Under the pieces are notes generated by a model. The model was not told the DNA's origin. It did not search any database and saw nothing but the letters and a program-made list of their open reading frames with translations. The translations under genes were made by a program, and so were the position numbers. Shown piece after piece: positions 1-64,000 of a DNA stretch of 64,000 nt. Source of the DNA: Candidatus Sulfotelmatobacter sp. (lineage in GTDB: Bacteria; Acidobacteriota; Terriglobia; Terriglobales; Acidobacteriaceae); NCBI GenBank assembly GCA_025462865.1, contig JAOAPI010000117.1, positions 1-64,000 on the forward strand, in the 5' to 3' direction. The stretch's first letter is position 1; the number at the start of each line of letters is the position of its first letter.

Positions 1-915
1 GATCTTTTTTTGCTGAGATCTCTTTTCCGTGGCGGCGCCAGCAAGCAGGACTGGCTTGAGCGCTGGGAGTTCTGGAATAGCGCTCTTAGCCGGCACAATA
101 TTGATACCAGCACGCTGCCCGGATCCAGCCCTAGCTATTCAGCCGCCGCAATCGAAGTATGGAAGCAATACTCGAAGGGCGCGCTTTACGGCGACAAATC
201 CCCCAATTATTTCGATTCCATGCAACGGCTCTCACGTGAGTTTCCCAACGCGCGCTTCATCGTAATCTGGCGCGATGTGGCGGATACTTGCGGCAGTATT
301 CTCCGGGCGGCTGAGGGTTCGACCTTCTTTGCCAAACGGGGCATCACGCACCGCGCGCTTATCGGATATCGCCGAATGAAGGATGAATGCGATGCTCTGG
401 TTCGAGGGGGCATAGCTTTGCATCAGGTTCATTACGAGGAAATGGTGCAGTCTCCGGCGATGGTGATGCAGGGTATCTGCTGGTTTCTCCAAATCCCGTT
501 TGAAGCATGCATGGCTTCGCTCGAAGGAGCGGACAGGTCGGCGATCTATGAAGCGCCGCAGCACGTCGGAGTAAAAAGCGAAAAGATTGGAATAAGGGAA
601 ACGCGAAATGCGGCTCTGCCTGCGAAACTCAGGGACAAGATTTCGCGTTATGTAGCTTATTGGAAGAAGGATTCGGCCGGCGCCTGGCCTACGTATCCGG
701 CAAGCGCCGGAGATGCGAAACCGGCGAGCATTCTGGAACGGACAGGGGACGAACTTTATTTCAGAGCTTTGCGAGCTCTGGACCGATTCACGGCATTCGC
801 TTATTGCCACGCTCCTATTTCTATTCTCCGGCGTTATCGTGCTTCAAGAGATCAGCGCCGCGCTGCAGGCGCGCCAGAAACTGCTCCATTGTCGCAAACT
901 TCGAATGGAGATTGA
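1..915 (+). CDS. Sulfotransferase, 5'-truncated by window edge
   Basis: Probable PAPS-dependent sulfotransferase that would move a sulfate group onto a glycan or other acceptor. The reading frame is open to the first base of the window, so the N-terminus is missing, including the PRSGTT-type loop that binds the PAPS 5'-phosphosulfate. An in-frame TTG at base 10 is unlikely to be the true start. What remains shows GDKSPNYF followed by a hydrophobic strand ending in IVIWRD and a nearby Ser, which is the 3'-phosphate-binding region of this family. The gene stops 18 bp before a second sulfotransferase, so the two look co-transcribed. The acceptor cannot be inferred from the sequence. Confidence 0.75.
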   Translation, partial: DLFLLRSLFRGGASKQDWLERWEFWNSALSRHNIDTSTLPGSSPSYSAAAIEVWKQYSKGALYGDKSPNYFDSMQRLSREFPNARFIVIWRDVADTCGSILRAAEGSTFFAKRGITHRALIGYRRMKDECDALVRGGIALHQVHYEEMVQSPAMVMQGICWFLQIPFEACMASLEGADRSAIYEAPQHVGVKSEKIGIRETRNAALPAKLRDKISRYVAYWKKDSAGAWPTYPASAGDAKPASILERTGDELYFRALRALDRFTAFAYCHAPISILRRYRASRDQRRAAGAPETAPLSQTSNGD

Positions 916-933
916 TTCGCTGCAAAAGCTACT

Positions 934-1749
934 ATGACTACGCTTCGTAAGTTTCGTCACACACTTTCTAAAACTCCCGTGCGCGCGCCGCTGGTGTGGA
1001 TGCGGCATCGCAGCTTCCTTCCAACGGATGTGTTTGTCGGATCCTATCCGCGCTCCGGAAGCACATGGCTGCGCTTCATGCTGCTTGAGATTCTGGCGGG
1101 ACAAGCTTCTGGCTTCGCTAACACCAACGAAATGCTTCCAGACGTTGGAAAACATGAAGCCGGGGCTCCGGTGCTGCCGGGTGGCGGGCGCCTTATCAAG
1201 ACGCATGAGCCGTTTCGCGCCGAGTATACGAAAGCGATCTACCTGGTGCGAGATCCACGCGACGTAGCTTTGTCCGAATTCGCCTATCAGAAAGCACTGG
1301 GATACGCGTCCGACGACTTCGATAACTATCTCGAGCGCTTTCTACAGACTGGAGTCAACCCCTTCGGTTCCTGGATCAACCATGCAACTTCGTGGATGAA
1401 TGCCTCCGACGCAGGGCGCTCCGAGATTCTGCACGTGAACTTCGAGGAACTGAAGCAGAAACCGCAAGAGCAACTTGGCCGCATCGTGACCTTCCTGCAA
1501 ATGCCTGAAGTCATGGACCGCATTCCGGGCGCGATCGAGAACAATTCTTTAGCCCGCATGAAGGAAAAAGAAAAGGCCAATCCGCAGCGTGCTTCCGCCA
1601 AAGGACGATTCATCCGCAGCGGTTCGGCTGGGGGATGGAAGTCCACATTCACGGACAGGCAGTCTCAACTTATGCAACAGTATGCTGGAAGCTTGATGGC
1701 AAGGCTGGGCTATTCTGCGGTAGAGTCTTTGGAAGGGCAATTCGCATGA
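934..1749 (+). CDS. PAPS-dependent sulfotransferase
   Basis: Complete sulfotransferase-domain protein of 271 residues. The 5'-phosphosulfate loop is visible as SYPRSGSTWLRFML near residue 35, and the 3'-phosphate site as YLVRDPRDVALSEF near residue 105, in the usual order and spacing. A late KGRFIRSGSAGGWKS segment matches the C-terminal PAPS-contacting RKG..G.W pattern. No signal peptide is seen, so it should act in the cytoplasm. The ATG is chosen because it leaves a short gap after the preceding sulfotransferase; no convincing Shine-Dalgarno is seen. Its TGA overlaps the ATG of the next small gene (ATGA), suggesting translational coupling. Differences in the visible parts show it is not a simple duplicate of the upstream gene. 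Confidence 0.85.
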   Translation: MTTLRKFRHTLSKTPVRAPLVWMRHRSFLPTDVFVGSYPRSGSTWLRFMLLEILAGQASGFANTNEMLPDVGKHEAGAPVLPGGGRLIKTHEPFRAEYTKAIYLVRDPRDVALSEFAYQKALGYASDDFDNYLERFLQTGVNPFGSWINHATSWMNASDAGRSEILHVNFEELKQKPQEQLGRIVTFLQMPEVMDRIPGAIENNSLARMKEKEKANPQRASAKGRFIRSGSAGGWKSTFTDRQSQLMQQYAGSLMARLGYSAVESLEGQFA

Positions 1750-2015
1750 GTGATGAAAAGACCAGCCGATCAAGTTTTTCCCAAGCGGAAAAAAAGCCTG
1801 CCGCACGCGCTGTTGGCGGGGTGCAGTGTTTGCGCTGCAAGCGCGAACTGGATAGTTATGTGTTCACCAAGTTGAACTTTCTCCCCTATGGCACGCAAAG
1901 CGGGAATGTGATGCTCGAGTGCTCTAAATGCGGGCATTTGGAGTTTCTCTCGCAAAATAGTCCGCTCTTGCAACAGCTGAAGGCGAATCCGGTAGCCGTC
2001 GGCGACGGTGACTAA
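1746..2015 (+). CDS. Small zinc-ribbon protein
   Basis: Hypothetical protein of 89 residues that starts inside the stop codon of the sulfotransferase (ATGA overlap). After a charged, Ser-rich N-terminus of about 25 residues it carries two CxxC knuckles, CLRCKREL and CSKCGHLE, about 35 residues apart, the spacing of a small zinc ribbon. There is no signal peptide or membrane segment. The tight coupling suggests an accessory role for the sulfotransferases or the carbamoyltransferase downstream, but nothing in the sequence shows the partner. The frame stays open further upstream, but that stretch lies inside the sulfotransferase gene and the ATGA start is preferred. Confidence 0.7.
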   Translation: MSDEKTSRSSFSQAEKKPAARAVGGVQCLRCKRELDSYVFTKLNFLPYGTQSGNVMLECSKCGHLEFLSQNSPLLQQLKANPVAVGDGD

Positions 2016-2156
2016 CCCGCTTTTTCAGATATATAGAGCTAAAACTCAAGCCTCAGTCGCTTTCGCCGGATTATTTGACGCGGACTGACGATCAACGCAT
2101 CTCCCGCGGTTTACACAAACGGTTCCTCTAACCCAGCCGCAATCAGAAAAAACAAC

Positions 2157-3932
2157 ATGCGCATCCTAGGACTCTCATCGTTCGGTCACGACACGTCGGC
2201 TGCCTTAATGGAAGACGGCGTCATTCGTGCCGTCATCGAAGAGAGCAAGCTTTCACGGCAGAAAAATGCCCGCGGCTTGCCCGCTGAAGCCATTAGGTTC
2301 TGCCTGACGAAAGCCGGAGCGGGGTGGGAAAGCATCGACCAGATTGCGATTACGGCTACTCCGCTGCGCGGGTGGATGAGGCGCTCGACCGCCGGAGCGA
2401 GAATTTCGCCGCTGGATCCTGTCGCGGCCGGTCACTCTCAAGTTCGTGAAGTTGGACGGCTGGCTCGGGAACTTGGCTACCTCCGGCTACTTCGCCATCA
2501 GACAGGCGCCCGCTTCGACAAGAAAATCACAAACGTCGAACATCATCTCAGTCACGCCGCCGGTGCATTTTTTCTTTCTCCCTATGATCGCGCCCTTGTG
2601 ATCACCATGGACGAAGAGGGTGATGGAAGATCGGGAATGATTGCTATTGGCGAAGGCTCGCGGCTTCGCAAACTGTGCGACATTTCTTATCCACACTCGC
2701 TGGCATGGTTATATTCGCGGATCACTGAAATTCTGGGCTTCGTGCCTCATGCGGAGGAACACAAGACGCAGTGGTTGAGCCTGGGAGGGGAAGCCCAATA
2801 TCGCGATGTGTTCCGCGATATGATGCGCCATTCCAGCAAAAGCTCTTTGCGACTGGATTACGATTATCTCGACCATGGCGTGGGCGATCGCTTTGTTCTC
2901 TCCGAGAGATTCTGGCAAAAAACAGGGCTTCCCCGGAACACGGCCGAACTCGCGGAAGGGCAGCGGCGTGCGCTTGCTGCTTCGATTCAGCAGGCCTGCG
3001 CCGAGAAAGTCTGGGAGGTCGTTGAATCGCTCTGCCGCGAACACGATATTCAAGACGTATGCCTGGGCGGGGGATTGTTCAACAACAGCTCGCTGGTCGC
3101 CTCGGTGGAACAGAATCTTGGACTCGATCATGTCTTCGTGCCGCCAGCTCCGGGAAACTCGGGAACAGCTCTGGGTGCGGCGCTCTACCTGCAACATCAC
3201 GAACAGAAGATGCCGCGAAAACAGTATCGGTCGAATCCGTACTGGGGGCCGGGCTTTTCCCGCCACGAAATCAAAGACGTCCTCGATAACTGCAAGGCGC
3301 GCTTCTCCTTCCAGGTGATGCGCGAGCGGCAGACGGATCAGGCAGTGCAACTTCTGCTGGGCGGGAAGATTATCGGATGGTTTCAAGGTCCGGCGGAGTT
3401 TGGCCCGCGGGCCCTGGGAAATCGCAGCGTGCTGGCTTCGCCCTGGGCTGAATACGTCAAGGAAAACCTCAACGACTTTATCAAGCACCGCGAGTGGTTC
3501 CGTCCTTTCGCGGTATCCGTACCGATCGAGGACGCGCACCGATACTTCGAATGCTCGGGATTGTGCGAGAGCATGAATTCGCTGGCCCGCATCCGGCCTG
3601 GTGTCGAGGGCTTACCCGAGGGGCTGGTACTCCCAGGAGGCTTGGTTCGGGTGCACACTGTGAGCAAAGAAGCGAACCCGGCTCTCTGGGATTTGCTGAA
3701 GCGTTTTGGCTTGCAGTCGGCCGCGCCCATGCTGATCAATACATCTTTCAATCTGTTCGGCGAGCCTTTGGTGGTCAGCCCACTCGATGCTATCCGCAGT
3801 TATGCCTGCTCGGGTATCGACGCGTTACTGATGGATAATTTCCTGCTGACGAAAGTGCCGCTCGCTTCCGTCGCGGCACCCGCACGCGAAACCCACTCAA
3901 CAGCTGCAACACTTTCCAGAATCAGCGCCTAG
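2157..3932 (+). CDS. Carbamoyltransferase, NodU/CmcH/TobZ family
   Basis: Transfers a carbamoyl group, in this family via carbamoyl-phosphate and a carbamoyl-adenylate intermediate, to a hydroxyl of a sugar or natural product. The 591-residue length is typical. The N-terminal domain begins MRILGLSSFGHDTSAAL, then has the metal-binding His pair in VEHHLSHAAGAF and the MDEEGDG segment. The C-terminal domain shows GPAEFGPRALGNRS, KHREWFRPFA and the INTSFNLFGEP strand, all hallmark motifs. It follows the sulfotransferase pair and zinc ribbon after 141 bp and is closed by a strong terminator, so the four genes probably form one decoration cassette for a surface glycan. The Shine-Dalgarno is weak. 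Confidence 0.92.
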   Translation: MRILGLSSFGHDTSAALMEDGVIRAVIEESKLSRQKNARGLPAEAIRFCLTKAGAGWESIDQIAITATPLRGWMRRSTAGARISPLDPVAAGHSQVREVGRLARELGYLRLLRHQTGARFDKKITNVEHHLSHAAGAFFLSPYDRALVITMDEEGDGRSGMIAIGEGSRLRKLCDISYPHSLAWLYSRITEILGFVPHAEEHKTQWLSLGGEAQYRDVFRDMMRHSSKSSLRLDYDYLDHGVGDRFVLSERFWQKTGLPRNTAELAEGQRRALAASIQQACAEKVWEVVESLCREHDIQDVCLGGGLFNNSSLVASVEQNLGLDHVFVPPAPGNSGTALGAALYLQHHEQKMPRKQYRSNPYWGPGFSRHEIKDVLDNCKARFSFQVMRERQTDQAVQLLLGGKIIGWFQGPAEFGPRALGNRSVLASPWAEYVKENLNDFIKHREWFRPFAVSVPIEDAHRYFECSGLCESMNSLARIRPGVEGLPEGLVLPGGLVRVHTVSKEANPALWDLLKRFGLQSAAPMLINTSFNLFGEPLVVSPLDAIRSYACSGIDALLMDNFLLTKVPLASVAAPARETHSTAATLSRISA

Positions 3933-3958
3933 TAGCGCGAAGCAATTCGGAATAATCA

Positions 3959-3993
3959 GGCGTGGCGACCTTCATGGTTGCCACGCCTTTTTT
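3959..3993 (+). terminator. Rho-independent terminator after carbamoyltransferase gene
   Basis: A 12-bp stem, GGCGTGGCGACC with GGTTGCCACGCC (one G-U pair), encloses a 5-nt loop and is followed at once by six T residues. It lies 26 bp after the stop codon and should end the sulfotransferase-carbamoyltransferase transcript. Confidence 0.9.
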
Positions 3994-4059
3994 GTCTTTT
4001 GAACTCACGAGTGTGGCACGCGATCTGAACTGGCGCGATAAGATATGGCGGAAGCCCTT

Positions 4060-5514
4060 ATGAAAATATCTTCCATTGCTATGCTTGCCGTAATACTTCT
4101 GTTGTCATCGTCAGCTGAAATCGGTCGCGCCGCAAATGCCGGCCCCCTCAACGCTCCTTCCCCCATTCAACCGACATTCTTTGGAATGCACATTAACCGC
4201 CTTACGACGCCGTGGCCTCAAGTTCCATTCGGAAGCCTGCGCATGCTGGGCAATCTGACCACCTGGCTGCACCTCGAAGGAGAGGACCGCAATCGTTACG
4301 ACTGGCGGATGCTTGACCGCTGGCTGGACGCCGCCCGCGCTCATAACGTGGACGTGATGTATACATTCAGCCGCACGCCCCCATGGGCGGCGCGCAATGC
4401 TCACTCCAACTGCGGCCCAAACCGCGGCGAGGCCGATTGCTCTCCGCCGCAAGACCTGGCCGTTTCGGCGCCGTGCCAGGGGCCGCTACAGGGAATCACG
4501 ACCACCGATTGCTTTTTCAAAGAGTTTGTTTCCAGCCTGATGAATCATGTTTGTAACGGCAAAGCTCCAAATAAGAGTTGCCGCATTGTTGCCTTTTCCT
4601 GTTGGAACGAGCCGAATCTCGACGGCTTCTGGATAGGAAACTACGAGGAGAGCGCCCGGATGTGTTCTGACATGGTCCGGATCGTCAAGGAGCAGTGTAA
4701 GGACTGCGTCACACTCACGCCCGACATCTCTGCTGCGACCTCAGGAGACACCAAAGATAATGGCGACAGCCGCTCTTATGATGAGTGGTTCAGAAACTTT
4801 CTCATTGCTTATCGGCAGTACGGAAACTACCCGGACGCAGGCGCCTTTCATCCTTATGCGGCTCGCACGCATGGAATTGTTCCAGCGCCATTCCCCGAAA
4901 CTTTTGTGGGCAGTGGGTGTCCACACGAGAGTCGTTCGCCAGCATGTCCGGACACGTTGCTTGGAAAAATCGATACCATGCGCTCGCTCATGAATCAGAA
5001 CGGCATGGCTGGCAAGGCGCTATGGTCAACCGAAGGTGGTTGGGGAACGAACGGTGAGATGCCTGATCCCGATGCCCAGGCGGCTTACGTTGCGCGCTGG
5101 CTCATTTTGCAGGCCTCAGCGGGTGTTCAGCGCGCGTATTGGTATATGTGGGACATGGGCAAGAGTCCGCAAGCCTGGGGCGGTTTGTGGGATCCGTCAA
5201 ATGGCACCTCTAAGGCTGGTGTTGCTTACGGCCAAATTTATAACTGGCTGGTAGGAGCGACCTTCACCAAGCCTTGTTCCGGCGATCACGACGTCTGGAC
5301 TTGCGAGTTGGCATTGCCGCGCGGCAGGCAGGCGCGAATCGTGTGGAATACTTCGCACTCTTACGATACACGGAGTACGTCGAAGTACACGGTGGGCAGT
5401 CCTTTCACGCATATTCGCGACCTGGATGGAAATCAATCTGCCCTCAGTGGCGGGAGTGTGGCAATAGGCTCTAAGCCTGTACTGCTGGAGAGCGACAGTA
5501 CTGTTCGCAAGTAA
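4060..5514 (+). CDS. Secreted clan-A-like glycoside hydrolase
   Basis: Probable exported polysaccharide hydrolase with a TIM barrel. The chosen ATG gives a clean signal peptide (MKISSIAMLAVILLLSSS, then an A-rich cleavage area) and has GGCGGAAG about 8 bases upstream; an in-frame ATG 15 bases earlier is less likely. The barrel shows a WNEPN motif, whose Glu at about residue 184 fits the acid/base, and STEGGWG, whose Glu at about 325 fits the nucleophile, the arrangement of clan GH-A families such as GH39 and GH5. Several Cys residues suggest extracytoplasmic disulfides. It follows a terminator, so it is a separate unit. The substrate is unknown; a role in trimming the cell's own exopolysaccharide is only a guess. 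Confidence 0.75.
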   Translation: MKISSIAMLAVILLLSSSAEIGRAANAGPLNAPSPIQPTFFGMHINRLTTPWPQVPFGSLRMLGNLTTWLHLEGEDRNRYDWRMLDRWLDAARAHNVDVMYTFSRTPPWAARNAHSNCGPNRGEADCSPPQDLAVSAPCQGPLQGITTTDCFFKEFVSSLMNHVCNGKAPNKSCRIVAFSCWNEPNLDGFWIGNYEESARMCSDMVRIVKEQCKDCVTLTPDISAATSGDTKDNGDSRSYDEWFRNFLIAYRQYGNYPDAGAFHPYAARTHGIVPAPFPETFVGSGCPHESRSPACPDTLLGKIDTMRSLMNQNGMAGKALWSTEGGWGTNGEMPDPDAQAAYVARWLILQASAGVQRAYWYMWDMGKSPQAWGGLWDPSNGTSKAGVAYGQIYNWLVGATFTKPCSGDHDVWTCELALPRGRQARIVWNTSHSYDTRSTSKYTVGSPFTHIRDLDGNQSALSGGSVAIGSKPVLLESDSTVRK

Positions 5515-5557
5515 GATTGTGAAAGTGGAATCCAGAATCGATCACCTGCAACAATGA

Positions 5558-5587
5558 GCGGCGATTTCGCTTTCGCGGAATCGCCGC
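5558..5587. terminator. Hairpin between convergent genes
   Basis: A 13-bp stem, GCGGCGATTTCGC with GCGGAATCGCCGC (one G-U pair), and a TTTC loop lie in the 92-bp gap between two convergent genes. Neither side has a clear T run, so it may be a bidirectional or weak terminator, or an mRNA 3'-end stabiliser. Confidence 0.5.
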
Positions 5588-5606
5588 CGAGTTGAGAATC
5601 AGTTGC

Positions 5607-8600
5607 TTAGAAATCCGTAGCCGGATTAAATGGCGCGGTCGGGAAAGTTGATCCCACCGTAGGAGACGGAATTACAGGATTTGATCTTCCTGCCAGGCTG
5701 GGATCAAAAACTACAAATCCCACGCCTGGAGAGGACCTCAGCGAGTAGTTGTCATCCGGGTATGCCGGATTGGCGAAACCAGGATCCTGCACGAGACTGG
5801 CTTTGTCTTCTCCCGCGATATTCTGCCAATCCGAAAAGCTGGCAAAGGTTTTTCCAGAGCCGTATTTTCCAGAGGCATCGGTGGTGTAGAAAGTATTTGA
5901 TGGCGGGGCACACTTCGATCCACGTATATAGCAGTACATGTTGTCGGAATACATTTGCACTTGCGAGCAGTTCGTACCGCAAAGCAGGGAGCCGCTTTGA
6001 ACTCTGCCACGGTCGAAGTACACCAGATTGTTGGTGAAGTTGAATTGCAGCACCCCTGAAGCCGGTGGAGCACAACCCTCCTGCTTGGTTCCCAGGCGGG
6101 CATAAGCAAAGATGTTGTTGATAATGTTGTTCGGAGTTCCAGGCGTCCGGGGACCGCAAGTCTGTGCCAGGAGCGACGAAGCCGTTCGATACACCAGATT
6201 GTTCTGTACCAGCATGTTCGCCGTATTGTCATCGATGTAGATGCCCTGGCCGGCGTATCCATCAGTATCAAGCGCCGAATCGTCGCTGATGTCATGGACT
6301 TTATTGTTCAGTACCTGGTTTCCGGTAGCGGCAGGATCGGTGTTGAAGTATATGCCGCCGAAGTCGCTGAGTATGCCCTGGCCAAGGTCATGAACGTGGT
6401 TGAAGGAAGCCGTGTTGTTGTACGTTCCGTGCGAACTCTGGCCGCCGGGCGGGCAAGATAAAGAACAAATATGGATGCCGCCGTGATAACCGTCGTAAAT
6501 CTCGTTGTGGGTGTAAAGGTTATCGTGGCCGGCACCCTGGAAGAGGGCCTCACCGCTGGGGATCACCCGCCCGAACCCCGCGATCACATTGTTCTCGATG
6601 GTGCCAGTTTGCGCGACGTTGGCGTCCGTGTTGGTGTAATACGCGAGCAGGCCGTAACGAATGGCAGTCGCTCCGATGTCATAGATCGCGGAATTCTGAA
6701 TCGTGTTGTGAGCGGTGGTAGAGGATGTGTTGTTGGTAAAGAATTCCACGCCGCCGCCCGATGTCTGGGTCACGGTAACCCCGTCGAATGTAACGTCCGA
6801 GCAGTTGTAGCAGCCCACCGCTGCGGAAATCGCCTGATCCCCAGTGGTCGCGGGATATCCCAGCGGAGACGGAACCGTCCAGTTGTCGTGCTCGAAGGTG
6901 AGCCCCTGGAAGGTGACGTTCTGCAAGTCTGAGGCGACCAGCACCTGCATCGCTTGCGGAATGATGACCGTATCGGTCGGCGGATTTTCGCCGGAGTTTG
7001 CCAGATAGGTCAGCGTCCACGAGCTCTTTGAGCGATCCAGGAACCACTGGCCAGGCTGAGTCAGGGAATCCTTAATATTTTCGACGAGGTACCGATGTCC
7101 CGGCATAACGCCGTGATAGAAATCCATCTGCTGCGTTGGGCCAGTCAAATAAATAATGTGAGCGTATGTGTCGATGGACTTGATTCGAAGTTTGGAAGCA
7201 TCCCATTTTTCGAAAAGGTATAGTTCGATGTCTCCCTGGGGATAAGGCGATTTCAGGTTCTGCCAAGTGGCGCTGATCGGGTCGGTCGCCGTATAAACGA
7301 ATCGGTCGAAACATTCCCAACCTTTTCCCGAAACATAGACACTGCAATTCGGATCGGGGGCAGGCCCGCCGGAGGAACCCGGCAAATAAATCCCGCCGAC
7401 GATCCGATAGTAGGTACCCAGAGTGCCTCCCAAACGTGGCCGTAGCCTTCGCTGTCCGTTGTAAAACAACTGTTCAAAATATTGCGTGCCGGCGGGCAAG
7501 GTCGCGGTCCACTGAGTGCCACTCTTCGCCCATTTTGTAATGCGCATGCCGCCGCTGATTACTGGAACTTCATTTGGGTAATTCGACCAATTTACCGGCA
7601 GATTTGTGGTTCCGGAATCGGCGGAGGTGAAGTTCAAAGGCTGAGTTATGTAAAAGGTGCCGGCTCTTACCAGTACTTGAATTGGTTTAGTTCGCCCCTT
7701 CGGATTTTGAAGGATTTTCTGGACAGCGGTTTGCGCCCGGCTGATAGTGGCGAACGGCCCATCTGTATTATTCGAATTCGGGTCGGCGAGTGTTCCGCTC
7801 CAGGTATCTTTGCCGTTGGGTGCCACATAGAAATCCGCAGCGCTGCTTTGTCCCGCCACCACCTGCACTACGTAGGACTGACCCGTGATCTGCTGCGGCG
7901 AGGAGGAATCCGAAACCTTTACCGTCAACGTATATCTGCCCGTCTGTTGGGTTGTTCCGGAAATCACTCCGGTGCTCGAATTCAAGGTGACGCCCGTCGG
8001 CAAGCTGCCGGCGGAGAGGCTCCATTTATACGGCGTCATGCCGCCCAATACCGCTACCGACGCGTCATAGTTGTTCCCCGCGGTAATCTCCGGCAAAAGT
8101 GGAGTGGTCACCTCGAGCGTACTCGAACCGAGAAGGTTGTAGGGCTGTGTGGTAATCAGATGTGTGGGCCATGAGGAATCGGTGACCTGCACCGTGAAAG
8201 CGAATATCCCAGTTTGTGAACTGGTTCCTGCAATTGCTCCTGTGCTGTTGGTCAGCGTGATGCCGACGGGAAGCGCGCCGGTGATCATCTTCCAGTGGTA
8301 GGGCGCCTGGCCCCCGGTAACGTTGACCATTTGCGAATAGGCGCTGCCGGCCATGAATGCAGGCAGGGAAGCATTTGTAATTGTCAGCGGCGGGATATTA
8401 GGGCTCACGAGCACGAGAGTTCCAGCAGACTTCGACGAATCCGCCACGCTGGTTGCCGTGACCCGGTACGACCAAGTACCTCCATTTACTGACGGCGCAG
8501 TATACAAACCACTGCTTGTGATTGTGCCGGCGGTACAACTCCAAGTTACGCTGTGATTCGTCGTGTTGTAGACGCTGGCATTGAATTGCTTGGTCTGGCC

Positions 8601-9005
8601 GGTAAGCATCACGGCCGTCTCCGGCGAAACCGTCAAACTGATAGTCCCGGATTTCGATACCTTCATCGAGAACGTGAGGTAGGCATGTTGCGTAGTGGCG
8701 TCACTCACCGTGGCGTTCACTGAAGATGTGCCCTCGGTCCCAGGGGTTCCGCTAATAACGCCCGTCGCCGCATTTATAGTCAGCCCTGCAGGCAGCCCGG
8801 TGGCCGCAAAGCTATAGGGAGCCGTCCCGCCCCAAGCAGTAAGAGTTGTTTTATATGGAGTGCCGACTGCGCCCAGCGTTGCGTAGGCTTCGATATGCAC
8901 GCTAGTTTGCGCGTGGGAATAAACCGAAAAATAAAATATGAAGAAAGTTAAGCCGTAGACAGTCCAAAGTCGCGACTGCCTCTTGGGAGAGGACAGGGGA
9001 AACAT
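5607..9005 (-). CDS. Secreted Ig-domain / parallel beta-helix protein
   Basis: Very large exported protein of about 1132 residues. A signal peptide (LTFFIFYFSVYSHAQ) is followed by tandem putative Ig (He_PIG) modules, recognisable by repeats such as INAATGVISGTPG and LNSSTGVISGTTQQTG. From about residue 390 it starts a right-handed parallel beta-helix of the pectate-lyase-like type with DFYVAPNGKDTWSGT and many N-rich turns (NNTASFNHVHDLG). Such proteins bind or cleave polysaccharides outside the cell; no catalytic residues can be assigned. The ATG is preferred over a GTG two codons earlier because AAGAGG sits 5-6 bases before it. A paralogue lies at 21973-24699 on the other strand with nearly the same C-terminal segment. 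Confidence 0.85.
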   Translation of the reverse strand: MFPLSSPKRQSRLWTVYGLTFFIFYFSVYSHAQTSVHIEAYATLGAVGTPYKTTLTAWGGTAPYSFAATGLPAGLTINAATGVISGTPGTEGTSSVNATVSDATTQHAYLTFSMKVSKSGTISLTVSPETAVMLTGQTKQFNASVYNTTNHSVTWSCTAGTITSSGLYTAPSVNGGTWSYRVTATSVADSSKSAGTLVLVSPNIPPLTITNASLPAFMAGSAYSQMVNVTGGQAPYHWKMITGALPVGITLTNSTGAIAGTSSQTGIFAFTVQVTDSSWPTHLITTQPYNLLGSSTLEVTTPLLPEITAGNNYDASVAVLGGMTPYKWSLSAGSLPTGVTLNSSTGVISGTTQQTGRYTLTVKVSDSSSPQQITGQSYVVQVVAGQSSAADFYVAPNGKDTWSGTLADPNSNNTDGPFATISRAQTAVQKILQNPKGRTKPIQVLVRAGTFYITQPLNFTSADSGTTNLPVNWSNYPNEVPVISGGMRITKWAKSGTQWTATLPAGTQYFEQLFYNGQRRLRPRLGGTLGTYYRIVGGIYLPGSSGGPAPDPNCSVYVSGKGWECFDRFVYTATDPISATWQNLKSPYPQGDIELYLFEKWDASKLRIKSIDTYAHIIYLTGPTQQMDFYHGVMPGHRYLVENIKDSLTQPGQWFLDRSKSSWTLTYLANSGENPPTDTVIIPQAMQVLVASDLQNVTFQGLTFEHDNWTVPSPLGYPATTGDQAISAAVGCYNCSDVTFDGVTVTQTSGGGVEFFTNNTSSTTAHNTIQNSAIYDIGATAIRYGLLAYYTNTDANVAQTGTIENNVIAGFGRVIPSGEALFQGAGHDNLYTHNEIYDGYHGGIHICSLSCPPGGQSSHGTYNNTASFNHVHDLGQGILSDFGGIYFNTDPAATGNQVLNNKVHDISDDSALDTDGYAGQGIYIDDNTANMLVQNNLVYRTASSLLAQTCGPRTPGTPNNIINNIFAYARLGTKQEGCAPPASGVLQFNFTNNLVYFDRGRVQSGSLLCGTNCSQVQMYSDNMYCYIRGSKCAPPSNTFYTTDASGKYGSGKTFASFSDWQNIAGEDKASLVQDPGFANPAYPDDNYSLRSSPGVGFVVFDPSLAGRSNPVIPSPTVGSTFPTAPFNPATDF

Positions 9006-9298
9006 ATACACCTCTTGAATTGTGTTTCAAAGGGACCAAGAACAAACGACCCCGAGCGCCCTTTCATTCAAGAAGACTACATAGCCACAACGTTTGACAG
9101 GTCACAGAAGTACATGACCGGGATTCGCCGAAAGCCGCGTCCCAAAAGGGGTTCAGACTGGTCTGAGGTTTTGTTACAGGCAGATGAAAAGTTCACAAAT
9201 CGCAGAGACTTTTGCGACCGGAGAACGGAAGAGGGACTAAGACCCGCTTAGAAAAACCGAGGCTAGGATCTGGCCTGAGCTTTTTTTGCGGGCGGCAC

Positions 9299-10138
9299 TC
9301 AAGATGTGTAAGCCAGTTCCTTAGCCCGTTGCGTGGCTTTGACTACCGCTTTAATGAGAGTGACTCGGAGCTTACCTTCCTCTAGTTCCATCAGTCCGTC
9401 TACGGTGCAACCGGCCGGCGTGGTGACGGAGTCCTTCAGCAGGGCGGGATGGTCCCCGGTTTCGAGCACGACCCGGGCGGCGCCCATGGTGGTTTGTGCG
9501 GCCAGCAGCGTGGCAATATCGCGGGGCAGCCCAACTTTGACGCCCGCCTCCGCAAGAGATTCCAGAATGATGTAAATGTAGGCTGGTCCGCTGGCCGAAA
9601 GGCCGGTGACGGCATCCATGTGTTTTTCATCGACCACAACCGTGCGCCCAACGACATCAAACATAGTCGTCGCCAGTTCTACGTGTTTAGCGGTGGCAAA
9701 GGCGCCCTTTGCGATCGCCGTCATTCCGCAGCCCACAAAGCAGGGAGTATTCGGCATGGCGCGAATCACGGGAATCTCAGCATTGAGTGCCTTCTCGATC
9801 AAACTGTTGGGGACCGACGCCGCAACTGAAATGACTAATTGCCCGGGCGAGAGATGTCCACGAAGTTGAGAGGCTACTTCTTCGACGACTTGCGGCTTGA
9901 CGCTGATTAAGATGATGTCAGCATTTTCAGCGGCCTTCACGTTGTCCGTGCCAACCCGAATGCCCAACTTCCGGCCGAGCGCCTTGGCGCGATCTTCGTG
10001 AGCGACGGTTGCAGTAGTGTGCTTGGCGGAAAGCAGGCCGTTCTTCAGCAAGGCTTGAAGGAGTATGCCTCCCATTTTGCCAGCGCCCAGCACAGCGACT
10101 TGTTTCCCGGAGAGGGTTGCTGCCATTTGTTTGCTCAA
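9299..10138 (-). CDS. proC: Pyrroline-5-carboxylate reductase
   Basis: Catalyses the last step of proline synthesis, NAD(P)H-dependent reduction of 1-pyrroline-5-carboxylate in the cytoplasm. The N-terminus has the Rossmann motif VLGAGKMGG, then ILISVKPQ and the conserved VIRAMPNTPCFVGCGMTA strand. The C-terminal dimerisation domain has GLSASGPAYIYIILESLAEAGV and the SVTTPAGCTVDGL signature, and the 279-residue length is normal. Start: a TTG with GAGG five bases upstream, or an ATG four codons later. It lies 39 bp after galE on the same strand and probably shares its transcript. Confidence 0.95.
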   Translation of the reverse strand: MSKQMAATLSGKQVAVLGAGKMGGILLQALLKNGLLSAKHTTATVAHEDRAKALGRKLGIRVGTDNVKAAENADIILISVKPQVVEEVASQLRGHLSPGQLVISVAASVPNSLIEKALNAEIPVIRAMPNTPCFVGCGMTAIAKGAFATAKHVELATTMFDVVGRTVVVDEKHMDAVTGLSASGPAYIYIILESLAEAGVKVGLPRDIATLLAAQTTMGAARVVLETGDHPALLKDSVTTPAGCTVDGLMELEEGKLRVTLIKAVVKATQRAKELAYTS

Positions 10139-10177
10139 CTGGTCCTCAACTCTATCGTTGTCTCAATTCTGATGAAG

Positions 10178-11191
10178 CTAAGCCGAAGTCATTCGAACTG
10201 TGTTCTTGCCACGCTGGCGCAGTTTCTGCTCCCACTGCCATGCGGTCCGAACAATGTCATGTAGAGAACGGGTAGCTTTCCATCCCAGCGCAGCTTGCGC
10301 AAGGGAAGGATCAGCCACTAGTTCAGGGGGATCACCGCCTCGGCGCGGACCGACGCGACGCGGCACCCGAGTGCCTGTAACGTCTTCGATGGTCGAAATT
10401 ACCTGCTGCACCGATTCTCCCTTGCCGGTTCCCAAATTGTATCGCGCTGAGTTGTTGACCGCGTCGAGGTGTTTGAAAGCGAGCACATGAGCCTCGGCGA
10501 GGTCATTGACATGAACGTAGTCGCGAATGCAGGTGCCGTCAGCAGTCGGATAATCGTCGCCAAATAATTCTAGGGCACCACGCTCACCGGTGATCGCTTT
10601 CAAGGCGGATGGAATCAAGTGAGTTTCGGGATCGTGAACCTCTCCGATGTTTCCACCCTCGTCCGCTCCAGCGGCATTGAAATACCTGAGGCTCACCGAG
10701 CGTAAACCATAAGCGCGTCCATAAGACTCGAGCGCGTCTTCGAAGAACAGCTTCGACATACCGTAGGGATTGACCGGCTGGCGAGGTGTATCCTCCGTGA
10801 TCGGAACCTTGGCAGGAACGCCATATACGGCGCATGTAGAAGAGAAGATGAACTTGCGCACATCCGCATCGATTACGGCATTCAGAAGAGCCAAGCCACC
10901 TTCAACATTGTTGGTGAAATACTTTCGGGGATGCTGCACACTCTCGCCGACCTGAGAATCAGCTGCGAAGTGCATCACTCCGGCAACGCGTTTTAGAGCG
11001 CGGGAAAGTTGGCTGCGGTCCGCAATGTCCGCAACGATGAGCTCAAAACCCTCCGCGAGAAATCGGTGCCCGCGCGAAAGGTTGTCGTAAAGAATGGCAT
11101 CGTAACCATGGCGGCGCAATGCATGAGCCGTGTGGCTGCCGATGTATCCTGCGCCGCCGACCACCAAAATAGAAGATGCACTTCCTGTCAA
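10178..11191 (-). CDS. galE: UDP-glucose 4-epimerase
   Basis: Interconverts UDP-glucose and UDP-galactose with bound NAD, supplying UDP-galactose for polysaccharides. It is an extended short-chain dehydrogenase with VGGAGYIGSH (NAD-binding), the catalytic Ser in FSSTCAVYG and the YxxxK pair in NPYGMSKLFFED, followed by LRYFNAAGAD and GTCIRDYVHVNDL, which are typical of GalE. The 337-residue length is normal. The start is a TTG with AAAGG about 8 bases upstream. It heads a likely galE-proC unit. Its product would fit the glycan-modification genes at the left of the window. Confidence 0.95.
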   Translation of the reverse strand: MTGSASSILVVGGAGYIGSHTAHALRRHGYDAILYDNLSRGHRFLAEGFELIVADIADRSQLSRALKRVAGVMHFAADSQVGESVQHPRKYFTNNVEGGLALLNAVIDADVRKFIFSSTCAVYGVPAKVPITEDTPRQPVNPYGMSKLFFEDALESYGRAYGLRSVSLRYFNAAGADEGGNIGEVHDPETHLIPSALKAITGERGALELFGDDYPTADGTCIRDYVHVNDLAEAHVLAFKHLDAVNNSARYNLGTGKGESVQQVISTIEDVTGTRVPRRVGPRRGGDPPELVADPSLAQAALGWKATRSLHDIVRTAWQWEQKLRQRGKNTVRMTSA

Positions 11192-11381
11192 AAGTCAGCC
11201 TTTCTGCCTCATGCAAAGATTCCAACAGCGAGCTAAAACGTTGCTTCTTCCTTTTAACTGCTTAATGAACGGCGGCAAGACGTCTGTGAGTTTCCGGGTT
11301 CTGTCCGCGCTCTCAAATCCAACCGCAAGGGGATGCTGACAGTCTGTCTAGTAAGCCTAGAAGTGTCAAGAGTGCCGATCT

Positions 11382-13820
11382 CTATTGCCCGATCCCGGAT
11401 AGGCGTGCAGTCTGAGGACTGTTGGTAGCACTGTCAGTCAGCGTCACCGTCGCGGCTCGGTTTCCTGTGGCGGAGGGGGTGAAGATTACGCTGACTGTGC
11501 ACGTTCCTCCAGGCGACAAACTGGAGCAGTTATTCGTCTGGGAGAAATCTGACTGGTTCACGCCGCTGATCCCGACGCTCGTAAAATTCACGGTTATCTG
11601 CTCGTGGTTGGTGACGACGATGTTCTTCGGCGCGCTGCTGGTACCCACGGTCTGTCCGCCGAAGCTCAACGAAGCTGGACTCAAGCTGATTGGCTGAAGC
11701 CCCGTGCCGGTAAGGCTGACCGTCTGAGGACTATTGCTGGCGCTGTCACTTATGTTTACCGTTGCCGTCTGTTTGCCGGCGGTAGTTGGAGCGAAAGTCA
11801 CGCTGATACTGCAGTGGCCGTTCGCGGGAACGCTCGTACCGCAGGTGTTGATCTGGCTGTAGGCCGAGGCCCCAACGATAGAGATAGAAATGTTGGTCAA
11901 AGGTACGCTCTGATTGTTTGTAAGAGTGACTGTCCTCGCAGTGGCACTGCTGCCCACCAGTACATTGCCAAAGTTAATAGTGCTAGACGACAGCGTCACG
12001 GGCGAGATGCCTGTTCCGGAGACACTGGCAGCCTGCGGGCTGTTGGTCCCATCATCATTCACATTCAAAGAAGCGGTTCGAGAGCCGGTACCACCAGGTG
12101 AGAAAATTACGCTAATCGTGCAACTACCCGAGGGACCGAGGCTGCCGCCACAGTTGTTGGTTTGGGAAAAGTCTCCACTGTTGGTTCCGCTAAACGTGAT
12201 ACTCGTGATGTTCAGCGTTACGCTTTGTGCATTCACGAGTGTAAGATTTTGCGGACTACTGCTGCTACCGACCGTTTGGCTGCCGAAGGTCAGGCTTCGC
12301 GGAGATAGCGTCGGATTGCCGCAACCCGGAACCGCAAAGTTGGCGATCCGCGTTCCCCATGAGATCTGCGAACCAATTTGGTTTGCGGGGAAGTACTGGT
12401 TCACATACCAGAAGGTGCAACCATCTTCGGGGTCGACTGTCATACTCGAGTAGTCGCCCATGTGATAGCTGTTTTCTTCATCCCCCGCGCCGGCAAAGAG
12501 CGTGATTTCGGTTGGTGGCGCCGGATTGGTCAGACTGAAATACGCTGCGTTCATGCCTGGATGAGTGGACGAGCTGGATACGCTGTAGCCAACAGCGGCG
12601 TTTCCGTTAGCGTCTTCTGCAATGCTGGGAAGGAAACGGAATAGCGACTGATCAGGACTAATGTTTCCGTCCTGATAAATTGACGGAGCGCCGCCGCCGG
12701 TATCCCGCAATTCGTACCAGCGAATCCCCGTTTGTTTGTTCGGGCTGATTCCTACTTGAACCGTGTGGCTGACGAGGTACGACTCGTAAGATCCGAAATT
12801 CCGATAGGACATGCGCGGCATGAATCGATCGCCCACGGAGTCGATGTAGTTGCCCGTCAAGGCGGTTGAAGCTTCAGGAATACAAACCGTGTTCGATGGA
12901 CTTCCCGGCAGATAACAACCGGGCCGGTACGGCGCCTCGTTCAGTGTTGACTGGGTGAATGTCGAATTCGAAGGGTTCGTCCAATCCACGTGAAAATCCC
13001 ACAGGTTAAATGTTGTAGACGTCGTAGTCTTGTTGTCCATGACGGGGTTTTCGATACTCACCAGAAATTCGTCGCGGCCCCCAGGCGGAGGAGTTGTACC
13101 CTCAACATCGGCAGGGATAAGGCTATGTCCCAGATAGACGCTAGTGCCCACGGGACTGGGCTGCTCAAAACAGATAGGAGGCTTCGGAATGCCATTGATC
13201 AGCATGCTGGTTCGATCCAGCGCACAAACCAGGAACCCCACCTCGCGGTCGCCCAGGTTGGGATCGTTTAAATCGATAGAAACGTAGTACGCATCGGACC
13301 AGGTGGCGATCTTCGGCCAATCGGGAAAGTAGATGCTGCCCTGGCCATTGGTTCCCAAGAGCGAGTTCAGCGGGAAAACATAGGGATACCAGGCGAGCGA
13401 TTTGGAACTGAGGTCGTCGGTGTTTGAAACTGCGACGCAGTAGTTGTAATTATTCGTTGCTGAGGAGCGAGCCGCAATGATCCAGCGCAAGGCCAGGCGA
13501 TCGAAGATGATCATGCCGTCCCCGCTGATGCTGTTGCAGGAGGTTATGCCCTTACTTGACCAGGGACTCGCGCCCGGCTGCGGAGACGACCAAACCGGCG
13601 CGAATGTAATCTTGTCGTACGCCTGAAAATAAACGTTCGTCCACTCCATGAACTGCCGGGTTCCCACGGCGCCGTTGGGATCAACATCGAGCTGGGCGCG
13701 GGTCACCTGCGAGGCGTCGATTCCCTCAAAGGTTTTGACGGTCTGCGCTATCAGCGATCCAACGAAAACTCCCAGGAACAACCCGATCCTCACAACCACC
13801 CTTGGATTCGTCATTGCCAC
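11382..13820 (-). CDS. Secreted protein with three choice-of-anchor D domains
   Basis: Exported 812-residue protein of unknown function. A signal peptide (VVVRIGLFLGVFVGSLIAQ) precedes about 480 residues that look like an all-beta, propeller-like region with many W and Y residues; I do not recognise its family. The C-terminal 300 residues are three choice-of-anchor D (ASPM/SPD-2/Hydin-like) modules, each opening like LSPRSLTFGSQTVG and containing a SQTNNC-type cysteine and a SCTISVIFSP strand. These modules probably serve as surface spacers. The GTG start has AAGGGG ten bases upstream. It is followed in the same direction by galE after 190 bp and preceded by a PQQ-propeller gene 76 bp upstream, with which it may be co-transcribed. 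Confidence 0.8.
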   Translation of the reverse strand: MAMTNPRVVVRIGLFLGVFVGSLIAQTVKTFEGIDASQVTRAQLDVDPNGAVGTRQFMEWTNVYFQAYDKITFAPVWSSPQPGASPWSSKGITSCNSISGDGMIIFDRLALRWIIAARSSATNNYNYCVAVSNTDDLSSKSLAWYPYVFPLNSLLGTNGQGSIYFPDWPKIATWSDAYYVSIDLNDPNLGDREVGFLVCALDRTSMLINGIPKPPICFEQPSPVGTSVYLGHSLIPADVEGTTPPPGGRDEFLVSIENPVMDNKTTTSTTFNLWDFHVDWTNPSNSTFTQSTLNEAPYRPGCYLPGSPSNTVCIPEASTALTGNYIDSVGDRFMPRMSYRNFGSYESYLVSHTVQVGISPNKQTGIRWYELRDTGGGAPSIYQDGNISPDQSLFRFLPSIAEDANGNAAVGYSVSSSSTHPGMNAAYFSLTNPAPPTEITLFAGAGDEENSYHMGDYSSMTVDPEDGCTFWYVNQYFPANQIGSQISWGTRIANFAVPGCGNPTLSPRSLTFGSQTVGSSSSPQNLTLVNAQSVTLNITSITFSGTNSGDFSQTNNCGGSLGPSGSCTISVIFSPGGTGSRTASLNVNDDGTNSPQAASVSGTGISPVTLSSSTINFGNVLVGSSATARTVTLTNNQSVPLTNISISIVGASAYSQINTCGTSVPANGHCSISVTFAPTTAGKQTATVNISDSASNSPQTVSLTGTGLQPISLSPASLSFGGQTVGTSSAPKNIVVTNHEQITVNFTSVGISGVNQSDFSQTNNCSSLSPGGTCTVSVIFTPSATGNRAATVTLTDSATNSPQTARLSGIGQ

Positions 13821-13896
13821 AAGTACAATTCCCCTTGAAAATTCGGAGTCAGAAATCAGTGCGATCAGAGCTTCGGCGCACGTTGCAGTAGATGTT

Positions 13897-16482
13897 TTAC
13901 TTGCTGAATTCCGTAAATGTAATCTTCAGACTGCTCACAGTTGCTGTAATCGTCCAGGTGCCGGGGACGGCGGGCAGAGTGTAAAAAGCGCCGGCCTGTC
14001 CCTGGCTGTTGGTAACGGGAGAAGAAGCGGAAAGCGAGCCGCCTGATCCGTTATCCGAAAAAGTCACAGTTATGTTTGGAACTCCATTTCCGTACTTATC
14101 TTTTACCGTGACCTGGAGTGCAACTGGCAATTGCGTGCCAGAAGTGCCCGTCTGCTTGTTTCCACCACTGGTATTGACGGTGGTTGGAGCTCCGGCGGTT
14201 GATGTCTCATGGAAGATTGCCGGTGTGGCACTTCCGGAGGCAGCATTCACCGAGAAGTTAGTCTTCGCCGCGGTGGGCAATGTGAAGGTTGTGCTGGCCT
14301 GGCCGTTTGTTCCGGTCGTCGCGGGATTGGGCTGGAAGGTCCCGTTCAGCCCAGCACTGCTAAATGTGACTTGAGCATTGGCCACGATGTTGCCGTAAGC
14401 ATCTTTCACCTTGGCCACCAGAGGCGCAGGTAAAGTTGTGCCTACCGTTCCAGACTGGTTGAAGCCGGAGACTGTTGCGAGAGACGCCGCGGGACCAGCC
14501 GTTGCCGTTTCAGAAAACGTGGCGGCGGTGTATCCGCTGCTGGTAGCTGTAATCGTCAACGCGCCTGCGGTCTTAGGCAGGGTATACGACGTGGTGGCAT
14601 TGCCACTGGAGTTCGTATTTGCGGTTGCGGGATTAAAAACTCCTCGGAGTCCGCCGTCGGAGAAAGTAACCGGAACGCCTGGAGTTGCCGCCCCAGTATA
14701 GGCATTGATGGCTTGTGCAGTGAGCGTGATCGGTGTGTTGACCGTTGCAGACTGTAAGTTGCCGGCGGAGGGATTCAGTTCGGGGAATAATCCGTACACC
14801 TTCAATTGTGTGTTGGTGCCGATGTAGACGCGTCCGTTGGCCACCAAGGGAGAGGCAAAATGCGGCACGGCCCCCAGGGCATCCCGTGCGCTGTTCTGCT
14901 GGGTATCGTAGAGACCGAGCAGATTTGTTTGCAGCGTGCTCGCATCAAACGCTGATAGCAGGGTAGTGCTACTGGACGGGGTCAAATTTCGAATGACCCA
15001 AAGAATCCCGTTACCGTTGTTGTTGGCAGAGACGACGGGGATACCAGTGAGAGTATAAGGATTCGCAGTCTGGACGGGCGGAGTAGTGATTACGCCATTT
15101 ACGAAGGGAAAGGCTTTGATATTGTCGTTCCTTCCAGCGAAATAGATGGCGTTGTTCCAGTAAACAGGAGCGCCAAGAATGGGAGTCACAGCGCCGGGTA
15201 GTTCCTGCACAACGTTGTCGACGGGGTTGTACCCTCCCATGCGATCACGGTTGATCAGATAGATGGTGCCAGTTTTCCCCGCTGCCACCAGCAGGTTCTG
15301 CGGGCCGGAACTTTGTTGCGGAAGAAGTACGGCGGCGCCCGAACCCAAATCCAAATCCTGTTGAGACATCGTGGCCTGATTGAAGGGCGTAAACGAATCA
15401 GCCACCACGAGACCGGAGGCGGTTAGGTTCATTTTCAAAACGGTGTCGCCCCAATCGGCTCCGCCGCTGTAGATGTCGTAGTTTCCGTTGGCTGTGATCA
15501 GGTAGATGTTGTTTGCAGCGTCCGCCGCGGGCCCGACCCCGCCCATCCAAAGCGAGGACCCCCACAGCGCGCCCGGCGAGGTATTGAATACGCCTTGCTG
15601 TTGCAGGGTGGATGCGCTGTAGGCGAGCAGCCAGCCATGCGCGTTCCGGTCGCATCCGTTCGATCCAAAAGCGATGAAGATGGAACCGTTCGCTTCCAGC
15701 AACCCCGGCCTTTGCTGGTCATTCTGAGTGTTCAACGTGACCGGTACGCCGCCATGCATTACGGAAGCGGTAATGACCGCGGGGCTGCCAATTTTTTCGG
15801 CTCCGGTTGCAATGTCCAGGGCATGCAGGCGAAACACATAGTTGTACGTAGTTACTCCGTTGATCACAACCGATTCCTGCGTTTTGGCGACCACGAAAAT
15901 AGTATTGCTCGCGGAATCAATCACCGGCGTTCCCATAATGCCCACTTCAGTAAAGCCGGTAATCCCTGAACAACCCTGCGCCGCGATTGGCACTGTGGTT
16001 ACGCCGTTGGCGGGATTGAGGAAGTTGACACGCCAGAGAGGTTGCCCCGAGGCAAAAGTCTCGGCGTTAAATGCGTAAACACTGTCGTGCTGAGTGGCGA
16101 CGTAAATTACATTAACCACACCAACGCCTGGAATATTTACGCCTGGAACATAGAGGGGCTGCGCTACTACTGTTCCGTCGACGTTATAAGAGAATACGCT
16201 TCCAAAATGGACGGAATTTACGTTCTGCGGAGTAAGAAAAACTTCACCATCGTAGAGACCAGCGCGGGTTGAGCTCCCTCGCTGCGTATATTGGGAGTCG
16301 GCCGCCCAAATTGACGACGCCGCCAACAACGTAGTAACCAACACCAAAACAATGCGCCCCGTGACTTTCACAGAAAACAACCTGAAGTCCCGCGCGAAGC
16401 ATTTGCTGCGTCCCATTTGAACCGTCCCGCTCGCTCGAGCGGAACTTCCCGACAATCCCGATAGTTGCTCTTCCGTATTCAT
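13897..16482 (-). CDS. Secreted PQQ-like propeller with bacterial Ig-like repeats
   Basis: Exported protein of 861 residues. After a long n-region, a hydrophobic segment (IVLVLVTTLLAASSIWA) gives a signal peptide. A PQQ-like beta-propeller follows, with strands such as NVIYVATQHDSVYAFNAET and NLLVAAGKTGTIYLINRDRMG. From about residue 570 there are three Big_1-like Ig repeats with GTPGVPVTFSD-type and GNATTSYTLP-type motifs. Such propellers often act as ligand-binding or protein-protein modules; enzymatic PQQ residues cannot be claimed. Start: ATG with AGGAG four bases upstream. A paralogous propeller is encoded at 19233-21743 on the opposite strand, sharing ILTPQNVN-like and QPLYVPxVxIPG strings. 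Confidence 0.82.
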   Translation of the reverse strand: MNTEEQLSGLSGSSARASGTVQMGRSKCFARDFRLFSVKVTGRIVLVLVTTLLAASSIWAADSQYTQRGSSTRAGLYDGEVFLTPQNVNSVHFGSVFSYNVDGTVVAQPLYVPGVNIPGVGVVNVIYVATQHDSVYAFNAETFASGQPLWRVNFLNPANGVTTVPIAAQGCSGITGFTEVGIMGTPVIDSASNTIFVVAKTQESVVINGVTTYNYVFRLHALDIATGAEKIGSPAVITASVMHGGVPVTLNTQNDQQRPGLLEANGSIFIAFGSNGCDRNAHGWLLAYSASTLQQQGVFNTSPGALWGSSLWMGGVGPAADAANNIYLITANGNYDIYSGGADWGDTVLKMNLTASGLVVADSFTPFNQATMSQQDLDLGSGAAVLLPQQSSGPQNLLVAAGKTGTIYLINRDRMGGYNPVDNVVQELPGAVTPILGAPVYWNNAIYFAGRNDNIKAFPFVNGVITTPPVQTANPYTLTGIPVVSANNNGNGILWVIRNLTPSSSTTLLSAFDASTLQTNLLGLYDTQQNSARDALGAVPHFASPLVANGRVYIGTNTQLKVYGLFPELNPSAGNLQSATVNTPITLTAQAINAYTGAATPGVPVTFSDGGLRGVFNPATANTNSSGNATTSYTLPKTAGALTITATSSGYTAATFSETATAGPAASLATVSGFNQSGTVGTTLPAPLVAKVKDAYGNIVANAQVTFSSAGLNGTFQPNPATTGTNGQASTTFTLPTAAKTNFSVNAASGSATPAIFHETSTAGAPTTVNTSGGNKQTGTSGTQLPVALQVTVKDKYGNGVPNITVTFSDNGSGGSLSASSPVTNSQGQAGAFYTLPAVPGTWTITATVSSLKITFTEFSK

Positions 16483-16598
16483 CAGGCTCCTGCGTCAGTT
16501 ATAGCGCCCAGAAGTTTTCGGGGGACAAGTCAGCTTGTACCTGGGGAGGCGCGGGTGAAGGCCGAGCTATCGCATGTAGACTTGAACGTTTCTGTCGC

Positions 16599-18857
16599 TT
16601 AGTTTCCCGTCCCCGTCAGTTTAGGCAGCTGCGGACTTAGATTGTCACTGTCCGTGATCGTGATATTGCCTGTTCTCGTACCGATGGCCGTAGGCGTAAA
16701 TGTGACGTTAATGATGCACTTGGCACCCGCAACTACGCTCGTGCCGCAGGTATTGCTCGTAACGGCGAAGTCTCCATTGGCGGTAATCGTTCCAATGGCA
16801 AGAGCGGCGGTACTGTTGTTGATGAGCTGCGTTTTCAAAGGGGCACTTGTGGTGCCCACTGCTTGCGCTGGAAAGCTCAGCGCGTTCGGCGACATGGTTA
16901 CCTGCGTCGCGGTTCCCTTGAGCCAAATAGTTTGGGGACTGGTCGGATCACTGTCAGTGAGTACTAGATTGCCGTATTCAAAGCCAGACTGAGCCGAGAA
17001 CGGCTTGAAGTTGACAGTCACTATACAGCTTGCGCCAGGAGCAAGCGAAGGCATACAGGTGTTCGTCTGCGAGTAGTCGCCAATGGTGACAATATTGGAA
17101 AAACTCACAGAGGAAGTGCTTACATTCTTCACTGTAAGTTTTGCGGTGGATGTTTTTCCAACAGCAGTGTTGCCCACGAAAGTCAGTCCTGCGGGCGCAG
17201 AGAAGCTCAAGGCCGATCCCATTCCATTCAGAGCGATCAGCTGAGGACTGCCTGGGTAGTTGTCCGAAACGGTTAGGGTCGCCGTTTCCTCGCCAATAAT
17301 CGAAGGCTTGAAGGACAAATTAACCTGGCACTTCAATCCCGGCGGAATCGATCCGCCGCAGTTGCTGCTGTTGATAATAAAGTCGGGATTGCTTGACGTT
17401 TTGCTGGTGATCTTAATTGTCGTCGTCGTTCCTTGATTGCTGAGGTAGATGGCTTGAGTGGGCGTAGTGCTGCCAAGAGGCTCGCCACCAAAGGTCGTCG
17501 CGGTCGTGGATGCGAGCGGACACGTCCTCGGGTTCAAGATGATCGGTGCACGAGGAGATTGCGTGAAGTCGAAGCTGTCGGTAGTGTCGTTGGCATTCGC
17601 GTCCCGAGTGGTGAGGGGCGGCACGCCAAAGTCTTCCTCAATGAACTTGAGCACTGAAGAAAACTCATATTGCGTATGAGAGATGTAGCCCGAGCCTGTG
17701 GGTCCCTTTTTCGCATAGGGAGAAATAATCAAGAGCGGGACTCGTGGGCCAAGGCCATACTCGTCCTTGGTCGGCGGCACAACGTGGTCGTAGAAACCAC
17801 CAAAATCGTCCCACGTAATGAAGATGGCTGTATTATTTTTGTAGGTAGGCGACTGCAGGATGGCGTTGACCTGCTGCACGGTCCAGTTTTCGCCACCGCA
17901 CATGCTGTTCGGAGGATGCTCACTCTCGACGCCCCCTGAGACCAGCCAGCTCACCGCCGGCAGTGTTCCGTTCGATACGTCGGTGAGGAATTGCGAAGTT
18001 GGAACATCGTATTTTGTCCAGGCCGAAGTGTTTCGAATGTGATTGATGGCGTCGTATGTATTGAAGCTGTACCCCAGGGTGTTGTAAACCGGCGCGTAAT
18101 AAAGCCAGCTTACCCCTGCGCTGGTCAGTTCATCTCCCAGAGTAGTCATATCGAAGCAGGGATATTGTTGGGTAACTACGCCCCGATTATCCATGACTGG
18201 AACAGTTTCGGTACTCGGTGAGTCGCAACCCCACGTAACCTGCCAGTTCGCAGTTCCGGGCGCACGAGTTGGAAGGTTGTAGACGCCCCCGCTTTGCGCG
18301 GCAATGGTATACAAGTGGTTCGGAAAGCTGGGACCCGCCAGTGAAGAAAACATGTTGTCGGCGAGCACGTAGTAGCCCGCGTAAGAGAAGTAGTTGGGAA
18401 TGACCGACTGGGTCATTTGCGTTTCGCCGAGATAGTCTCCGTACTGATTCGCTTCAGGAATAAGATCGAAGCGATCCATTTTTCCGCCATTAACACCTGT
18501 GAGTGCACTCGACCATAAGTGGTCGACGTCCCGGTTCATAACGTCAGGATGGGCTCCCATAGGGATGACGGCTCCCGTGGAAATTGTCGCGGAACTTGCG
18601 CCGTTGGCCCCGGGAAAAGCTCCGAACATGTTGTCGAAGCTGCGGTTCTCCTTAACTATGAAAACCACGTGCTGGATCAGGTTGATATTTCCTGCAGGAT
18701 TACCTGCCGTTAGCGAATTGTTGCCGGCGGCCGGCGCCGGAGGGTCAGCTGCGAAGGCTGGGGCTACTGATAATTGGAGAAAGGACGCCAGGGTAAGCCA
18801 CACGGTCGCCGATGCGGAGGCTCTCGAAATCCAGGAATACAGCTTTGAACAATTCAC
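16599..18857 (-). CDS. Secreted phosphoesterase (acid phosphatase/phospholipase C type) with anchor D domains
   Basis: Exported phosphoesterase-family (PF04185-like) enzyme of 752 residues. A signal peptide ending in APAFA is followed by IQHVVFIVKENRSFDNMFG, which holds the family's metal/nucleophile segment, then [17 protein letters not shown] and [16 protein letters not shown]. Known members are phospholipases C and acid phosphatases; the substrate here is unknown. From about residue 440 there are three choice-of-anchor D modules. The GTG start has GAGGA seven bases upstream. The gene is divergent from the PQQ-propeller gene at 19233 and has a paralogue at 33502-35775. Confidence 0.88.
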   Translation of the reverse strand: MNCSKLYSWISRASASATVWLTLASFLQLSVAPAFAADPPAPAAGNNSLTAGNPAGNINLIQHVVFIVKENRSFDNMFGAFPGANGASSATISTGAVIPMGAHPDVMNRDVDHLWSSALTGVNGGKMDRFDLIPEANQYGDYLGETQMTQSVIPNYFSYAGYYVLADNMFSSLAGPSFPNHLYTIAAQSGGVYNLPTRAPGTANWQVTWGCDSPSTETVPVMDNRGVVTQQYPCFDMTTLGDELTSAGVSWLYYAPVYNTLGYSFNTYDAINHIRNTSAWTKYDVPTSQFLTDVSNGTLPAVSWLVSGGVESEHPPNSMCGGENWTVQQVNAILQSPTYKNNTAIFITWDDFGGFYDHVVPPTKDEYGLGPRVPLLIISPYAKKGPTGSGYISHTQYEFSSVLKFIEEDFGVPPLTTRDANANDTTDSFDFTQSPRAPIILNPRTCPLASTTATTFGGEPLGSTTPTQAIYLSNQGTTTTIKITSKTSSNPDFIINSSNCGGSIPPGLKCQVNLSFKPSIIGEETATLTVSDNYPGSPQLIALNGMGSALSFSAPAGLTFVGNTAVGKTSTAKLTVKNVSTSSVSFSNIVTIGDYSQTNTCMPSLAPGASCIVTVNFKPFSAQSGFEYGNLVLTDSDPTSPQTIWLKGTATQVTMSPNALSFPAQAVGTTSAPLKTQLINNSTAALAIGTITANGDFAVTSNTCGTSVVAGAKCIINVTFTPTAIGTRTGNITITDSDNLSPQLPKLTGTGN

Positions 18858-19232
18858 AGTCGGATCCTCGGATATTGATTTTGAATCCGTTCGAGTTGCT
18901 TAGTTACTCGGCCCAGAAAACTTTTCAAGCGGGGCGATTCACCCGCGTTGTCGTTGGATTGTTATGTCGCTTTGGGGGGAGATTGACTTCAAACGAGAAT
19001 AGTTGAGTCGACGGGCAGGCAGCAAGAGGCGCAAAGTGAGGAGGCATTCGTCTCTACGAATAAAACACGAAGGTGCCAAAAACGAAGGTACGTCCGGCAT
19101 TAGACATCGAGTTCGACCAAGTTTCGTTCGATTTTTTTGCATATCGAGGCAACCCTAGGGAACTTAGTCCTCTTGCCAAGCATTTCCCAGTGACATATAA
19201 GCTAAACAGTTTTACGTCTGGGGGAAACTCAA
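18858..19232. other. Divergent intergenic region
   Basis: This 375-bp gap separates the phosphoesterase gene (minus) from the PQQ-propeller gene (plus). Toward the plus-strand gene it holds a good promoter (annotated separately) and a GGGGGA Shine-Dalgarno. No convincing gene is seen; the short open frames here have no codon or domain signal. Confidence 0.6.
19173..19201 (+). promoter_or_regulatory. Sigma-70-type promoter for PQQ-propeller gene
   Basis: TTGCCA and TATAAG are separated by exactly 17 bp and lie 31 bp before the ATG. Transcription would start near 19208, leaving a short leader that contains the Shine-Dalgarno. This is the clearest housekeeping promoter in the window; no operator is obvious. 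Confidence 0.65.
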
Positions 19233-21743
19233 ATGTGTGCTTTGCTACGCCGTTACGCCGAAGTCTGTTTAATCACAATCGCGGCAATTTTCGTAGGATG
19301 CGTTCTGGTTTCGGAAACCGCGGCGCAGAGTTTCAGTGGCGTTCTGACCTATCACAACGACATTGGGCGCACCGGCCAAAACCTTAACGAAACCATTCTG
19401 ACCCCCCAGAATGTGAACGTGAGCAACTTCGGAAAGTTATTTGCATATCCGGTGGATGGCGCCATTTTCGCGCAGCCGCTCTACGTACCAAATGTGGCAA
19501 TTCCCGGACAGGGCGTTCACAACGTGGTTTATATCGTCACCGAGCAAGATGGTGTCTACGCTTTTGACGCGGACGGAAAGAGCAACCTTCCCTTGTGGTA
19601 CGTAAGCCTAATCAATCCGGCGCAGGGGATCACCGCGGTTCCGTGTGCCGACATGGCTCAGAGCTGCAATGTGTATCCCGTGGACGGCATTACAGGAACG
19701 CCCGTCATCAACATGTCCAGCGACACGATCTATTTCGTGGCGCAAACTCTTGAGAATGGCGTGTACTACCAACGCCTCCATGCTATCGATATAACGACGG
19801 GCGCACAAAAGTTCGGAGGCCCCACGGTAATTCAAGGGTCGGTGAAGAATTCGCGCGGCACACTCACCTTCGATCCCGGCCACAACCTTCCGCGCCCGGG
19901 CCTGCTGTTACTGAACAACGTCGTCTATCTCGCTTGGGCCGGAGACACTCACGGTTGGATGATGTCCTACGATGCCACCACTCTGCAACAACTCGGCATT
20001 ATTTCCACCACTCCAAATGGCAACTTAGGAGGGCTGTGGGCGAGTGGCGGCGGGATTCTGTCCGATGGGACCTACATCTACGTCGAGACGGGTGACGGAA
20101 CGTTTGACCTCAATAATGGCGGGAAGGATTTTGCCGACTCGTTGGTTAAGCTAGATCCGAACACGCTGCAGGTTCTCGATTACTTTACTCCGATGGATCA
20201 AGGCTGCCGCCGGTTGAACGACATGGATTTGGGTTCCGGTGGACCGATGCTGATTCCTTCGCAGTCTGGCCCCGGTGAAATTGTAGTCTCTGGCAAAGGC
20301 GGCAATCCTTGCGATTCCTTCGGTACGCCGCCGGTCTGGGCCTCCCTGATATATCTGGTGGATAAAGACAATATGGGCCATTACAATGCGCTCGGTCCGG
20401 ATCTTGATATTCAGACGATCGAGGGCGCTGCTTATGGTTATCACAGCAGCCCGGCATACTGGCACGGCGTGAGCGGGTCCTACATTTACATGGCAGGACT
20501 AACGTCGGAAGGTGGAAGTGGAGATTTCCTCAAACAATACACGCTCAGCAACGGACTGTTGTCGACTACTCCGACGGCCCAAACGGCAACAAACTTCGTA
20601 ATCGGAGCCACACCCTCCATTTCGGCCAATGGAACGACGAATGGCATTGTGTGGGCTCAGGAACGTTCGAACATACTTAGTTCTATTTCGAATATCCAAC
20701 CAGCGATCTTGTTTGCGTTCGATGCCAACAATGTAGCTACTACGTTCTACAGCAGCAACCAGATGGGGAATCGTGATCAGGCAGGGTCGGCGACAAAATT
20801 CGAATTGCCCACCATTGCGAACGGCAAAGTTTATTTAGCGACTTTGTTCGAACTCGATGTTTATGGACTTTTGGGGGGACAATCCGCTACCACCACAGCA
20901 CTCACCGCGAGTGCGAATCCAGTCTACGGCTCACCCGTAACTCTTAAGACCACCGTGAGCTCGACTACCGGAACACCGACAGGAAGCGTTAATTTTTATC
21001 AAAAGGACGGCTACAACCTGGTAGGCGTTGGTACGCTTGTCAATAAGCAGACGAGCGTTCAGGTAAGCGGCTTGAGCGTTGGCAATCACACCTTCAACGC
21101 TTCCTACGATGGCACCGGGGCATTTGCAGTAAGTTCGGGCACTGTGAGCTTCGCGGTAAACAAGGCTCCCACCAGCTCGGTCATAAACTCGTCGTCGTTG
21201 AATCCTTCAACTTACGGGCAGCCTGTGACCTTCACAGCGACCGTAACGTCATCCGCGGGAGCAGGGACGCCCACCGGCACCGTGACTTTTGAACAGGCGC
21301 CCGGAACCCTTTTGGGTACGGGAACGCTGACCGCCGGGGTGGCTACGTTCACTACGACAGCCACTCAGCTCAACGGTGGCACAGACAAAATCCTGGTCAT
21401 CTATAATCCCGATCAAAACCATGCTAAGAGCACGTCACCCACATTCACTCAGACTGTGAATCCGCAGGCGACGAGTACGGCATTCACGTCTTCTCCAAAT
21501 CCTTCCACCGTGGGTCAATCCGTTACGCTCACGGCGACAGTCACGGCTGCGGTGGGAACGCCTACCGGGAACGTGATCTTCCGGGCGAATGGAGCGGTTC
21601 TCGGAACAGTTGCACTGGTGAATGGAAAGGCGACGCTGAACTACGCCTTCCCGGCCAAAGGATCCATCACAGTAAAGGCCGCATATCAGGGAAGCGCAAA
21701 CAACGCGCTCAGTACGAATTCACTCACGCAGGTCGTCAACTAG
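19233..21743 (+). CDS. Secreted PQQ-like propeller with Ig-like (Big_5/Ig_3-type) repeats
   Basis: Exported 836-residue paralogue of the propeller protein encoded at 13897-16482. A hydrophobic N-terminus (VCLITIAAIFVGCVLVSETAAQ) acts as signal peptide. The propeller follows with VYIVTEQDGVYAFDADGKS-like blades, GDGTFDLNNGGKDF and IVVSGKGGN. The last 290 residues are three Ig-like repeats of the kind with ASANPVYGSPVTLKTTV and GTPTGSVNFYQ motifs, different from the Big_1-like repeats of the paralogue. The propeller has therefore been kept while the tail was exchanged. ATG with GGGGGA seven bases upstream. Function unknown; probably a surface binding protein. Confidence 0.82.
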   Translation: MCALLRRYAEVCLITIAAIFVGCVLVSETAAQSFSGVLTYHNDIGRTGQNLNETILTPQNVNVSNFGKLFAYPVDGAIFAQPLYVPNVAIPGQGVHNVVYIVTEQDGVYAFDADGKSNLPLWYVSLINPAQGITAVPCADMAQSCNVYPVDGITGTPVINMSSDTIYFVAQTLENGVYYQRLHAIDITTGAQKFGGPTVIQGSVKNSRGTLTFDPGHNLPRPGLLLLNNVVYLAWAGDTHGWMMSYDATTLQQLGIISTTPNGNLGGLWASGGGILSDGTYIYVETGDGTFDLNNGGKDFADSLVKLDPNTLQVLDYFTPMDQGCRRLNDMDLGSGGPMLIPSQSGPGEIVVSGKGGNPCDSFGTPPVWASLIYLVDKDNMGHYNALGPDLDIQTIEGAAYGYHSSPAYWHGVSGSYIYMAGLTSEGGSGDFLKQYTLSNGLLSTTPTAQTATNFVIGATPSISANGTTNGIVWAQERSNILSSISNIQPAILFAFDANNVATTFYSSNQMGNRDQAGSATKFELPTIANGKVYLATLFELDVYGLLGGQSATTTALTASANPVYGSPVTLKTTVSSTTGTPTGSVNFYQKDGYNLVGVGTLVNKQTSVQVSGLSVGNHTFNASYDGTGAFAVSSGTVSFAVNKAPTSSVINSSSLNPSTYGQPVTFTATVTSSAGAGTPTGTVTFEQAPGTLLGTGTLTAGVATFTTTATQLNGGTDKILVIYNPDQNHAKSTSPTFTQTVNPQATSTAFTSSPNPSTVGQSVTLTATVTAAVGTPTGNVIFRANGAVLGTVALVNGKATLNYAFPAKGSITVKAAYQGSANNALSTNSLTQVVN

Positions 21744-21752
21744 CAAGAATGT

Positions 21753-21786
21753 AGCGGGCCGTGACGCGAACGTGTCCTGGCCCGCT
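21753..21786 (+). terminator. Terminator-like hairpin
   Basis: A perfect 8-bp GC stem (AGCGGGCC with GGCCCGCT) around an 18-nt loop begins 10 bp after the propeller stop codon. The following bases are pyrimidine-rich (TACCTTCTTCT) but not a pure T run, so termination may be partial. Confidence 0.45.
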
Positions 21787-21972
21787 TACCTTCTTCTACT
21801 CGTACTCGTTTCCAATCCGCCTCGTTCCTCGTTCTCGGTCCGAAGTCACTGTGCGGGCAGCAGTGTGGACCATGTCCTTCTGATACTGCTGAGATCTCCT
21901 AGGGCGAAACCTTCCTGGACTGCCAGTGTTAATCTAATTGTTAACTCACGGATCCCAGCTTAGGAGACGCGC

Positions 21973-24699
21973 GTGATCTCCCCTCGTACTTTCAAGTCAT
22001 TTGCTACACTTTGCGAATTGTCTGTAATGGGGGGCCTCCTTGGAGGCTGCCTGACGCTGGCTGGTTGCGGTGGAGGAGGATCGAGCTCTCCATCTTCAAG
22101 GCCGGGGCCGCCAGCTGTCCTTTCAGTTTCTCTGCAACCAGCCCCTCCGGCTGCCATGGCGGTTACGGCCACCGCAAACGTGGGAGCGAAGGTAACGAAC
22201 GATACCTCGGGCGCAGGCGTTACATGGAGTTGCGTCCCGGCGAGTAGCTGCGGTTCATTTAATCCCGCCAATACGTCGGGCAGCGAACTCACGGCCTACA
22301 CTGCACCTTCTCAGGTTCCGAGCGGAACGACCATAACGGTGACGGCTGCGTCCGTGGCCGACTCGACCAAATCGGTCTCAGCCACGGTGACAATCAGCCC
22401 GACGCCAGTCGCGGATTTCTTTGTGGCGCCCAATGGCAACGATAGCGGCCCGGGAACGTTTGCGCAGCCATTTGCCACCATCGCCCATACCCAGCAGGCG
22501 GTGCGAGGAATTCTAAGCGGGCGGACAAATTCCGTGGTGGTGATGATCCGCGCGGGAACTTATTTCCAGAAGCAGCCACTGACCTTCACATCGGCTGATT
22601 CCGGCACCTCGCTGGTTAATATTTCCTGGCAGCCTTACCCCGGCGAAAGCCCGGCGATCAGCGGCGGTATGCAGGTTACGAACTGGACACAGGGCAGTGG
22701 CAATCAGTGGACAGCAACTCTCCCCTCCGGCACGCAATATTTCGAACAACTCTTTTACAACGGCCAGCGCCGCCTCCGGCCGCGACTGGGAGGAAGTCTT
22801 GTGGGCACGTATTATCGTGTTCTCGCCCCGGTGTCAGTTCCATCGCCCGAAGCAAATTGTCCCGACCTTGGAGAAGGCAGCCCATTTGTCTGCTTCGACC
22901 GGTTCCAGTACACAACTGGAGATCCGGTCAGCGCCAATTGGGCAAATCTCAGTCCGTCGCCTGGCGGAAGCAATCCCTGTGATGTGGCGACCGGCAACCC
23001 TTACCCCGCAGGGGATATCGCCCTCTATAGCTTTGAGCAGATGGGTACATCAAAGATGCTGATTGACTGCATTGACGCGGCGAATCGCATCATCTATCTC
23101 ACCGGCGCGATCCGTATGGATCTGAATACGAGCGGTTTTGTTCCGGGTCATCGCTTTCTCGTAGAAAATGTGAAGGACGATCTGACCCAGTCAGGGCAAT
23201 GGTTTCTGGATCGCTCCAAGACGCCGTGGACGCTGACCTATCTGGCCAATTCGGGCGAGAATCCAAACACGAATACCGTAATGGTTCCGCAGTCGCCGCA
23301 GGTTCTGCTGGCCACGAATCTCCAGAATGTGACGTTCGGAAATTCCAACGGTGGTTCGAGTGTCGGCCTGACCTTTGAACACGACAACTTCACCGTGCCC
23401 GCGCAGGGATACCCCTATATGCGTCTCGATCAGAACATCACCAGCGCCGTCTCTTGCCAGAATTGCCAGAACGTAATTTTCGACGGAGACATCATCACGC
23501 AGACGGCGGGTACTGGGATTGACTTTACGACCAGTTCCTCCAATGCAACGACCGCACACAACACATTCGAGAACGGAGCCATCTTCGATGTTGCTTCGCA
23601 TGGAATCCGCATAGGATTGCTGGCCGCAGGCTCCGATACAGCTGGCAATTTACCCCAGTTCACTAGGGTTCAAAACACCGTGATTGAAGCGTTTGGCAGG
23701 GTTTTCCCTAAGGCATTTGGCATTGCGCAGGGCTGTAACCATGACAATCTTTATACGCACAACGATATTTACGATGGCTATAGCGGCGGAATAAATATAG
23801 GAGCACTGAATTGCCCTGCGGGGAATTCGAGCCTGACGAGTAACAACGTTGCTTCCTTCAATCAGATTTACAACCTCGGGCAAGGTGTATCGAACGATTT
23901 CGGTTGCGTTTATTTCAATACCAGTCCGCTGGGCGCGGTTCCTCCCTCAGGAAACCAGGCGCTAAACAATGTTTGCCATGACGTTACCGATGCTTCGATT
24001 GTTGACGCCGACGGATACGGGGGGCAGGGCATTTATCTCGACAACAACACCGGGCTGGTCAACGTGGAGAACAACCTCGTCTATCGGATGTCTGCATCTG
24101 CGGTGGCGCAAACCTGCGGTCCCCAGGGAGTGCAAGGCAGTCAAAACACAATCAAGAACAATATTCTCGCCTTCAGCCGCGAGTCCATCAAACAGCAAGG
24201 ATGCACTCCGTCTTCGCCATCAAACAAACTTTTTGAGATGACGAACAACCTGATCATTTACGACATCGGAAACATCCAGGGCGGATGCTATTCCTGTCTT
24301 AACGGCAACTGTGCCTCGGTCTTGCCAGCAACCGTACACTTTCAAAGCAATCTGTATTGTTATGCTCCCAGCGGCAATGGCTGCGGTCTTCCGACCAATC
24401 GTGCTGCGTTCTTCAGCAGCAACGATCCGCCGGGCCAGTCCGGCCAATGCAACCGCACAACCACGTATGATTCATTGTCGGCTTGGCAGAGCCAGACGGG
24501 CGAAGATTCCGGCAGCCAATTAAAAAATCCGTTCAGCAGTCTCCAGTCTTCGAACAACAATTATTCTTTATCGGCATCGCCAGGAGTGGGGTTTGTTTTA
24601 TTCGATCCTGCTCAAGCTGGTAGAACCAGTACAGCGTTTACACCACCGGCGGTTGCCCCGACGTTCCCGGCTCAGTCTTACGCAGCATCACAATTTTGA
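21973..24699 (+). CDS. Lipoprotein with Ig-like and parallel beta-helix domains
   Basis: Exported 908-residue paralogue of the beta-helix protein at 5607-9005. The GTG start has AGGAG seven bases upstream. The N-terminus ends in LTLAGCGGGGSSS, a lipobox, so unlike its paralogue it should be lipid-anchored at Cys32. One Ig-like module (to about residue 140) precedes DFFVAPNGNDSGPGTFAQP and a long right-handed beta-helix with repeated N-rich turns (NNVASFNQIYNLG). The C-terminal YSLSASPGVGFVLFDPAQAG is nearly the same as in the paralogue. This family binds or cuts polysaccharides; the substrate is unknown. It lies 229 bp after the propeller gene and converges with a secreted hydrolase gene. Confidence 0.85.
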   Translation: MISPRTFKSFATLCELSVMGGLLGGCLTLAGCGGGGSSSPSSRPGPPAVLSVSLQPAPPAAMAVTATANVGAKVTNDTSGAGVTWSCVPASSCGSFNPANTSGSELTAYTAPSQVPSGTTITVTAASVADSTKSVSATVTISPTPVADFFVAPNGNDSGPGTFAQPFATIAHTQQAVRGILSGRTNSVVVMIRAGTYFQKQPLTFTSADSGTSLVNISWQPYPGESPAISGGMQVTNWTQGSGNQWTATLPSGTQYFEQLFYNGQRRLRPRLGGSLVGTYYRVLAPVSVPSPEANCPDLGEGSPFVCFDRFQYTTGDPVSANWANLSPSPGGSNPCDVATGNPYPAGDIALYSFEQMGTSKMLIDCIDAANRIIYLTGAIRMDLNTSGFVPGHRFLVENVKDDLTQSGQWFLDRSKTPWTLTYLANSGENPNTNTVMVPQSPQVLLATNLQNVTFGNSNGGSSVGLTFEHDNFTVPAQGYPYMRLDQNITSAVSCQNCQNVIFDGDIITQTAGTGIDFTTSSSNATTAHNTFENGAIFDVASHGIRIGLLAAGSDTAGNLPQFTRVQNTVIEAFGRVFPKAFGIAQGCNHDNLYTHNDIYDGYSGGINIGALNCPAGNSSLTSNNVASFNQIYNLGQGVSNDFGCVYFNTSPLGAVPPSGNQALNNVCHDVTDASIVDADGYGGQGIYLDNNTGLVNVENNLVYRMSASAVAQTCGPQGVQGSQNTIKNNILAFSRESIKQQGCTPSSPSNKLFEMTNNLIIYDIGNIQGGCYSCLNGNCASVLPATVHFQSNLYCYAPSGNGCGLPTNRAAFFSSNDPPGQSGQCNRTTTYDSLSAWQSQTGEDSGSQLKNPFSSLQSSNNNYSLSASPGVGFVLFDPAQAGRTSTAFTPPAVAPTFPAQSYAASQF

Positions 24700-24756
24700 T
24701 GTTGGCTGGGCACCTAGGGTGGGCGGAAGGTTCCGCTCTTCGCCAGGCGGAGCGAA

Positions 24757-25911
24757 CTAGCGGCGCGGCTGTTGCAGCACGCACGCGGTTGTAAGATCGT
24801 TGGCTACTTGTAGTGCTCCATCGAATGAGTCCGGCACCAGGTGAGCGGCGTCCCCAACCACATTAACAGTCACTGGCGACGTGATAGCGTTCACCCACTC
24901 CAGACCCTGTGGAATACCCGAGCCCTCGTCATTCTGCGCGCCGAACACGACTTTCACGGCAGTAGTGTAATTGAGAAATGGCGGATCGTCTGACATGATG
25001 CTGTCGTGCAAAAGCAAGCTCGCGCTCGTGGTGTCGTGCGTTGCTCTCGCTACTGAACAGACCTGACTGGAATAGCTGTCGTCAATTAACGAACCGATCG
25101 TGAGGTAGCAGTCTGAAAGCGGTCCCTGCCCAGTAGTGGTTTGAAAGGTCGGCTGATCGCAAATACAGCCGTGGTCAATCCGGGAGAAGGTCGGGCCGCT
25201 CGTGACCTCAACCATGTCGAACAGGCGGGAGGCGCCCGTCCCCATGCCGAAGTGCGCCAGACTATAAGCAACAGCGCTGGAACCACCGCTAACACCGGCG
25301 GCGCACATCGCCGTGCCACTCTGGTGGATGAAGGGATTTGTGCTGGACGCAACCCAATTAGCGAAGGCAGCATAACGGCACGCTAGCGCCCTGGTTCCGT
25401 TGGGAGTCGGGCCTTGCAGCCAGCCATTGGCCAGGCCGAAGAACGGTTGTACGGTTGTGAATCCCGCTTGCACCGCGGAATTCACGATGAGTTGCCCGTA
25501 GCTGAAACTTTGATCGTAATAGCTGTTCCCGCCGCCGGGCGAGACGAATATGATGGCGCCCTTCGCACTTGCGGGATTCGTAATCTTTACCGTGACTGGA
25601 ATCGCAGCCACTCCTGTGACATCAATTCCCGAACATTGAATGCTAATGGAATAACAGGCGCTGTTGGGAACGCCTCCCGTAGGACACTTCGTGGTTCCCA
25701 AAACCGTTACGCCCCCATTGATCGGGTCCGCGGTTTGTGCACGGGCCAGGACACCACTCATCAACATTAATGTCAGGATCACTAGCACACGGAGCCCACG
25801 CGCGCTTGATCCACAAAATTGCCCTGAAACCGCAAGGGTACGAATCCCTGGGTGGGCAGGAGAATTAGTGGTCACGTACTTGTTCGCGCGTTCGAGAATC
25901 GTGCTAACCAT
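24757..25911 (-). CDS. Secreted alpha/beta-hydrolase-like protein (copy A)
   Basis: Putative exported Ser hydrolase of 384 residues. A late hydrophobic segment (VLVILTLMLMSGVLA) and ARAQ give the signal peptide. The nucleophile elbow is GVSGG (Ser about residue 208); a later FGAQND and GDAAH supply the likely Asp and His of the triad. Eight or more Cys residues suggest disulfides. The substrate is unknown; esterase or poly(3-hydroxyalkanoate)-depolymerase-like activity is possible. The start is set at the second Met, because it aligns with the best-supported start of copy B, both preceded by AAAGGT; an ATG seven codons earlier is possible. It lies downstream of its VCBS partner, as in the copy B pair. 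Confidence 0.7.
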   Translation of the reverse strand: MVSTILERANKYVTTNSPAHPGIRTLAVSGQFCGSSARGLRVLVILTLMLMSGVLARAQTADPINGGVTVLGTTKCPTGGVPNSACYSISIQCSGIDVTGVAAIPVTVKITNPASAKGAIIFVSPGGGNSYYDQSFSYGQLIVNSAVQAGFTTVQPFFGLANGWLQGPTPNGTRALACRYAAFANWVASSTNPFIHQSGTAMCAAGVSGGSSAVAYSLAHFGMGTGASRLFDMVEVTSGPTFSRIDHGCICDQPTFQTTTGQGPLSDCYLTIGSLIDDSYSSQVCSVARATHDTTSASLLLHDSIMSDDPPFLNYTTAVKVVFGAQNDEGSGIPQGLEWVNAITSPVTVNVVGDAAHLVPDSFDGALQVANDLTTACVLQQPRR

Positions 25912-25976
25912 GGGCTCGTTCGACCTTTTCATAATCTTGCATCTACTGCCCGTAATTAAAGGGCAGCCAGTTCCAG

Positions 25977-28295
25977 CTATTTTTGTTTCAATACCGTCAC
26001 GTTGTTGCTGGCTTGGTTGGCGACCGCGACGTCCAGTTTCCCGTCAGCATTGAAGTCAGCGACAGTCAAGGCCGCGGGAGCTTCTCCGGTGGCGTACGTA
26101 TGTTGCGGCGCTCCTTTGAAACCGCCTGAACGGTTCAGCTGATTCAACAGAACGCAGACCGTGTCATTCTCTGAGTTAGCGATCACCAGATCCTGTTGAG
26201 AACTGTTGCCCTGAATCGGCGCAGCTACTACATAGAGTGGATTCGCCCACACCGTCGAAACCTTAGGCGCGCCAAATGTTCCATCACCGTTGCCCAACAA
26301 TATGCTGACGCTTGTATCGTCGTAGTTGGTGACTGCCAAGTCGAGCTTGCCATCACCATTGAAATCGGCTGCAGCAACCGAACTCGGAACTCCCTTACAC
26401 AAAATATTCCCGACGCAATTAGTCGATTTCAGCGTGAAAGTGCCATCGCCGTTGCCCAGCAGAATAGATACATCTCCACTGTCCTGGTTGGTGACAGCGA
26501 TGTCTTGCCGGCGATTGCCATTGAAATCGGCTGCGATCACAAAATTGGGATGCAGACCGGCGCTTGTAAGGATTGGAGGACCGAAAGTGCCATCTCCTCT
26601 ATTCAGCAGGACAATGATGCCGCCGGGATTTGTCGAGTTCCCGGAATTCGCCACAACGATATCCGGAACGCCGTCTCCGTTAAAGTCTGCGGCAGCGAGC
26701 GAAACCGGGCTGACTCCTACGCCGAGGTTGTAGTTGACGGGCAGTTTGAATCCGGTGCAGGTAGGATTTGCCAGCAATACCGTGACGTCACCACTGGCCG
26801 GATTCACCGTTGCCAGGTCCGCAAAGCCATCGTGATTGAAATCCGCCGTGACTATCGCGACGGGAGGATGGCCGGCGCCAAGGCTTAACCCAGCACGGAA
26901 GGTTCCGTCTCCGTTGCCAAACAACAATCCGACAGTGTTGTTACCCGCGTTAGCGACAGCCAGGTCCGGCTTTCCGTCGCAGTTAAAGTCCGCGCTGGTA
27001 ATACCTTGTGGGTTTGTAATAGTTAATCGCTTCGTGCTCCCATAATTCAGACCGCTTTGGAACGTTCCATCGCCATTGCCAAGGAGTACGGTGATCTGTC
27101 CGGGAAGGAGATCGGCGTTGACCACAATTAGATCCTGCTTCTTATCGCCATTGACATCTGCAACGGTTGCGGACACCGTTTTGGCTCCGGAAGCATACTG
27201 TACGCCCGACATAAAAGTTCCATCGCCATTGCCGAGTAATGTCGTTACGCCGTTCCCGGATCCATCAGCGACAGCGAGGTCGACATGGCCGTCCCCGTTG
27301 AAGTCGCCAACTGCCACGGATTGGGGATAGCTGCCTGCATTGATATTCGTGGCTGGCTGAAACTTTCCACTTCCCGCACCAAGCAGAATGCTTACACTGT
27401 TGCCCGCGGAGTTTGCGACTGCCAGGTCCGGAATGTGGTCGCCATTGAAGTCGGCAATGGCCACAGAGACGGGGCTGATGCCGGTGGCTGGAGGCGTTTT
27501 TGCGATGAAATCCCCCTTGCCGTTTCCGAGCAAGACACTCACGGTGTTGTCCGCGCCGTTGGTAACAACTAAATCCTGGAATCCGTCGCCGTTCAGATCA
27601 GCCACGGCAACCGAGGTGGGGGAACGTCCCACGCTGTAGGTTTTTGGTATTCCGAAGTTCACGCCGTTTCCGAGCAGAACGCTCACGGTGTTGTCCGCTG
27701 AGTTCACCACGACAAGGTCGACCTCTTTCAGTCGGCCTTTGAAATTGCCAACGGCTAGTGCGGCCGGGCCTCCACCGATAAAGCACAGACCGCTGGAACT
27801 GCATTTCGAGCTGACAAAAGTGCCATCCCCTTGACCGAGAAATAGAGCGACCGTGTTGCTTCCCTCGCTCGCGACCAATAGGTCCAGTTTGCCATCGCCG
27901 TTCACGTCGGCGGTGACTATGGCGATCGGCGCGCCCACTGGATAATTCGTGACCGGGAGAAAGCCATTTGTACAGTTTGTTCCGCTGGCGCACGAGAGAA
28001 GTACATTCACCTGGCTGCTGCCAAAGCCCGCCACCGCTATATCAGGAAGTCCATCTCCGTTGAAATCCGCCACCGCAATTGATCGCACTCGCTTGCCGAC
28101 TATGAAAGTAGTACCTGCGGCGAGGCCTGTAAATGTCTGCGCGAAAGTGGCGACTTGAAGAGCTGTCAAGACCACGGTCAGCAACCAAACCACGTTCCGA
28201 CAAAGCCTGGTCCTGCAGAGCCCGAAATTACTACGCGCGGAGCACACATCTGCCCGAAGCTGCATGGGTCTCTGAAAGTAAGTTGGGAATGTCAT
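25977..28295 (-). CDS. Secreted FG-GAP/VCBS propeller protein (copy A)
   Basis: Exported 772-residue protein made almost wholly of about a dozen FG-GAP/VCBS repeats, each with an ADFNGDGxPDxAVAN-type DxNxDG calcium loop followed by VSVLLGNGDGTF. Integrin-alpha-like propellers of this kind bind ligands or act as adhesins. A signal peptide is formed by VVWLLTVVLTALQVATFAQ. Two starts are possible, the ATG used here and one ten codons later; neither has a strong Shine-Dalgarno. It lies 13 bp after the copy B hydrolase gene and 65 bp before the copy A hydrolase start. The protein closely matches the product of 29496-31760, evidence of a tandem two-gene duplication. Confidence 0.88.
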   Translation of the reverse strand: MTFPTYFQRPMQLRADVCSARSNFGLCRTRLCRNVVWLLTVVLTALQVATFAQTFTGLAAGTTFIVGKRVRSIAVADFNGDGLPDIAVAGFGSSQVNVLLSCASGTNCTNGFLPVTNYPVGAPIAIVTADVNGDGKLDLLVASEGSNTVALFLGQGDGTFVSSKCSSSGLCFIGGGPAALAVGNFKGRLKEVDLVVVNSADNTVSVLLGNGVNFGIPKTYSVGRSPTSVAVADLNGDGFQDLVVTNGADNTVSVLLGNGKGDFIAKTPPATGISPVSVAIADFNGDHIPDLAVANSAGNSVSILLGAGSGKFQPATNINAGSYPQSVAVGDFNGDGHVDLAVADGSGNGVTTLLGNGDGTFMSGVQYASGAKTVSATVADVNGDKKQDLIVVNADLLPGQITVLLGNGDGTFQSGLNYGSTKRLTITNPQGITSADFNCDGKPDLAVANAGNNTVGLLFGNGDGTFRAGLSLGAGHPPVAIVTADFNHDGFADLATVNPASGDVTVLLANPTCTGFKLPVNYNLGVGVSPVSLAAADFNGDGVPDIVVANSGNSTNPGGIIVLLNRGDGTFGPPILTSAGLHPNFVIAADFNGNRRQDIAVTNQDSGDVSILLGNGDGTFTLKSTNCVGNILCKGVPSSVAAADFNGDGKLDLAVTNYDDTSVSILLGNGDGTFGAPKVSTVWANPLYVVAAPIQGNSSQQDLVIANSENDTVCVLLNQLNRSGGFKGAPQHTYATGEAPAALTVADFNADGKLDVAVANQASNNVTVLKQK

Positions 28296-28308
28296 TCGAC
28301 CCGGCAGC

Positions 28309-29427
28309 CTATCGGCGAGGCGTTTGCAAAACGCACGCCGTATTCAGGTCGTTGGCGATCTGGACAGCTCCGTCGACTGTGTCCGGTACGATGTGAGCGG
28401 CGTCTCCGATAACGTTCACAGTCAATGGCGATGTGATTGCGTTCACCCATTCCAGACCCTGCGGAACTGCCCCTCCCAAGTCATTCTGCGCTCCAAACAC
28501 AACCCGAACCGCCGTCGAATAATTAAGAAACGGGGGGTCGTCTGACATGATGCTGTCATGATAGAGCACACTCTCATTGGCGGTGTCATGAGTTTTCTTG
28601 GAAGTTGTACAAACCGGACTCGAGTACGTATTGTCCACCAGGCTTCCAGCGTCGACATAACAGTCGGAAAGAGGTCCCTGCCCAGTGGTGGTTTGTTGCG
28701 CGGCCTGGTCGCAAACGCAGCCACGGTCGAGCCGGGAAAATGTGGGGCCGCTGGTGACCTGGACCATGTCAAAGATTCGCGTAGCGCCGGTCCCCATACC
28801 GAAGTGCGCCAGGCTGTAGGCAATAGCGCTCGCGCCTCCGCTTACTCCGGCCGTGCACAGAGCCGTGCCACTCTGATGCATCAGCGGCGAAGTGCTCGTC
28901 GCAACCCAGTTGGCAACCGCTGCAAAACGACAGACCAGCGCCCTTACTCCGTTCGGAGCAGGCCCTTGTAGCCATCCCTTGGTTCCACCGAAGAATGGTT
29001 GAACTGTGGTAAACCCCGCTTGCAACACGGAATTTACGACGAATGCCCCATAGGTAAAACTCTGATCGTAATAACTGGTCCCGCCGCCGGTCGAGACAAA
29101 GATAATCGCGCCTTTCGGGCTGCCCGGATTTGTGACCTTAACCGTTACGGGTAGCGCCGCTATTCCGCTGCCGTCAATCCCTGAGCACTGAACACTGATG
29201 GCATAGCAGGTGCTGTTGCCAACGCCGGCCCCGGAACAATTTGTTGTTCCTGAAACCGTTACTCCCCCGTTGATAGGGTCCGCCGTTTGTGCAGCAGCTG
29301 AGTTACTTGCGACCGTTAAGGCAGCCAGAGCCACCAGCCAACAAGCTATCGCGCCCCTCAATCTGTAAGCTTGCCCCAGCGCCACCATCAGCTTATTCGT
29401 AACACATCCCAGAGTCACCCTAGCCAT
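28309..29427 (-). CDS. Secreted alpha/beta-hydrolase-like protein (copy B)
   Basis: Putative exported Ser hydrolase, about 372 residues, closely similar to copy A (shared QTADPINGGVTV, YYDQSF, WLQGP, AHFGMGTGA and SDDPPFLNY strings). The elbow GVSGG and the later FGAQND and GDAAH segments support a Ser-Asp-His triad. The start was chosen because AAGGTGAG lies seven bases upstream and the following residues align with copy A. An earlier in-frame ATG at 29496 overlaps the stop codon of the upstream VCBS gene (TAATG) but lacks a Shine-Dalgarno. Close coupling to the VCBS gene suggests the two exported products work together, for example a substrate-binding propeller and a cleaving enzyme; this is inference. 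Confidence 0.7.
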   Translation of the reverse strand: MARVTLGCVTNKLMVALGQAYRLRGAIACWLVALAALTVASNSAAAQTADPINGGVTVSGTTNCSGAGVGNSTCYAISVQCSGIDGSGIAALPVTVKVTNPGSPKGAIIFVSTGGGTSYYDQSFTYGAFVVNSVLQAGFTTVQPFFGGTKGWLQGPAPNGVRALVCRFAAVANWVATSTSPLMHQSGTALCTAGVSGGASAIAYSLAHFGMGTGATRIFDMVQVTSGPTFSRLDRGCVCDQAAQQTTTGQGPLSDCYVDAGSLVDNTYSSPVCTTSKKTHDTANESVLYHDSIMSDDPPFLNYSTAVRVVFGAQNDLGGAVPQGLEWVNAITSPLTVNVIGDAAHIVPDTVDGAVQIANDLNTACVLQTPRR

Positions 29428-29495
29428 GTATTCGCTCACCTTTGTATCCAGAAAACTACACTGCATTAAATCGAACGCCAATTCAAGATTCGTCA

Positions 29496-31760
29496 TTACT
29501 GCTGTTTTAATACCGTCACGTTATTGCTAGCCTGATTGGCAACTGCGACGTCGAGTTTGCCATCACCGTCGAAATCCATTACAGCCAGGGAAGCCGGTGC
29601 TTCACCTACCGCGTATGTGCGCTGTGTGACTCCCTTGAACCCGCCGGACTTGTTGAGCTGATTCGCAAGAACGCAAATCGTATCGCTCTCTGAATTGGCG
29701 ACGACCAGATCTTGCTGTGTGTTGTTGCCCTGCAGCGGAGCGGCGACGATGAAGAGAGGGTTTGCACTGACTACAGAGACCTTCGGCGTACGGAAAGTCC
29801 CATCCCCATTGCCCAACAGGGTGCTGACACTTGAATCGTCGTAATTCGCAACCGCCAGATCAAGCTTGCCATCCCCGTTGAAGTCGGCTATCGCGAGGGA
29901 AGAGGGAACCGCCTTGCACAAAATGTTCCCTACACAGTTGCTCGATTTTAGGGTGAAGGTTCCGTTTCCATTCCCGAGCAGAACGGTCACGCTGCCGCTT
30001 CCCTGATTGGTTACGGCGATATCCTGTGTGTGATCGCCATTGAAGTCCGCTGCAGCAACAAAGTTTGGATTCGCACCCGCACCGGAACTAATCGCAGGAC
30101 CGAACGTTCCATCTTGGTTGTTTAGAAGGACGAGGACGCCACCCGGGTTTGTCGAACTGCCGACGTCAGCCACCACGATATCGGGATAGCCATCCCCGTT
30201 AAAATCGGCAACGGCGAGTGAGACCGGGTTCACCCCGGCACCGAGACTGTAGTTCATCGGAGGATTGAAGCCGCTGCAGGTGGGATTGGAAATTAGAACA
30301 GTAACGTCGCCGCTGAGAGAGTTCACCACAGCCAGGTCCGCATTGCCATCGCGATCGAAATCCGCCGCCACCACGGCTACCGGATGATTGCCGGCATTGA
30401 GAGTTGATCCAGCTTGGAATGTGCCATCGCCCAAGCCTAATAGCAAGCTCACGGTGTTAGCGCCGGCATTCGCAACGGCGAGGTCCGGTTTGCCGTCGCA
30501 ATTGAAATCTCCAGATACGATTCCCTCAGGATTCGCGCCGCTACCGTAGTTCAATCCGGTCTGGAACGTTCCGTTGCCGTTTCCGTAAAGAATGGTAACT
30601 TGCCCGGGAAGAAGATCCGCATTGATCACAACGAGGTCCGATTTGCTGTCGCCGTTGACATCTGCCACCACTGCGGCGACCGTTCTTGCTCCGGAGGCGT
30701 ACTGACCACCTTGGCGGAAGGTACCATCGCCGTTTCCGAGCAGGACAGTTACGTTGTTTCCCAGACCATCCGCCACCGCGAGGTCAATGCGGCCATCGCC
30801 GTTAAAGTCGCCGATTGCCACCGTCTGTGGGTACGCCCCCGCATTGACACTGACGGCAGGTTGAAACGTACCGTTGCCTACGCCGAATAGAATGCTGACG
30901 TTGTTTCCCGCTGAATTAGCCACCGCCAGATCAGGAATGCCGTCGCCATTGAAGTCCGCGACTGCCACCGAGACTGGACTTGCTCCAGTTGAGGGAGATG
31001 GCTGCGCCGTGAAGTTGCCTTTTCCATCTCCAAGCAAGACACTGACAGTATTGTCCGTGGCATTGGTCACGAGCAGATCCTGGCGGCCATCACCATTGAC
31101 GTCGGCTATCGCGGCGGAGTTCGGGAAATGTCCGACGCTGTAGGTCTTTGGTGCATTGAAGTTAACGCCATTCCCCAGCATCACGCTTACGGTATTGTCG
31201 GCGCTGTTCACCACCACCAAGTCAACCTCTTTCGGTTGACCCTTGAAGTTGCCTACCGCGAGAGCGGTCGGGCCACCGCCGGTGCTACAGAGACTGCCTG
31301 CCCCGTTACACCTTGAGAGAGAAAAAGTTCCATCGCCGTGCCCGAGGAACAGAGACAGGCGGTTGGTTCCGTTGGTTGAAACCAGGAGATCCAACTTTCC
31401 GTCGCCGTTAACATCCGCCGCGACGATAGCAATGGGAGCTCCGACAGAGAAGTGTACCCCCGGAAGAAAACCGTTCGTGCAATTCGTGGTTCCGGTGGTG
31501 CAGGAAAGGAACAGGTTAACTTGACTGCTTCCATAACCCGCCACTGCAATGTCGGGAAGTCCGTCGCCGTTGAAATCGCCGATCGCCACGGATCTCGCCC
31601 GATTGCCAACGATAAAAGTAGGCCCAGCAGCCAAGCCAACAAATGCGCCTGCCCAGGAGTTCATCGTCAGAGCTAGAAAGACTAAGGCCAACCCCGGAAG
31701 TCCGGTTAAACACATTTCCGTTTTCTCGGAGCGAACACCCAACAGGTCCCTAATTGTCAT
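29496..31760 (-). CDS. Secreted FG-GAP/VCBS propeller protein (copy B)
   Basis: Exported 754-residue FG-GAP/VCBS propeller with the same repeat order as copy A over its whole length: the first blade contains VGNRARSVAIGDFNGDG and the last residues are ASNNVTVLKQQ. The DxNxDGxxD loops should bind calcium. The signal peptide (LPGLALVFLALTMNSWAGA) differs from copy A, while the mature parts remain alike. ATG with GAGAG four bases upstream. It is first in a run of four minus-strand genes (VCBS, hydrolase, VCBS, hydrolase) with gaps of at most about 70 bp, so one transcript is likely. Confidence 0.88.
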   Translation of the reverse strand: MTIRDLLGVRSEKTEMCLTGLPGLALVFLALTMNSWAGAFVGLAAGPTFIVGNRARSVAIGDFNGDGLPDIAVAGYGSSQVNLFLSCTTGTTNCTNGFLPGVHFSVGAPIAIVAADVNGDGKLDLLVSTNGTNRLSLFLGHGDGTFSLSRCNGAGSLCSTGGGPTALAVGNFKGQPKEVDLVVVNSADNTVSVMLGNGVNFNAPKTYSVGHFPNSAAIADVNGDGRQDLLVTNATDNTVSVLLGDGKGNFTAQPSPSTGASPVSVAVADFNGDGIPDLAVANSAGNNVSILFGVGNGTFQPAVSVNAGAYPQTVAIGDFNGDGRIDLAVADGLGNNVTVLLGNGDGTFRQGGQYASGARTVAAVVADVNGDSKSDLVVINADLLPGQVTILYGNGNGTFQTGLNYGSGANPEGIVSGDFNCDGKPDLAVANAGANTVSLLLGLGDGTFQAGSTLNAGNHPVAVVAADFDRDGNADLAVVNSLSGDVTVLISNPTCSGFNPPMNYSLGAGVNPVSLAVADFNGDGYPDIVVADVGSSTNPGGVLVLLNNQDGTFGPAISSGAGANPNFVAAADFNGDHTQDIAVTNQGSGSVTVLLGNGNGTFTLKSSNCVGNILCKAVPSSLAIADFNGDGKLDLAVANYDDSSVSTLLGNGDGTFRTPKVSVVSANPLFIVAAPLQGNNTQQDLVVANSESDTICVLANQLNKSGGFKGVTQRTYAVGEAPASLAVMDFDGDGKLDVAVANQASNNVTVLKQQ

Positions 31761-31843
31761 CGGTCTCTCAAGATAAAAAGTTATTTATGATTTAAGAATT
31801 CGGGCGGCGACGATGTAATTGCGAAACCAACTGCATTCACATT

Positions 31844-33133
31844 TCAATGTCTTTTGATGCATCCATTCACAGGGTCTTCATATTCTTTTTCTCTAAAGAC
31901 CGGCATACTGTAAGTACGCGCCACCGTTGAACAGGGAACTCCTCCACATGTGCAGTTGGTAGCAGGAGTGCCGGTGCAAACTGGGCACGTGCTTCCGTTG
32001 CACACGTATCCGGTAGCAGCCAGTTCAAGCATGGTGCAGCCATAAACACGATTCACGTTAAAGCAGGCATTTGGAAACGCAGTATTGTTGTTGCTGTAAT
32101 TACAATTCGGTGCGACCTGGCTGGGGTTGCTGAATTTCGAGAAATAAATCCAGCCTTGTGCCTCGGAAGGATTCTGCCAGTAGGTGTCGTCATCGCATTC
32201 CCAGGCGGTGATTGCCGTATGAGGATAGCTGTAGCTAGCGTCAGCAGCTCCGTCGACCAAGCTGGTCGCGGTCAGGTTTAATGCATCCTTGGTGGTGTAG
32301 GTATGGTTTGGATTATTACAGGGAGGGTTATAAGCAAGTTCCTTGCTAAGGTTTTTTGCCGCGCCTCCGTTGTAGGCAGGAGGATCGCTCCAAGCTCCAG
32401 CCAGACTGTTGCACCCCATCGGATATGTAACCCCATCCTGGCTGGAGCAGATATTGACAGGGGCAGCGTTTGGTATGGAACAGCCTTGAACCATATCCGA
32501 GTAGTGCGGACCCGAAACGAATACAGCTTTGTCGATAAAGGAACTTGCGCCGTAGAAGGTCAGCGAAAAGGCTAATCCGGAGGCGCCGCCACTTTGACTG
32601 TGGGCACACATGCCGGCCGTAGGACTATTGCTCGGATTGATCCGATAGTACTGAGTGTTCAGATAATTGAGAAATGTTGCCACTCGGCACGCAGCGGTCT
32701 TCAGGCTTCCACTAGCCGATCCGTTTTGCCATTCAGTATCCCATGCAAACTGCACGGTTTGAAAACCGAAGTGGAACAAATCGAAGGGAACTTCATTCTT
32801 GAAGTTCCCGGGTAGTGTAATGGTGCCTCCACTCGCACTGACAAAAGCGACCGTACCACTGGAGGTGCCGACAGGAGAAGCGACTCCGTAGGTGACGCCC
32901 AGATCAGGCATGTTCGGACAACTCACCGTGGCCCGATAACAGAGGGCTTGCACGTCGCTTCCGCCACTAGTGGCGGTCACCCAGCCGGCTGGAGCCCCGT
33001 TCACTGTGGTGGGACAGGTCTGCGACACGACGCCGTTAACGGTCCCAATAGGCAACTGCGCGGACGCAGTGATGCAGCACCCCAGTGCGACCAAGACCGT
33101 TATCCACACGAACATTGCATTGCTGATTCGCAT
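31844..33133 (-). CDS. Secreted Cys-rich hydrolase-like protein (divergent relative)
   Basis: Exported protein of 429 residues. The start was chosen at an ATG with GAAGGG about eight bases upstream and a good signal peptide (MFVWITVLVALGCCITASAQ); an in-frame start 30 codons earlier is less likely. It is a distant relative of the two hydrolases downstream: it shares the FVSASGG, GFQTVQ and CRVATFLNY-like positions and an elbow MCAHSQSGGASG in the same place. The C-terminus is unusually rich in Cys, including CNGSTCPVCTGTP. I cannot identify a convincing His of the triad, so activity is uncertain. It lies 83 bp upstream of the VCBS-hydrolase array in the same direction and probably has its own promoter. 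Confidence 0.65.
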   Translation of the reverse strand: MRISNAMFVWITVLVALGCCITASAQLPIGTVNGVVSQTCPTTVNGAPAGWVTATSGGSDVQALCYRATVSCPNMPDLGVTYGVASPVGTSSGTVAFVSASGGTITLPGNFKNEVPFDLFHFGFQTVQFAWDTEWQNGSASGSLKTAACRVATFLNYLNTQYYRINPSNSPTAGMCAHSQSGGASGLAFSLTFYGASSFIDKAVFVSGPHYSDMVQGCSIPNAAPVNICSSQDGVTYPMGCNSLAGAWSDPPAYNGGAAKNLSKELAYNPPCNNPNHTYTTKDALNLTATSLVDGAADASYSYPHTAITAWECDDDTYWQNPSEAQGWIYFSKFSNPSQVAPNCNYSNNNTAFPNACFNVNRVYGCTMLELAATGYVCNGSTCPVCTGTPATNCTCGGVPCSTVARTYSMPVFREKEYEDPVNGCIKRH

Positions 33134-33274
33134 ACCAGATCCCTTCAGAGAGGAATTCGAGCAATGGATTCGCAAGTGCGAACTAAAACGTTTACGGGGG
33201 ATAAACGGGCAAGCTAACAACAACCAACTGATAGGTTAGGCGGCAGGCTGCTATCGCCCGTCCGCGCGTGTCAC

Positions 33275-33303
33275 ATTGTGCCTTGAGGCAGTAGAAGTGT
33301 CAA
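33275..33303 (-). promoter_or_regulatory. Likely promoter for Cys-rich hydrolase-like gene
   Basis: On the minus strand TTGACA and CACAAT are separated by 17 bp, about 140 bp before the start codon. The -35 box is perfect and the -10 box matches four of six consensus bases. The -35 sits in an 11-mer, TTGACACTTCT, that recurs upstream of galE and of the DUF3467 gene. Confidence 0.45.
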
Positions 33304-33364
33304 TCCTGCCGGCCGAAAACTTTTGCGTGGAGGATACAGAGGCAAAAGTCTCCGCGCGTTACCG

Positions 33365-33380
33365 GGAGACAAAGGTCTCC
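33365..33380. promoter_or_regulatory. Perfect 16-bp inverted repeat, possible operator
   Basis: GGAGACAAAGGTCTCC is a perfect 6+6 palindrome with a 4-nt centre in the divergent region upstream of the phosphoesterase gene. It could be an operator or a small hairpin. No second copy was seen. Confidence 0.3.
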
Positions 33381-33501
33381 ATTGCCAATCTTGAGAATCG
33401 ACTGTAAGCTGCGTCTAGATTAGCGATTCAGTTCGTCCCCCCAATAGCCAGAATTCACATCGGTTTCTGAGGCCGAGATTTTCCTGCGGAGGCATTCCCT
33501 A

Positions 33502-35775
33502 ATGATGCGTATGCGTAATCGCTGTCGCCCGGTGCTGACTTGCTTGGTCGTAGTGTTCGTATCAATATCAGGTTATGCTCAGCAGCCGACAGGCGAAGCA
33601 AAGACCGTAAATAGTACGGTTCGCGGCGGAGCGCGAATTGCCGCAACGCGTCCGCCGGTTGCCACGTCCCCTACATCTAGCGCGCCCAACGTGAAAAACG
33701 ACGGCATTGGGTTGATTCAGCACGTGGTTTTCCTGATCAAAGAAAATCGCACTTTTGATAATTACTTTGGAACATTTCCGGGCGCGGACGGAGCTACCAG
33801 CGGGCCAATCTCCACCGGACAGGTCATTCCACTGGGTCCCTCGCCTGACTACACCTACCCACAGGATCCCGAGCACGACTTTGGCGGCGCCGTAGAGGGG
33901 ATGGACGGCGGCCTCATGGATCGTTTTGATCTGCTCAGCGACGGAAATGTTAACGGCGCCTTCCTTGCTTACACGCAATTTTCGCAGGCCGACATCCCGA
34001 ACTATTTCGCCTACGCTCAGAATTATGTCCTGGCGGATCGGATGTTTTCGTCCATTAAGTCCGACAGCTTCACCAATCATTTTTATACGGTGGCGGCTCA
34101 GGCCTATGGAACGATCGGGTTCAAGGCGAATGCGCGGCCCCATGGGAATCCCGGTTGGGGTTGCGATAACCCGGACGTCAACGCGCTGCTACTCGATGCG
34201 CAGGGCAACCTCAGCGAGCAGTTGCCATGCTGGGATTTTCAAACCTTGGCGGACAGTCTGCAGAATATCGGCGTCTCATGGAAGTACTACGCACCTCCCA
34301 AGGGGCAGGTCGGCTATAACTTTTCCACTCTTGCTGCAATCAACCACATCTTCAACAGCTCTTTGTGGACCACCAACATAGCGCCCGAAACTCAGTTTGT
34401 CACGGACGCGGCGAACGGGAACCTGCCCGCGGTCAGCTGGCTGGTGAATGGTTTGGAAAATGATCATCCCAAAGGATGCGGTGTGTGCAACAGCGAGAAC
34501 TGGGCAGTGAACCAGATCAACGCCATCATGCAAGGGCCTGACTGGAATACCACCGCAATCTTCATCACATGGGATGATTTCGGCGGCTTTTACGATCACG
34601 TTCCGCCACCTGCGGTGGATACATTTGGATTAGGGCCGCGCGTCCCCATGTTGATCATCTCTCCTTACGCCAAGCAGGGCTACATCTCACACACGCAATA
34701 CGAATTTTCCTCCGTTCTGAAATTCATCGAGGAACTCTACGGTCTGCCACCGCTCACGACAAGGGATGCAAACGCCAACGATACGACCGATAGTTTCGAT
34801 TTCACTCAGGCTCCGCGCCAACCACTAGTGTTGCAGCCGCGTCACTGTCCCATTATTTCCGCCGCGAGTGTTCCTTTCGGTGGTCAGGCGGTCGGCGTTC
34901 CCAGCCCGTCCTATAATTTGACGCTCACCAATTGGGGCAGCAGCAATATCAAAATCCAGAAGATCGTAAGCGCGGGAGACTTCTCGCAGAAGAATGCATG
35001 CGTTGGTAAAACGCTATTGGCGGGGCATCTGTGCTATGTGACCGTTACATTCACTCCGACGGCGATAGGACCTCGGACCGGCACGATCACGGTCACCGAC
35101 ACTGATTCCCCAACCCCACAAGTCGTTAACCTGTCAGGAACCGGAAGTCAGGCACAGATATCGGTCCATAATCCCGGGCTGAGTTTCCCCTTGCGGACCT
35201 ATGGCACCATATCGCCGCCAAAGGCGGTGACCCTTACCAACGTGGGCAGCACGCCACTCGACATTTCCAATGTGCAGGTGGTCGGAGCGTTCGCTCAAAC
35301 GAATGACTGCGGTGGCAGTGTGGCGGCGGGAGCTACCTGCACTTTCAACGTTGTATTCAAGCCCACCACTGCTGCGGCACTTCCTGCCTGGCGACATTTT
35401 TATGGCAATCTCGCGATCTACGATAGTGATCCCGCGAGCCCGCAGATGGTGCTGCTTGGCGGAGATGGTACGGCGCTCGTGTTGTCTCCCAACACTGTTA
35501 CCTTTGGATCGCAGGCGGTCGGCACCACCAGTCCGCCCGTTACAATTAGGGTGACGAATAAGGGCACTGCGACGCTCACCTTCGCCAGTATCGTTCCGGC
35601 CGGAGACTTCAGCCAAACTAACACCTGCCCGTCCAGTCTGCTTCCGCAAAAAACTTGCACAATCAGTGTGACCTTCACCCCCACCGGAATTGGGACGCGG
35701 ACAGGATCTGTGATGTTGAGCGACAGTGACGGAAATAGCCCGCAGAAAATTATTCTTACCGGCACTGGGAATTGA
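33502..35775 (+). CDS. Secreted phosphoesterase with anchor D domains (second copy)
   Basis: Exported 757-residue phosphoesterase-family enzyme, paralogue of the protein at 16599-18857. After a signal peptide ending at SGYAQ and an A/T-rich linker it shows [49 protein letters not shown] and [19 protein letters not shown], the metal- and phosphate-binding segments of phospholipase C/acid phosphatase relatives. Three choice-of-anchor D modules form the C-terminal 300 residues. The ATG has GGAGG nine bases upstream. The catalytic parts of the two paralogues are close, so they may cleave related phosphoesters under different conditions. It is followed after 110 bp by the SBBP gene. Confidence 0.88.
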
Positions 35776-35885
35776 GTTTAACCGGACAGCTTTTCTGAAT
35801 TGCCGCTAGTGTGTCGAACCCTGAGATCGAGAGACCGGGAATTGCTAACGAGTTTTGTAACGTGGATAACAGGAGAGATTTTCCA

Positions 35886-38717
35886 ATGAGAACAGGTAAA
35901 TGGATCGCGTTCTGCGCACTGATATTGGCCGGCATTGTAGGCCTGGCCGGTTCTTGGCGAGCCAGCGCTGATCCGCTGATGGAAGGTCAGGGAATGCAAG
36001 CGGAGCTTGCGGACCTTGATCACACAAAGACTCCCGCTGTCGACTCGGCCAAGACGCGTGTCGCTCATAATCTTCTCCAGGTTCCCATGAGTTTTGAAGA
36101 GAATCAGGGCCAGACGGATCGCAAGGTGAAGTTCCTTTCTCGCGGATCGGGTTACACGCTATTCCTTACTCCTTCAGAAGCGGTTTTGGCATTACGGACC
36201 GGGAAAGCACATGTAACGGTACGGGGGAAGAATTCGTCCTCCGGATTCGGCAACAACCCTGGAAACCCGTTATCGGTGGGTTATCTGGACCGCACACCGG
36301 AGCCACCAGCCGCTGCCGCCGGACCGCAGGTTTCTGCTGCGGAGGACATTTTGCAGATGCGCCTGGTGGGAGCAAACTCCGAGGCAAAGATCACCGGTAT
36401 CGACAAAACATCTGCAAAGAGCAATTATTTTATCGGCAAAGATCCCGCGAAATGGCATACGAATGTAAGCAACTTCAGCAAGGTCCGTTATGCCGGCGTT
36501 TATCCAGGAATCGATCTTGTCTACTATGGCAACCAGCGGCAGCTCGAGTATGACTTCGTAGTCGCGCCTGGCGTTGACCCAAGCGTGATCACGTTGGGAT
36601 TTGCTCAACCGAACGATGGTCGCAACAACCCATCGCTGGAGATTAGCGCAGAGGGAAGCCTGGTAGCGCATCTCATTGGCGGCGACGTCAGCTTTCACAA
36701 ACCCATCATCTACCAAACGGTCCCGAGCGTATCGAATCCGAAGAAGGAATCCATCGACGGCCGCTATGTTCTGAAGGCGGATGGCCATGTTGGATTTGAA
36801 CTTGGTTCATACGATCACACTCGGCAACTGATAATCGACCCAATCATTTCCTTTGCGACTTATATCGGGGGAAGCGACGAGGATATGGCGATGGGGGTCG
36901 CCTTCGATAAGTTCAATGATGTGGTGATCGCGGGCAACACGAGGTCCGCGGACTTTCCTCTTTTCACTCCTCTCGAAACCTACCATCCGGGAAATTGCGG
37001 CGGACTGGCCTGCCGCGACGTCTTTGTGAGCAAGTTCAATCCCACGGGAAGCAATTTGCAGTATTCGTCCTACATCGGCGGTTCGAACGATGACGTGGCC
37101 AGCGATGCTGTGGTCGATATGGCAGGAGACATCTTCGTTGTCGGATACACGTTGTCGACCGATTTTCCTGTGACGTTTCACGCCTTTCAGAAGCAGTTTG
37201 GCGGGGGCACCGTTACCGGGGATGCTTTCGCGTTTGAGCTTGCTTCGAAAGGAATCGGTCTCGAATACGCGACGTACATTGGCGGCAGCTCTGACGATCA
37301 GGCTTACAGCATCGCTCTGGATAGCGCGCCCAGCGCCACTCCCAGCGCCTACGTGGTCGGCTACACCACGTCGAAGAATTTTCCTATCAGCGCTGGCGCA
37401 TATCAGACGGTATGTGGGCTGAAGCAGGCAGGAACGTGTGCCAACGGTTTCGCCACAAAAGTGAATTACAACGGATCGATCATGCAGTATTCCACCTTTC
37501 TGGGAGGGTCCGGCGGTCTGGGCGATGCCGCATATGGCGCTGCCGTCGATACCAGCAACAATCTCTATATCTCCGGCATAACCGGCTCTCCAAATTTTCC
37601 GACCACTGCGGCAGCGTATGACCGGACGTGTGGGTCCGATGGATTGTGCAATGGAACATTTGACGGTTTTGTAACTGAACTGAACACTACGGCCACAGGA
37701 ATTGTATTTTCCACGTTCGTGGGGGGAAGCAGTTACGATTACGCCGCCGGAATTAAAGTCGACACCGCCGGTGCAATTTATGTTTCGGGCAACACAATCT
37801 CGAGTGATTTCCCGACCACCGCTGGAGCCGCTCAAACTGCGTTTGGCGGCATGTCTGCGGGCTGTGCGCCAACCGCTGGCGCCGTCTGCGGAGACGTTAC
37901 TGTAACGAAATTCAATCCCGGCGGCGAGACGCTGGCATATTCAACCTACCTGGGCGGCAGTCTTGACGAATATCCCGGACTTTCGATGGCAGTGGATGCC
38001 AGCGGGAACGCATATATTACCGGGCAGACTTCTTCTTCGACAAACTTCCCCCTGGTCAGCGCATTCCAGCCGGCATATGGCGGCGGATCTACCGATGCCT
38101 TTGTTACCGTAGTAAATCCCACAGGCACCGCATTCACCTCGTCCAGCTATCTTGGAGGCAGCGACCGGGACTTCGGTTTCCGTACAGCCGTTGACAGCAC
38201 CGGAGGCGTTTACGTCTCAGGCGGAACTCTTTCGACAAATTTCCCCGTCAAGCCCGGAGCGTTTCAAGCCAAATGCGGGACTGACGGGAATTGCAACGGC
38301 GGGCTCATGGATGCATGGGCGGCAAAGCTGGTGCCGTCCGCGGATGTGTCCCTCACCCTCACGACCTACACCACGGTGAAGAGTGGAGCGAAGCTCACTT
38401 ATTTGATTGTAGTCAGGAATAATGGCCCCGACACGGCGGCCAAAATTTCCGCCACTGATGTTGTACCCACAGGTACTACGTTCGCGAGTGTTGTGACCAC
38501 GGCAGGGAGCTGCACCGCGCCGCCGGTTGGCGGGACAGGCACCGTCGCCTGCACCCTGAGCTCGATGCCGAGCGGATCGAAGATGAACATCACGATGGTG
38601 GTGAATGTCACTGCTCCCGTTGGCAGCGTGATCATGGACAAAGCCAGCGTGACCTCAACCACGTTCGATCCGAAGAAGGGGAACAACCAAGCGCAAAAGT
38701 CGACGACGGTGAACTAG
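35886..38717 (+). CDS. Secreted SBBP-repeat protein with DUF11 domain
   Basis: Exported protein of 943 residues. The ATG chosen has GGAGAG eight bases upstream and begins a clear signal peptide (WIAFCALILAGIVGLAGSWRASA); an in-frame GTG 25 codons earlier lacks both. A conserved N-terminal region (VPMSFEENQGQTDRKVKF) is followed by many SBBP (beta-propeller) repeats with a TYIGGSxxDxAxxVAVD-type core and DIFVVGYTLSTDFPVT. The last 110 residues form a DUF11 module (LTYLIVVRNNGPDTA). Such proteins are surface or secreted propellers of unknown ligand. It lies between the second phosphoesterase gene and a small exported protein gene on the same strand. Confidence 0.88.
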   Translation: MRTGKWIAFCALILAGIVGLAGSWRASADPLMEGQGMQAELADLDHTKTPAVDSAKTRVAHNLLQVPMSFEENQGQTDRKVKFLSRGSGYTLFLTPSEAVLALRTGKAHVTVRGKNSSSGFGNNPGNPLSVGYLDRTPEPPAAAAGPQVSAAEDILQMRLVGANSEAKITGIDKTSAKSNYFIGKDPAKWHTNVSNFSKVRYAGVYPGIDLVYYGNQRQLEYDFVVAPGVDPSVITLGFAQPNDGRNNPSLEISAEGSLVAHLIGGDVSFHKPIIYQTVPSVSNPKKESIDGRYVLKADGHVGFELGSYDHTRQLIIDPIISFATYIGGSDEDMAMGVAFDKFNDVVIAGNTRSADFPLFTPLETYHPGNCGGLACRDVFVSKFNPTGSNLQYSSYIGGSNDDVASDAVVDMAGDIFVVGYTLSTDFPVTFHAFQKQFGGGTVTGDAFAFELASKGIGLEYATYIGGSSDDQAYSIALDSAPSATPSAYVVGYTTSKNFPISAGAYQTVCGLKQAGTCANGFATKVNYNGSIMQYSTFLGGSGGLGDAAYGAAVDTSNNLYISGITGSPNFPTTAAAYDRTCGSDGLCNGTFDGFVTELNTTATGIVFSTFVGGSSYDYAAGIKVDTAGAIYVSGNTISSDFPTTAGAAQTAFGGMSAGCAPTAGAVCGDVTVTKFNPGGETLAYSTYLGGSLDEYPGLSMAVDASGNAYITGQTSSSTNFPLVSAFQPAYGGGSTDAFVTVVNPTGTAFTSSSYLGGSDRDFGFRTAVDSTGGVYVSGGTLSTNFPVKPGAFQAKCGTDGNCNGGLMDAWAAKLVPSADVSLTLTTYTTVKSGAKLTYLIVVRNNGPDTAAKISATDVVPTGTTFASVVTTAGSCTAPPVGGTGTVACTLSSMPSGSKMNITMVVNVTAPVGSVIMDKASVTSTTFDPKKGNNQAQKSTTVN

Positions 38718-38760
38718 GCGGTTCGTAGGCTAGGCGGCAGATCATTATCCGGAGGTTTGG

Positions 38761-39480
38761 ATGAAAGAGATTCTTGTTGCCTTCGCATTGCTCTCAGCTT
38801 CAGCTCTCGCTCAAAACGCTCAACCGACGCCGCCGTCATACTGCCGGCCCTGTCTCTTCTACGGCGGAGATTTTGATGCGTCGAATCCGGCGGCCAATAC
38901 CCTATCGAACGGTCTGGTGAACATCGGGCGGCCAACGGCGGTGTATGTTCCATTTGTTGTTCCTAAGGGCCAGGTTTGGACCGTCACGGGATTATTTTCT
39001 AACAACATGTCAACAAGTACCTTCCTCGATCCGCCAGCAATCAAGTGGAGTATCTCCATCGATGTTAGCGCGGGACATGCTGGTACGGTGATCTCGCAGG
39101 GGACAATTCCAGCCACTTTCACTCCGACCGGCCGAAGTTGGCGGTTTTTTACCGAGTACACAGCTCTTGGTCACCTGACGCCCCAAACAGCCGTTACGCT
39201 AACAAGCGGTGTCTATTGGATGACGGCGATTCCGATCTGCACTGATCCAAGCTGTGGTTTCGCCAGTTTCACCCTTTCCGATGTGGAGGATGTCCCGGCA
39301 CCTAATCACAAGGGGATCGAACCCAAGGACGATTCGTTTTTCCTAGCAGAGGGAGTGCGCCAAGATTTTTTTGCACCGACCGCCTATCCGAATGGAGTAT
39401 GCAATGGAGGGGGCAACGGCACCGGCTGCGATAAGTTCTCTGCAGGTTTGCTCGGCTATGCGAAGGCTGCGGCCCCCTAA
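38761..39480 (+). CDS. Small exported protein of unknown function
   Basis: Hypothetical 239-residue protein that I do not recognise. The signal peptide (MKEILVAFALLSASALAQ) and the GGAGG five bases before the ATG are clear. The mature part starts with a CxxC (YCRPCLFYGGDFD), has a beta-rich middle with VPKGQVWTVTGLFSNN, and ends Gly- and Cys-rich (VCNGGGNGTGCDKFSAG). It lies 43 bp after the SBBP gene and may be co-transcribed with it. The overall look, a single beta-sandwich with few charged segments, is that of a secreted binding module. Confidence 0.7.
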   Translation: MKEILVAFALLSASALAQNAQPTPPSYCRPCLFYGGDFDASNPAANTLSNGLVNIGRPTAVYVPFVVPKGQVWTVTGLFSNNMSTSTFLDPPAIKWSISIDVSAGHAGTVISQGTIPATFTPTGRSWRFFTEYTALGHLTPQTAVTLTSGVYWMTAIPICTDPSCGFASFTLSDVEDVPAPNHKGIEPKDDSFFLAEGVRQDFFAPTAYPNGVCNGGGNGTGCDKFSAGLLGYAKAAAP

Positions 39481-39611
39481 TCTGATTTATCCTTGCGGAT
39501 GTGACCTCTCTTGCATCGAGCGCTCTTGATCAGGCCGGTTCGACAGACGTAAAGAGCACTCTAGAATTTTCTTGCAAGTTGCCTGTGCGCGACCAAGATC
39601 CTGGACTAACT

Positions 39612-40556
39612 CTATGCTCCGTCCGATGCCGCTATCGCATTGGCTCCATTGATCTGTTTGAGCAAGCCGCGTCCGCGCCGCTCTAGAATCAAGCCCTTCA
39701 CGCGTCCCTGGTCGGAGGCGGGCCATAATTCTTCCAGCGCCTTCCACGCTTGTTCCTCGCGTCCGCTGTAAAGATAGTTCACCACGATGGTCAGCACGCG
39801 GCGCATTGTCGGCAGCTGATCAGTGAACATTTTGTCGTTGTAGCGGGACTGCCGAAACTTTTCGAGATCGGCGCTGGTGAGCTGCTCGCGCGCTTCTTCG
39901 ATCAGGCGATCATATTGAGCCTGGAATTGGCTGCTCACATTCTCTAAGTTGTCTCCGTGCATCTTCATAAAGACTTGCGGAACTACCGCCATTGGGTGGG
40001 GTACAAGGAAGTAATCCAGGGTGCTGTCCGGACCGTGAATGAGGACGGAACCGTCTGTCTGTTTTTCAAAGATCAGGGCCGATCGACTTTCGATCTTGCG
40101 AATAACTTTTGGCGCGGTCCCCAAACCGACAATCGTGTAAGTGAAGCAGCAGCGTTCGCCGCCGGAATAAGCGTCGATCACCAGGTCTGCCTGTCCATCG
40201 CCGTTGACATCAGCGCCGGAAATCTTGTCGACCGTAAGCGCCCAATCTGCTGCGGCTGTCGTGACAGTTCCTTTTGCTGAAGCGATTGTGGCGCGACAGC
40301 GCTCGGCGGGCGCTTTTGTGCCGGGAAGTAGCTGGACGGTGAACCCGCTGAATTTCGCGGGATGCTGGTAACCCTTTCGATAGGGGCAGCTGAAATCAAA
40401 GTCGGCCGGCTTCTCGCCTGGCTTCAGGGATGGAGGGCGGAAAACGGGCCGGTCATCGTCATCATCGTCGTCCTTGTCCTTCTGTTGTGAATGGGCCGAC
40501 ACTATCGGGAAAATCAGAATTGCGCTCAACAGAGCCAGGAACAGCTTTTTTTTCAT
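39612..40556 (-). CDS. Exported protein with poly-Asp stretch
   Basis: Hypothetical 314-residue exported protein. The signal peptide (LFLALLSAILIFPIVSAHSQ) is followed at once by KDKDDDDDDDRP, an acidic run that could bind calcium or other cations. The middle contains SGADVNGDGQADLVIDAY, a single VCBS-like DxNxDGxxD loop, then GGERCCFTYTIV with two adjacent Cys. The last 120 residues are charged and helical (RLIEEAREQLTSADLEKFRQS). Family unknown. It converges with the preceding gene; the 131-bp gap has no clear hairpin. No strong Shine-Dalgarno is visible before the ATG. Confidence 0.7.
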   Translation of the reverse strand: MKKKLFLALLSAILIFPIVSAHSQQKDKDDDDDDDRPVFRPPSLKPGEKPADFDFSCPYRKGYQHPAKFSGFTVQLLPGTKAPAERCRATIASAKGTVTTAAADWALTVDKISGADVNGDGQADLVIDAYSGGERCCFTYTIVGLGTAPKVIRKIESRSALIFEKQTDGSVLIHGPDSTLDYFLVPHPMAVVPQVFMKMHGDNLENVSSQFQAQYDRLIEEAREQLTSADLEKFRQSRYNDKMFTDQLPTMRRVLTIVVNYLYSGREEQAWKALEELWPASDQGRVKGLILERRGRGLLKQINGANAIAASDGA

Positions 40557-40962
40557 TGAGGCTTAGGACCTTGTTTTAGAGGATTCTGTATCGCTTATTC
40601 ATGCTGCCCGTCTTTAAAGGAAGTGTAACATTCCAAAAAACTACCCGGCTCATGTGTGGAAATCTTCTCGACGGACCTTATTTCCGGCGTTAATGTACTT
40701 CCGGTATGGCACGGAAGTGCCATTTACCAACTTCCGGCTTGGGCCTAAAGTCTCTCAAACGATGTACTCAAGACGAACCGATATTGGCCGTCTTGTAAGA
40801 ACGAGATCAAAGCGCCCCCTCTTCGTATCGCGTTCCGCGCAGTAAAAAGCCTCAAATTGTTGGTGCAGGTCAAGTGAAACCGCTGCCCTGACGAAAATCA
40901 ACGACTGTCGGCATCCTGCGGTAATGTCTAAGTCCATCACCCGTCTTAAGGAGAACCACAGA
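40557..40962. other. Intergenic region upstream of first LuxR-type gene
   Basis: This 406-bp gap separates two divergent genes. It contains the conserved palindromic element described separately and an AAGGAG Shine-Dalgarno nine bases before the regulator start. A 63-codon open frame here overlaps the element and shows no protein-like features; I see no gene. Confidence 0.6.
40707..40765 (+). promoter_or_regulatory. Conserved palindromic element, copy 1
   Basis: Begins with the palindrome TGGCACGGAAGTGCCA (6+6 with a 4-nt centre), continues TTTACC, and 38 bp from its start has CTAAAGTCTCTCAA followed by CGATGT. The same parts with the same spacing lie upstream of the second regulator gene; 46 of 59 bases are identical without gaps. 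The two differing bases in the palindrome lie in its centre. It is about 200 bp before the regulator start. It may be an operator for an autoregulatory circuit or a structured leader; which is not known. Confidence 0.6.
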
Positions 40963-41799
40963 ATGGCTCAGCATGCGACTCCATTGTTGAACTCAGACAG
41001 AATTCGTGTACTTGCCGCGGACAGCACTCGCATGAGCAGCCAGTTGCTTGCGCAGGCGTTGGCGCAGGATGGTCAATTTCACGTCACAGGGATCGATCCC
41101 CATTCGACTTCCATTCTGGCGGCGGTGGCTGACGAACGGCCCCACGTGGTGCTGATGAGTTCAATTCTGGAGGATTCCACCAGCACGGGATTTGATCTGA
41201 TCCGGCAGGTATGCGCGGCTCATCCCGATACCCGCGTGGTGCTGATGATGGACACTTCCAAGCGCTCGGCAGTAGTAGAGGCATTCCGTTGCGGCGCACA
41301 CGGCGTCTTCTCGCGCACTGAGTCCCCAAAATTGCTGGCGAAATGCATTTGCAGCGTCCATCAAGGGCAGGTGTGGGCGAACAGTTCGGAGTTGCGTTTC
41401 CTTCTCGAAGCCCTTTGTGAGTCAGAGCCGGTGCGCGTGGTGGATGCGGGCGGCGAATCGATGCTATCGAAGCGCGAGCAGGATGTGGTGCGATGCGTAG
41501 CCGAAGGATTGTCTAACCGGGAGATCGCGGGCCGGTTGGGACTTACCGAACATACGGTTAAGAACTACCTTTTCCGTATTTTTGACAAATTGGGTGTTTC
41601 CAGCCGCGTCGAAGTCGTGCTCTATGCTTTCCGCTTTCGCAAGGATTTAGTGCGACCCCAGGCGAGCGAGACTTCCTGCGTGCAATGCTCCGGAACATTC
41701 GTGGCTGCGCCGCCATCAAGACCGGCGGTTGCCACGCCGGTTGCGGTGAAGAGGTCCTTGGAAGCAGCGGGGAAACTAGCGCGCCAGGTTCGCTGCTAG
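40963..41799 (+). CDS. LuxR/NarL-type response regulator with degenerate receiver
   Basis: DNA-binding regulator of 278 residues. The N-terminal domain has the receiver fold pattern (IRVLAADSTRMSSQLL, then PHVVLMSS and GAHGVFSRT). Where the phospho-accepting Asp should end the third strand there is Ser66, and the conserved Lys near GVFS is replaced by Arg/Thr, so normal phosphorylation is unlikely. The C-terminal LuxR HTH is intact: LSKREQDVVRCVAEGLSNREIA, then TEHTVKNYLFRIFDKLGV. The start was chosen at an ATG with AAGGAG nine bases upstream, matching the start of the paralogue at 47116; an ATG 13 codons earlier is not supported. No histidine kinase gene is nearby. Confidence 0.9.
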   Translation: MAQHATPLLNSDRIRVLAADSTRMSSQLLAQALAQDGQFHVTGIDPHSTSILAAVADERPHVVLMSSILEDSTSTGFDLIRQVCAAHPDTRVVLMMDTSKRSAVVEAFRCGAHGVFSRTESPKLLAKCICSVHQGQVWANSSELRFLLEALCESEPVRVVDAGGESMLSKREQDVVRCVAEGLSNREIAGRLGLTEHTVKNYLFRIFDKLGVSSRVEVVLYAFRFRKDLVRPQASETSCVQCSGTFVAAPPSRPAVATPVAVKRSLEAAGKLARQVRC

Positions 41800-41842
41800 A
41801 AGCTAACAATTCAGTTCAACAGTTCAAGACTGCCGTATTCAC

Positions 41843-43150
41843 TTAAGCGGGAATTCGGTCCACGGACTGCGCTGCCAAAGTGGGCACGGTCGATTCCTTT
41901 GCGGCGACCCTTGTGGGCCCCTCCCGTAGGAGGCGATCCGGGCAGATCAGCTCCAGAACCGGAGTCGTCATAAACGTGGTGAACAGCGCCATGAGCACCA
42001 TCATTGAAAACAGGGCCGGCGAGATCACCTTGATGTCCAGGCCAATATTCAGGATGACCAGCTCCATCAGGCCTCGCGTATTCATGAGCGTGCCCAGCCC
42101 GGCGGCTTCTCTCGCGGGCATGCCTGACAACCACGAAGCCAGCGTTGAGCCGCCAAGTTTTCCCACCGTTGCCACCAGAATGATCAAGCCGCAGTAGATC
42201 CACATTTCCTGACCCTTTACCAGACCGATGTTGGTGCGCAAGCCGGTAAAGGCAAAGAACAAGGGAAGCAGCATCGTGACTGTGATGGTTTCGAAGCGGT
42301 CAACAATGTAGCGGACGAATTTCTGCTCCTTAGGCATGATCGCGCCCATAAGGAATGAGCCGAAAAGCAGATGTATTCCCAGCCATTCGGTGCACAGAGC
42401 CGATGTCAGAACCAATAGGAGCATCAGCGCCATCAGGTTCTCGCTAAGCTGGCCACGCTCGCGATAGATGGTCTCATAGCGCCTCAGCATTCGCCGCACC
42501 CCATAAATCATGATCACGGCAAACGCAACGATGCCTCCGATGGTCAACCAGATTGAAGTAGGGTTGTGCGCGGAGCGGATCAATACCACGATGTAGGCGA
42601 GAATGCACCAACCGGTTACATCGTCAACTGCTGCGCAGGCGATGGCGACGGTTCCGAGACGGCTGCCCAGAAGATCACGCTCCGCCAGGATGCGCGCCAG
42701 CACAGGGAACGCCGTAATACTCATCGCCGCTCCCATGAACAGAGCGAAGCTGGTGAACGTTACGCTGTCATCGGAGAGCCTGGGATACAGATAAAGCGAC
42801 AGGAAAGCCGCTAACACGAATGGTGCAGTAATGCTGACGTGACTGGTAAGCACGGCAGCGTGTCCGTGTTTCTTCAATTCCTTAGGATTGATTCCCAATC
42901 CCACCAGGAACATGAAGACCACCACGCCGATTTGGCTTAGGGCGTTGAGAAATCCGAGGCTGACCGATGGAAACAGGTAAGCCGAAACTCCTGGCGCCAT
43001 CCATCCCAGCAAGGAGGGTCCCAGTAAGATTCCGGCGAACATCTCGCCGACCACCCGAGGCTGGCCGATTCTACGGAAGATGCTGCCTACGCCTCGACAC
43101 ACTGCCAGGATCACCGCAATCTGAAGCACCAGCTTGAAGAGATCGGGCAT
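41843..43150 (-). CDS. CPA2-type cation:proton antiporter
   Basis: Integral membrane Na+(or K+)/H+ exchanger of the Kef/NapA (CPA2) class, 435 residues and about 12 hydrophobic segments. Visible family features are GQPRVVGEMFAGILLGPSLLG in the second helix, GAAMSITAFPVLARILAE, and AIACAAVDDVTGW, whose adjacent Asp residues match the ion-binding site. There is no C-terminal TrkA-N regulatory domain, so it is the short form. The ATG overlaps the stop codon of the upstream gene (TGATG) and has GAGGAGA about eight bases before it. It probably handles pH or salt homeostasis; its position next to the halogenase-like genes may be chance. Confidence 0.9.
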   Translation of the reverse strand: MPDLFKLVLQIAVILAVCRGVGSIFRRIGQPRVVGEMFAGILLGPSLLGWMAPGVSAYLFPSVSLGFLNALSQIGVVVFMFLVGLGINPKELKKHGHAAVLTSHVSITAPFVLAAFLSLYLYPRLSDDSVTFTSFALFMGAAMSITAFPVLARILAERDLLGSRLGTVAIACAAVDDVTGWCILAYIVVLIRSAHNPTSIWLTIGGIVAFAVIMIYGVRRMLRRYETIYRERGQLSENLMALMLLLVLTSALCTEWLGIHLLFGSFLMGAIMPKEQKFVRYIVDRFETITVTMLLPLFFAFTGLRTNIGLVKGQEMWIYCGLIILVATVGKLGGSTLASWLSGMPAREAAGLGTLMNTRGLMELVILNIGLDIKVISPALFSMMVLMALFTTFMTTPVLELICPDRLLREGPTRVAAKESTVPTLAAQSVDRIPA

Positions 43151-43653
43151 CAGCGCAATCTCCTCTTCGTTGCAGGCGCGAGTCGAACCGCGCGGAACCC
43201 CACCGAGCCACAAGATGGACAATCATCCACCGACAGCATTCCAGAGAGAGATCGTGGATCCATGTTCGGATCGACCGTTGCTACCATGTCGAGTTTGCGC
43301 CCGGCCCCGCAACCGGCTTCCGCCGACCAACTGATGGCCGGTACAAGGGACGCCTTAAGCGTCGTTCCGTCGAGTACGCCCGAAGCAGTTGACTTCGGGC
43401 CACTCGCGAAGGTGAGTGTGAAGTTTCTGCCGGATTGCGAGATGGCTATCGCAGTTTCAGGATTCTGTGCAAGAGTTTTCCCGCAGGGCAGGGAAGACAG
43501 ACGAACTGGATCAGCGTGCAGCTGCCAGGTGCCATCTACCGAAATCGGCGCGGTCAAGGTGCGACCCTTCTTCAACACGCCCACCAGTCCCACGATGGGC
43601 AGTACCACTAAGAGAGCGTAAGCGATGATGAAATTCCTGTTGGTGTGGGACAT
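43150..43653 (-). CDS. Membrane-anchored protein with CxxC motif
   Basis: Hypothetical 167-residue protein with one N-terminal membrane helix (FIIAYALLVVLPIVGLVGVL) and a probably periplasmic beta-rich domain containing VDGTWQLHADP and ISQSGRNFTLTF, resembling a small lipocalin-like or META-type barrel. Near the C-terminus it has DDCPSCGSVGF, a CxxC that could be redox-active or bind metal, plus two more Cys. The ATG has GAGG a few bases upstream. It is translationally coupled to the antiporter by a TGATG overlap, so it may be an accessory subunit of the transporter; this is inference. Confidence 0.7.
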   Translation of the reverse strand: MSHTNRNFIIAYALLVVLPIVGLVGVLKKGRTLTAPISVDGTWQLHADPVRLSSLPCGKTLAQNPETAIAISQSGRNFTLTFASGPKSTASGVLDGTTLKASLVPAISWSAEAGCGAGRKLDMVATVDPNMDPRSLSGMLSVDDCPSCGSVGFRAVRLAPATKRRLR

Positions 43654-43772
43654 TCGGCCTCACCCTCACGGGAGGATTCACGTTTTTACGCAGCGCTCTC
43701 ACGGCGCAGCGCAACATCCGGATAAAACAAAAAGCAGACTCAAATCATCCGATCGGCTTCGAAAAATCGCGA

Positions 43773-45122
43773 TCAGGCCCCGGGGCTGAACGCGTTCGAG
43801 GTCAAATCGCCCAGCAGCTTGTGCCAGGGATGTTTCTCATTCTGCTCGACCTCGGACACCATCTTGCGCATTTTATCCAGTACCGGCGGAGTAGCGTCGT
43901 CGTACACATCGCCCTGCAAAAGCTTTAGTACATCAAGGCGATAGCGAGGATCGTTAATGAAATACGTGAACAGCACGTTGAGCCGGTAGTAGACGGTAAT
44001 AAAGTCATACCAGTTCTTCGTTCCCAGGCGCAATGTATTCTCGAAGGTCGCAAAACTCTGGCGGGAGAAATCATTTTTCTCCAGCGCGCCGAGGATATCT
44101 TTGTGCGCAAAGCGCGAGCTGTTGAGGGCGATGCTGACTCCCGTAGAAAAGATCGGGTCCACAAAACGCCCAGCGTCGCCGACCATCAAGAACCGATCTC
44201 CACACAGTTGCTTCATGGCATAACTGTAGTCGCCCTCGTCTTTGAAAGGACGAATGCGATTGGCCTTTCGCAAGGTTTCTTCGATCATGGGCCGCGTGCC
44301 AACGGAACTCCAGAAAAACTTCTCGCGGTCTTCTTTGGATTTGGCGAAATTCTTTTTCTGGGTCACAACGCCGATGCTGGTTACGTCGTCGGAGATCGGA
44401 ATCTGCCAGATCCAGGTATTCGAAATGGGCAGGAAGTGAATATAAATGTAATCGAGATTGGTATCCCGCTTCGCAAATACCTTGCGGTCGTAGCTGTCGA
44501 ACCATGAGTGGATAGCGTATTGATCGAAGACTGTGTCCTGGACTTTGAGTTTCATCTGATTGCCCAGGAAAGTATTGCGGCCGCTGGCGTCCACCACCAT
44601 TCGCGCGCTGACATTCATTTCCTTCGGACCCATGTTGAAGCGGATGATGGGTTCCTTGGGACCGAAATCGACTGCGCTCACCTTGATGCCGTCGTAAACC
44701 GTGGCGCCAAGTCTGTTAGCGTGCTGCAGAAGCATTAGATCGAACTTGCCGCGGTCAACGTGGTAGGTATGGTTCTTGTCCACGCCGGCCTGCTGGCGTT
44801 CGTCGAAGCGGATATCAACGTTGCAATCGGGCGCCAGACCCTCGAGATCATGGACGTAAGGCATCTTCTTGTCATCCGTTGTCCACACCGCGCCGTATTT
44901 GTGCGGGAATTTCGCGGCCTCCATTTGGGGCAGGAAATCCAGATCCCTGAAAACCCGCGTGGAAGAAGGAACGAGCGACTCTCCCACATGCGGTCGCGGG
45001 AACAATTCTCGCTCAAACACCACGCAACTTACGCCAGCCTTGGCCAGGTAGGCGGCCATAGACGATCCGGCGGGTCCTCCGCCAATAATAGCGACATCAA
45101 AATCCGGCTTCGTAATAACCAA
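43773..45122 (-). CDS. Flavin-dependent halogenase-like FAD oxidoreductase (first)
   Basis: Probable FAD monooxygenase of the tryptophan/phenol halogenase group, 449 residues. The FAD Rossmann motif is IIGGGPAG (14-19). HVGESLVPS (45-53) and HKYGAVW with Lys75, in the position of the catalytic Lys of halogenases, follow. TWIWQIP (236-242) fits the WxWxIP signature of flavin halogenases, and GDAGRFVDPIFSTGV is the second FAD motif. Halogenases use FADH2, O2 and chloride or bromide and act on an aromatic or pyrrole substrate; the substrate here is unknown and a plain oxidoreductase is possible. The start is a TTG with AGGAGG five bases upstream. It is 49 bp downstream of its paralogue and probably co-transcribed with it. 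Confidence 0.78.
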   Translation of the reverse strand: MVITKPDFDVAIIGGGPAGSSMAAYLAKAGVSCVVFERELFPRPHVGESLVPSSTRVFRDLDFLPQMEAAKFPHKYGAVWTTDDKKMPYVHDLEGLAPDCNVDIRFDERQQAGVDKNHTYHVDRGKFDLMLLQHANRLGATVYDGIKVSAVDFGPKEPIIRFNMGPKEMNVSARMVVDASGRNTFLGNQMKLKVQDTVFDQYAIHSWFDSYDRKVFAKRDTNLDYIYIHFLPISNTWIWQIPISDDVTSIGVVTQKKNFAKSKEDREKFFWSSVGTRPMIEETLRKANRIRPFKDEGDYSYAMKQLCGDRFLMVGDAGRFVDPIFSTGVSIALNSSRFAHKDILGALEKNDFSRQSFATFENTLRLGTKNWYDFITVYYRLNVLFTYFINDPRYRLDVLKLLQGDVYDDATPPVLDKMRKMVSEVEQNEKHPWHKLLGDLTSNAFSPGA

Positions 45123-45171
45123 CGCTTCCTCCTGAAATCTTCAATTGCCCCAAGTGGTGGTTCGCAGCGCG

Positions 45172-46548
45172 CTACTGGCTCGCCTGCTTGAACGCGTCCA
45201 CGGTCATGTCTCCCAGCAACTTGTGCCACGGATGCTTAGTGTTCTGCTCGACCTCGGACACCATTTTCTTCATTTTCTCGAGTACCGGGGGCGCGGCATC
45301 GTCGTAGACGTCGCCTTGCAGCAGTTTGAGCACATCCAGTCGATAACGAGGGTCCCCGACGAAATACGTAAACAGCACATTCAGGCGGTAGTAGACCGAA
45401 ATAAATTCGTACCAATTCTTGGTGCCCAGGCGAAGCTTGGTCTCATACTCAGCAAAGCCTTCGCGCGAAAAGTCGTTCTTTTCCAAGGAGCGCAAGACAT
45501 TCGTGTGAGCGAAGCGTGCGCTGTTCAGCGCAATGCTGACGCCGGTGGAAAAAATTGGATCAACGAATCGCCCGGCGTCGCCGACCAGCATGAAACGGTC
45601 TCCGCAAAGCTGTTTCATGGCATAGCTGTAATCGCCCTCGTCTTTGAAGGAGTGCATCTGATCCGCTTTTTTCAATTTCTCCCTGAGCAGGGGACGCGTT
45701 CCAACGGCCTCCCAGAAAAACTGTTCACGGTCTTGGCGCGACTTGGCGAAGTTTTTCTTTTGCGTGACCACGCCGATGCTGGTGACGGAGTCGGTGATGG
45801 GTATCTGCCAGATCCAGGTGTTGGAGATTGGCAGGAAGTGGATGAAAATGAAATCGAGCTGAGCATCTTTCTTGGCGAAGGCCCTGCGGTCGTAACCATC
45901 GAACCAGGTATGAATGGCGTACTGATCGAACACCGGATCTTTGATCTTCAACTTCATCTGATTGCCCAGAAAAGTATTACGGCCGCTACAGTCGATGACC
46001 ATCCGGGCGCTGACGCCCATTTCCTTGGAACCCATGTTGAAGCGAACAATAGGTTCCTTGGGGCCGAAATCGACATCCTTCACTTTCACGCCCTCATAAA
46101 CCGCGGCGCCCAACTTATTGGCATGTTGGAGCAGCATCAGGTCAAACTTGCTGCGATCGACGTGATACGTATATTCGCGGTCGACCCCTTCTTGTTGGCG
46201 TTCGTTAAAGCGAATCTCGACGTGGGACTCCGGCTTAATCTGATCTTTTTCTTTGTCCTTGAATCCACCCTGAAAGTTCATTTCGTAAGCGCCCTGGTCC
46301 TCAGCAGTCCAGGCAGCTCCGAACTTGTGCGGGAATTTGGCTTCTTCCATCTGGCCCAGGAAATCGAGATCGCGGAAAACCCTCATCGCAGAGGGAACAA
46401 GCGACTCGCCCACATGGGGGCGCGGAAACAACTCGCGCTCGAAGACCACGCAACTTACTCCCGCTTTGGCGAGATAGGCACCCATCGAACCGCCCGCGGG
46501 CCCTCCACCAATGATGGCAACGTCAAAATCCGGCTTCGTAAGAACCAA
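45172..46548 (-). CDS. Flavin-dependent halogenase-like FAD oxidoreductase (second)
   Basis: Close paralogue (458 residues) of the downstream gene, with the same motifs: IIGGGPAG, HVGESLVPS, HKFGAAW with the candidate catalytic Lys, TWIWQIP and GDAGRFVDPIFSTGV. It differs by an inserted charged loop near residue 95 (KDKEKDQIK region) that replaces part of the substrate-facing surface in the paralogue, so substrates may differ. The start is a TTG with AAGGAG eight bases upstream, the same unusual start codon as its paralogue. It is divergent from the second LuxR-type gene across a 567-bp gap. The pair could halogenate two positions of one molecule, or act as a heterodimer; both are guesses. 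Confidence 0.78.
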   Translation of the reverse strand: MVLTKPDFDVAIIGGGPAGGSMGAYLAKAGVSCVVFERELFPRPHVGESLVPSAMRVFRDLDFLGQMEEAKFPHKFGAAWTAEDQGAYEMNFQGGFKDKEKDQIKPESHVEIRFNERQQEGVDREYTYHVDRSKFDLMLLQHANKLGAAVYEGVKVKDVDFGPKEPIVRFNMGSKEMGVSARMVIDCSGRNTFLGNQMKLKIKDPVFDQYAIHTWFDGYDRRAFAKKDAQLDFIFIHFLPISNTWIWQIPITDSVTSIGVVTQKKNFAKSRQDREQFFWEAVGTRPLLREKLKKADQMHSFKDEGDYSYAMKQLCGDRFMLVGDAGRFVDPIFSTGVSIALNSARFAHTNVLRSLEKNDFSREGFAEYETKLRLGTKNWYEFISVYYRLNVLFTYFVGDPRYRLDVLKLLQGDVYDDAAPPVLEKMKKMVSEVEQNTKHPWHKLLGDMTVDAFKQASQ

Positions 46549-47115
46549 TGTACTGACTCCTTTTAAGGACTTAAGAGATGGGGTGCTGCGAAAAATCGGT
46601 CGTGTGGGGGATAGACCAGCGCACGCTGTGTTTTCACACTATGAGCTTTGCTCGTCGGCTGTGTCAAGGAGACCTTCTACCCCATTTCTTCATCGACTCT
46701 TTAGTAACATCAGCTTGTTACCCACCATATTTCATGGCTGTTTGGGGGCAAAAAATCGCGAGGCTCCAAGTCACCGGTAAAGTTTTTTGGTCGTACACGA
46801 TGATCGTTTGTTGACACGAGCAGGCGCAACTACTCGAAGACGAAGGCAACCTATCGTGTCACGATATTACTAATAATAAAATGGCACTCAAGTGCCATTT
46901 ACCCAAGCGTTGCCTGAGACTAAAGTCTCTCAATCGATGTGACGCGAATGGGTGATGTAACGACCAAGCCCGTCTCCGTGAATCCAACAGAAACCCCCGG
47001 AAACGATTTGCGCGGCTTAGCATCCCCCGCTGATGTATGCCGCCAAGAGCAACCAGATACCCGAAGGCAGCTAGGAGTCTCGCTAGCCAATTCTCACTAA
47101 GGGGAAATCGACAGA
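46549..47115. other. Divergent regulatory region between halogenase-like and LuxR-type genes
   Basis: The longest gene-free stretch in the window (567 bp). It holds the second copy of the conserved palindromic element, a 5-bp inverted repeat GTAAC-8-GTTAC at 46704-46721, and a Shine-Dalgarno for each divergent gene. AT-rich DNA (46865-46881) lies directly before the palindrome and could be a -10 region. No protein-coding signal is seen; two short open frames in it have no recognisable features. Confidence 0.6.
46882..46940 (+). promoter_or_regulatory. Conserved palindromic element, copy 2
   Basis: Palindrome TGGCACTCAAGTGCCA (here a perfect 7+7 with a 2-nt centre), then TTTACC, and at the same 38-bp offset CTAAAGTCTCTCAA followed by CGATGT. 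It matches copy 1 at 46 of 59 positions with no gap. It lies about 175 bp before the second regulator start. The shared layout suggests that both regulator genes answer to the same factor, perhaps one of the regulators themselves. Confidence 0.6.
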
Positions 47116-47958
47116 ATGGCCCAACAGCTTTCGACTCTTTCACGGAACAATTCTCAGAAAATACGGGTCCTCGCTGCTGACAGTACCCGGATGAGCAGCC
47201 AATTACTTGCCGACGCTCTGGCCCGGGACCGGCAGTTCGAGGTTACGGGCGTTGAGCCCAAGACGGCGTCAATTATGGAAGCTGTCGGCCGGCAGAAGCC
47301 TCACGTCGTGCTCTTGAGTTCGGCCCTGGAAGCATCCGGAACCTTGGGCTTTGAGCTCACACGACAACTTCGTTCCACGCACGCAGACGTCCAGGTAGTC
47401 CTGCTTATGGACTCTACCCACTCTTCCGCTGTGGTTGAGGCGTTTCGTTGTGGAGCACGAGGAGTGTTCTCGCGGACCCAGTCTTCCAGCACGCTGGTCA
47501 GGTGCATCAGCAGTGTTCATCAAGGCCAGGTATGGGCGAACAGCACCGAGTTGCGCTACTTGCTGGAAGCTTTGCGCGAATCAGAACCGCTCCAGCTTAC
47601 CGACTCGGGTGGTAAAACAATTCTCTCCAAGCGCGAGCAGGATGTGGTTCGCTGCCTGGCAGAAGGATTGTCGAACCGCGAGATCGCAGGTCAGTTAAAG
47701 CTGACGGAGCATACGGTGAAGAATTATCTGTTCCGGATCTTCGACAAGCTGGGCGTGTCGAGCCGCGTGGAAGTCGTGCTCTACGCCTTCCGCTTTCGGA
47801 AGGATTTGCTGGAAGCTCCTCCTCAAAGTACTGAGACACGCGCGGTCGTTCTGGGACCGATACTGGCGAAGCCCTTTAAACCAAATGCGGGTGTACCACT
47901 GGGAATGAGAAGCGCGACGGAGCCGGTAAAGGAATTGGCATACCGAGCCCGCATGTAA
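47116..47958 (+). CDS. LuxR/NarL-type response regulator with degenerate receiver (paralogue)
   Basis: Paralogue (280 residues) of the regulator at 40963, similar over the whole length including IRVLAADSTRMSSQLL and the HTH LSKREQDVVRCLAEGLSNREIA with TEHTVKNYLFRIFDKLGV. Again the phospho-Asp position is Ser (PHVVLLSS, Ser68) and the conserved Lys is replaced (GVFSRT). The recognition helices are nearly identical, so both probably bind the same DNA site. The last 50 residues differ. ATG with AAGGGG about ten bases upstream. It is convergent with lhgO and divergent from the halogenase-like pair. Confidence 0.9.
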   Translation: MAQQLSTLSRNNSQKIRVLAADSTRMSSQLLADALARDRQFEVTGVEPKTASIMEAVGRQKPHVVLLSSALEASGTLGFELTRQLRSTHADVQVVLLMDSTHSSAVVEAFRCGARGVFSRTQSSSTLVRCISSVHQGQVWANSTELRYLLEALRESEPLQLTDSGGKTILSKREQDVVRCLAEGLSNREIAGQLKLTEHTVKNYLFRIFDKLGVSSRVEVVLYAFRFRKDLLEAPPQSTETRAVVLGPILAKPFKPNAGVPLGMRSATEPVKELAYRARM

Positions 47959-48011
47959 GGTGCTGGTTTTTTCGATACGCGGTTACCTTGCGCGACAATT
48001 TCGTAGTCCCG

Positions 48012-49229
48012 TCAGCGCCAGCCAAACTTTTGTGCAGCCATATCGGCGATGACTCGTCCGATGGGAAGGGACGCGGTCGCAGCGGGAGAAGGAACATTGA
48101 GCACGTGCAGCATCCTCTCCGAAGGGACAAATTGGAAATCATCCACGAGCGTGCCGTCGCGGTTCATCGCCTGAGCTCGAACCCCGGAGCCGCCCGGGAC
48201 GAGATCTTTCTCGCTTAGCTCTGGCACCAGGCGCCGCAGGGCACGAACGAATTCTGATTTCGAAAAAGACCTGTGGAACTCATTCGCTCCGCTGCGCCAG
48301 TGCTTCGCTGCCATCCGCCAGAATCCAGGAAACGCAAGAGACGACGCGAGGTCCCGCAGGCTGATGTCGAACCGCCGGTAGCCTTCGCGCCGGAAGGCGA
48401 AGACGGCGTTGGGGCCCGCGTCTACGCGGCCATTTATCCTGCGCGTGAAATGAACGCCGAGAAACGGAAACTGCGGATCAGGCACAGGATAGATTAGCCC
48501 CCGCACCAGCGACGATCTCTCGGGTATCAGATCGTAGTACTCGCCGCGGAATGGAACGATCCTTACAGTCGGTTTATCGCCGGCCATCCGGCTGATGCGA
48601 TCACTAAATAATCCGGCGCAGTTGATGATGTGGCTTGCGGAGAATGCCGAGCGGTTCGTCTCGACTACGACTTCACTTGAAGAACGCCGGATTCCCGTTA
48701 CCTCGGTGGACGTTTGAATTACTCCTCCCTGCAAGCGAACAAGCTCGGCGTATTTCACACAGACCGCAGCGTAATCAGTGATGCCAGTGGAAGGCACCAG
48801 CAAGGCTCTCAGTCCGTTGGCGTGGGGTTCCATCTCCCGCAGTTGTTCCGCTCCGACGAGCTGCAATCCTTTAAGGCCGTTGGTTTCTCCGCGTCTGCGG
48901 AGTTCTTCCAGTTGGGAGAATTCGTCTGGGCTAGTCGCCACAATTACTTTGCCGGAGAGTTCGTGAGCAATTCCGTGCATGCGGCAGAATTCGACCATGG
49001 CCCGCGCGCCTTCGACGCATAGCCTGGCCTTGAGCGATCCCGGCTTATAGTAAATCCCGGAATGAATGACACCGCTGTTGTGGCTGCTCTGATGCTGGCC
49101 TACGCGATTTTCTTTCTCCACCAGGACGAGGCGAAGATCGGGAAAACGGTTGGTGATCGCGAGGGCGACGGCAAGGCCGACAATGCCTCCGCCGACGATG
49201 ATGACGTCGTAGGGTTCAGTCACGAACAA
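48012..49229 (-). CDS. lhgO: L-2-hydroxyglutarate oxidase
   Basis: FAD enzyme that oxidises L-2-hydroxyglutarate to 2-oxoglutarate, a metabolite-repair and carbon-salvage step, usually passing electrons to quinone at the membrane. The 405-residue length is normal. The N-terminus has YDVIIVGGGIVGLAVALAI (FAD-binding), followed by the diagnostic SSHNSGVIHSGIYYKPGSLKA, and later IINCAGLFSDRI and FRGEYYDL. These match LhgO/YgaF rather than other DAO-family oxidases. The adjacent plus-strand regulator ends 53 bp away and is convergent, so no functional link is implied. Confidence 0.93.
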   Translation of the reverse strand: MFVTEPYDVIIVGGGIVGLAVALAITNRFPDLRLVLVEKENRVGQHQSSHNSGVIHSGIYYKPGSLKARLCVEGARAMVEFCRMHGIAHELSGKVIVATSPDEFSQLEELRRRGETNGLKGLQLVGAEQLREMEPHANGLRALLVPSTGITDYAAVCVKYAELVRLQGGVIQTSTEVTGIRRSSSEVVVETNRSAFSASHIINCAGLFSDRISRMAGDKPTVRIVPFRGEYYDLIPERSSLVRGLIYPVPDPQFPFLGVHFTRRINGRVDAGPNAVFAFRREGYRRFDISLRDLASSLAFPGFWRMAAKHWRSGANEFHRSFSKSEFVRALRRLVPELSEKDLVPGGSGVRAQAMNRDGTLVDDFQFVPSERMLHVLNVPSPAATASLPIGRVIADMAAQKFGWR

Positions 49230-49263
49230 CGATTATGCCGTGATTCTTTACTGCGAGCCAACA

Positions 49264-52200
49264 CTATTGGGTAACTATCAGAATTACGGTCGAAGGCGCC
49301 TGGTGAGTCAGTGTGCCCGAACTGCCCATGATCGTAAGGGTATAGGTGCCCGGTTGTGTGCCTTGTTGCCGGCCGCCCACCCCGCCGCCACCTCCTCCGC
49401 CGCCGCCGCTCCCGGCACTGCCATTGGAGCCTCCGCCGCCGCACGAAGCCAGCAACATACCGAGCAGAAATAGTGCAATCAGGGATACGGGCAGCGCCAG
49501 CTTCGAACGACCGAGGGCGCGCGCTCCAATCAGACAGATCCCGGGCAAGGCCAGCCACAGAGCATAAAAGATGATAGTGCGCTCACGCGCGCGCGAAGAG
49601 AGACTCGCTGAACTTGCAGTGGTACTGATCTGCAGAACGACGGCCGTTGAGCTACTGCCTAGAGTCACGGGGTTGGGGGTGAAAGTGCATAACGAGATCG
49701 CGGGACCACCGGAACAGGACAAAGTTATGGCATCGACGAACGGCGCTCCGACGGGCAGCACGCTAAAATTGTAGCTCGCCGACTGCCCCGGTTTGATCGT
49801 CTGGGTGGCTGGCGTAAGCGCGCCGATCGTGAAGTCCTGGCTCACCGTCAGCGCGATTGAGGGCTGTAGCGCGTGGCTGGGGGCGCCGCTGACATCTTGC
49901 GTATTCACGCCGATGTTATATGTGCCGGGCGCAGCGTCCTTCGGAATATTGACAGTCGCCGTCACTGACACCAAAGCTCCACTGCCGATGGTGATCGGAT
50001 TCGCCGGAGCAAGCGTGCATTGCGCTCCCGGAAGTGCAGTGGCATCGCACGTTGCGATGATCTGACCGCTGTAAGAGTTTGTGGACTGGAACGTCACGAT
50101 CGCCGAGGCTTGGGCGCCGGGCACGGAAGAAAGCGACAGGGGACCCGCCAATATGTAATCCCCGACAGAGAAAGGCACCTCAAGAGAATGGGTGGTAGGA
50201 CCTGAAGAACCGAGCACCGTGATCTGGTAGCTGCCTGCACTAAAGCTTGTTCCGTTGATAACCAGGTTCGCGGTGGCTGGGAATGCGCTGACGGATGAAG
50301 GCGTAATACTGCAACTGCTAGCTCCAAAAGTGGATGAGCAGCTTAAGCTCACAGTCCCGCTGAACCCGTCCTGTGAAGCAATCGAGATTGGACCGCTGGT
50401 GCCAGTGCTACCTACTTTCACATTGGGGAATAGACTCGGTTCAGTCATCACGAAATCCGGATTTATCGTCACAATCAAAGTGAATGAAGTGGTGAGAGAC
50501 GCTGCGCCTTGAGTCGCAGCCTGCAGCGTAACTTTGTAACTACCGCTCGCGGTTCCAACGGGTACGGCCACAGTCGCAGTCATGTTCGCGGGGGACGACG
50601 ATGTTGGATTCGCCACAGCGGCAGGGGTGAAGCCGCAAGTCGCGCCAGAAATGCTGGGACTGACGCTGCAACTGAGCGTCACGCTCTGGGCGAATGAGCC
50701 CTGAGCTGTCACCTGAAAACTGACTGGCGGAGAGGTTGTTCCGCGAGGCGTAGTCACGCTGGTTGGCGAAGCTGCGGTCAATCCGAAATTCACCACGTGA
50801 AGTGTGAGGGGTGCAGCGTGTGTCGTGTTATTCGGATCGGACCCAGCGGCCTGAATGTTGAAACTGTAGTCGGCGATGAGTGTGGTGCCTACAGTTAATG
50901 AGAATGCCGAACCGCGTGCAGACGGAGTCAGGCTCGCAGGAGTCGGAGTACACGGGCTGGGCGGAGTCGATGTTCCTGCCGTGCAACTGAGGACAACTGA
51001 ATTGTTATATCCGTTCACGGCGGTTACCATGCCGTTGAAATTGGCCGTGGTTCCCAGAAAAGCGGTCAGCGGCGTATTTGAATCGGAGATTTGGAAATCT
51101 GGCGTCGCAAGCAAATCGAATTGCCATATACCGCGACCATAGGTAGAGGCGCGCAATAATTTCTGCCCGCCGGAATTGAATAGGGCGAGGGCGGTGACTG
51201 CTACGTCAGGCAGAAACCCGGCCGCGAGCGGGCTGGGGACTGGACCTACTTCCGTCCAGGCACCGGCTGACGTAGAGCTCTTAAAGACACCAACGTCGGT
51301 GCCAACATAAACAAAATGCGCGCTAGCGTCGATGACGACCGCATTAACGGGCGAATCCGGAAGGGCATTCGCGGCTGCTTCAGTGAAATCAATCCAGGTT
51401 GAGCCGGCGGTCAGTGTCTGCCACACGTGTCCGGCTCCGCCGGTGAAACCCATTACGGTGACGTAGGCGGTATTGCCGGAAGGATCTGATGTATCAATTG
51501 CGACTGCGGAAATGGGGAACTGGTTGGGATTGATGCTTCCCCGGGGGCCGTTGTCGGTGACATCCACAAAGGTGGAAGAAGTGCCCACTACCGCCGTGGC
51601 GTTCGTACTAACCCAGACATGGCCACCGGAGGGTGAAACTGTTCCGTTGGGGCCGAGACCATCCGTGGTGGCGTAAACCACCTTCGACCCGTTGGCGTCG
51701 GTTGCGCCGCCGGCAGCCAGCGCACGAACCACGTTTACTTCATTGCCGCTGCAGGTGCCTGTGCCGAACGTTTCGAAATTGAGGCTCAGCGCGGTGAATC
51801 TCCCGCCCGATCGCGGGCCGCGCCACACGCGGCAAGTTCCAATCAGCATGGACGAGGTCGACTGTGGGTCAAGGATATAGGGGAAGTAAAAAGAGCCGTC
51901 GTCTCCACCAACGTCGGTACTGTTGACGATGACTTGGAACAACATGTCATTGCAATTCGTTCCCGACGCGCATTCTTGAATGTTCAGGTTTCCGCTGCTT
52001 GGGGGGAAGTCAGGATTCGAGGCAAACCAATTACCCGTGTTGGAATCGATGGCATTGTGACCGCCATCCCCGCCCAAAACATTTCCCCAACTCGTGTTCG
52101 TTATGGCCGCCATGCTTGCAGGCGAACCGTTATCCTGGGTGCCTCCAAGGAGCGTATTGGGATCGCTGGCATGTTGAGAGAAGCTGACGAACTGAGTCAT

Positions 52201-53859
52201 TGATCCCAGATTCTGGTTCAGATCGTCCAATTGGTTCGTGCCGGAGCATGAACCTGTTGCAAGTCCTGTGTAGCCATCGAGTGTGCGGTAGATGCCCCCG
52301 TCATTGGCGAAATACATCAAGTCGGTGCCGGAGGATGAAATTGAATACGCGGCCGCGTGCTGGTCGGGATGAACGTGGGCGAGCGCCCCTAGAGGATTGC
52401 AACCGTACACGTGGGTGAGATTCATGAACGGCAGATTTGAACAGGCTGGATTGCTGGATTTGATTGTGCATTTGTATAGATTGACGGCTCCCGCATAAAG
52501 GTCGGTGGCGGACACGCCGTTCTGCAAAGCAAGCAGTTCGAGGTTGTAATAGCCCTGCTGCACACCGCAGCCATCGAAGTCGCCGCAGTTAATGATTCCG
52601 TTTTCGCTGATTTGCGTCCAGGAGGTTCCACCGTTTTGGCTTTGCCAAATTCCCTGGTCGATAGAATTGCTGTTCGAGTCGAGCGAAATGAACCACACAT
52701 ACATCTCGTTGCGTCCCGGCACGACGGTGATTTCGCCGCGGTAGATCGGACACGTTGTGACGTAATTCTGAGGGCATGCAGTTGTGCTCAACAGTCCTGC
52801 GGCGCCAGGTTGGTTAGCGAGGCGTGTCCACGTCAGTCCGTCAGGAGAAGAGTAAAAACCGTGATATCGCAGGGCAGCGAAGAACAATCCTGCGGCTGCG
52901 TTGTAGGCCACTGAAGTTGCTGAGGTCGCTTCGCTTGCTCCACCCGAGAAGAGTATGTCGTAAGCCCATGTCTGCCCGGCGTCGGTGGACGTGTAGAGGC
53001 CGCGATACGTGTTGCTGGTCAGCGCCCCATCGGTTACGCCTTCCGCCGTTGCCGCCATCGCCGCAACGACCGTGTTAGTTTGGCCACTCGCTATATTGAA
53101 CGCCATTCGTGTTGCGCCTAGGCCACTAAAGGAGACAGTGCCGCCGGCGCTTTTTGCAGTAGAGCTTAACGTCCAAGTGTTGCCGCCATCGGCGGAACGC
53201 AGAATGCCAAGACCAAAGTAAGAATCCGCGGAATTGTCTGCCTCCCCGGTTCCCACCAGGACAACACTCTTGCCGGGATCGACATTTCCTGGCTGAATCG
53301 TGATTGCGCCGGTAGATAAAGTAGCCTGATCATCAGTGAGCGGCGTCCAAGAGACATTGTTGGCAATATTGGTGGCTGCATTTGTGGACTTCCACACACC
53401 TCCCTGGGCTCCTCCGATGTAAACTGTGTTGCCCGTGGGATCCGCGGGATCGATTGCCACTGCGGTTGCGCGGCCCGACACCTGACGATAGTCCTGAAGA
53501 CCCTGTCCCGTGCCATCAGAAGCCAGCGGGACCGGACCCAATGGCGTCCATCCACCGGAGGCGCCGGGAACTTGCAAGTCAGCATGTGCGCCTCGAGATA
53601 GAGCAGTCTGCGAAGCGCGCGCGCGCATTTTTGCCCGATAGGCACGGTGTCGCAATTCTGCCGCAGGCTTTCCGGGCACAACGCGACCGCGCAAAAACCA
53701 GCGCGCGCGTTCTTCAACATGATCTGTATCTGCGTCGCCGCTGGATACGTCTGTTGTGGATTTCTTCGCGCCCTGAGCGTTGACAAGCGAGAACAGGCAA
53801 AATACAAATGACAAAGCCACTGAAGTGCGAGCGAGACGATAGAATCTGGGAAACTCCAT
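49264..53859 (-). CDS. Giant secreted BNR-propeller/Ig-like protein with membrane tail
   Basis: Exported protein of about 1531 residues. The signal peptide (TSVALSFVFCLFSLVNAQ) is followed by a sortilin/sialidase-like propeller of about 850 residues with Asp-box motifs SADGGNTW, STDAGQTW and SQNGGTSW. Then come about five Ig-like modules with SLSCS...C-type pairs. The end is odd: a helix (FYALWLALPGICLIG), a second helix (LALPVSLIALFLLGMLLASC), then CGGGGSNGSAG and a run of nine Gly, then GTYTLTIMGSSGTLTHQ, which looks like the last strands of an Ig fold. The tail may anchor the protein in a membrane. ATG chosen; a TTG three codons earlier is possible. Role probably adhesion or glycan binding. 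Confidence 0.82.
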   Translation of the reverse strand: MEFPRFYRLARTSVALSFVFCLFSLVNAQGAKKSTTDVSSGDADTDHVEERARWFLRGRVVPGKPAAELRHRAYRAKMRARASQTALSRGAHADLQVPGASGGWTPLGPVPLASDGTGQGLQDYRQVSGRATAVAIDPADPTGNTVYIGGAQGGVWKSTNAATNIANNVSWTPLTDDQATLSTGAITIQPGNVDPGKSVVLVGTGEADNSADSYFGLGILRSADGGNTWTLSSTAKSAGGTVSFSGLGATRMAFNIASGQTNTVVAAMAATAEGVTDGALTSNTYRGLYTSTDAGQTWAYDILFSGGASEATSATSVAYNAAAGLFFAALRYHGFYSSPDGLTWTRLANQPGAAGLLSTTACPQNYVTTCPIYRGEITVVPGRNEMYVWFISLDSNSNSIDQGIWQSQNGGTSWTQISENGIINCGDFDGCGVQQGYYNLELLALQNGVSATDLYAGAVNLYKCTIKSSNPACSNLPFMNLTHVYGCNPLGALAHVHPDQHAAAYSISSSGTDLMYFANDGGIYRTLDGYTGLATGSCSGTNQLDDLNQNLGSMTQFVSFSQHASDPNTLLGGTQDNGSPASMAAITNTSWGNVLGGDGGHNAIDSNTGNWFASNPDFPPSSGNLNIQECASGTNCNDMLFQVIVNSTDVGGDDGSFYFPYILDPQSTSSMLIGTCRVWRGPRSGGRFTALSLNFETFGTGTCSGNEVNVVRALAAGGATDANGSKVVYATTDGLGPNGTVSPSGGHVWVSTNATAVVGTSSTFVDVTDNGPRGSINPNQFPISAVAIDTSDPSGNTAYVTVMGFTGGAGHVWQTLTAGSTWIDFTEAAANALPDSPVNAVVIDASAHFVYVGTDVGVFKSSTSAGAWTEVGPVPSPLAAGFLPDVAVTALALFNSGGQKLLRASTYGRGIWQFDLLATPDFQISDSNTPLTAFLGTTANFNGMVTAVNGYNNSVVLSCTAGTSTPPSPCTPTPASLTPSARGSAFSLTVGTTLIADYSFNIQAAGSDPNNTTHAAPLTLHVVNFGLTAASPTSVTTPRGTTSPPVSFQVTAQGSFAQSVTLSCSVSPSISGATCGFTPAAVANPTSSSPANMTATVAVPVGTASGSYKVTLQAATQGAASLTTSFTLIVTINPDFVMTEPSLFPNVKVGSTGTSGPISIASQDGFSGTVSLSCSSTFGASSCSITPSSVSAFPATANLVINGTSFSAGSYQITVLGSSGPTTHSLEVPFSVGDYILAGPLSLSSVPGAQASAIVTFQSTNSYSGQIIATCDATALPGAQCTLAPANPITIGSGALVSVTATVNIPKDAAPGTYNIGVNTQDVSGAPSHALQPSIALTVSQDFTIGALTPATQTIKPGQSASYNFSVLPVGAPFVDAITLSCSGGPAISLCTFTPNPVTLGSSSTAVVLQISTTASSASLSSRARERTIIFYALWLALPGICLIGARALGRSKLALPVSLIALFLLGMLLASCGGGGSNGSAGSGGGGGGGGGVGGRQQGTQPGTYTLTIMGSSGTLTHQAPSTVILIVTQ

Positions 53860-54077
53860 AGACGTCAACTAGCAAGGAGTATGGGAGCGCAGTAGAGCCC
53901 GGTCAAAACAAAACGCAGGAAAATGAGCCCGGCGGGGCCATTTCGGGAAGTGGAAAGGCCCTGACGCGAGTCCGCAAATTCTGATACGAGGAGCATCATT
54001 CTGCACGCGCAGGCTTCGGTCTATAGAATTCCCAACGCGCACCAATGCTCGGCGAAAACAAATCGAGATGCTTTCCA

Positions 54078-54875
54078 ATGGCAAAACAGGTTCATGGATT
54101 TCTCAGCTTGATTGCTTCTCTTGCTCTCCTGTGCGGAGTGGCATCTCCGCGGGCTGAATCGGCGGAGCGCGTCATCAACGTTGCGGCGGCGGCCGACTTG
54201 AGTGCCGCTCTTCAGGAACTCGCTGCCAATTATGAAAAACACTCTGGCGTTGAAGTGAAACTTTCTTTTGGCGCGTCGGGAGCGTTGACTCAGCAGATTG
54301 AAAATGGAGCTCCCTTTGATGTTTTCTTTTCGGCAGATGCGGATTATCCCCGACAGTTGATTGGAGGCGGCGAAGGTGATGGCGCAACCGTGTATCGTTA
54401 TGCCGTGGGACGATTGGCGCTCTGGGTTCCGAAGGATTCGCAGCTTGACGTCGAGCATAAGGGCATGGATGTTCTCGGCGATCTGTCCGTAAAGAAGATT
54501 GCCATTGCTAATCCCCAACACGCACCGTATGGGCGTGCAGCAGTAGCCGCCCTGAAGCATTACGGGTTGTATGAAAAAGTCAGCGATCGGCTGGTGTTAG
54601 GAGAAAATGTTTCGCAGGCGGCGCAGTTTGCCGAGTCCGGTAATGCGCAGGTGGGCATAGTAGCGTTGGCGCATGCCATGGCCCCCGCAATGAAAGGTAA
54701 AGGAAGGTACTGGATAATCCCCGCTGACGCTTACCCTCCGCTGAACCAAGAAGTGGTGGTGATGTTACATTCCCCGCACCGGCAGGATGCTATGGCCTTT
54801 CTTGAATATGTGAAGACACCTGAGGCTGCCGCAATATTTCGGCGTTACGGCTTCAGTTCGCCTGAACAAAAGTAG
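54078..54875 (+). CDS. modA: Molybdate ABC transporter substrate-binding protein
   Basis: Periplasmic molybdate (or tungstate) receptor, 265 residues. A signal peptide (FLSLIASLALLCGVASPRAESA) precedes NVAAAADLSAALQELA, the oxyanion-binding loop of ModA, followed by FGASGALTQQIENGAPFDVFFSAD, the other signature segment. A later QVGIVALAHA strand also fits. The ATG at the start of MAKQVHG is preferred because it gives a normal signal peptide; an ATG 11 codons earlier is possible. It is first of a modABC operon with gaps of 24 and 10 bp. No ModE-type site is recognisable upstream. Confidence 0.93.
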   Translation: MAKQVHGFLSLIASLALLCGVASPRAESAERVINVAAAADLSAALQELAANYEKHSGVEVKLSFGASGALTQQIENGAPFDVFFSADADYPRQLIGGGEGDGATVYRYAVGRLALWVPKDSQLDVEHKGMDVLGDLSVKKIAIANPQHAPYGRAAVAALKHYGLYEKVSDRLVLGENVSQAAQFAESGNAQVGIVALAHAMAPAMKGKGRYWIIPADAYPPLNQEVVVMLHSPHRQDAMAFLEYVKTPEAAAIFRRYGFSSPEQK

Positions 54876-54899
54876 CGCTCGCGAGGAAGAACAAGACAA

Positions 54900-55589
54900 A
54901 TGTCCATCGACTGGCAATCATTCCGGCTCACGATAGAACTTGCAGTGGTCGTGTCAGCGATTCTGTTAATAGTCGGTCTGCCGCTCGCATCCTGGCTCGC
55001 TTTTTCCCGCTGGCGCTGGAAGTTCTTCGTGGAAGCAATTGTGGCCTTGCCGATTGTGCTTCCGCCGACGGTCCTCGGGTTCTATGTGCTCGTTGCTCTC
55101 GGTTCACGAAGTCCGCTTGGACAATGGTGGCAATCCCTGACCGGCCACACGCTGGCGTTCACTTTCACTGGTCTCGTGATCGGCTCGGTCCTGTACAGCC
55201 TGCCATTCGCCGTGCAACCTTTCACCTCGTCGTTCTCATCAGTTGATCGCAAGCTGCTGGCAGCCTCTGCCACGCTGGGCGGCTCACCGCTGCGTACTTT
55301 CTTCCGTGTGGTAATTCCTCTTTCCGTGCCGGGCTTGGTCACGGGAATGGTCTTGGCGTTCGCTCACACGATGGGCGAGTTCGGAGTAGTTCTGATGATT
55401 GGGGGCAACATTCCCGGCGTGACTCGTACAGTGTCGATTGATATTTACGATCAAGTGCAAGCCTCCAACTATGCAGCGGCCAATGCCACAGCGTTGGTAC
55501 TGTTGGTCCTTTGCTTCGCCATGCTAGCCACCGTTTATGGCTTGAACCGACGAACCTCAGGAGTGTGGACCGTGGGACCGGTGAAGTAG
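54900..55589 (+). CDS. modB: Molybdate ABC transporter permease
   Basis: Inner-membrane channel subunit, 229 residues with about five hydrophobic helices. The cytoplasmic coupling loop that docks on the ATPase is visible as AASATLGGSPLRTFFRVVIPLSVPGL (the EAA-type motif). The N-terminal ALPIVLPPTVLGFYVLV and GEFGVVLMIGGNIPG segments are typical of ModB. It is 24 bp after modA and 10 bp before modC, so the three are surely one operon. Confidence 0.94.
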   Translation: MSIDWQSFRLTIELAVVVSAILLIVGLPLASWLAFSRWRWKFFVEAIVALPIVLPPTVLGFYVLVALGSRSPLGQWWQSLTGHTLAFTFTGLVIGSVLYSLPFAVQPFTSSFSSVDRKLLAASATLGGSPLRTFFRVVIPLSVPGLVTGMVLAFAHTMGEFGVVLMIGGNIPGVTRTVSIDIYDQVQASNYAAANATALVLLVLCFAMLATVYGLNRRTSGVWTVGPVK

Positions 55590-55599
55590 GCGAATCTTC

Positions 55600-56739
55600 A
55601 TGCCCAGCCCTGCACCGCCAAAAGCCGACAACCAAACGTTGCATGCACGCATTGCCAAGAGCTTTCCTTCCAGGGAACATCAATTCTCTTTGGATGTGGA
55701 GTTCAGCGTTGCGCCCGGATTCACCATTCTGTTCGGCCCGTCGGGGTCCGGGAAGACCACCCTGCTCGACTGCATCGCGGGACTCGCAACGCCAGACGCA
55801 GGGTGCATCGTAGTCGGAGAGCACGTCTTGTGTGACATTACGACTCGCTTTAGCGTGCCCGTTGCCAAGCGTTTTGTGGGATATGTTTTGCAGGATCTTG
55901 CTCTTTTCCCGCACCTGACCGTCGAGCAGAATGTCGAATATGGTCTCGCACACATTTCGCGCCTCGAGCGAAAGCAGCGAGCGGCGGCGATGCTGGAGGA
56001 ATTTCGCATCGCGCACTTGCGACAGCAGCGGCCTCAGGAAATATCAGGCGGGGAGCGGCAGCGAGTCGCGCTGGCGCGAGCGTTGGTGACCGACCCGTCT
56101 GTGCTGTTGCTGGATGAGCCGCTGGCAGCGTTGGACGCAGCAACCAAGGCAAAGATAATCAACGATCTTCGTCGCTGGAATGAGGCCCATCGCATCCCGA
56201 TTCTGTACGTCACTCACAGCCGCGAAGAAGTGATCGCTCTGGGCGAACGCGTACTGGTAATCGAGCGTGGCCACATCATCGCGCAGGGCGCTCCACATGC
56301 TGTGCTGAGCGCCCCTCTTCAGGAAACAGTGGCGCAGTTGGCCGGTTTTGAAAACATCTTCGATGCGAAGGTCTGGCTGGTGCACGAAGATCGCGGCACG
56401 ATGACGTGCCGATTGCCAGGCGAACCATCAGATAGCTTTGTGCTACTGGAAACACCTCTGATTCGGGCAGAACAGGGCTCCAACATACGCGTGGGAATTC
56501 GAGCGGGCGACGTTCTGCTTGCCATCACAGAGCCGGTTGGACTGAGCGCCCGCAACGTGATTGCCGGCCGCTTGGTTTCGCTGGAAAGGCGGGACATGAT
56601 GATCGTGGTACGTGTGAATTGTGGAGTTGAGATCGAGGTTCACCTCACGCTGGCAGCGCGCGACTCCCTGGGTCTGGTTGAGGGAAGCGAGGTCTGGCTG
56701 GTGATTAAGACATACTCTTGTCATCTTATGCAGAAGTGA
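55600..56739 (+). CDS. modC: Molybdate ABC transporter ATPase
   Basis: Cytoplasmic ATPase that powers molybdate uptake, 379 residues. Walker A is GPSGSGKTT (46-54), the Q-loop VLQDLALFPHL, the ABC signature ISGGERQRVALARAL, Walker B LLLDEPLAALD and the switch His in VTHSREE. The C-terminal 120 residues form a regulatory TOBE/Mop-like domain (SARNVIAGRLVSLE) that binds molybdate in characterised ModC proteins. The stop codon is 11 bp from the stop of the convergent glycosyltransferase gene, so there is almost no room for a terminator. Confidence 0.94.
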   Translation: MPSPAPPKADNQTLHARIAKSFPSREHQFSLDVEFSVAPGFTILFGPSGSGKTTLLDCIAGLATPDAGCIVVGEHVLCDITTRFSVPVAKRFVGYVLQDLALFPHLTVEQNVEYGLAHISRLERKQRAAAMLEEFRIAHLRQQRPQEISGGERQRVALARALVTDPSVLLLDEPLAALDAATKAKIINDLRRWNEAHRIPILYVTHSREEVIALGERVLVIERGHIIAQGAPHAVLSAPLQETVAQLAGFENIFDAKVWLVHEDRGTMTCRLPGEPSDSFVLLETPLIRAEQGSNIRVGIRAGDVLLAITEPVGLSARNVIAGRLVSLERRDMMIVVRVNCGVEIEVHLTLAARDSLGLVEGSEVWLVIKTYSCHLMQK

Positions 56740-56750
56740 GACGCATGAAA

Positions 56751-58412
56751 TCAAAATGCGGGTTTCATCCTTGACGCTGCATTTGCAATTCTGGCTTCAG
56801 CATTTTCCATCTTGCTTTGGTCAATCTCAATTACCGCGATCCACTGGCCCTTGCGCTGTTCGGAAAAAACGATACGACCGGCAAGAATCTGGGCTACCGC
56901 GGGAGGCGGAAGGTCGCGGTGAAAGCCAAAAAAACGAGTTTTCATTTTAGTCCACCATCGCCACCGATCCCACAGTGCGGGTCCGGGTTCATACTTGGTG
57001 GAGAAAATGAGTGCGACTTCATAGTTGGACCGGAGTTCGGCCGCCGACAGCACTTCGTCCATCGAGAAGTCCTCGATGCGGACCACTCGCATCGGCCGAG
57101 TAATGTAACCGAGCCAGGGACGCGCAATCTCATCAGAGGCGGGCCACGCCGTGAGCACGCGAGCCATTGGGTAACGAGCTTCCAGAAAACGTTCGCCATC
57201 TTCGTGCAGCACGATGTGACCCCGGTATGCGAGATTGTCTTCGGGCGAGAATCCGTAGTGAGGGTTCCAGAACCAGGCCAACACAAAGGCCAGCGCAATA
57301 AATGTTATTGTCGCGCGCCACAGTTTCAATCTTCGCCACAGCGTGGAGACTGACAGAATGATGACCAGGGGAACTACGGGGAGCATATAGCGAGCCAGCA
57401 CCGCGCCACCAATCAGCGCCATTGCGACCACGTAAGCGACCGTCACTACGTAGAAAATCATTTGGATGGAGATGCTGATTCGTGCTCGCTCAGAACCGTC
57501 ATCCTGCTGCGGCGGCAATGTTTCCATCACAACCAGCGTGGCCAACGTTAGAACCCACAAGTGAAGATAGCCCGTTACCTGCCACAACCGGATAGCGAGA
57601 GCCAGAAGAAACCGGGTAAGACTCAGCGTTGCCGCCACGTTGTAGCGGAAGAACTCCGGATTGCCGAACACATATCCGGTGCGCGAGTAATGGAAGGCAT
57701 ACCAAAGCGCGAGCGGGAGGGCCGGAAGCAGCAGCAATGCGATACGCGGCAAGGAAGTGATGGCCGAGGCGCGGAAATCGGCATGCATCCATAACTTACG
57801 CAAGGAATTCCGTTGGACCAGCATGCCGACGGTTTCCCACGAGGCAAGCGCGACGGGGGTAAGAATCGCGGTCTCCTTCGTCAATGCCGCGAGGGCGAAC
57901 CAAAGACCCGCCACGACCCATTGACCTTCTACATAGGCGGAGAGGGCCCAGAACGTCAGGCCCGCGGCGGCGAGGTCTACCTGTGCCAGAGAGCTTTGGG
58001 CAAAAAACACCGGATATAACGCCGTGAGCAGGGTTGATGCAATCGCAACATTTGTGTTCGAGACGCGTTCGGCCAGGCGAAAAACTCCAGACAGCGAAAA
58101 AGCCGCCAGAATTAGCATGGCCGTCCGCGTCACCAGCGGGGTGTAGCCGATCACCTTCCACCACAGAGCGAGCCATGCCATTACAAGGGGTGGGTGCGCG
58201 TTTGAAACGGTCGAATGGGGGATCAGACTTCCAGTAAGCAGGATGTCGCGGGCGGCCGGAATGTAGTAGCCGCCTTCGTCCCAGAAGTACGGTAAGTGCA
58301 GCAACGGAATGTGCAGCAGAAAAATGAATGCAAAAGCGATCGTGAAAACCAGGCTCGGGTAGCTGTCCGACCATCGCGCGCGACTATTCCGGTCGAACCG
58401 GTTCGCTCTCAG
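56751..58412 (-). CDS. GT39-type membrane glycosyltransferase, probable CTG start
   Basis: Polytopic GT-C glycosyltransferase (PMT/ArnT-like) of about 553 residues that would move a sugar from a polyprenyl-phosphate donor onto a protein, lipid or glycan on the outer face of the membrane. It has about ten hydrophobic helices and, after the first, YFWDEGGYY with the catalytic acidic pair. The nearest standard start, a TTG at 58304, would delete helix 1 (SLVFTIAFAFIFLLHIPLL), which is encoded in frame just upstream. No ATG, GTG or TTG lies between there and an in-frame stop; instead a perfect AGGAGG sits six bases before a CTG, with an ATT three bases after it as alternative. I annotate the CTG. 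Confidence 0.8.
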   Translation of the reverse strand: MRANRFDRNSRARWSDSYPSLVFTIAFAFIFLLHIPLLHLPYFWDEGGYYIPAARDILLTGSLIPHSTVSNAHPPLVMAWLALWWKVIGYTPLVTRTAMLILAAFSLSGVFRLAERVSNTNVAIASTLLTALYPVFFAQSSLAQVDLAAAGLTFWALSAYVEGQWVVAGLWFALAALTKETAILTPVALASWETVGMLVQRNSLRKLWMHADFRASAITSLPRIALLLLPALPLALWYAFHYSRTGYVFGNPEFFRYNVAATLSLTRFLLALAIRLWQVTGYLHLWVLTLATLVVMETLPPQQDDGSERARISISIQMIFYVVTVAYVVAMALIGGAVLARYMLPVVPLVIILSVSTLWRRLKLWRATITFIALAFVLAWFWNPHYGFSPEDNLAYRGHIVLHEDGERFLEARYPMARVLTAWPASDEIARPWLGYITRPMRVVRIEDFSMDEVLSAAELRSNYEVALIFSTKYEPGPALWDRWRWWTKMKTRFFGFHRDLPPPAVAQILAGRIVFSEQRKGQWIAVIEIDQSKMENAEARIANAASRMKPAF

Positions 58413-58503
58413 AATTTTCCTCCTGGAGAGTGCGGATCAGGTTTGATGAGGCTAGGGGTACCCTTGCAGCTTGCGAGGCCTAGTCTCCTCGAAGGGGTAT
58501 GTC
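58413..58503 (-). other. Structured spacer before glycosyltransferase gene
   Basis: The 91 bp between the DUF3467 stop and the CTG start can fold on the minus strand: CGAGG with CCTCG around an 8-nt loop (58474-58491), enclosed by CCCTT with AAGGG. AACCTGATCC (58434-58443) resembles the 3' core of a THI box, but the invariant CTGAGA is absent, so I do not call a riboswitch. Confidence 0.2.
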
Positions 58504-58800
58504 CTAGTGCACGGGACCCGCCGGAGTCATGCGCGGGTCAAGTTTTATCTCGCCAAACGCACTTTCGTAACCCGAGACATTCTGCTGCAAAAGCCCCAGC
58601 AGCGCCTTGGCCTGTTGCGGGCTAAGATAAATGCCCTGAAAGTTGCGGATCTCGACTTGCGTTTCGCTCTGCTGTTGCAGGGTTCCGAAAACCATGAAGA
58701 AGTCCCAGACATTCACCCGCATCTGGACACTATTTGCGTAGGCTTCGCGGTAATCAGGTGCATTGTTTAGCTTGACGTTAGGTTGCGCAGGAATACTCAT
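58504..58800 (-). CDS. DUF3467 family protein
   Basis: Small protein of 98 residues matching the DUF3467 pattern: YANSVQMRVNVWDFFMVFG in the first half, then GIYLSPQQAKALLGLLQQNVSGYESAFG. Members are widespread and of unknown function; no signal peptide or membrane segment is present. The ATG preceding SIPAQPNV is chosen because the extra upstream codons have no similarity to the family; an ATG 29 codons earlier is possible. It precedes the glycosyltransferase gene by 91 bp on the same strand and may share its transcript. Confidence 0.8.
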   Translation of the reverse strand: MSIPAQPNVKLNNAPDYREAYANSVQMRVNVWDFFMVFGTLQQQSETQVEIRNFQGIYLSPQQAKALLGLLQQNVSGYESAFGEIKLDPRMTPAGPVH

Positions 58801-58881
58801 AGCAAGGAAGTGTAAAGAATCATTGGGGCGGAAGGGAAGGTGCGGTGGTGGAAATTCTCTTATCATTAAAGGATTTACATC

Positions 58882-58896
58882 TGACAAGAAGTGTCA
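58882..58896. promoter_or_regulatory. 15-bp inverted repeat overlapping a -35-like box
   Basis: TGACAAGAAGTGTCA is a 5+5 inverted repeat with a 5-nt centre, upstream of the DUF3467 gene. It overlaps a minus-strand TTGACA that begins the recurring 11-mer TTGACACTTCT. No good -10 box follows at 16-18 bp. It could be an operator; the evidence is slight. Confidence 0.3.
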
Positions 58897-59067
58897 ACCA
58901 CTTCACAAGTTGCGGCTTTCCGGGTCTTAGAGGATTTGCCGCGAAAGTTCATGGTCGTTGGCTACTTTGCTGAAAGAAAAGGGCTTGTAGGATGTCACTA
59001 CAGGGGTCGACTGGCGTTCGAAGTGCGAGACCTCTAGGGTTCCTAATTTGAATTTTGAGAGTGCTCT

Positions 59068-59619
59068 ATGACCCATAAGCCGCAGGATGGAGCAATTGAA
59101 GAATTTATTCTCCCGGAAAATCTGATGCCACTCGGATCTGTTCTGAGCGAAGGCATCAGTCCAATGGATGTGAGCAAGGTTCTTGCGAAGGTGTTCCGCG
59201 TACAGCACACCGAAGTCGCGCTGTTGAAGCTGGAAGGTGGCCTGCTCAAGTTTGTTTTTCCTGAGTATCTACGGACCACGGGAGCGATTCCAATTTCCAG
59301 TAAAGCGGTCGCCGCCCACACCGCGCTCAGCAAGAAATCTGAAATTTTCAATAATTTTGCGCGCGTAAAGCACGCCAGCATTTTCGAGACGATCAAATCG
59401 GCCGGAGCCGATGCCGATCTTCCAGCTTCGCCCGCTCCAATCCAGAAATTAATGTCTGTGCCGATTCTCGATCAGCAATTAGCTGTGATGGGCGTCATCC
59501 AGATTTCACGCAAGGGGCTGGACCCGCGCCATACACAGGATTTCAGCCGCGAAGATCTGCATGACCTTGAACTCGCAGCCGGAGTGCTGGCAGCCTCAAG
59601 CCTGATGCAGGCAAATTAA
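59068..59619 (+). CDS. GAF-like domain protein
   Basis: Cytoplasmic protein of 183 residues that looks like a single GAF domain: helical SPMDVSKVLAKVFRVQHTEVALLKL, a beta-sheet, IPISSKAVAAHTALSKKSEIFN, and SVPILDQQLAVMGVIQISRKG, ending in a helix (LHDLELAAGVLAASSLM). GAF domains bind small ligands such as cyclic nucleotides or haem; no output domain is attached, so it may regulate a separate partner. There is no strong Shine-Dalgarno before the ATG. It stands alone, divergent from the DUF3467 gene. Confidence 0.7.
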   Translation: MTHKPQDGAIEEFILPENLMPLGSVLSEGISPMDVSKVLAKVFRVQHTEVALLKLEGGLLKFVFPEYLRTTGAIPISSKAVAAHTALSKKSEIFNNFARVKHASIFETIKSAGADADLPASPAPIQKLMSVPILDQQLAVMGVIQISRKGLDPRHTQDFSREDLHDLELAAGVLAASSLMQAN

Positions 59620-59795
59620 TTCGCGGATCTTGCTACCGGCGCGCCCACCACGTCTAACTCAGGATTAGTCGTTTCGCCCGTTCGTACGCACACTTGTCCA
59701 TTTCATCTTCCCGATGTATACAAAGTGCGCGGAGCTCTAATCCCCCTAGGTCGCGGAAAAGAGCGAATCGTCGCTACGAGGATTAAAAAATAAAA

Positions 59796-60260
59796 ATGCG
59801 AATTCACAGGAAACTAGCCCTGCTTATTATGGGCATTGCCGCGCTCGTACTGGCAAGCATGGCTGCGCCGAGAAGCTTTGGGCAGGAACGGAAAGTAGTG
59901 AATCTAGCTCCTACCCGCGGACTGCCTTTCAACGACGGTATCGTGGCGGGAAACACTCTCTACATCGCCGGGCAGGAGGGGACCGATGAAACCTCCAAAC
60001 TGGTGCCAGGAGGAATTGGTCCAGAGACGACCGCAACGCTTGAAAATATGCAGAAAGTTCTCAAAGCTGCGGGCTTCGAACTGAAGGACATCGTCAGTGT
60101 CACCGTCTATCTCGCCGACATTCATGAATTCGGCGACATGAACAAGGTTTACAGAACGGTTATGCCCGATCCCAAGCCGGCACGCGCAACCATCCAGGCG
60201 GCGGCCCTGGTCAATAATGCCCGCGTAGAAATTTCAGCGATTGCGGTGAAGCAAAAGTAG
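59796..60260 (+). CDS. Exported RidA-family protein
   Basis: RidA/YjgF/UK114 fold protein of 154 residues with an added N-terminal signal peptide (LALLIMGIAALVLASMAAPRSFGQ). The family domain follows with YIAGQEG, NMQKVLKAAGFELKDIVSVTVYLADI and KPARATIQ, whose Arg130 matches the active-site Arg that in enamine/imine deaminases holds the substrate carboxylate. Most family members are cytoplasmic and destroy reactive enamines. An exported form suggests a different substrate in the periplasm. The nearest GAGG is about 14 bases before the ATG. Confidence 0.85.
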   Translation: MRIHRKLALLIMGIAALVLASMAAPRSFGQERKVVNLAPTRGLPFNDGIVAGNTLYIAGQEGTDETSKLVPGGIGPETTATLENMQKVLKAAGFELKDIVSVTVYLADIHEFGDMNKVYRTVMPDPKPARATIQAAALVNNARVEISAIAVKQK

Positions 60261-60277
60261 TGATGCCGCAACAGGGT

Positions 60278-60362
60278 TGGTGCGAAAGGGGGGACTCGAA
60301 CCCCCACGGTTTTACCCGCCAGATCCTAAGTCTGGTGCGTCTGCCAATTCCGCCACTTTCGC
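60278..60362 (-). tRNA. tRNA-Leu (anticodon UAG)
   Basis: The minus strand folds as an 85-nt class II tRNA. The acceptor stem GCGAAAG pairs with CTTTCGC, the anticodon stem CAGA/TCTG holds the loop CTTAGGA with anticodon TAG, and a variable arm follows. The T-arm is GGGGGTTCGAGTCCCCC, and the 3' end is ACCA, so CCA is encoded. It reads CUA-type leucine codons. Confidence 0.96.
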
Positions 60363-60526
60363 AATGCTCACAATTATACAAAGTGGAGGTGGAGTTCTTT
60401 GGAGAAATCTGAACCGCAGAGGATTCGCGGTCTGAGAGGGACGTGGCATGGCTACGCACGACTCAAGCGGGCACAATGAGTCGTGCGCACCCTTAGGCGG
60501 AGAAATCTGGACACCAAACGACCGCG

Positions 60527-60814
60527 TTACTGAACGGCGTTCAGCCCCTGATAGATAAACATCCCGGCCAGCACCAGCAATAGCACTCCGGAGCCAGCGC
60601 CGAAAACCCAAACGGGGATGGTGAGCCGATTGACTCTCACCAGCAGTTCCGTTTGCTCCTGCTGCATATGTGAGTTTGCGTCGTCCAAATACAACTGCTC
60701 ATCCTCATGCATAGTGAGTGTGCTCCGATAGATGAGGAGAATGATCAAGCCGACAGTGAAAACGCCCCACACGATCGCAAGCCCAAGCAATAAAGGAGTC
60801 CACGTCCATGTCAT
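60527..60814 (-). CDS. Small two-helix membrane protein
   Basis: Hypothetical protein of 95 residues with two membrane helices (LLGLAIVWGVFTVGLIILLIY and VWVFGAGSGVLLLVLAGMFIY) separated by an acidic, Gln-rich loop of about 35 residues (MHEDEQLYLDDANSHMQQEQ). The start was chosen at an ATG with GAGG six bases upstream; an earlier start 11 codons upstream is less likely. I do not recognise a family. It lies downstream of tRNA-Leu on the same strand with no obvious partner. Confidence 0.65.
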   Translation of the reverse strand: MTWTWTPLLLGLAIVWGVFTVGLIILLIYRSTLTMHEDEQLYLDDANSHMQQEQTELLVRVNRLTIPVWVFGAGSGVLLLVLAGMFIYQGLNAVQ

Positions 60815-61035
60815 AGGCCACCTCGCCAATTTGCAAGCGTTGGGCAACTCCCTCGAAGTCCGGTTGTGGGCACGGATTTGGCCTCCGAAACCTCGGGGAG
60901 GGGCCTAACGCAGACATTATAGACCCGTTGGCAAGTGCAGCCTGTGGAATCGGACTCGGCCCCTGAGGCATCTAAACCCTTGAGACGAAAGTGCGGGAAC
61001 CTGAGTGGTGCCTGCCGGAGCTTGCTACGCTCTGT

Positions 61036-61065
61036 TATAATTTAGATACTTTAGAGCCAAGGAGA
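61036..61065 (+). promoter_or_regulatory. -10 box and Shine-Dalgarno of Fe-S carrier gene
   Basis: A perfect TATAAT lies 30 bp before the ATG, and AAGGAGA sits five bases before it. No good -35 is seen at 16-18 bp, so the promoter may need an activator such as an iron-sulfur sensor; that is a guess. Confidence 0.4.
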
Positions 61066-61070
61066 TACGA

Positions 61071-61460
61071 ATGGCTACGACGACCGTTCCCGAAGTGAAG
61101 ACTAACGTTCCTGAAACAGAAGTAAAGAAGACGCCGCCAGTGTCGCTAACCGCCAACGCGGTGACCAAGGTTAAAGAGATTATGGGCCAGCAGACTCCGG
61201 TGCCCGCCGGCTTGCGTATCGGCGTAGTCGGTGGTGGCTGCTCTGGCTTCTCTTATTCCATGCAGTTTGAAAATGCCGCTGGAATGATGGATAAGACTTT
61301 CGATATGGAAGGGCTCAAGGTGTTCGTGGACGCCACTTCCGTAATGTATCTCAATGGCTGCATCGTGGATTACGTCGAGACCCTCGAAGGCGCCGGCTTC
61401 AAGTTTGAGAATCCGAACGTGAAAAGCACCTGCGGCTGCGGATCATCGTTCAGCGTGTAA
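61071..61460 (+). CDS. A-type iron-sulfur cluster carrier (ErpA/IscA/HesB family)
   Basis: Carries or delivers assembled iron-sulfur clusters to target enzymes in the cytoplasm. The 129-residue protein has a variable N-terminal extension of about 22 residues, then VSLTANAVTKVKEIM, RIGVVGGGCSGFSY with Cys57, and the C-terminal STCGCGSSFSV with Cys121 and Cys123, the three ligands conserved in the family. It cannot be decided by eye whether it is ErpA or IscA. It stands alone between a likely promoter and a strong terminator, not in an isc or suf cluster. Confidence 0.92.
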   Translation: MATTTVPEVKTNVPETEVKKTPPVSLTANAVTKVKEIMGQQTPVPAGLRIGVVGGGCSGFSYSMQFENAAGMMDKTFDMEGLKVFVDATSVMYLNGCIVDYVETLEGAGFKFENPNVKSTCGCGSSFSV

Positions 61461-61483
61461 AAGATTTCGTGCGAAACAGTAGT

Positions 61484-61519
61484 GAACGGCCTCATCTCCG
61501 ATGAGGCCGTTCTTTTTTT
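61484..61519 (+). terminator. Rho-independent terminator after Fe-S carrier gene
   Basis: A perfect 12-bp stem (GAACGGCCTCAT with ATGAGGCCGTTC) around a CTCCG loop is followed by seven T residues, 23 bp after the stop codon. On the other strand it can also serve the convergent pilus operon, which ends just beyond it. Confidence 0.95.
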
Positions 61520-61528
61520 GTATTGCTT

Positions 61529-62494
61529 CTATTGTTGCGGCGGCGGATTCGAAGGCGGTTGAACCGGCGTCATGTTCGAGCTTGGACTATTTCCGAGTGG
61601 GGTTGGCTGATTGCCAAAGCCGGATGGTTGACCGAACGGACTGGTCGTAGATGTCCCAGGTTGCACAGTCTGCCCTAAGCCTCCGATTCCCTGAAGGGAC
61701 GGCTGGTTTGGCGTGGTGATCAAGCCGCCGCGGTCCATGGCGGGATCGTACACAAATTGCCACTCGTTGTATTTCTTCTTCTTGTTGAACTCCCGGATGG
61801 TAGTTTTTTTGCTGGCACTGGCCACCCCCACGATAGGGCCGCTGGCAACGAGTTGGCCGGAGGATGATTGATCGCCGGAGCTTCCGGAGCCCGAGCTAGT
61901 TTTGGTGGAACTCGAATCATCCGAATTGGAGGAGGATGAATTTTGAGAAGAATCTCCGCCGGCGGCTGACTTTGTAGAGGCGGAGTTCGATGCGTTCGCG
62001 GAATTTGAATTGCTAAACCCGCTGCTTGCAATTCCGCCGAAGGCAGACGGCTGGGAGAACGAACTTGAGCCGTTCAACCCACCTGCTTGTGATCCGATGG
62101 CGTTTGCACCGGGAATAACTCCTCCCGCGATGCCACCCGCAAGTGTTACCCCGGGCTCTCCATAGTGAAGCAACTTGAAATCCTGGCCGCTGATTGGGTC
62201 TTTATAGCGCTTACGAAGAAATCGCAGGTTGTTGGTATTGTCGAGATCTTCCAGACGGGTTGGATAGCGTCCGAATTTTTTGTAATAGGCTCGGATGGCG
62301 CGGGAGTATTGCACCCCGCGGTGAACCATTTCCTGCTCGCGATCCCGCCGAATTCCAAAAGAAATTGTAGGAAGGGCAACGGCAGCGGTTATAGCCATGA
62401 GGGCTACAACAAGCAGCATCGTAATGAGGACATAGCCCTGCTCATGCCGGCGAAGCCGCTGTGGAGCGAGACGCGTTCCATAAAGTGACGCCAT
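61529..62494 (-). CDS. Pseudopilin-like protein with Ser/Gly-rich insert
   Basis: Probably a type II secretion/type IV pilus pseudopilin-like protein, 321 residues. Near residue 20 it has RRHEQGYVLITMLLVVALMA, a class III signal before a hydrophobic helix, but the +5 residue is Thr rather than the usual Glu. GRYPTRLEDLD and DPISGQDFKLLHYGEPG follow, as in GspG-like proteins. About 90 residues of Ser/Asn/Gly/Gln-rich sequence (residues 130-225) split it from a second conserved part, NKKKKYNEWQFVYDPAMDRGG, and the tail is Pro/Gln-rich. The ATG is chosen just after the PilP-like stop; an earlier in-frame start would overlap that gene by 38 bases. It is last in the pilus operon. Confidence 0.75.
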   Translation of the reverse strand: MASLYGTRLAPQRLRRHEQGYVLITMLLVVALMAITAAVALPTISFGIRRDREQEMVHRGVQYSRAIRAYYKKFGRYPTRLEDLDNTNNLRFLRKRYKDPISGQDFKLLHYGEPGVTLAGGIAGGVIPGANAIGSQAGGLNGSSSFSQPSAFGGIASSGFSNSNSANASNSASTKSAAGGDSSQNSSSSNSDDSSSTKTSSGSGSSGDQSSSGQLVASGPIVGVASASKKTTIREFNKKKKYNEWQFVYDPAMDRGGLITTPNQPSLQGIGGLGQTVQPGTSTTSPFGQPSGFGNQPTPLGNSPSSNMTPVQPPSNPPPQQ

Positions 62495-62519
62495 TGGAAT
62501 TGTCGAAAAGAACTGAATC

Positions 62520-63140
62520 CTACCCTTGCGTGAGCGGTATGCTCTGTGGCGGACCACTGCCCACCACGTCCTGGATTTCCACGGATGTTGGAGAAATCCG
62601 CACTACCTTGTAGCGGCGGTCGATAATCTCTCCCTCACCCGCAATAAAGACATCCTCTCCCTTTGAGAGAAAAATTTTCTTTGCTTCTCCTGGTTTGCTC
62701 GCGAAGCCGAAGAACTTCAAAGGAATTGGCGGCGGCGCTGCTACTGAGGGTAATTGGAACGCCTTCGTGTCCGCCCCTCCCGCAGCTCCAGAAGCCATGG
62801 GAATGGGTATGACGGGATCCGGCTGCGAGACGAAAATGTTTCTTCCGGATCCTTCGTACTTGATCTGTTCCGCGGAGGCCAATTGGTCAAGGTGTAACGT
62901 AGGATCCAGGCTTTGCGGCGCGCGCTCCTTTTTTCCCGCGGCCGAACCAGAACCCCGGCGCGCGGCTGAACGCGGGGCCTTAGTGATGGTTCCTTCCGGG
63001 CTAGCGGTCGTCGTCGAAGGCGAGGTCGAAGCAATGGTCGAAGAAGAAGGCATAAACTGGAAGACGACGATCAGCAGGAGAACCACTCCCAGCACGGCTG
63101 CTGCGATCATCTGCTTCCGGTTTTCAACGCCGAGCTTCAC
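62520..63140 (-). CDS. Type IV pilus assembly protein, PilP-like
   Basis: Periplasmic alignment-complex protein of 206 residues. One N-terminal membrane helix (MIAAAVLGVVLLLIVVFQFM) is followed by a Ser/Thr/Ala- and Arg-rich linker and a small beta domain (LKFFGFASKPGEAKKIFLSKGEDVFIAGEGEII, then RISPTSVEIQDV), resembling PilP and the HR domain of GspC. It would link the inner-membrane PilNO complex to the secretin. The GTG start overlaps the PilO-like stop (TAGTG), showing coupling. I assign PilP by position and fold only. Confidence 0.7.
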   Translation of the reverse strand: MKLGVENRKQMIAAAVLGVVLLLIVVFQFMPSSSTIASTSPSTTTASPEGTITKAPRSAARRGSGSAAGKKERAPQSLDPTLHLDQLASAEQIKYEGSGRNIFVSQPDPVIPIPMASGAAGGADTKAFQLPSVAAPPPIPLKFFGFASKPGEAKKIFLSKGEDVFIAGEGEIIDRRYKVVRISPTSVEIQDVVGSGPPQSIPLTQG

Positions 63141-63679
63141 TACGAACCTGCCTTTAAATAAGTTTCCAGCTTCAGCTGCAATTTGATTGGCCCCTTCGGT
63201 TCTCCGGCCAATGCGATGTCGCTGATAAGAAAAAATGTGTCATCCCGTTCCAGCGCATTGATAAACTTCGCCAGCGAAACGTAATTGCCCGAAAGTTCGG
63301 CGTCCATCTCGACCGGCCGCAAGCGGCCGGCTTCTTCGTCCTGCACCTTGTACTTGGCTTGCTCGATAGTCACGCCATTGGCAGCGGCCAGTTTGCCGAA
63401 CTGAGTAGCAATCTGGGACCCCTGAGAAGGGAATCGCTTCTTGTAGAAATCTGTGATCTGCCGGTTCGCGGTAACTACTTTCTTGTCCAGATTCGTGAGC
63501 GGCTTAACCTGATGGGTCTTAATCTGCAGTTCGCCCCAAAGCTGGTCCAATTGCTGACGCCGGGACTCGGTCGATCCCACCACTGGCGAGATGAGAGCGA
63601 CGACCGCAATAACATCGACGGCCGCAAGGATTCCGAGGGCGGCCTTAATGTTTTTTCGGGTCTGGCGCAAATCGGGCAT
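63140..63679 (-). CDS. pilO: Type IV pilus inner-membrane protein PilO-like
   Basis: Inner-membrane protein of 179 residues that pairs with PilN in the pilus alignment complex. The layout is PilO-like: a short cytoplasmic tail, one membrane helix (IKAALGILAAVDVIAVVALI), a coiled coil (RRQQLDQLWGELQIK), then a ferredoxin-like periplasmic domain with VEMDAELSGNYVSLAKFINALERDDTFFLI, a strongly conserved PilO segment. The ATG overlaps the PilN-like stop (TGATG). Confidence 0.85.
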   Translation of the reverse strand: MPDLRQTRKNIKAALGILAAVDVIAVVALISPVVGSTESRRQQLDQLWGELQIKTHQVKPLTNLDKKVVTANRQITDFYKKRFPSQGSQIATQFGKLAAANGVTIEQAKYKVQDEEAGRLRPVEMDAELSGNYVSLAKFINALERDDTFFLISDIALAGEPKGPIKLQLKLETYLKAGS

Positions 63680-64000
63680 CAGGGCTTACCCCGCTTCGAT
63701 GTCTCTATCTTATTTGTCTTTGTGCTTTTTGGTTCCAGAGAAGGCGAAGTATCGGGCACGTAAATTCCATTGATGTCGAATTGAATCGTGTCGCCGCTCC
63801 CAGATTGTGCGTAACGCTCCTGCTGAATATACGTTTGCTTGAAACGTCGGGAGTCTTCCATGCGCCGGGCCAGTTCCACCGCACGTTCGCGGGAATCGCC
63901 GGCGACTACCATTTTCAGCTTCAGCTGATTATCCTCATCGAATTCGGGATGAATTGAAACCAAGTGGACCCTTGTCGGCATTACTTTTTCCAGGTCTTCC
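63679..64000 (-). CDS. pilN: PilN-like protein, 5' end beyond window
   Basis: C-terminal 107 codons of a type IV pilus PilN-like protein; the reading frame continues past the right edge, so the cytoplasmic tail and membrane helix are not seen. The visible EKVMPTRVHLVSIHPEF followed by LKMVVAGDSRERAVELARRMEDSRRF is the conserved periplasmic domain of PilN. The Met inside VMPTR is internal, not a start. It is coupled to the PilO-like gene by a TGATG overlap; pilM would be expected beyond the edge. Confidence 0.75.
   Translation of the reverse strand, partial: EDLEKVMPTRVHLVSIHPEFDEDNQLKLKMVVAGDSRERAVELARRMEDSRRFKQTYIQQERYAQSGSGDTIQFDINGIYVPDTSPSLEPKSTKTNKIETSKRGKP

Follow-up and report, generated by a model that had tools for sequence, protein, structure and literature searches.

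The locus described here, which lies in a 64,000-nucleotide stretch of Candidatus Sulfotelmatobacter DNA (the window), is fairly likely to be the tailoring and transport or self-protection part of a split halogenated-pyrrole pathway, the assembly line of which would lie elsewhere in the genome. Central to it are two tandem enzymes, Hal1 and Hal2, which at the level of sequence are relatives of the carrier-tethered halogenases PltA, Mpy16 and ChlB4 and probably chlorinate or brominate a carrier-bound pyrrole made by genes elsewhere in the genome. A first-pass annotation had pictured twin regulators around tandem halogenase-like genes and a coupled antiporter/CxxC pair, and this layout was borne out: all open reading frames were found in place, with the regulators outermost and the other genes within, and pairwise identity is 64% between LuxR1 and LuxR2 and 78% between Hal1 and Hal2. 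The term "undescribed module" used there is too strong, since the enzymes are members of a known halogenase group. No Rfam elements were found at 38-50 kb of the window, and the gene maps behind the argument were built from tblastn. The features are as follows.

40708-40728, + strand: palindromic operator-like site before LuxR1; inverted repeat abutting a -35-like element (promoter elements by eye)
40924-41799, + strand: LuxR1, NarL/LuxR-type regulator with Asp-less receiver, likely true start 40963 (Pfam GerE 3e-18, Response_reg 7e-8; receiver residues)
41843-43222, - strand: CPA2-type cation/proton antiporter, likely true start 43150 (Pfam Na_H_Exchanger 5e-58; NCBIfam CPA2 TIGR00932 160.6 bits, below the cut-off of 238.3)
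43150-43653, - strand: CxxC protein, membrane-anchored, four invariant Cys, predicted calycin-like beta-barrel (17-sequence alignment; AlphaFold2; Foldseek)
43773-45122, - strand: Hal1, PltA/Mpy16/ChlB4-type flavin-dependent halogenase (PDB profile matches; identity to references; invariant motifs)
45172-46548, - strand: Hal2, second PltA/Mpy16/ChlB4-type halogenase and first gene of the cassette (basis as for Hal1)
46638-46680, - strand: halogenase-operon promoter block GTAGAAGGTCTCC-TTGACA-N18-CATAGT (-35/-10 assigned by eye)
46883-46903, + strand: palindromic operator-like site before LuxR2 (pattern matches; promoter elements by eye)
47116-47958, + strand: LuxR2, LuxR1 paralogue with Asp-less receiver (Pfam domains; pairwise identity; receiver residues)

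Halogenases and a candidate partner cluster

The best PDB profile matches of the two enzymes were ChlB4, Mpy16 and PltA (E ~1e-199, nearly full length; next best 1.7e-51), and Hal1 and Hal2, which are anciently diverged tandem copies, each share 54-55% identity with each of the three. GxGxxG, K75 and WxWxIP are invariant in 25/25 halogenase sequences, and in the alignment K75 falls on the second of the two Lys in PltA 'FPKKFG'; we take the catalytic Lys of PltA to be numbered K73. The available part of PMC5945002 gives GxGxxG, WxWxIP and a catalytic lysine as halogenase motifs, and it and the available part of PMC8407142 describe variant B halogenases as using carrier-bound substrates. What had been called "flavin-halogenase-like" thus looks, from full-length homology, FAD motif, WxWxIP and catalytic Lys, like a pair of true halogenases.

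The earlier expectation of a substrate supplied from elsewhere is probably right, the likely source being contig C7, which carries an NRPS cluster with PltF-, PltE- and PltL-like genes, intermixed with exopolysaccharide-type genes (Wzz, sugar transferase, NusG). Homologues of proline adenylation enzyme, prolyl-carrier dehydrogenase and carrier are therefore all present in the genome; the halogenases lie on C98 and PltE/F/L on C7, where no halogenase was found, so that the pathway genes do not form a single cluster. The PltF-like profile scores PltF (6o6e) at 475 bits in one domain, LgrA, with two A domains, outscoring PltF in whole-chain scores, and the A-domain code read by hand, DLFYLALVCK, compares with what we take to be the PltF-type code, DLLYLALVCK. 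The PltE-like protein has as best PDB match the prolyl-ACP dehydrogenase 4irn, presumably AnaB, and as best NCBIfam matches RedW and PigA, both under cut-off; PltE-like enzymes may stop at dehydroproline. The C7 carrier, of 92 aa, has PltL as best PDB match (5e-6) and was not picked up when the genome was searched with PF00550. Another carrier, on C31 beside AMP-ligases, was set aside as PltL, its ligases being just 22-29% identical to PltF-type reference proteins.

Across 37 genomes of the genus, halogenase and PltE occur together in 19, halogenase only in 3, PltE only in 1 and neither in 14 (Fisher p=1.5e-6), and in the 20 genomes at least 90% complete the corresponding counts are 13, 1, 1 and 5 (p=0.002), values that overstate the co-occurrence because the genomes, being related, are not independent samples. 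At E<1e-200, 22/37 genomes have a PltF-like match, and 19 of the 22 are halogenase-positive. The exceptions are G007 (86% complete), G011 (98%) and G028 (88%), with halogenase and no PltE match; G025, with PltE and no halogenase; and G009, G025 and G032, with a strong PltF match and no halogenase. Halogenase adjoins PltE or sits in a pyrrole cluster in G023, G035 and G014 and in the other acidobacterial loci L143, L144, L145, L146 and L187, and PltE, PltF and halogenase fall within 15 kb of one another in G023 alone in the genus and, outside it, in these same five loci among others. A PltE homologue of at least 38% identity flanks the halogenase in 26 of 60 named loci of the halogenase family, and in six of these the identity is at least 50%. 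The gene beside the second halogenase of G006 (L105), considered as an AMP ligase, is not one: its own-genome match lies within the P450 portion of a C7 fusion protein. Scans of C7 gave no palindrome with fewer than five mismatches, no half-site with fewer than two and no halogenase-promoter block, and therefore no shared cis-element links C7 to the halogenase locus.

Two other readings of the enzymes were weighed. That they are flavin monooxygenases is extremely improbable: the NCBIfam halogenase match (CmlS) is far under cut-off and maturase/monooxygenase models match too, points set against alignment over almost the whole length with three halogenases of known structure, the WxWxIP and catalytic Lys, and a Pfam Trp_halogenase match above cut-off. 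It is also unlikely that the enzymes act on another carrier-bound aromatic, such as salicylate or tyrosine, supplied by a separate synthetase in the genome, the link to C7 being coincidental. ChlB4 is as close to Hal1 and Hal2 as PltA and, in the available part of PMC8407142, is postulated to work on carrier-bound salicylate, so that pyrrole is not the sole option; the genome holds further carrier domains (C31, 86 aa; C47, in an 862 aa frame; C116, in a 931 aa frame); and G011, at near completeness, has a halogenase and lacks a PltE match. The genus-wide co-occurrence with PltE/PltF, and the physical clustering of halogenase with pyrrole genes in G023, G035, G014, L145, L146 and L187, nevertheless argue for a pyrrole substrate and for C7 as the likely partner.

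Antiporter and CxxC protein

The likely antiporter start at 43150 overlaps the stop of the CxxC gene (TGATG), and the CPA2/Kef-type match spans the transmembrane domain. All four Cys of the CxxC protein are invariant in a 17-sequence alignment, and in Foldseek its AlphaFold2 model (mean pLDDT 76.9, pTM 0.61) weakly matched the barrels of FABP, avidin and PvdP (lowest E 6e-4), from which we predict a membrane-anchored calycin-like beta-barrel. The antiporter lies near the halogenases in 16/22 halogenase-positive genomes of the genus, the window included, and no more than 6 kb from a halogenase in 16/60 named loci of the halogenase family. This pairing of a PltA-type halogenase with a cation/proton antiporter recurs in several phyla and suggests a self-protection or export step; the low-identity (~30-45%) PltE and antiporter matches from other phyla may represent general members of their families. 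No antiporter linked to pyrrole halogenases was described in the open-access titles and abstract openings searched, a scope outside which most subscription papers fall.

Regulators and promoters

Both receiver and GerE HTH domains are present in LuxR1 and LuxR2, as required of NarL/LuxR-type response regulators. In 16/16 aligned homologues Ser takes the place of the phospho-acceptor Asp, Asp that of the conserved Thr and Arg that of the conserved Lys; the receivers had correctly been called abnormal, and the two proteins are therefore atypical regulators without the phosphorylatable Asp. Twin regulators stand close around the cassette in 4/37 genus genomes (G000, G004, G008 and G024). A more distant family member lies ~5.6 kb past the antiporter in G028, the contig of G036 ends at the corresponding place beyond the antiporter, and L122, a close relative with halogenases 94-97% identical, has LuxR1 and no LuxR2. 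Twelve genomes have a close regulator homologue (>300 bits), and the idea that regulators and halogenases belong together held in part: the two lie within ~3 kb in eight of the twelve, whereas G029 (100% complete), G009 (72%) and G012 (74%) gave no halogenase match and G007 has them on separate contigs. Family members 53-61% identical to LuxR1 edge the pyrrole cluster in G010, G030, G025, G035 and G014.

The same palindromic element does precede both regulators, as first proposed. The window has two matches against 0.02 expected from shuffles, and the 6.08-Mb genome just two intact copies, one before each regulator; at up to three mismatches there are 23 forward and 18 reverse matches, no excess over a reversed-pattern control (27 and 26). 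By eye, the LuxR1 palindrome touches a -35-like TTTACC (40723-40728), followed after a 17-nt spacer by a -10-like TAAAGT (40746-40751), the LuxR2 counterparts lying at 46898-46903 and 46921-46926. The element is kept upstream of regulator homologues, and across 61 genomes 11/12 matches to the palindrome-promoter pattern precede regulator genes, the twelfth lying within an ORF, so that the palindrome looks autoregulatory. The genome-wide scan and the 61-genome pattern together rule out a dispersed repeat without link to these genes. Palindromic near-matches in the genome that read GGCACGGCAGTGCCGGGTA come from a double-hairpin repeat without relation to this element (five copies were aligned; one more stood outside the alignment), the regulator-promoter pattern match at G000:C186 lies inside ORFs, and a sigma-54 promoter at the palindrome (TGGCAC...TGC) was dropped by eye, its spacing being one off.

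Extension of the palindrome to the enzymes, by contrast, was unsupported: it belongs to the regulator promoters, and the halogenase operon has its own conserved block. This block, GTAGAAGGTCTC(C)TTGAC, occurs with 0-3 mismatches in 9/9 aligned genomes sharing the cassette order, and the strict pattern was found in 3/61 genomes, upstream of Hal2 each time. A loose scan (up to three mismatches) added three matches elsewhere, all with three mismatches (L085:10220, L144:362 and L259:17865), the last inside the pyrrole-cluster stretch of G013.

The original proposal of one circuit, read as direct switching of the halogenase operon by LuxR1 and LuxR2 with the LuxR2 palindrome also acting on the divergent Hal2 promoter, is possible, if on balance doubtful. 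LuxR2 shares with Hal2 the intergenic region that holds its site, the cassette adjoins the regulator in the eight genomes above, and all occurrences found of LuxR1 (four genomes and L122) adjoin the cassette; against this, the palindrome abuts a promoter directed at LuxR2, the Hal2 block is retained in G010 and G030 with no regulator adjoining, and 14/22 halogenase-positive genomes have no close regulator homologue beside the halogenases, contig ends permitting. Somewhat less likely still is that the regulators serve the neighbouring L-2-hydroxyglutarate oxidase (L2HGO) gene or another function, the cassette being merely inserted alongside. A close LuxR2 homologue adjoins L2HGO in 11/12 genomes having one, three without any halogenase match, the regulator beside L2HGO is more conserved than that beside halogenases, and G010 and G030 have the cassette beside L2HGO with no regulator; the regulator and L2HGO genes are convergent, however, and not co-transcribed, and a related regulator clade stands at NusG-led clusters, five including pyrrole genes.

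Proposed pathway and significance

In the split pathway that we favour, homology suggests that the PltF-like enzyme of C7 would activate proline on the PltL-like carrier, the PltE-like dehydrogenase would oxidise it toward pyrrole, and the NRPS modules would then extend the pyrrole unit. Hal2 and Hal1 would, judging by their subfamily, use FADH2, O2 and a halide (chloride or bromide) to modify the carrier-bound pyrrole in trans, and the antiporter and its anchored beta-barrel partner may, given their repeated linkage, export the product or protect against it. Conservation points to LuxR1 and LuxR2 acting independently of phosphorylation and binding their own promoters at the palindrome directly upstream of the -35; they may plausibly act on the halogenase operon and C7 as well. 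In a fuller scheme, quite improbable as a whole, uncultured Acidobacteria would have a dispersed halogenated-pyrrole system that monitors itself: an in-trans, carrier-specific halogenase pair would divide the halogenation steps, the CPA2-type antiporter and calycin-like anchored binding protein would shield the cell from the proton-carrying product that it makes, and the twin Asp-less regulators, as homo- and heterodimers, would sense the product and autoregulate.

According to the available part of a forest-soil survey (PMC4926216), the enzymes and microbes responsible for soil organohalogens are largely unknown. The predicted halogenated-pyrrole parts split over two loci would offer a specific candidate source in uncultured soil Acidobacteria and a new arrangement of a known natural-product pathway type, one that searches for halogenases inside clusters would therefore miss. 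We found no description of this acidobacterial locus in the open-access titles and abstract openings searched, most subscription papers falling outside that scope.

Comparison with known systems

Hal1 and Hal2 resemble the variant B halogenases PltA, Mpy16 and ChlB4 in near-full-length homology and motifs, and differ in being tandem, anciently diverged copies apart from carrier and adenylation genes. Likewise, C7 brings PltF, PltE and PltL homologues together as in pyoluteorin-, marinopyrrole- and pyrrolomycin-type pyrrole loading, whereas here the NRPS cluster is mixed with exopolysaccharide-type genes and the halogenases are on another contig. The antiporter matches the CPA2/Kef-type family over the transmembrane domain, yet falls under the NCBIfam CPA2 cut-off and is coupled both to halogenases and to an anchored protein for which a calycin-like fold is predicted. 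PMC4125116 and PMC12632262 describe RedZ, JadR1 and PapR6, atypical response regulators from antibiotic pathways, and BldM/WhiI: these are orphans, the receiver pocket is degenerate in most of them, the site of BldM is palindromic, and a published test gave no support for ligand control of PapR6. LuxR1 and LuxR2 are, like these, atypical orphan regulators, a likeness by description, and by analogy only, drawn from PMC12632262, might be end-product sensors like RedZ and JadR1; unlike them, they are twin paralogues that flank a tailoring cassette and have a different site.

Locus organization and halogenases

Every feature that the first-pass annotation had listed at this locus was found in place, and the region is organized as follows.

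40708-40728, palindrome copy before LuxR1
40924-41799 (+), regulator LuxR1
41843-43222 (-), antiporter
43150-43653 (-), CxxC protein
43773-45122 (-), halogenase Hal1
45172-46548 (-), halogenase Hal2
46638-46680 (-), Hal2 promoter block
46883-46903, palindrome copy before LuxR2
47116-47958 (+), regulator LuxR2
48012-49229 (-), L-2-hydroxyglutarate oxidase (NCBIfam, 569 bits against a cut-off of 299)

The regulators share 64% identity and the halogenases 78%. On the minus strand the gene order is Hal2, Hal1, CxxC protein and antiporter; given the short gaps and the TGATG overlap joining the last two genes, these four genes likely form an operon. Separately, 54045-56739 (+) encodes a solute-binding protein (SBP_bac_11) and an ABC ATPase with a TOBE domain, which from domain content we take to be perhaps a molybdate-type transporter. 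The genome's nearest named relatives are MAGs of Acidobacteria; several carry the label Candidatus Sulfotelmatobacter, and several have isolate names such as 'palsa'.

A profile of 25 halogenase relatives, all of which share the FAD motif, WxWxIP and K75, matched ChlB4, Mpy16 and PltA over nearly their whole length (E about 1e-199; next solved structures near 1e-51), and the Hal enzymes are 54-55% identical to these three. Two papers place PltA-type halogenases in a group, variant B, with carrier-bound substrates (PMC5945002, PMC8407142), and a third describes dichlorination of a pyrrolyl-S-carrier by PltA and Mpy16 (PMC12670696). A tree from a short search places Hal1 and Hal2 as old paralogues inside the genus. 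In cassettes of the type seen in genome G013, the second enzyme belongs to a separate branch (about 69% identity with Hal1), which makes it probable that pairing arose more than once. A lineage 84-85% identical to Hal1 occurs in a different, partly shared neighbourhood at L090, L091 and L107 (genomes G011, G022 and G034). Genomes G006 and G004 carry a second halogenase elsewhere (L105 and L106; about 62% identical), that of L105 adjoining a probable P450 gene.

A candidate substrate pathway

Three of the seven PF00550 carrier matches in the window's own genome lie on contig C7, which also encodes a 92-aa carrier that falls outside these seven yet matches the pyrrole-pathway carrier PltL at 5e-6. 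Further C7 products are a hexapeptide transferase, a methyltransferase, NRPS proteins of domains C-A-T-TE and P450-A-T-TE, a PltE-like dehydrogenase (best solved relative, prolyl-ACP dehydrogenase 4irn; best NCBIfam matches, RedW and PigA, below their cut-offs) and a PltF-like adenylation protein, which scores 475 bits with PltF against about 310 for each single LgrA domain, although LgrA's two domains summed outscore PltF. Mixed in with this pyrrole NRPS cluster (C7:3600-29130; L219, L220) are genes of exopolysaccharide type (Wzz, sugar transferase, glycosyltransferase and NusG), and most mapped relatives have NusG, Fis and a kinase-like gene alongside the cluster. No PltA-family halogenase was found on C7.

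Across 37 genomes of the genus, this one included, halogenase and PltE occur together in 19 and are both absent from 14; halogenase alone is found in three (G007, G011, G028) and PltE alone in one (G025). Fisher tests gave p=1.5e-6 for the whole set and p=0.002 for the 20 genomes with a listed completeness of 90% or more, values that relatedness inflates. In G023 the halogenase comes after the pyrrole cluster's NRPS genes, and in G035 and G014 it adjoins a PltE homologue. The cassette most likely serves a pyrrole NRPS pathway encoded elsewhere, an explanation we hold with reasonable confidence, slightly lowered because three (G009, G025, G032) of the 22 genus genomes with PltF-like matches (E<1e-200) lack the halogenase that the other 19 possess. 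At the thresholds used, neither halogenase nor PltE was detected in 24 more distant genomes, four of which gave weaker PltF matches. An order-wide sample revealed a patchy spread, with halogenases (E<=1e-150) in 18 of 298 genomes and 3 of 70 genera.

The transport pair

Genus genomes with tandem halogenases carry the antiporter in 16/16 cases and the CxxC gene in 15/16; neither was matched in the 5.9 to 18 kb stretches read from the six single-halogenase genomes. Among the best 80 of 223 halogenase-family matches, 60 loci were named, some from the same assemblies as the genus genomes (L142, L163, L164). Of these 60, 26 have PltE homologues of at least 38% identity (at least 50% at six) and 17 have antiporter homologues (16 within 6 kb), in Acidobacteria, Actinobacteria, Chloroflexota and Gemmatimonadota; low-identity matches to either protein may be general family members. 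The CxxC family has a single N-terminal helix and four invariant cysteines; its structure model (pLDDT 76.9) has a domain resembling a beta-barrel, with weak best matches to fatty-acid-binding proteins and PvdP, and avidins lower. The pair may bind or export a hydrophobic product.

Promoters and regulation

The proposal that both regulators share one palindrome was borne out, with two copies in the window against 0.02 expected and no further intact copy in the genome. Searching 61 genomes for the right half-site with a -10-like TAAAGTC returned 12 matches in 10 genomes (reversed control, none), of which 11 precede LuxR1 or LuxR2 homologues and one lies inside ORFs. Thirteen aligned promoters have in common TGGCAC-NNN-AGTGCCATTTAC (variable), a 17-18 nt spacer and CTAAAGTC, with -35 and -10 assigned by eye. 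The aligned set does not include the diverged LuxR2 promoters from G004, G008 and G024, which match at 14/18 positions; G029 matches at 12/18. Most remoter family members appear to keep a half-site at a similar distance (best matches 13-17/18), L079 and L108 being without it. Since the palindrome is an inverted repeat that abuts the -35 element driving the regulator itself, autoregulation is the best reading, and the regulators probably act in this way. A dispersed double-hairpin repeat, CCCGGCAC-NNN(N)-GTGCCGGG with GTCCC-NN(N)-GGGAC adjoining (L010, L016, L017, L018 and L019 around 1500; contigs C8, C61 and C62 of this genome), is unrelated to this palindrome.

The halogenase operon has a different promoter. 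Upstream of Hal2, GTAGAAGGTCTC(C)TTGAC is present in 9/9 aligned genomes with 0 to 3 mismatches, including two (G010, G030) whose cassette has no adjacent regulator; when a -10-like ATAGT is also required, the strict pattern occurs in 3/61 genomes, always before Hal2. A looser scan of the loci returned three further matches, each with 3 mismatches; one falls in G013's pyrrole-cluster stretch (L259) and none on C7; the block was not seen in other-order cassettes of the G013 type.

The first-pass annotation had suggested that twin regulators and halogenases form one circuit. The arrangement is real in the window, but several findings speak against a fixed circuit: close twins occur in 4/37 genomes, LuxR1 stands alone in L122, close regulator homologues occur without a halogenase match in G029, G009 and G012, and regulator and halogenase lie on different contigs in G007. 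More constant than the halogenases as a neighbour of the LuxR2-type regulator is the L-2-hydroxyglutarate oxidase, beside a close homologue in 11/12 genomes. In the regulator tree, both types stand apart from a clade at NusG-led clusters, where 7/10 members have NusG no more than about 5.5 kb away and a Fis homologue close by, and for five of these seven the same stretch also holds pyrrole genes; none of seven sister-clade members lies at a NusG-cluster edge.

Comparison with known systems

In sum, the halogenase-transport cassette is real, conserved and of PltA type. The Asp-less regulators beside it have serine at the receiver's phospho-acceptor position in 16/16 sequences, with aspartate and arginine replacing the usual threonine and lysine, and are candidate controllers of the cassette; three papers provide precedents for atypical regulators in antibiotic pathways and for heterodimers (PMC12632262, PMC4125116, PMC4395418).
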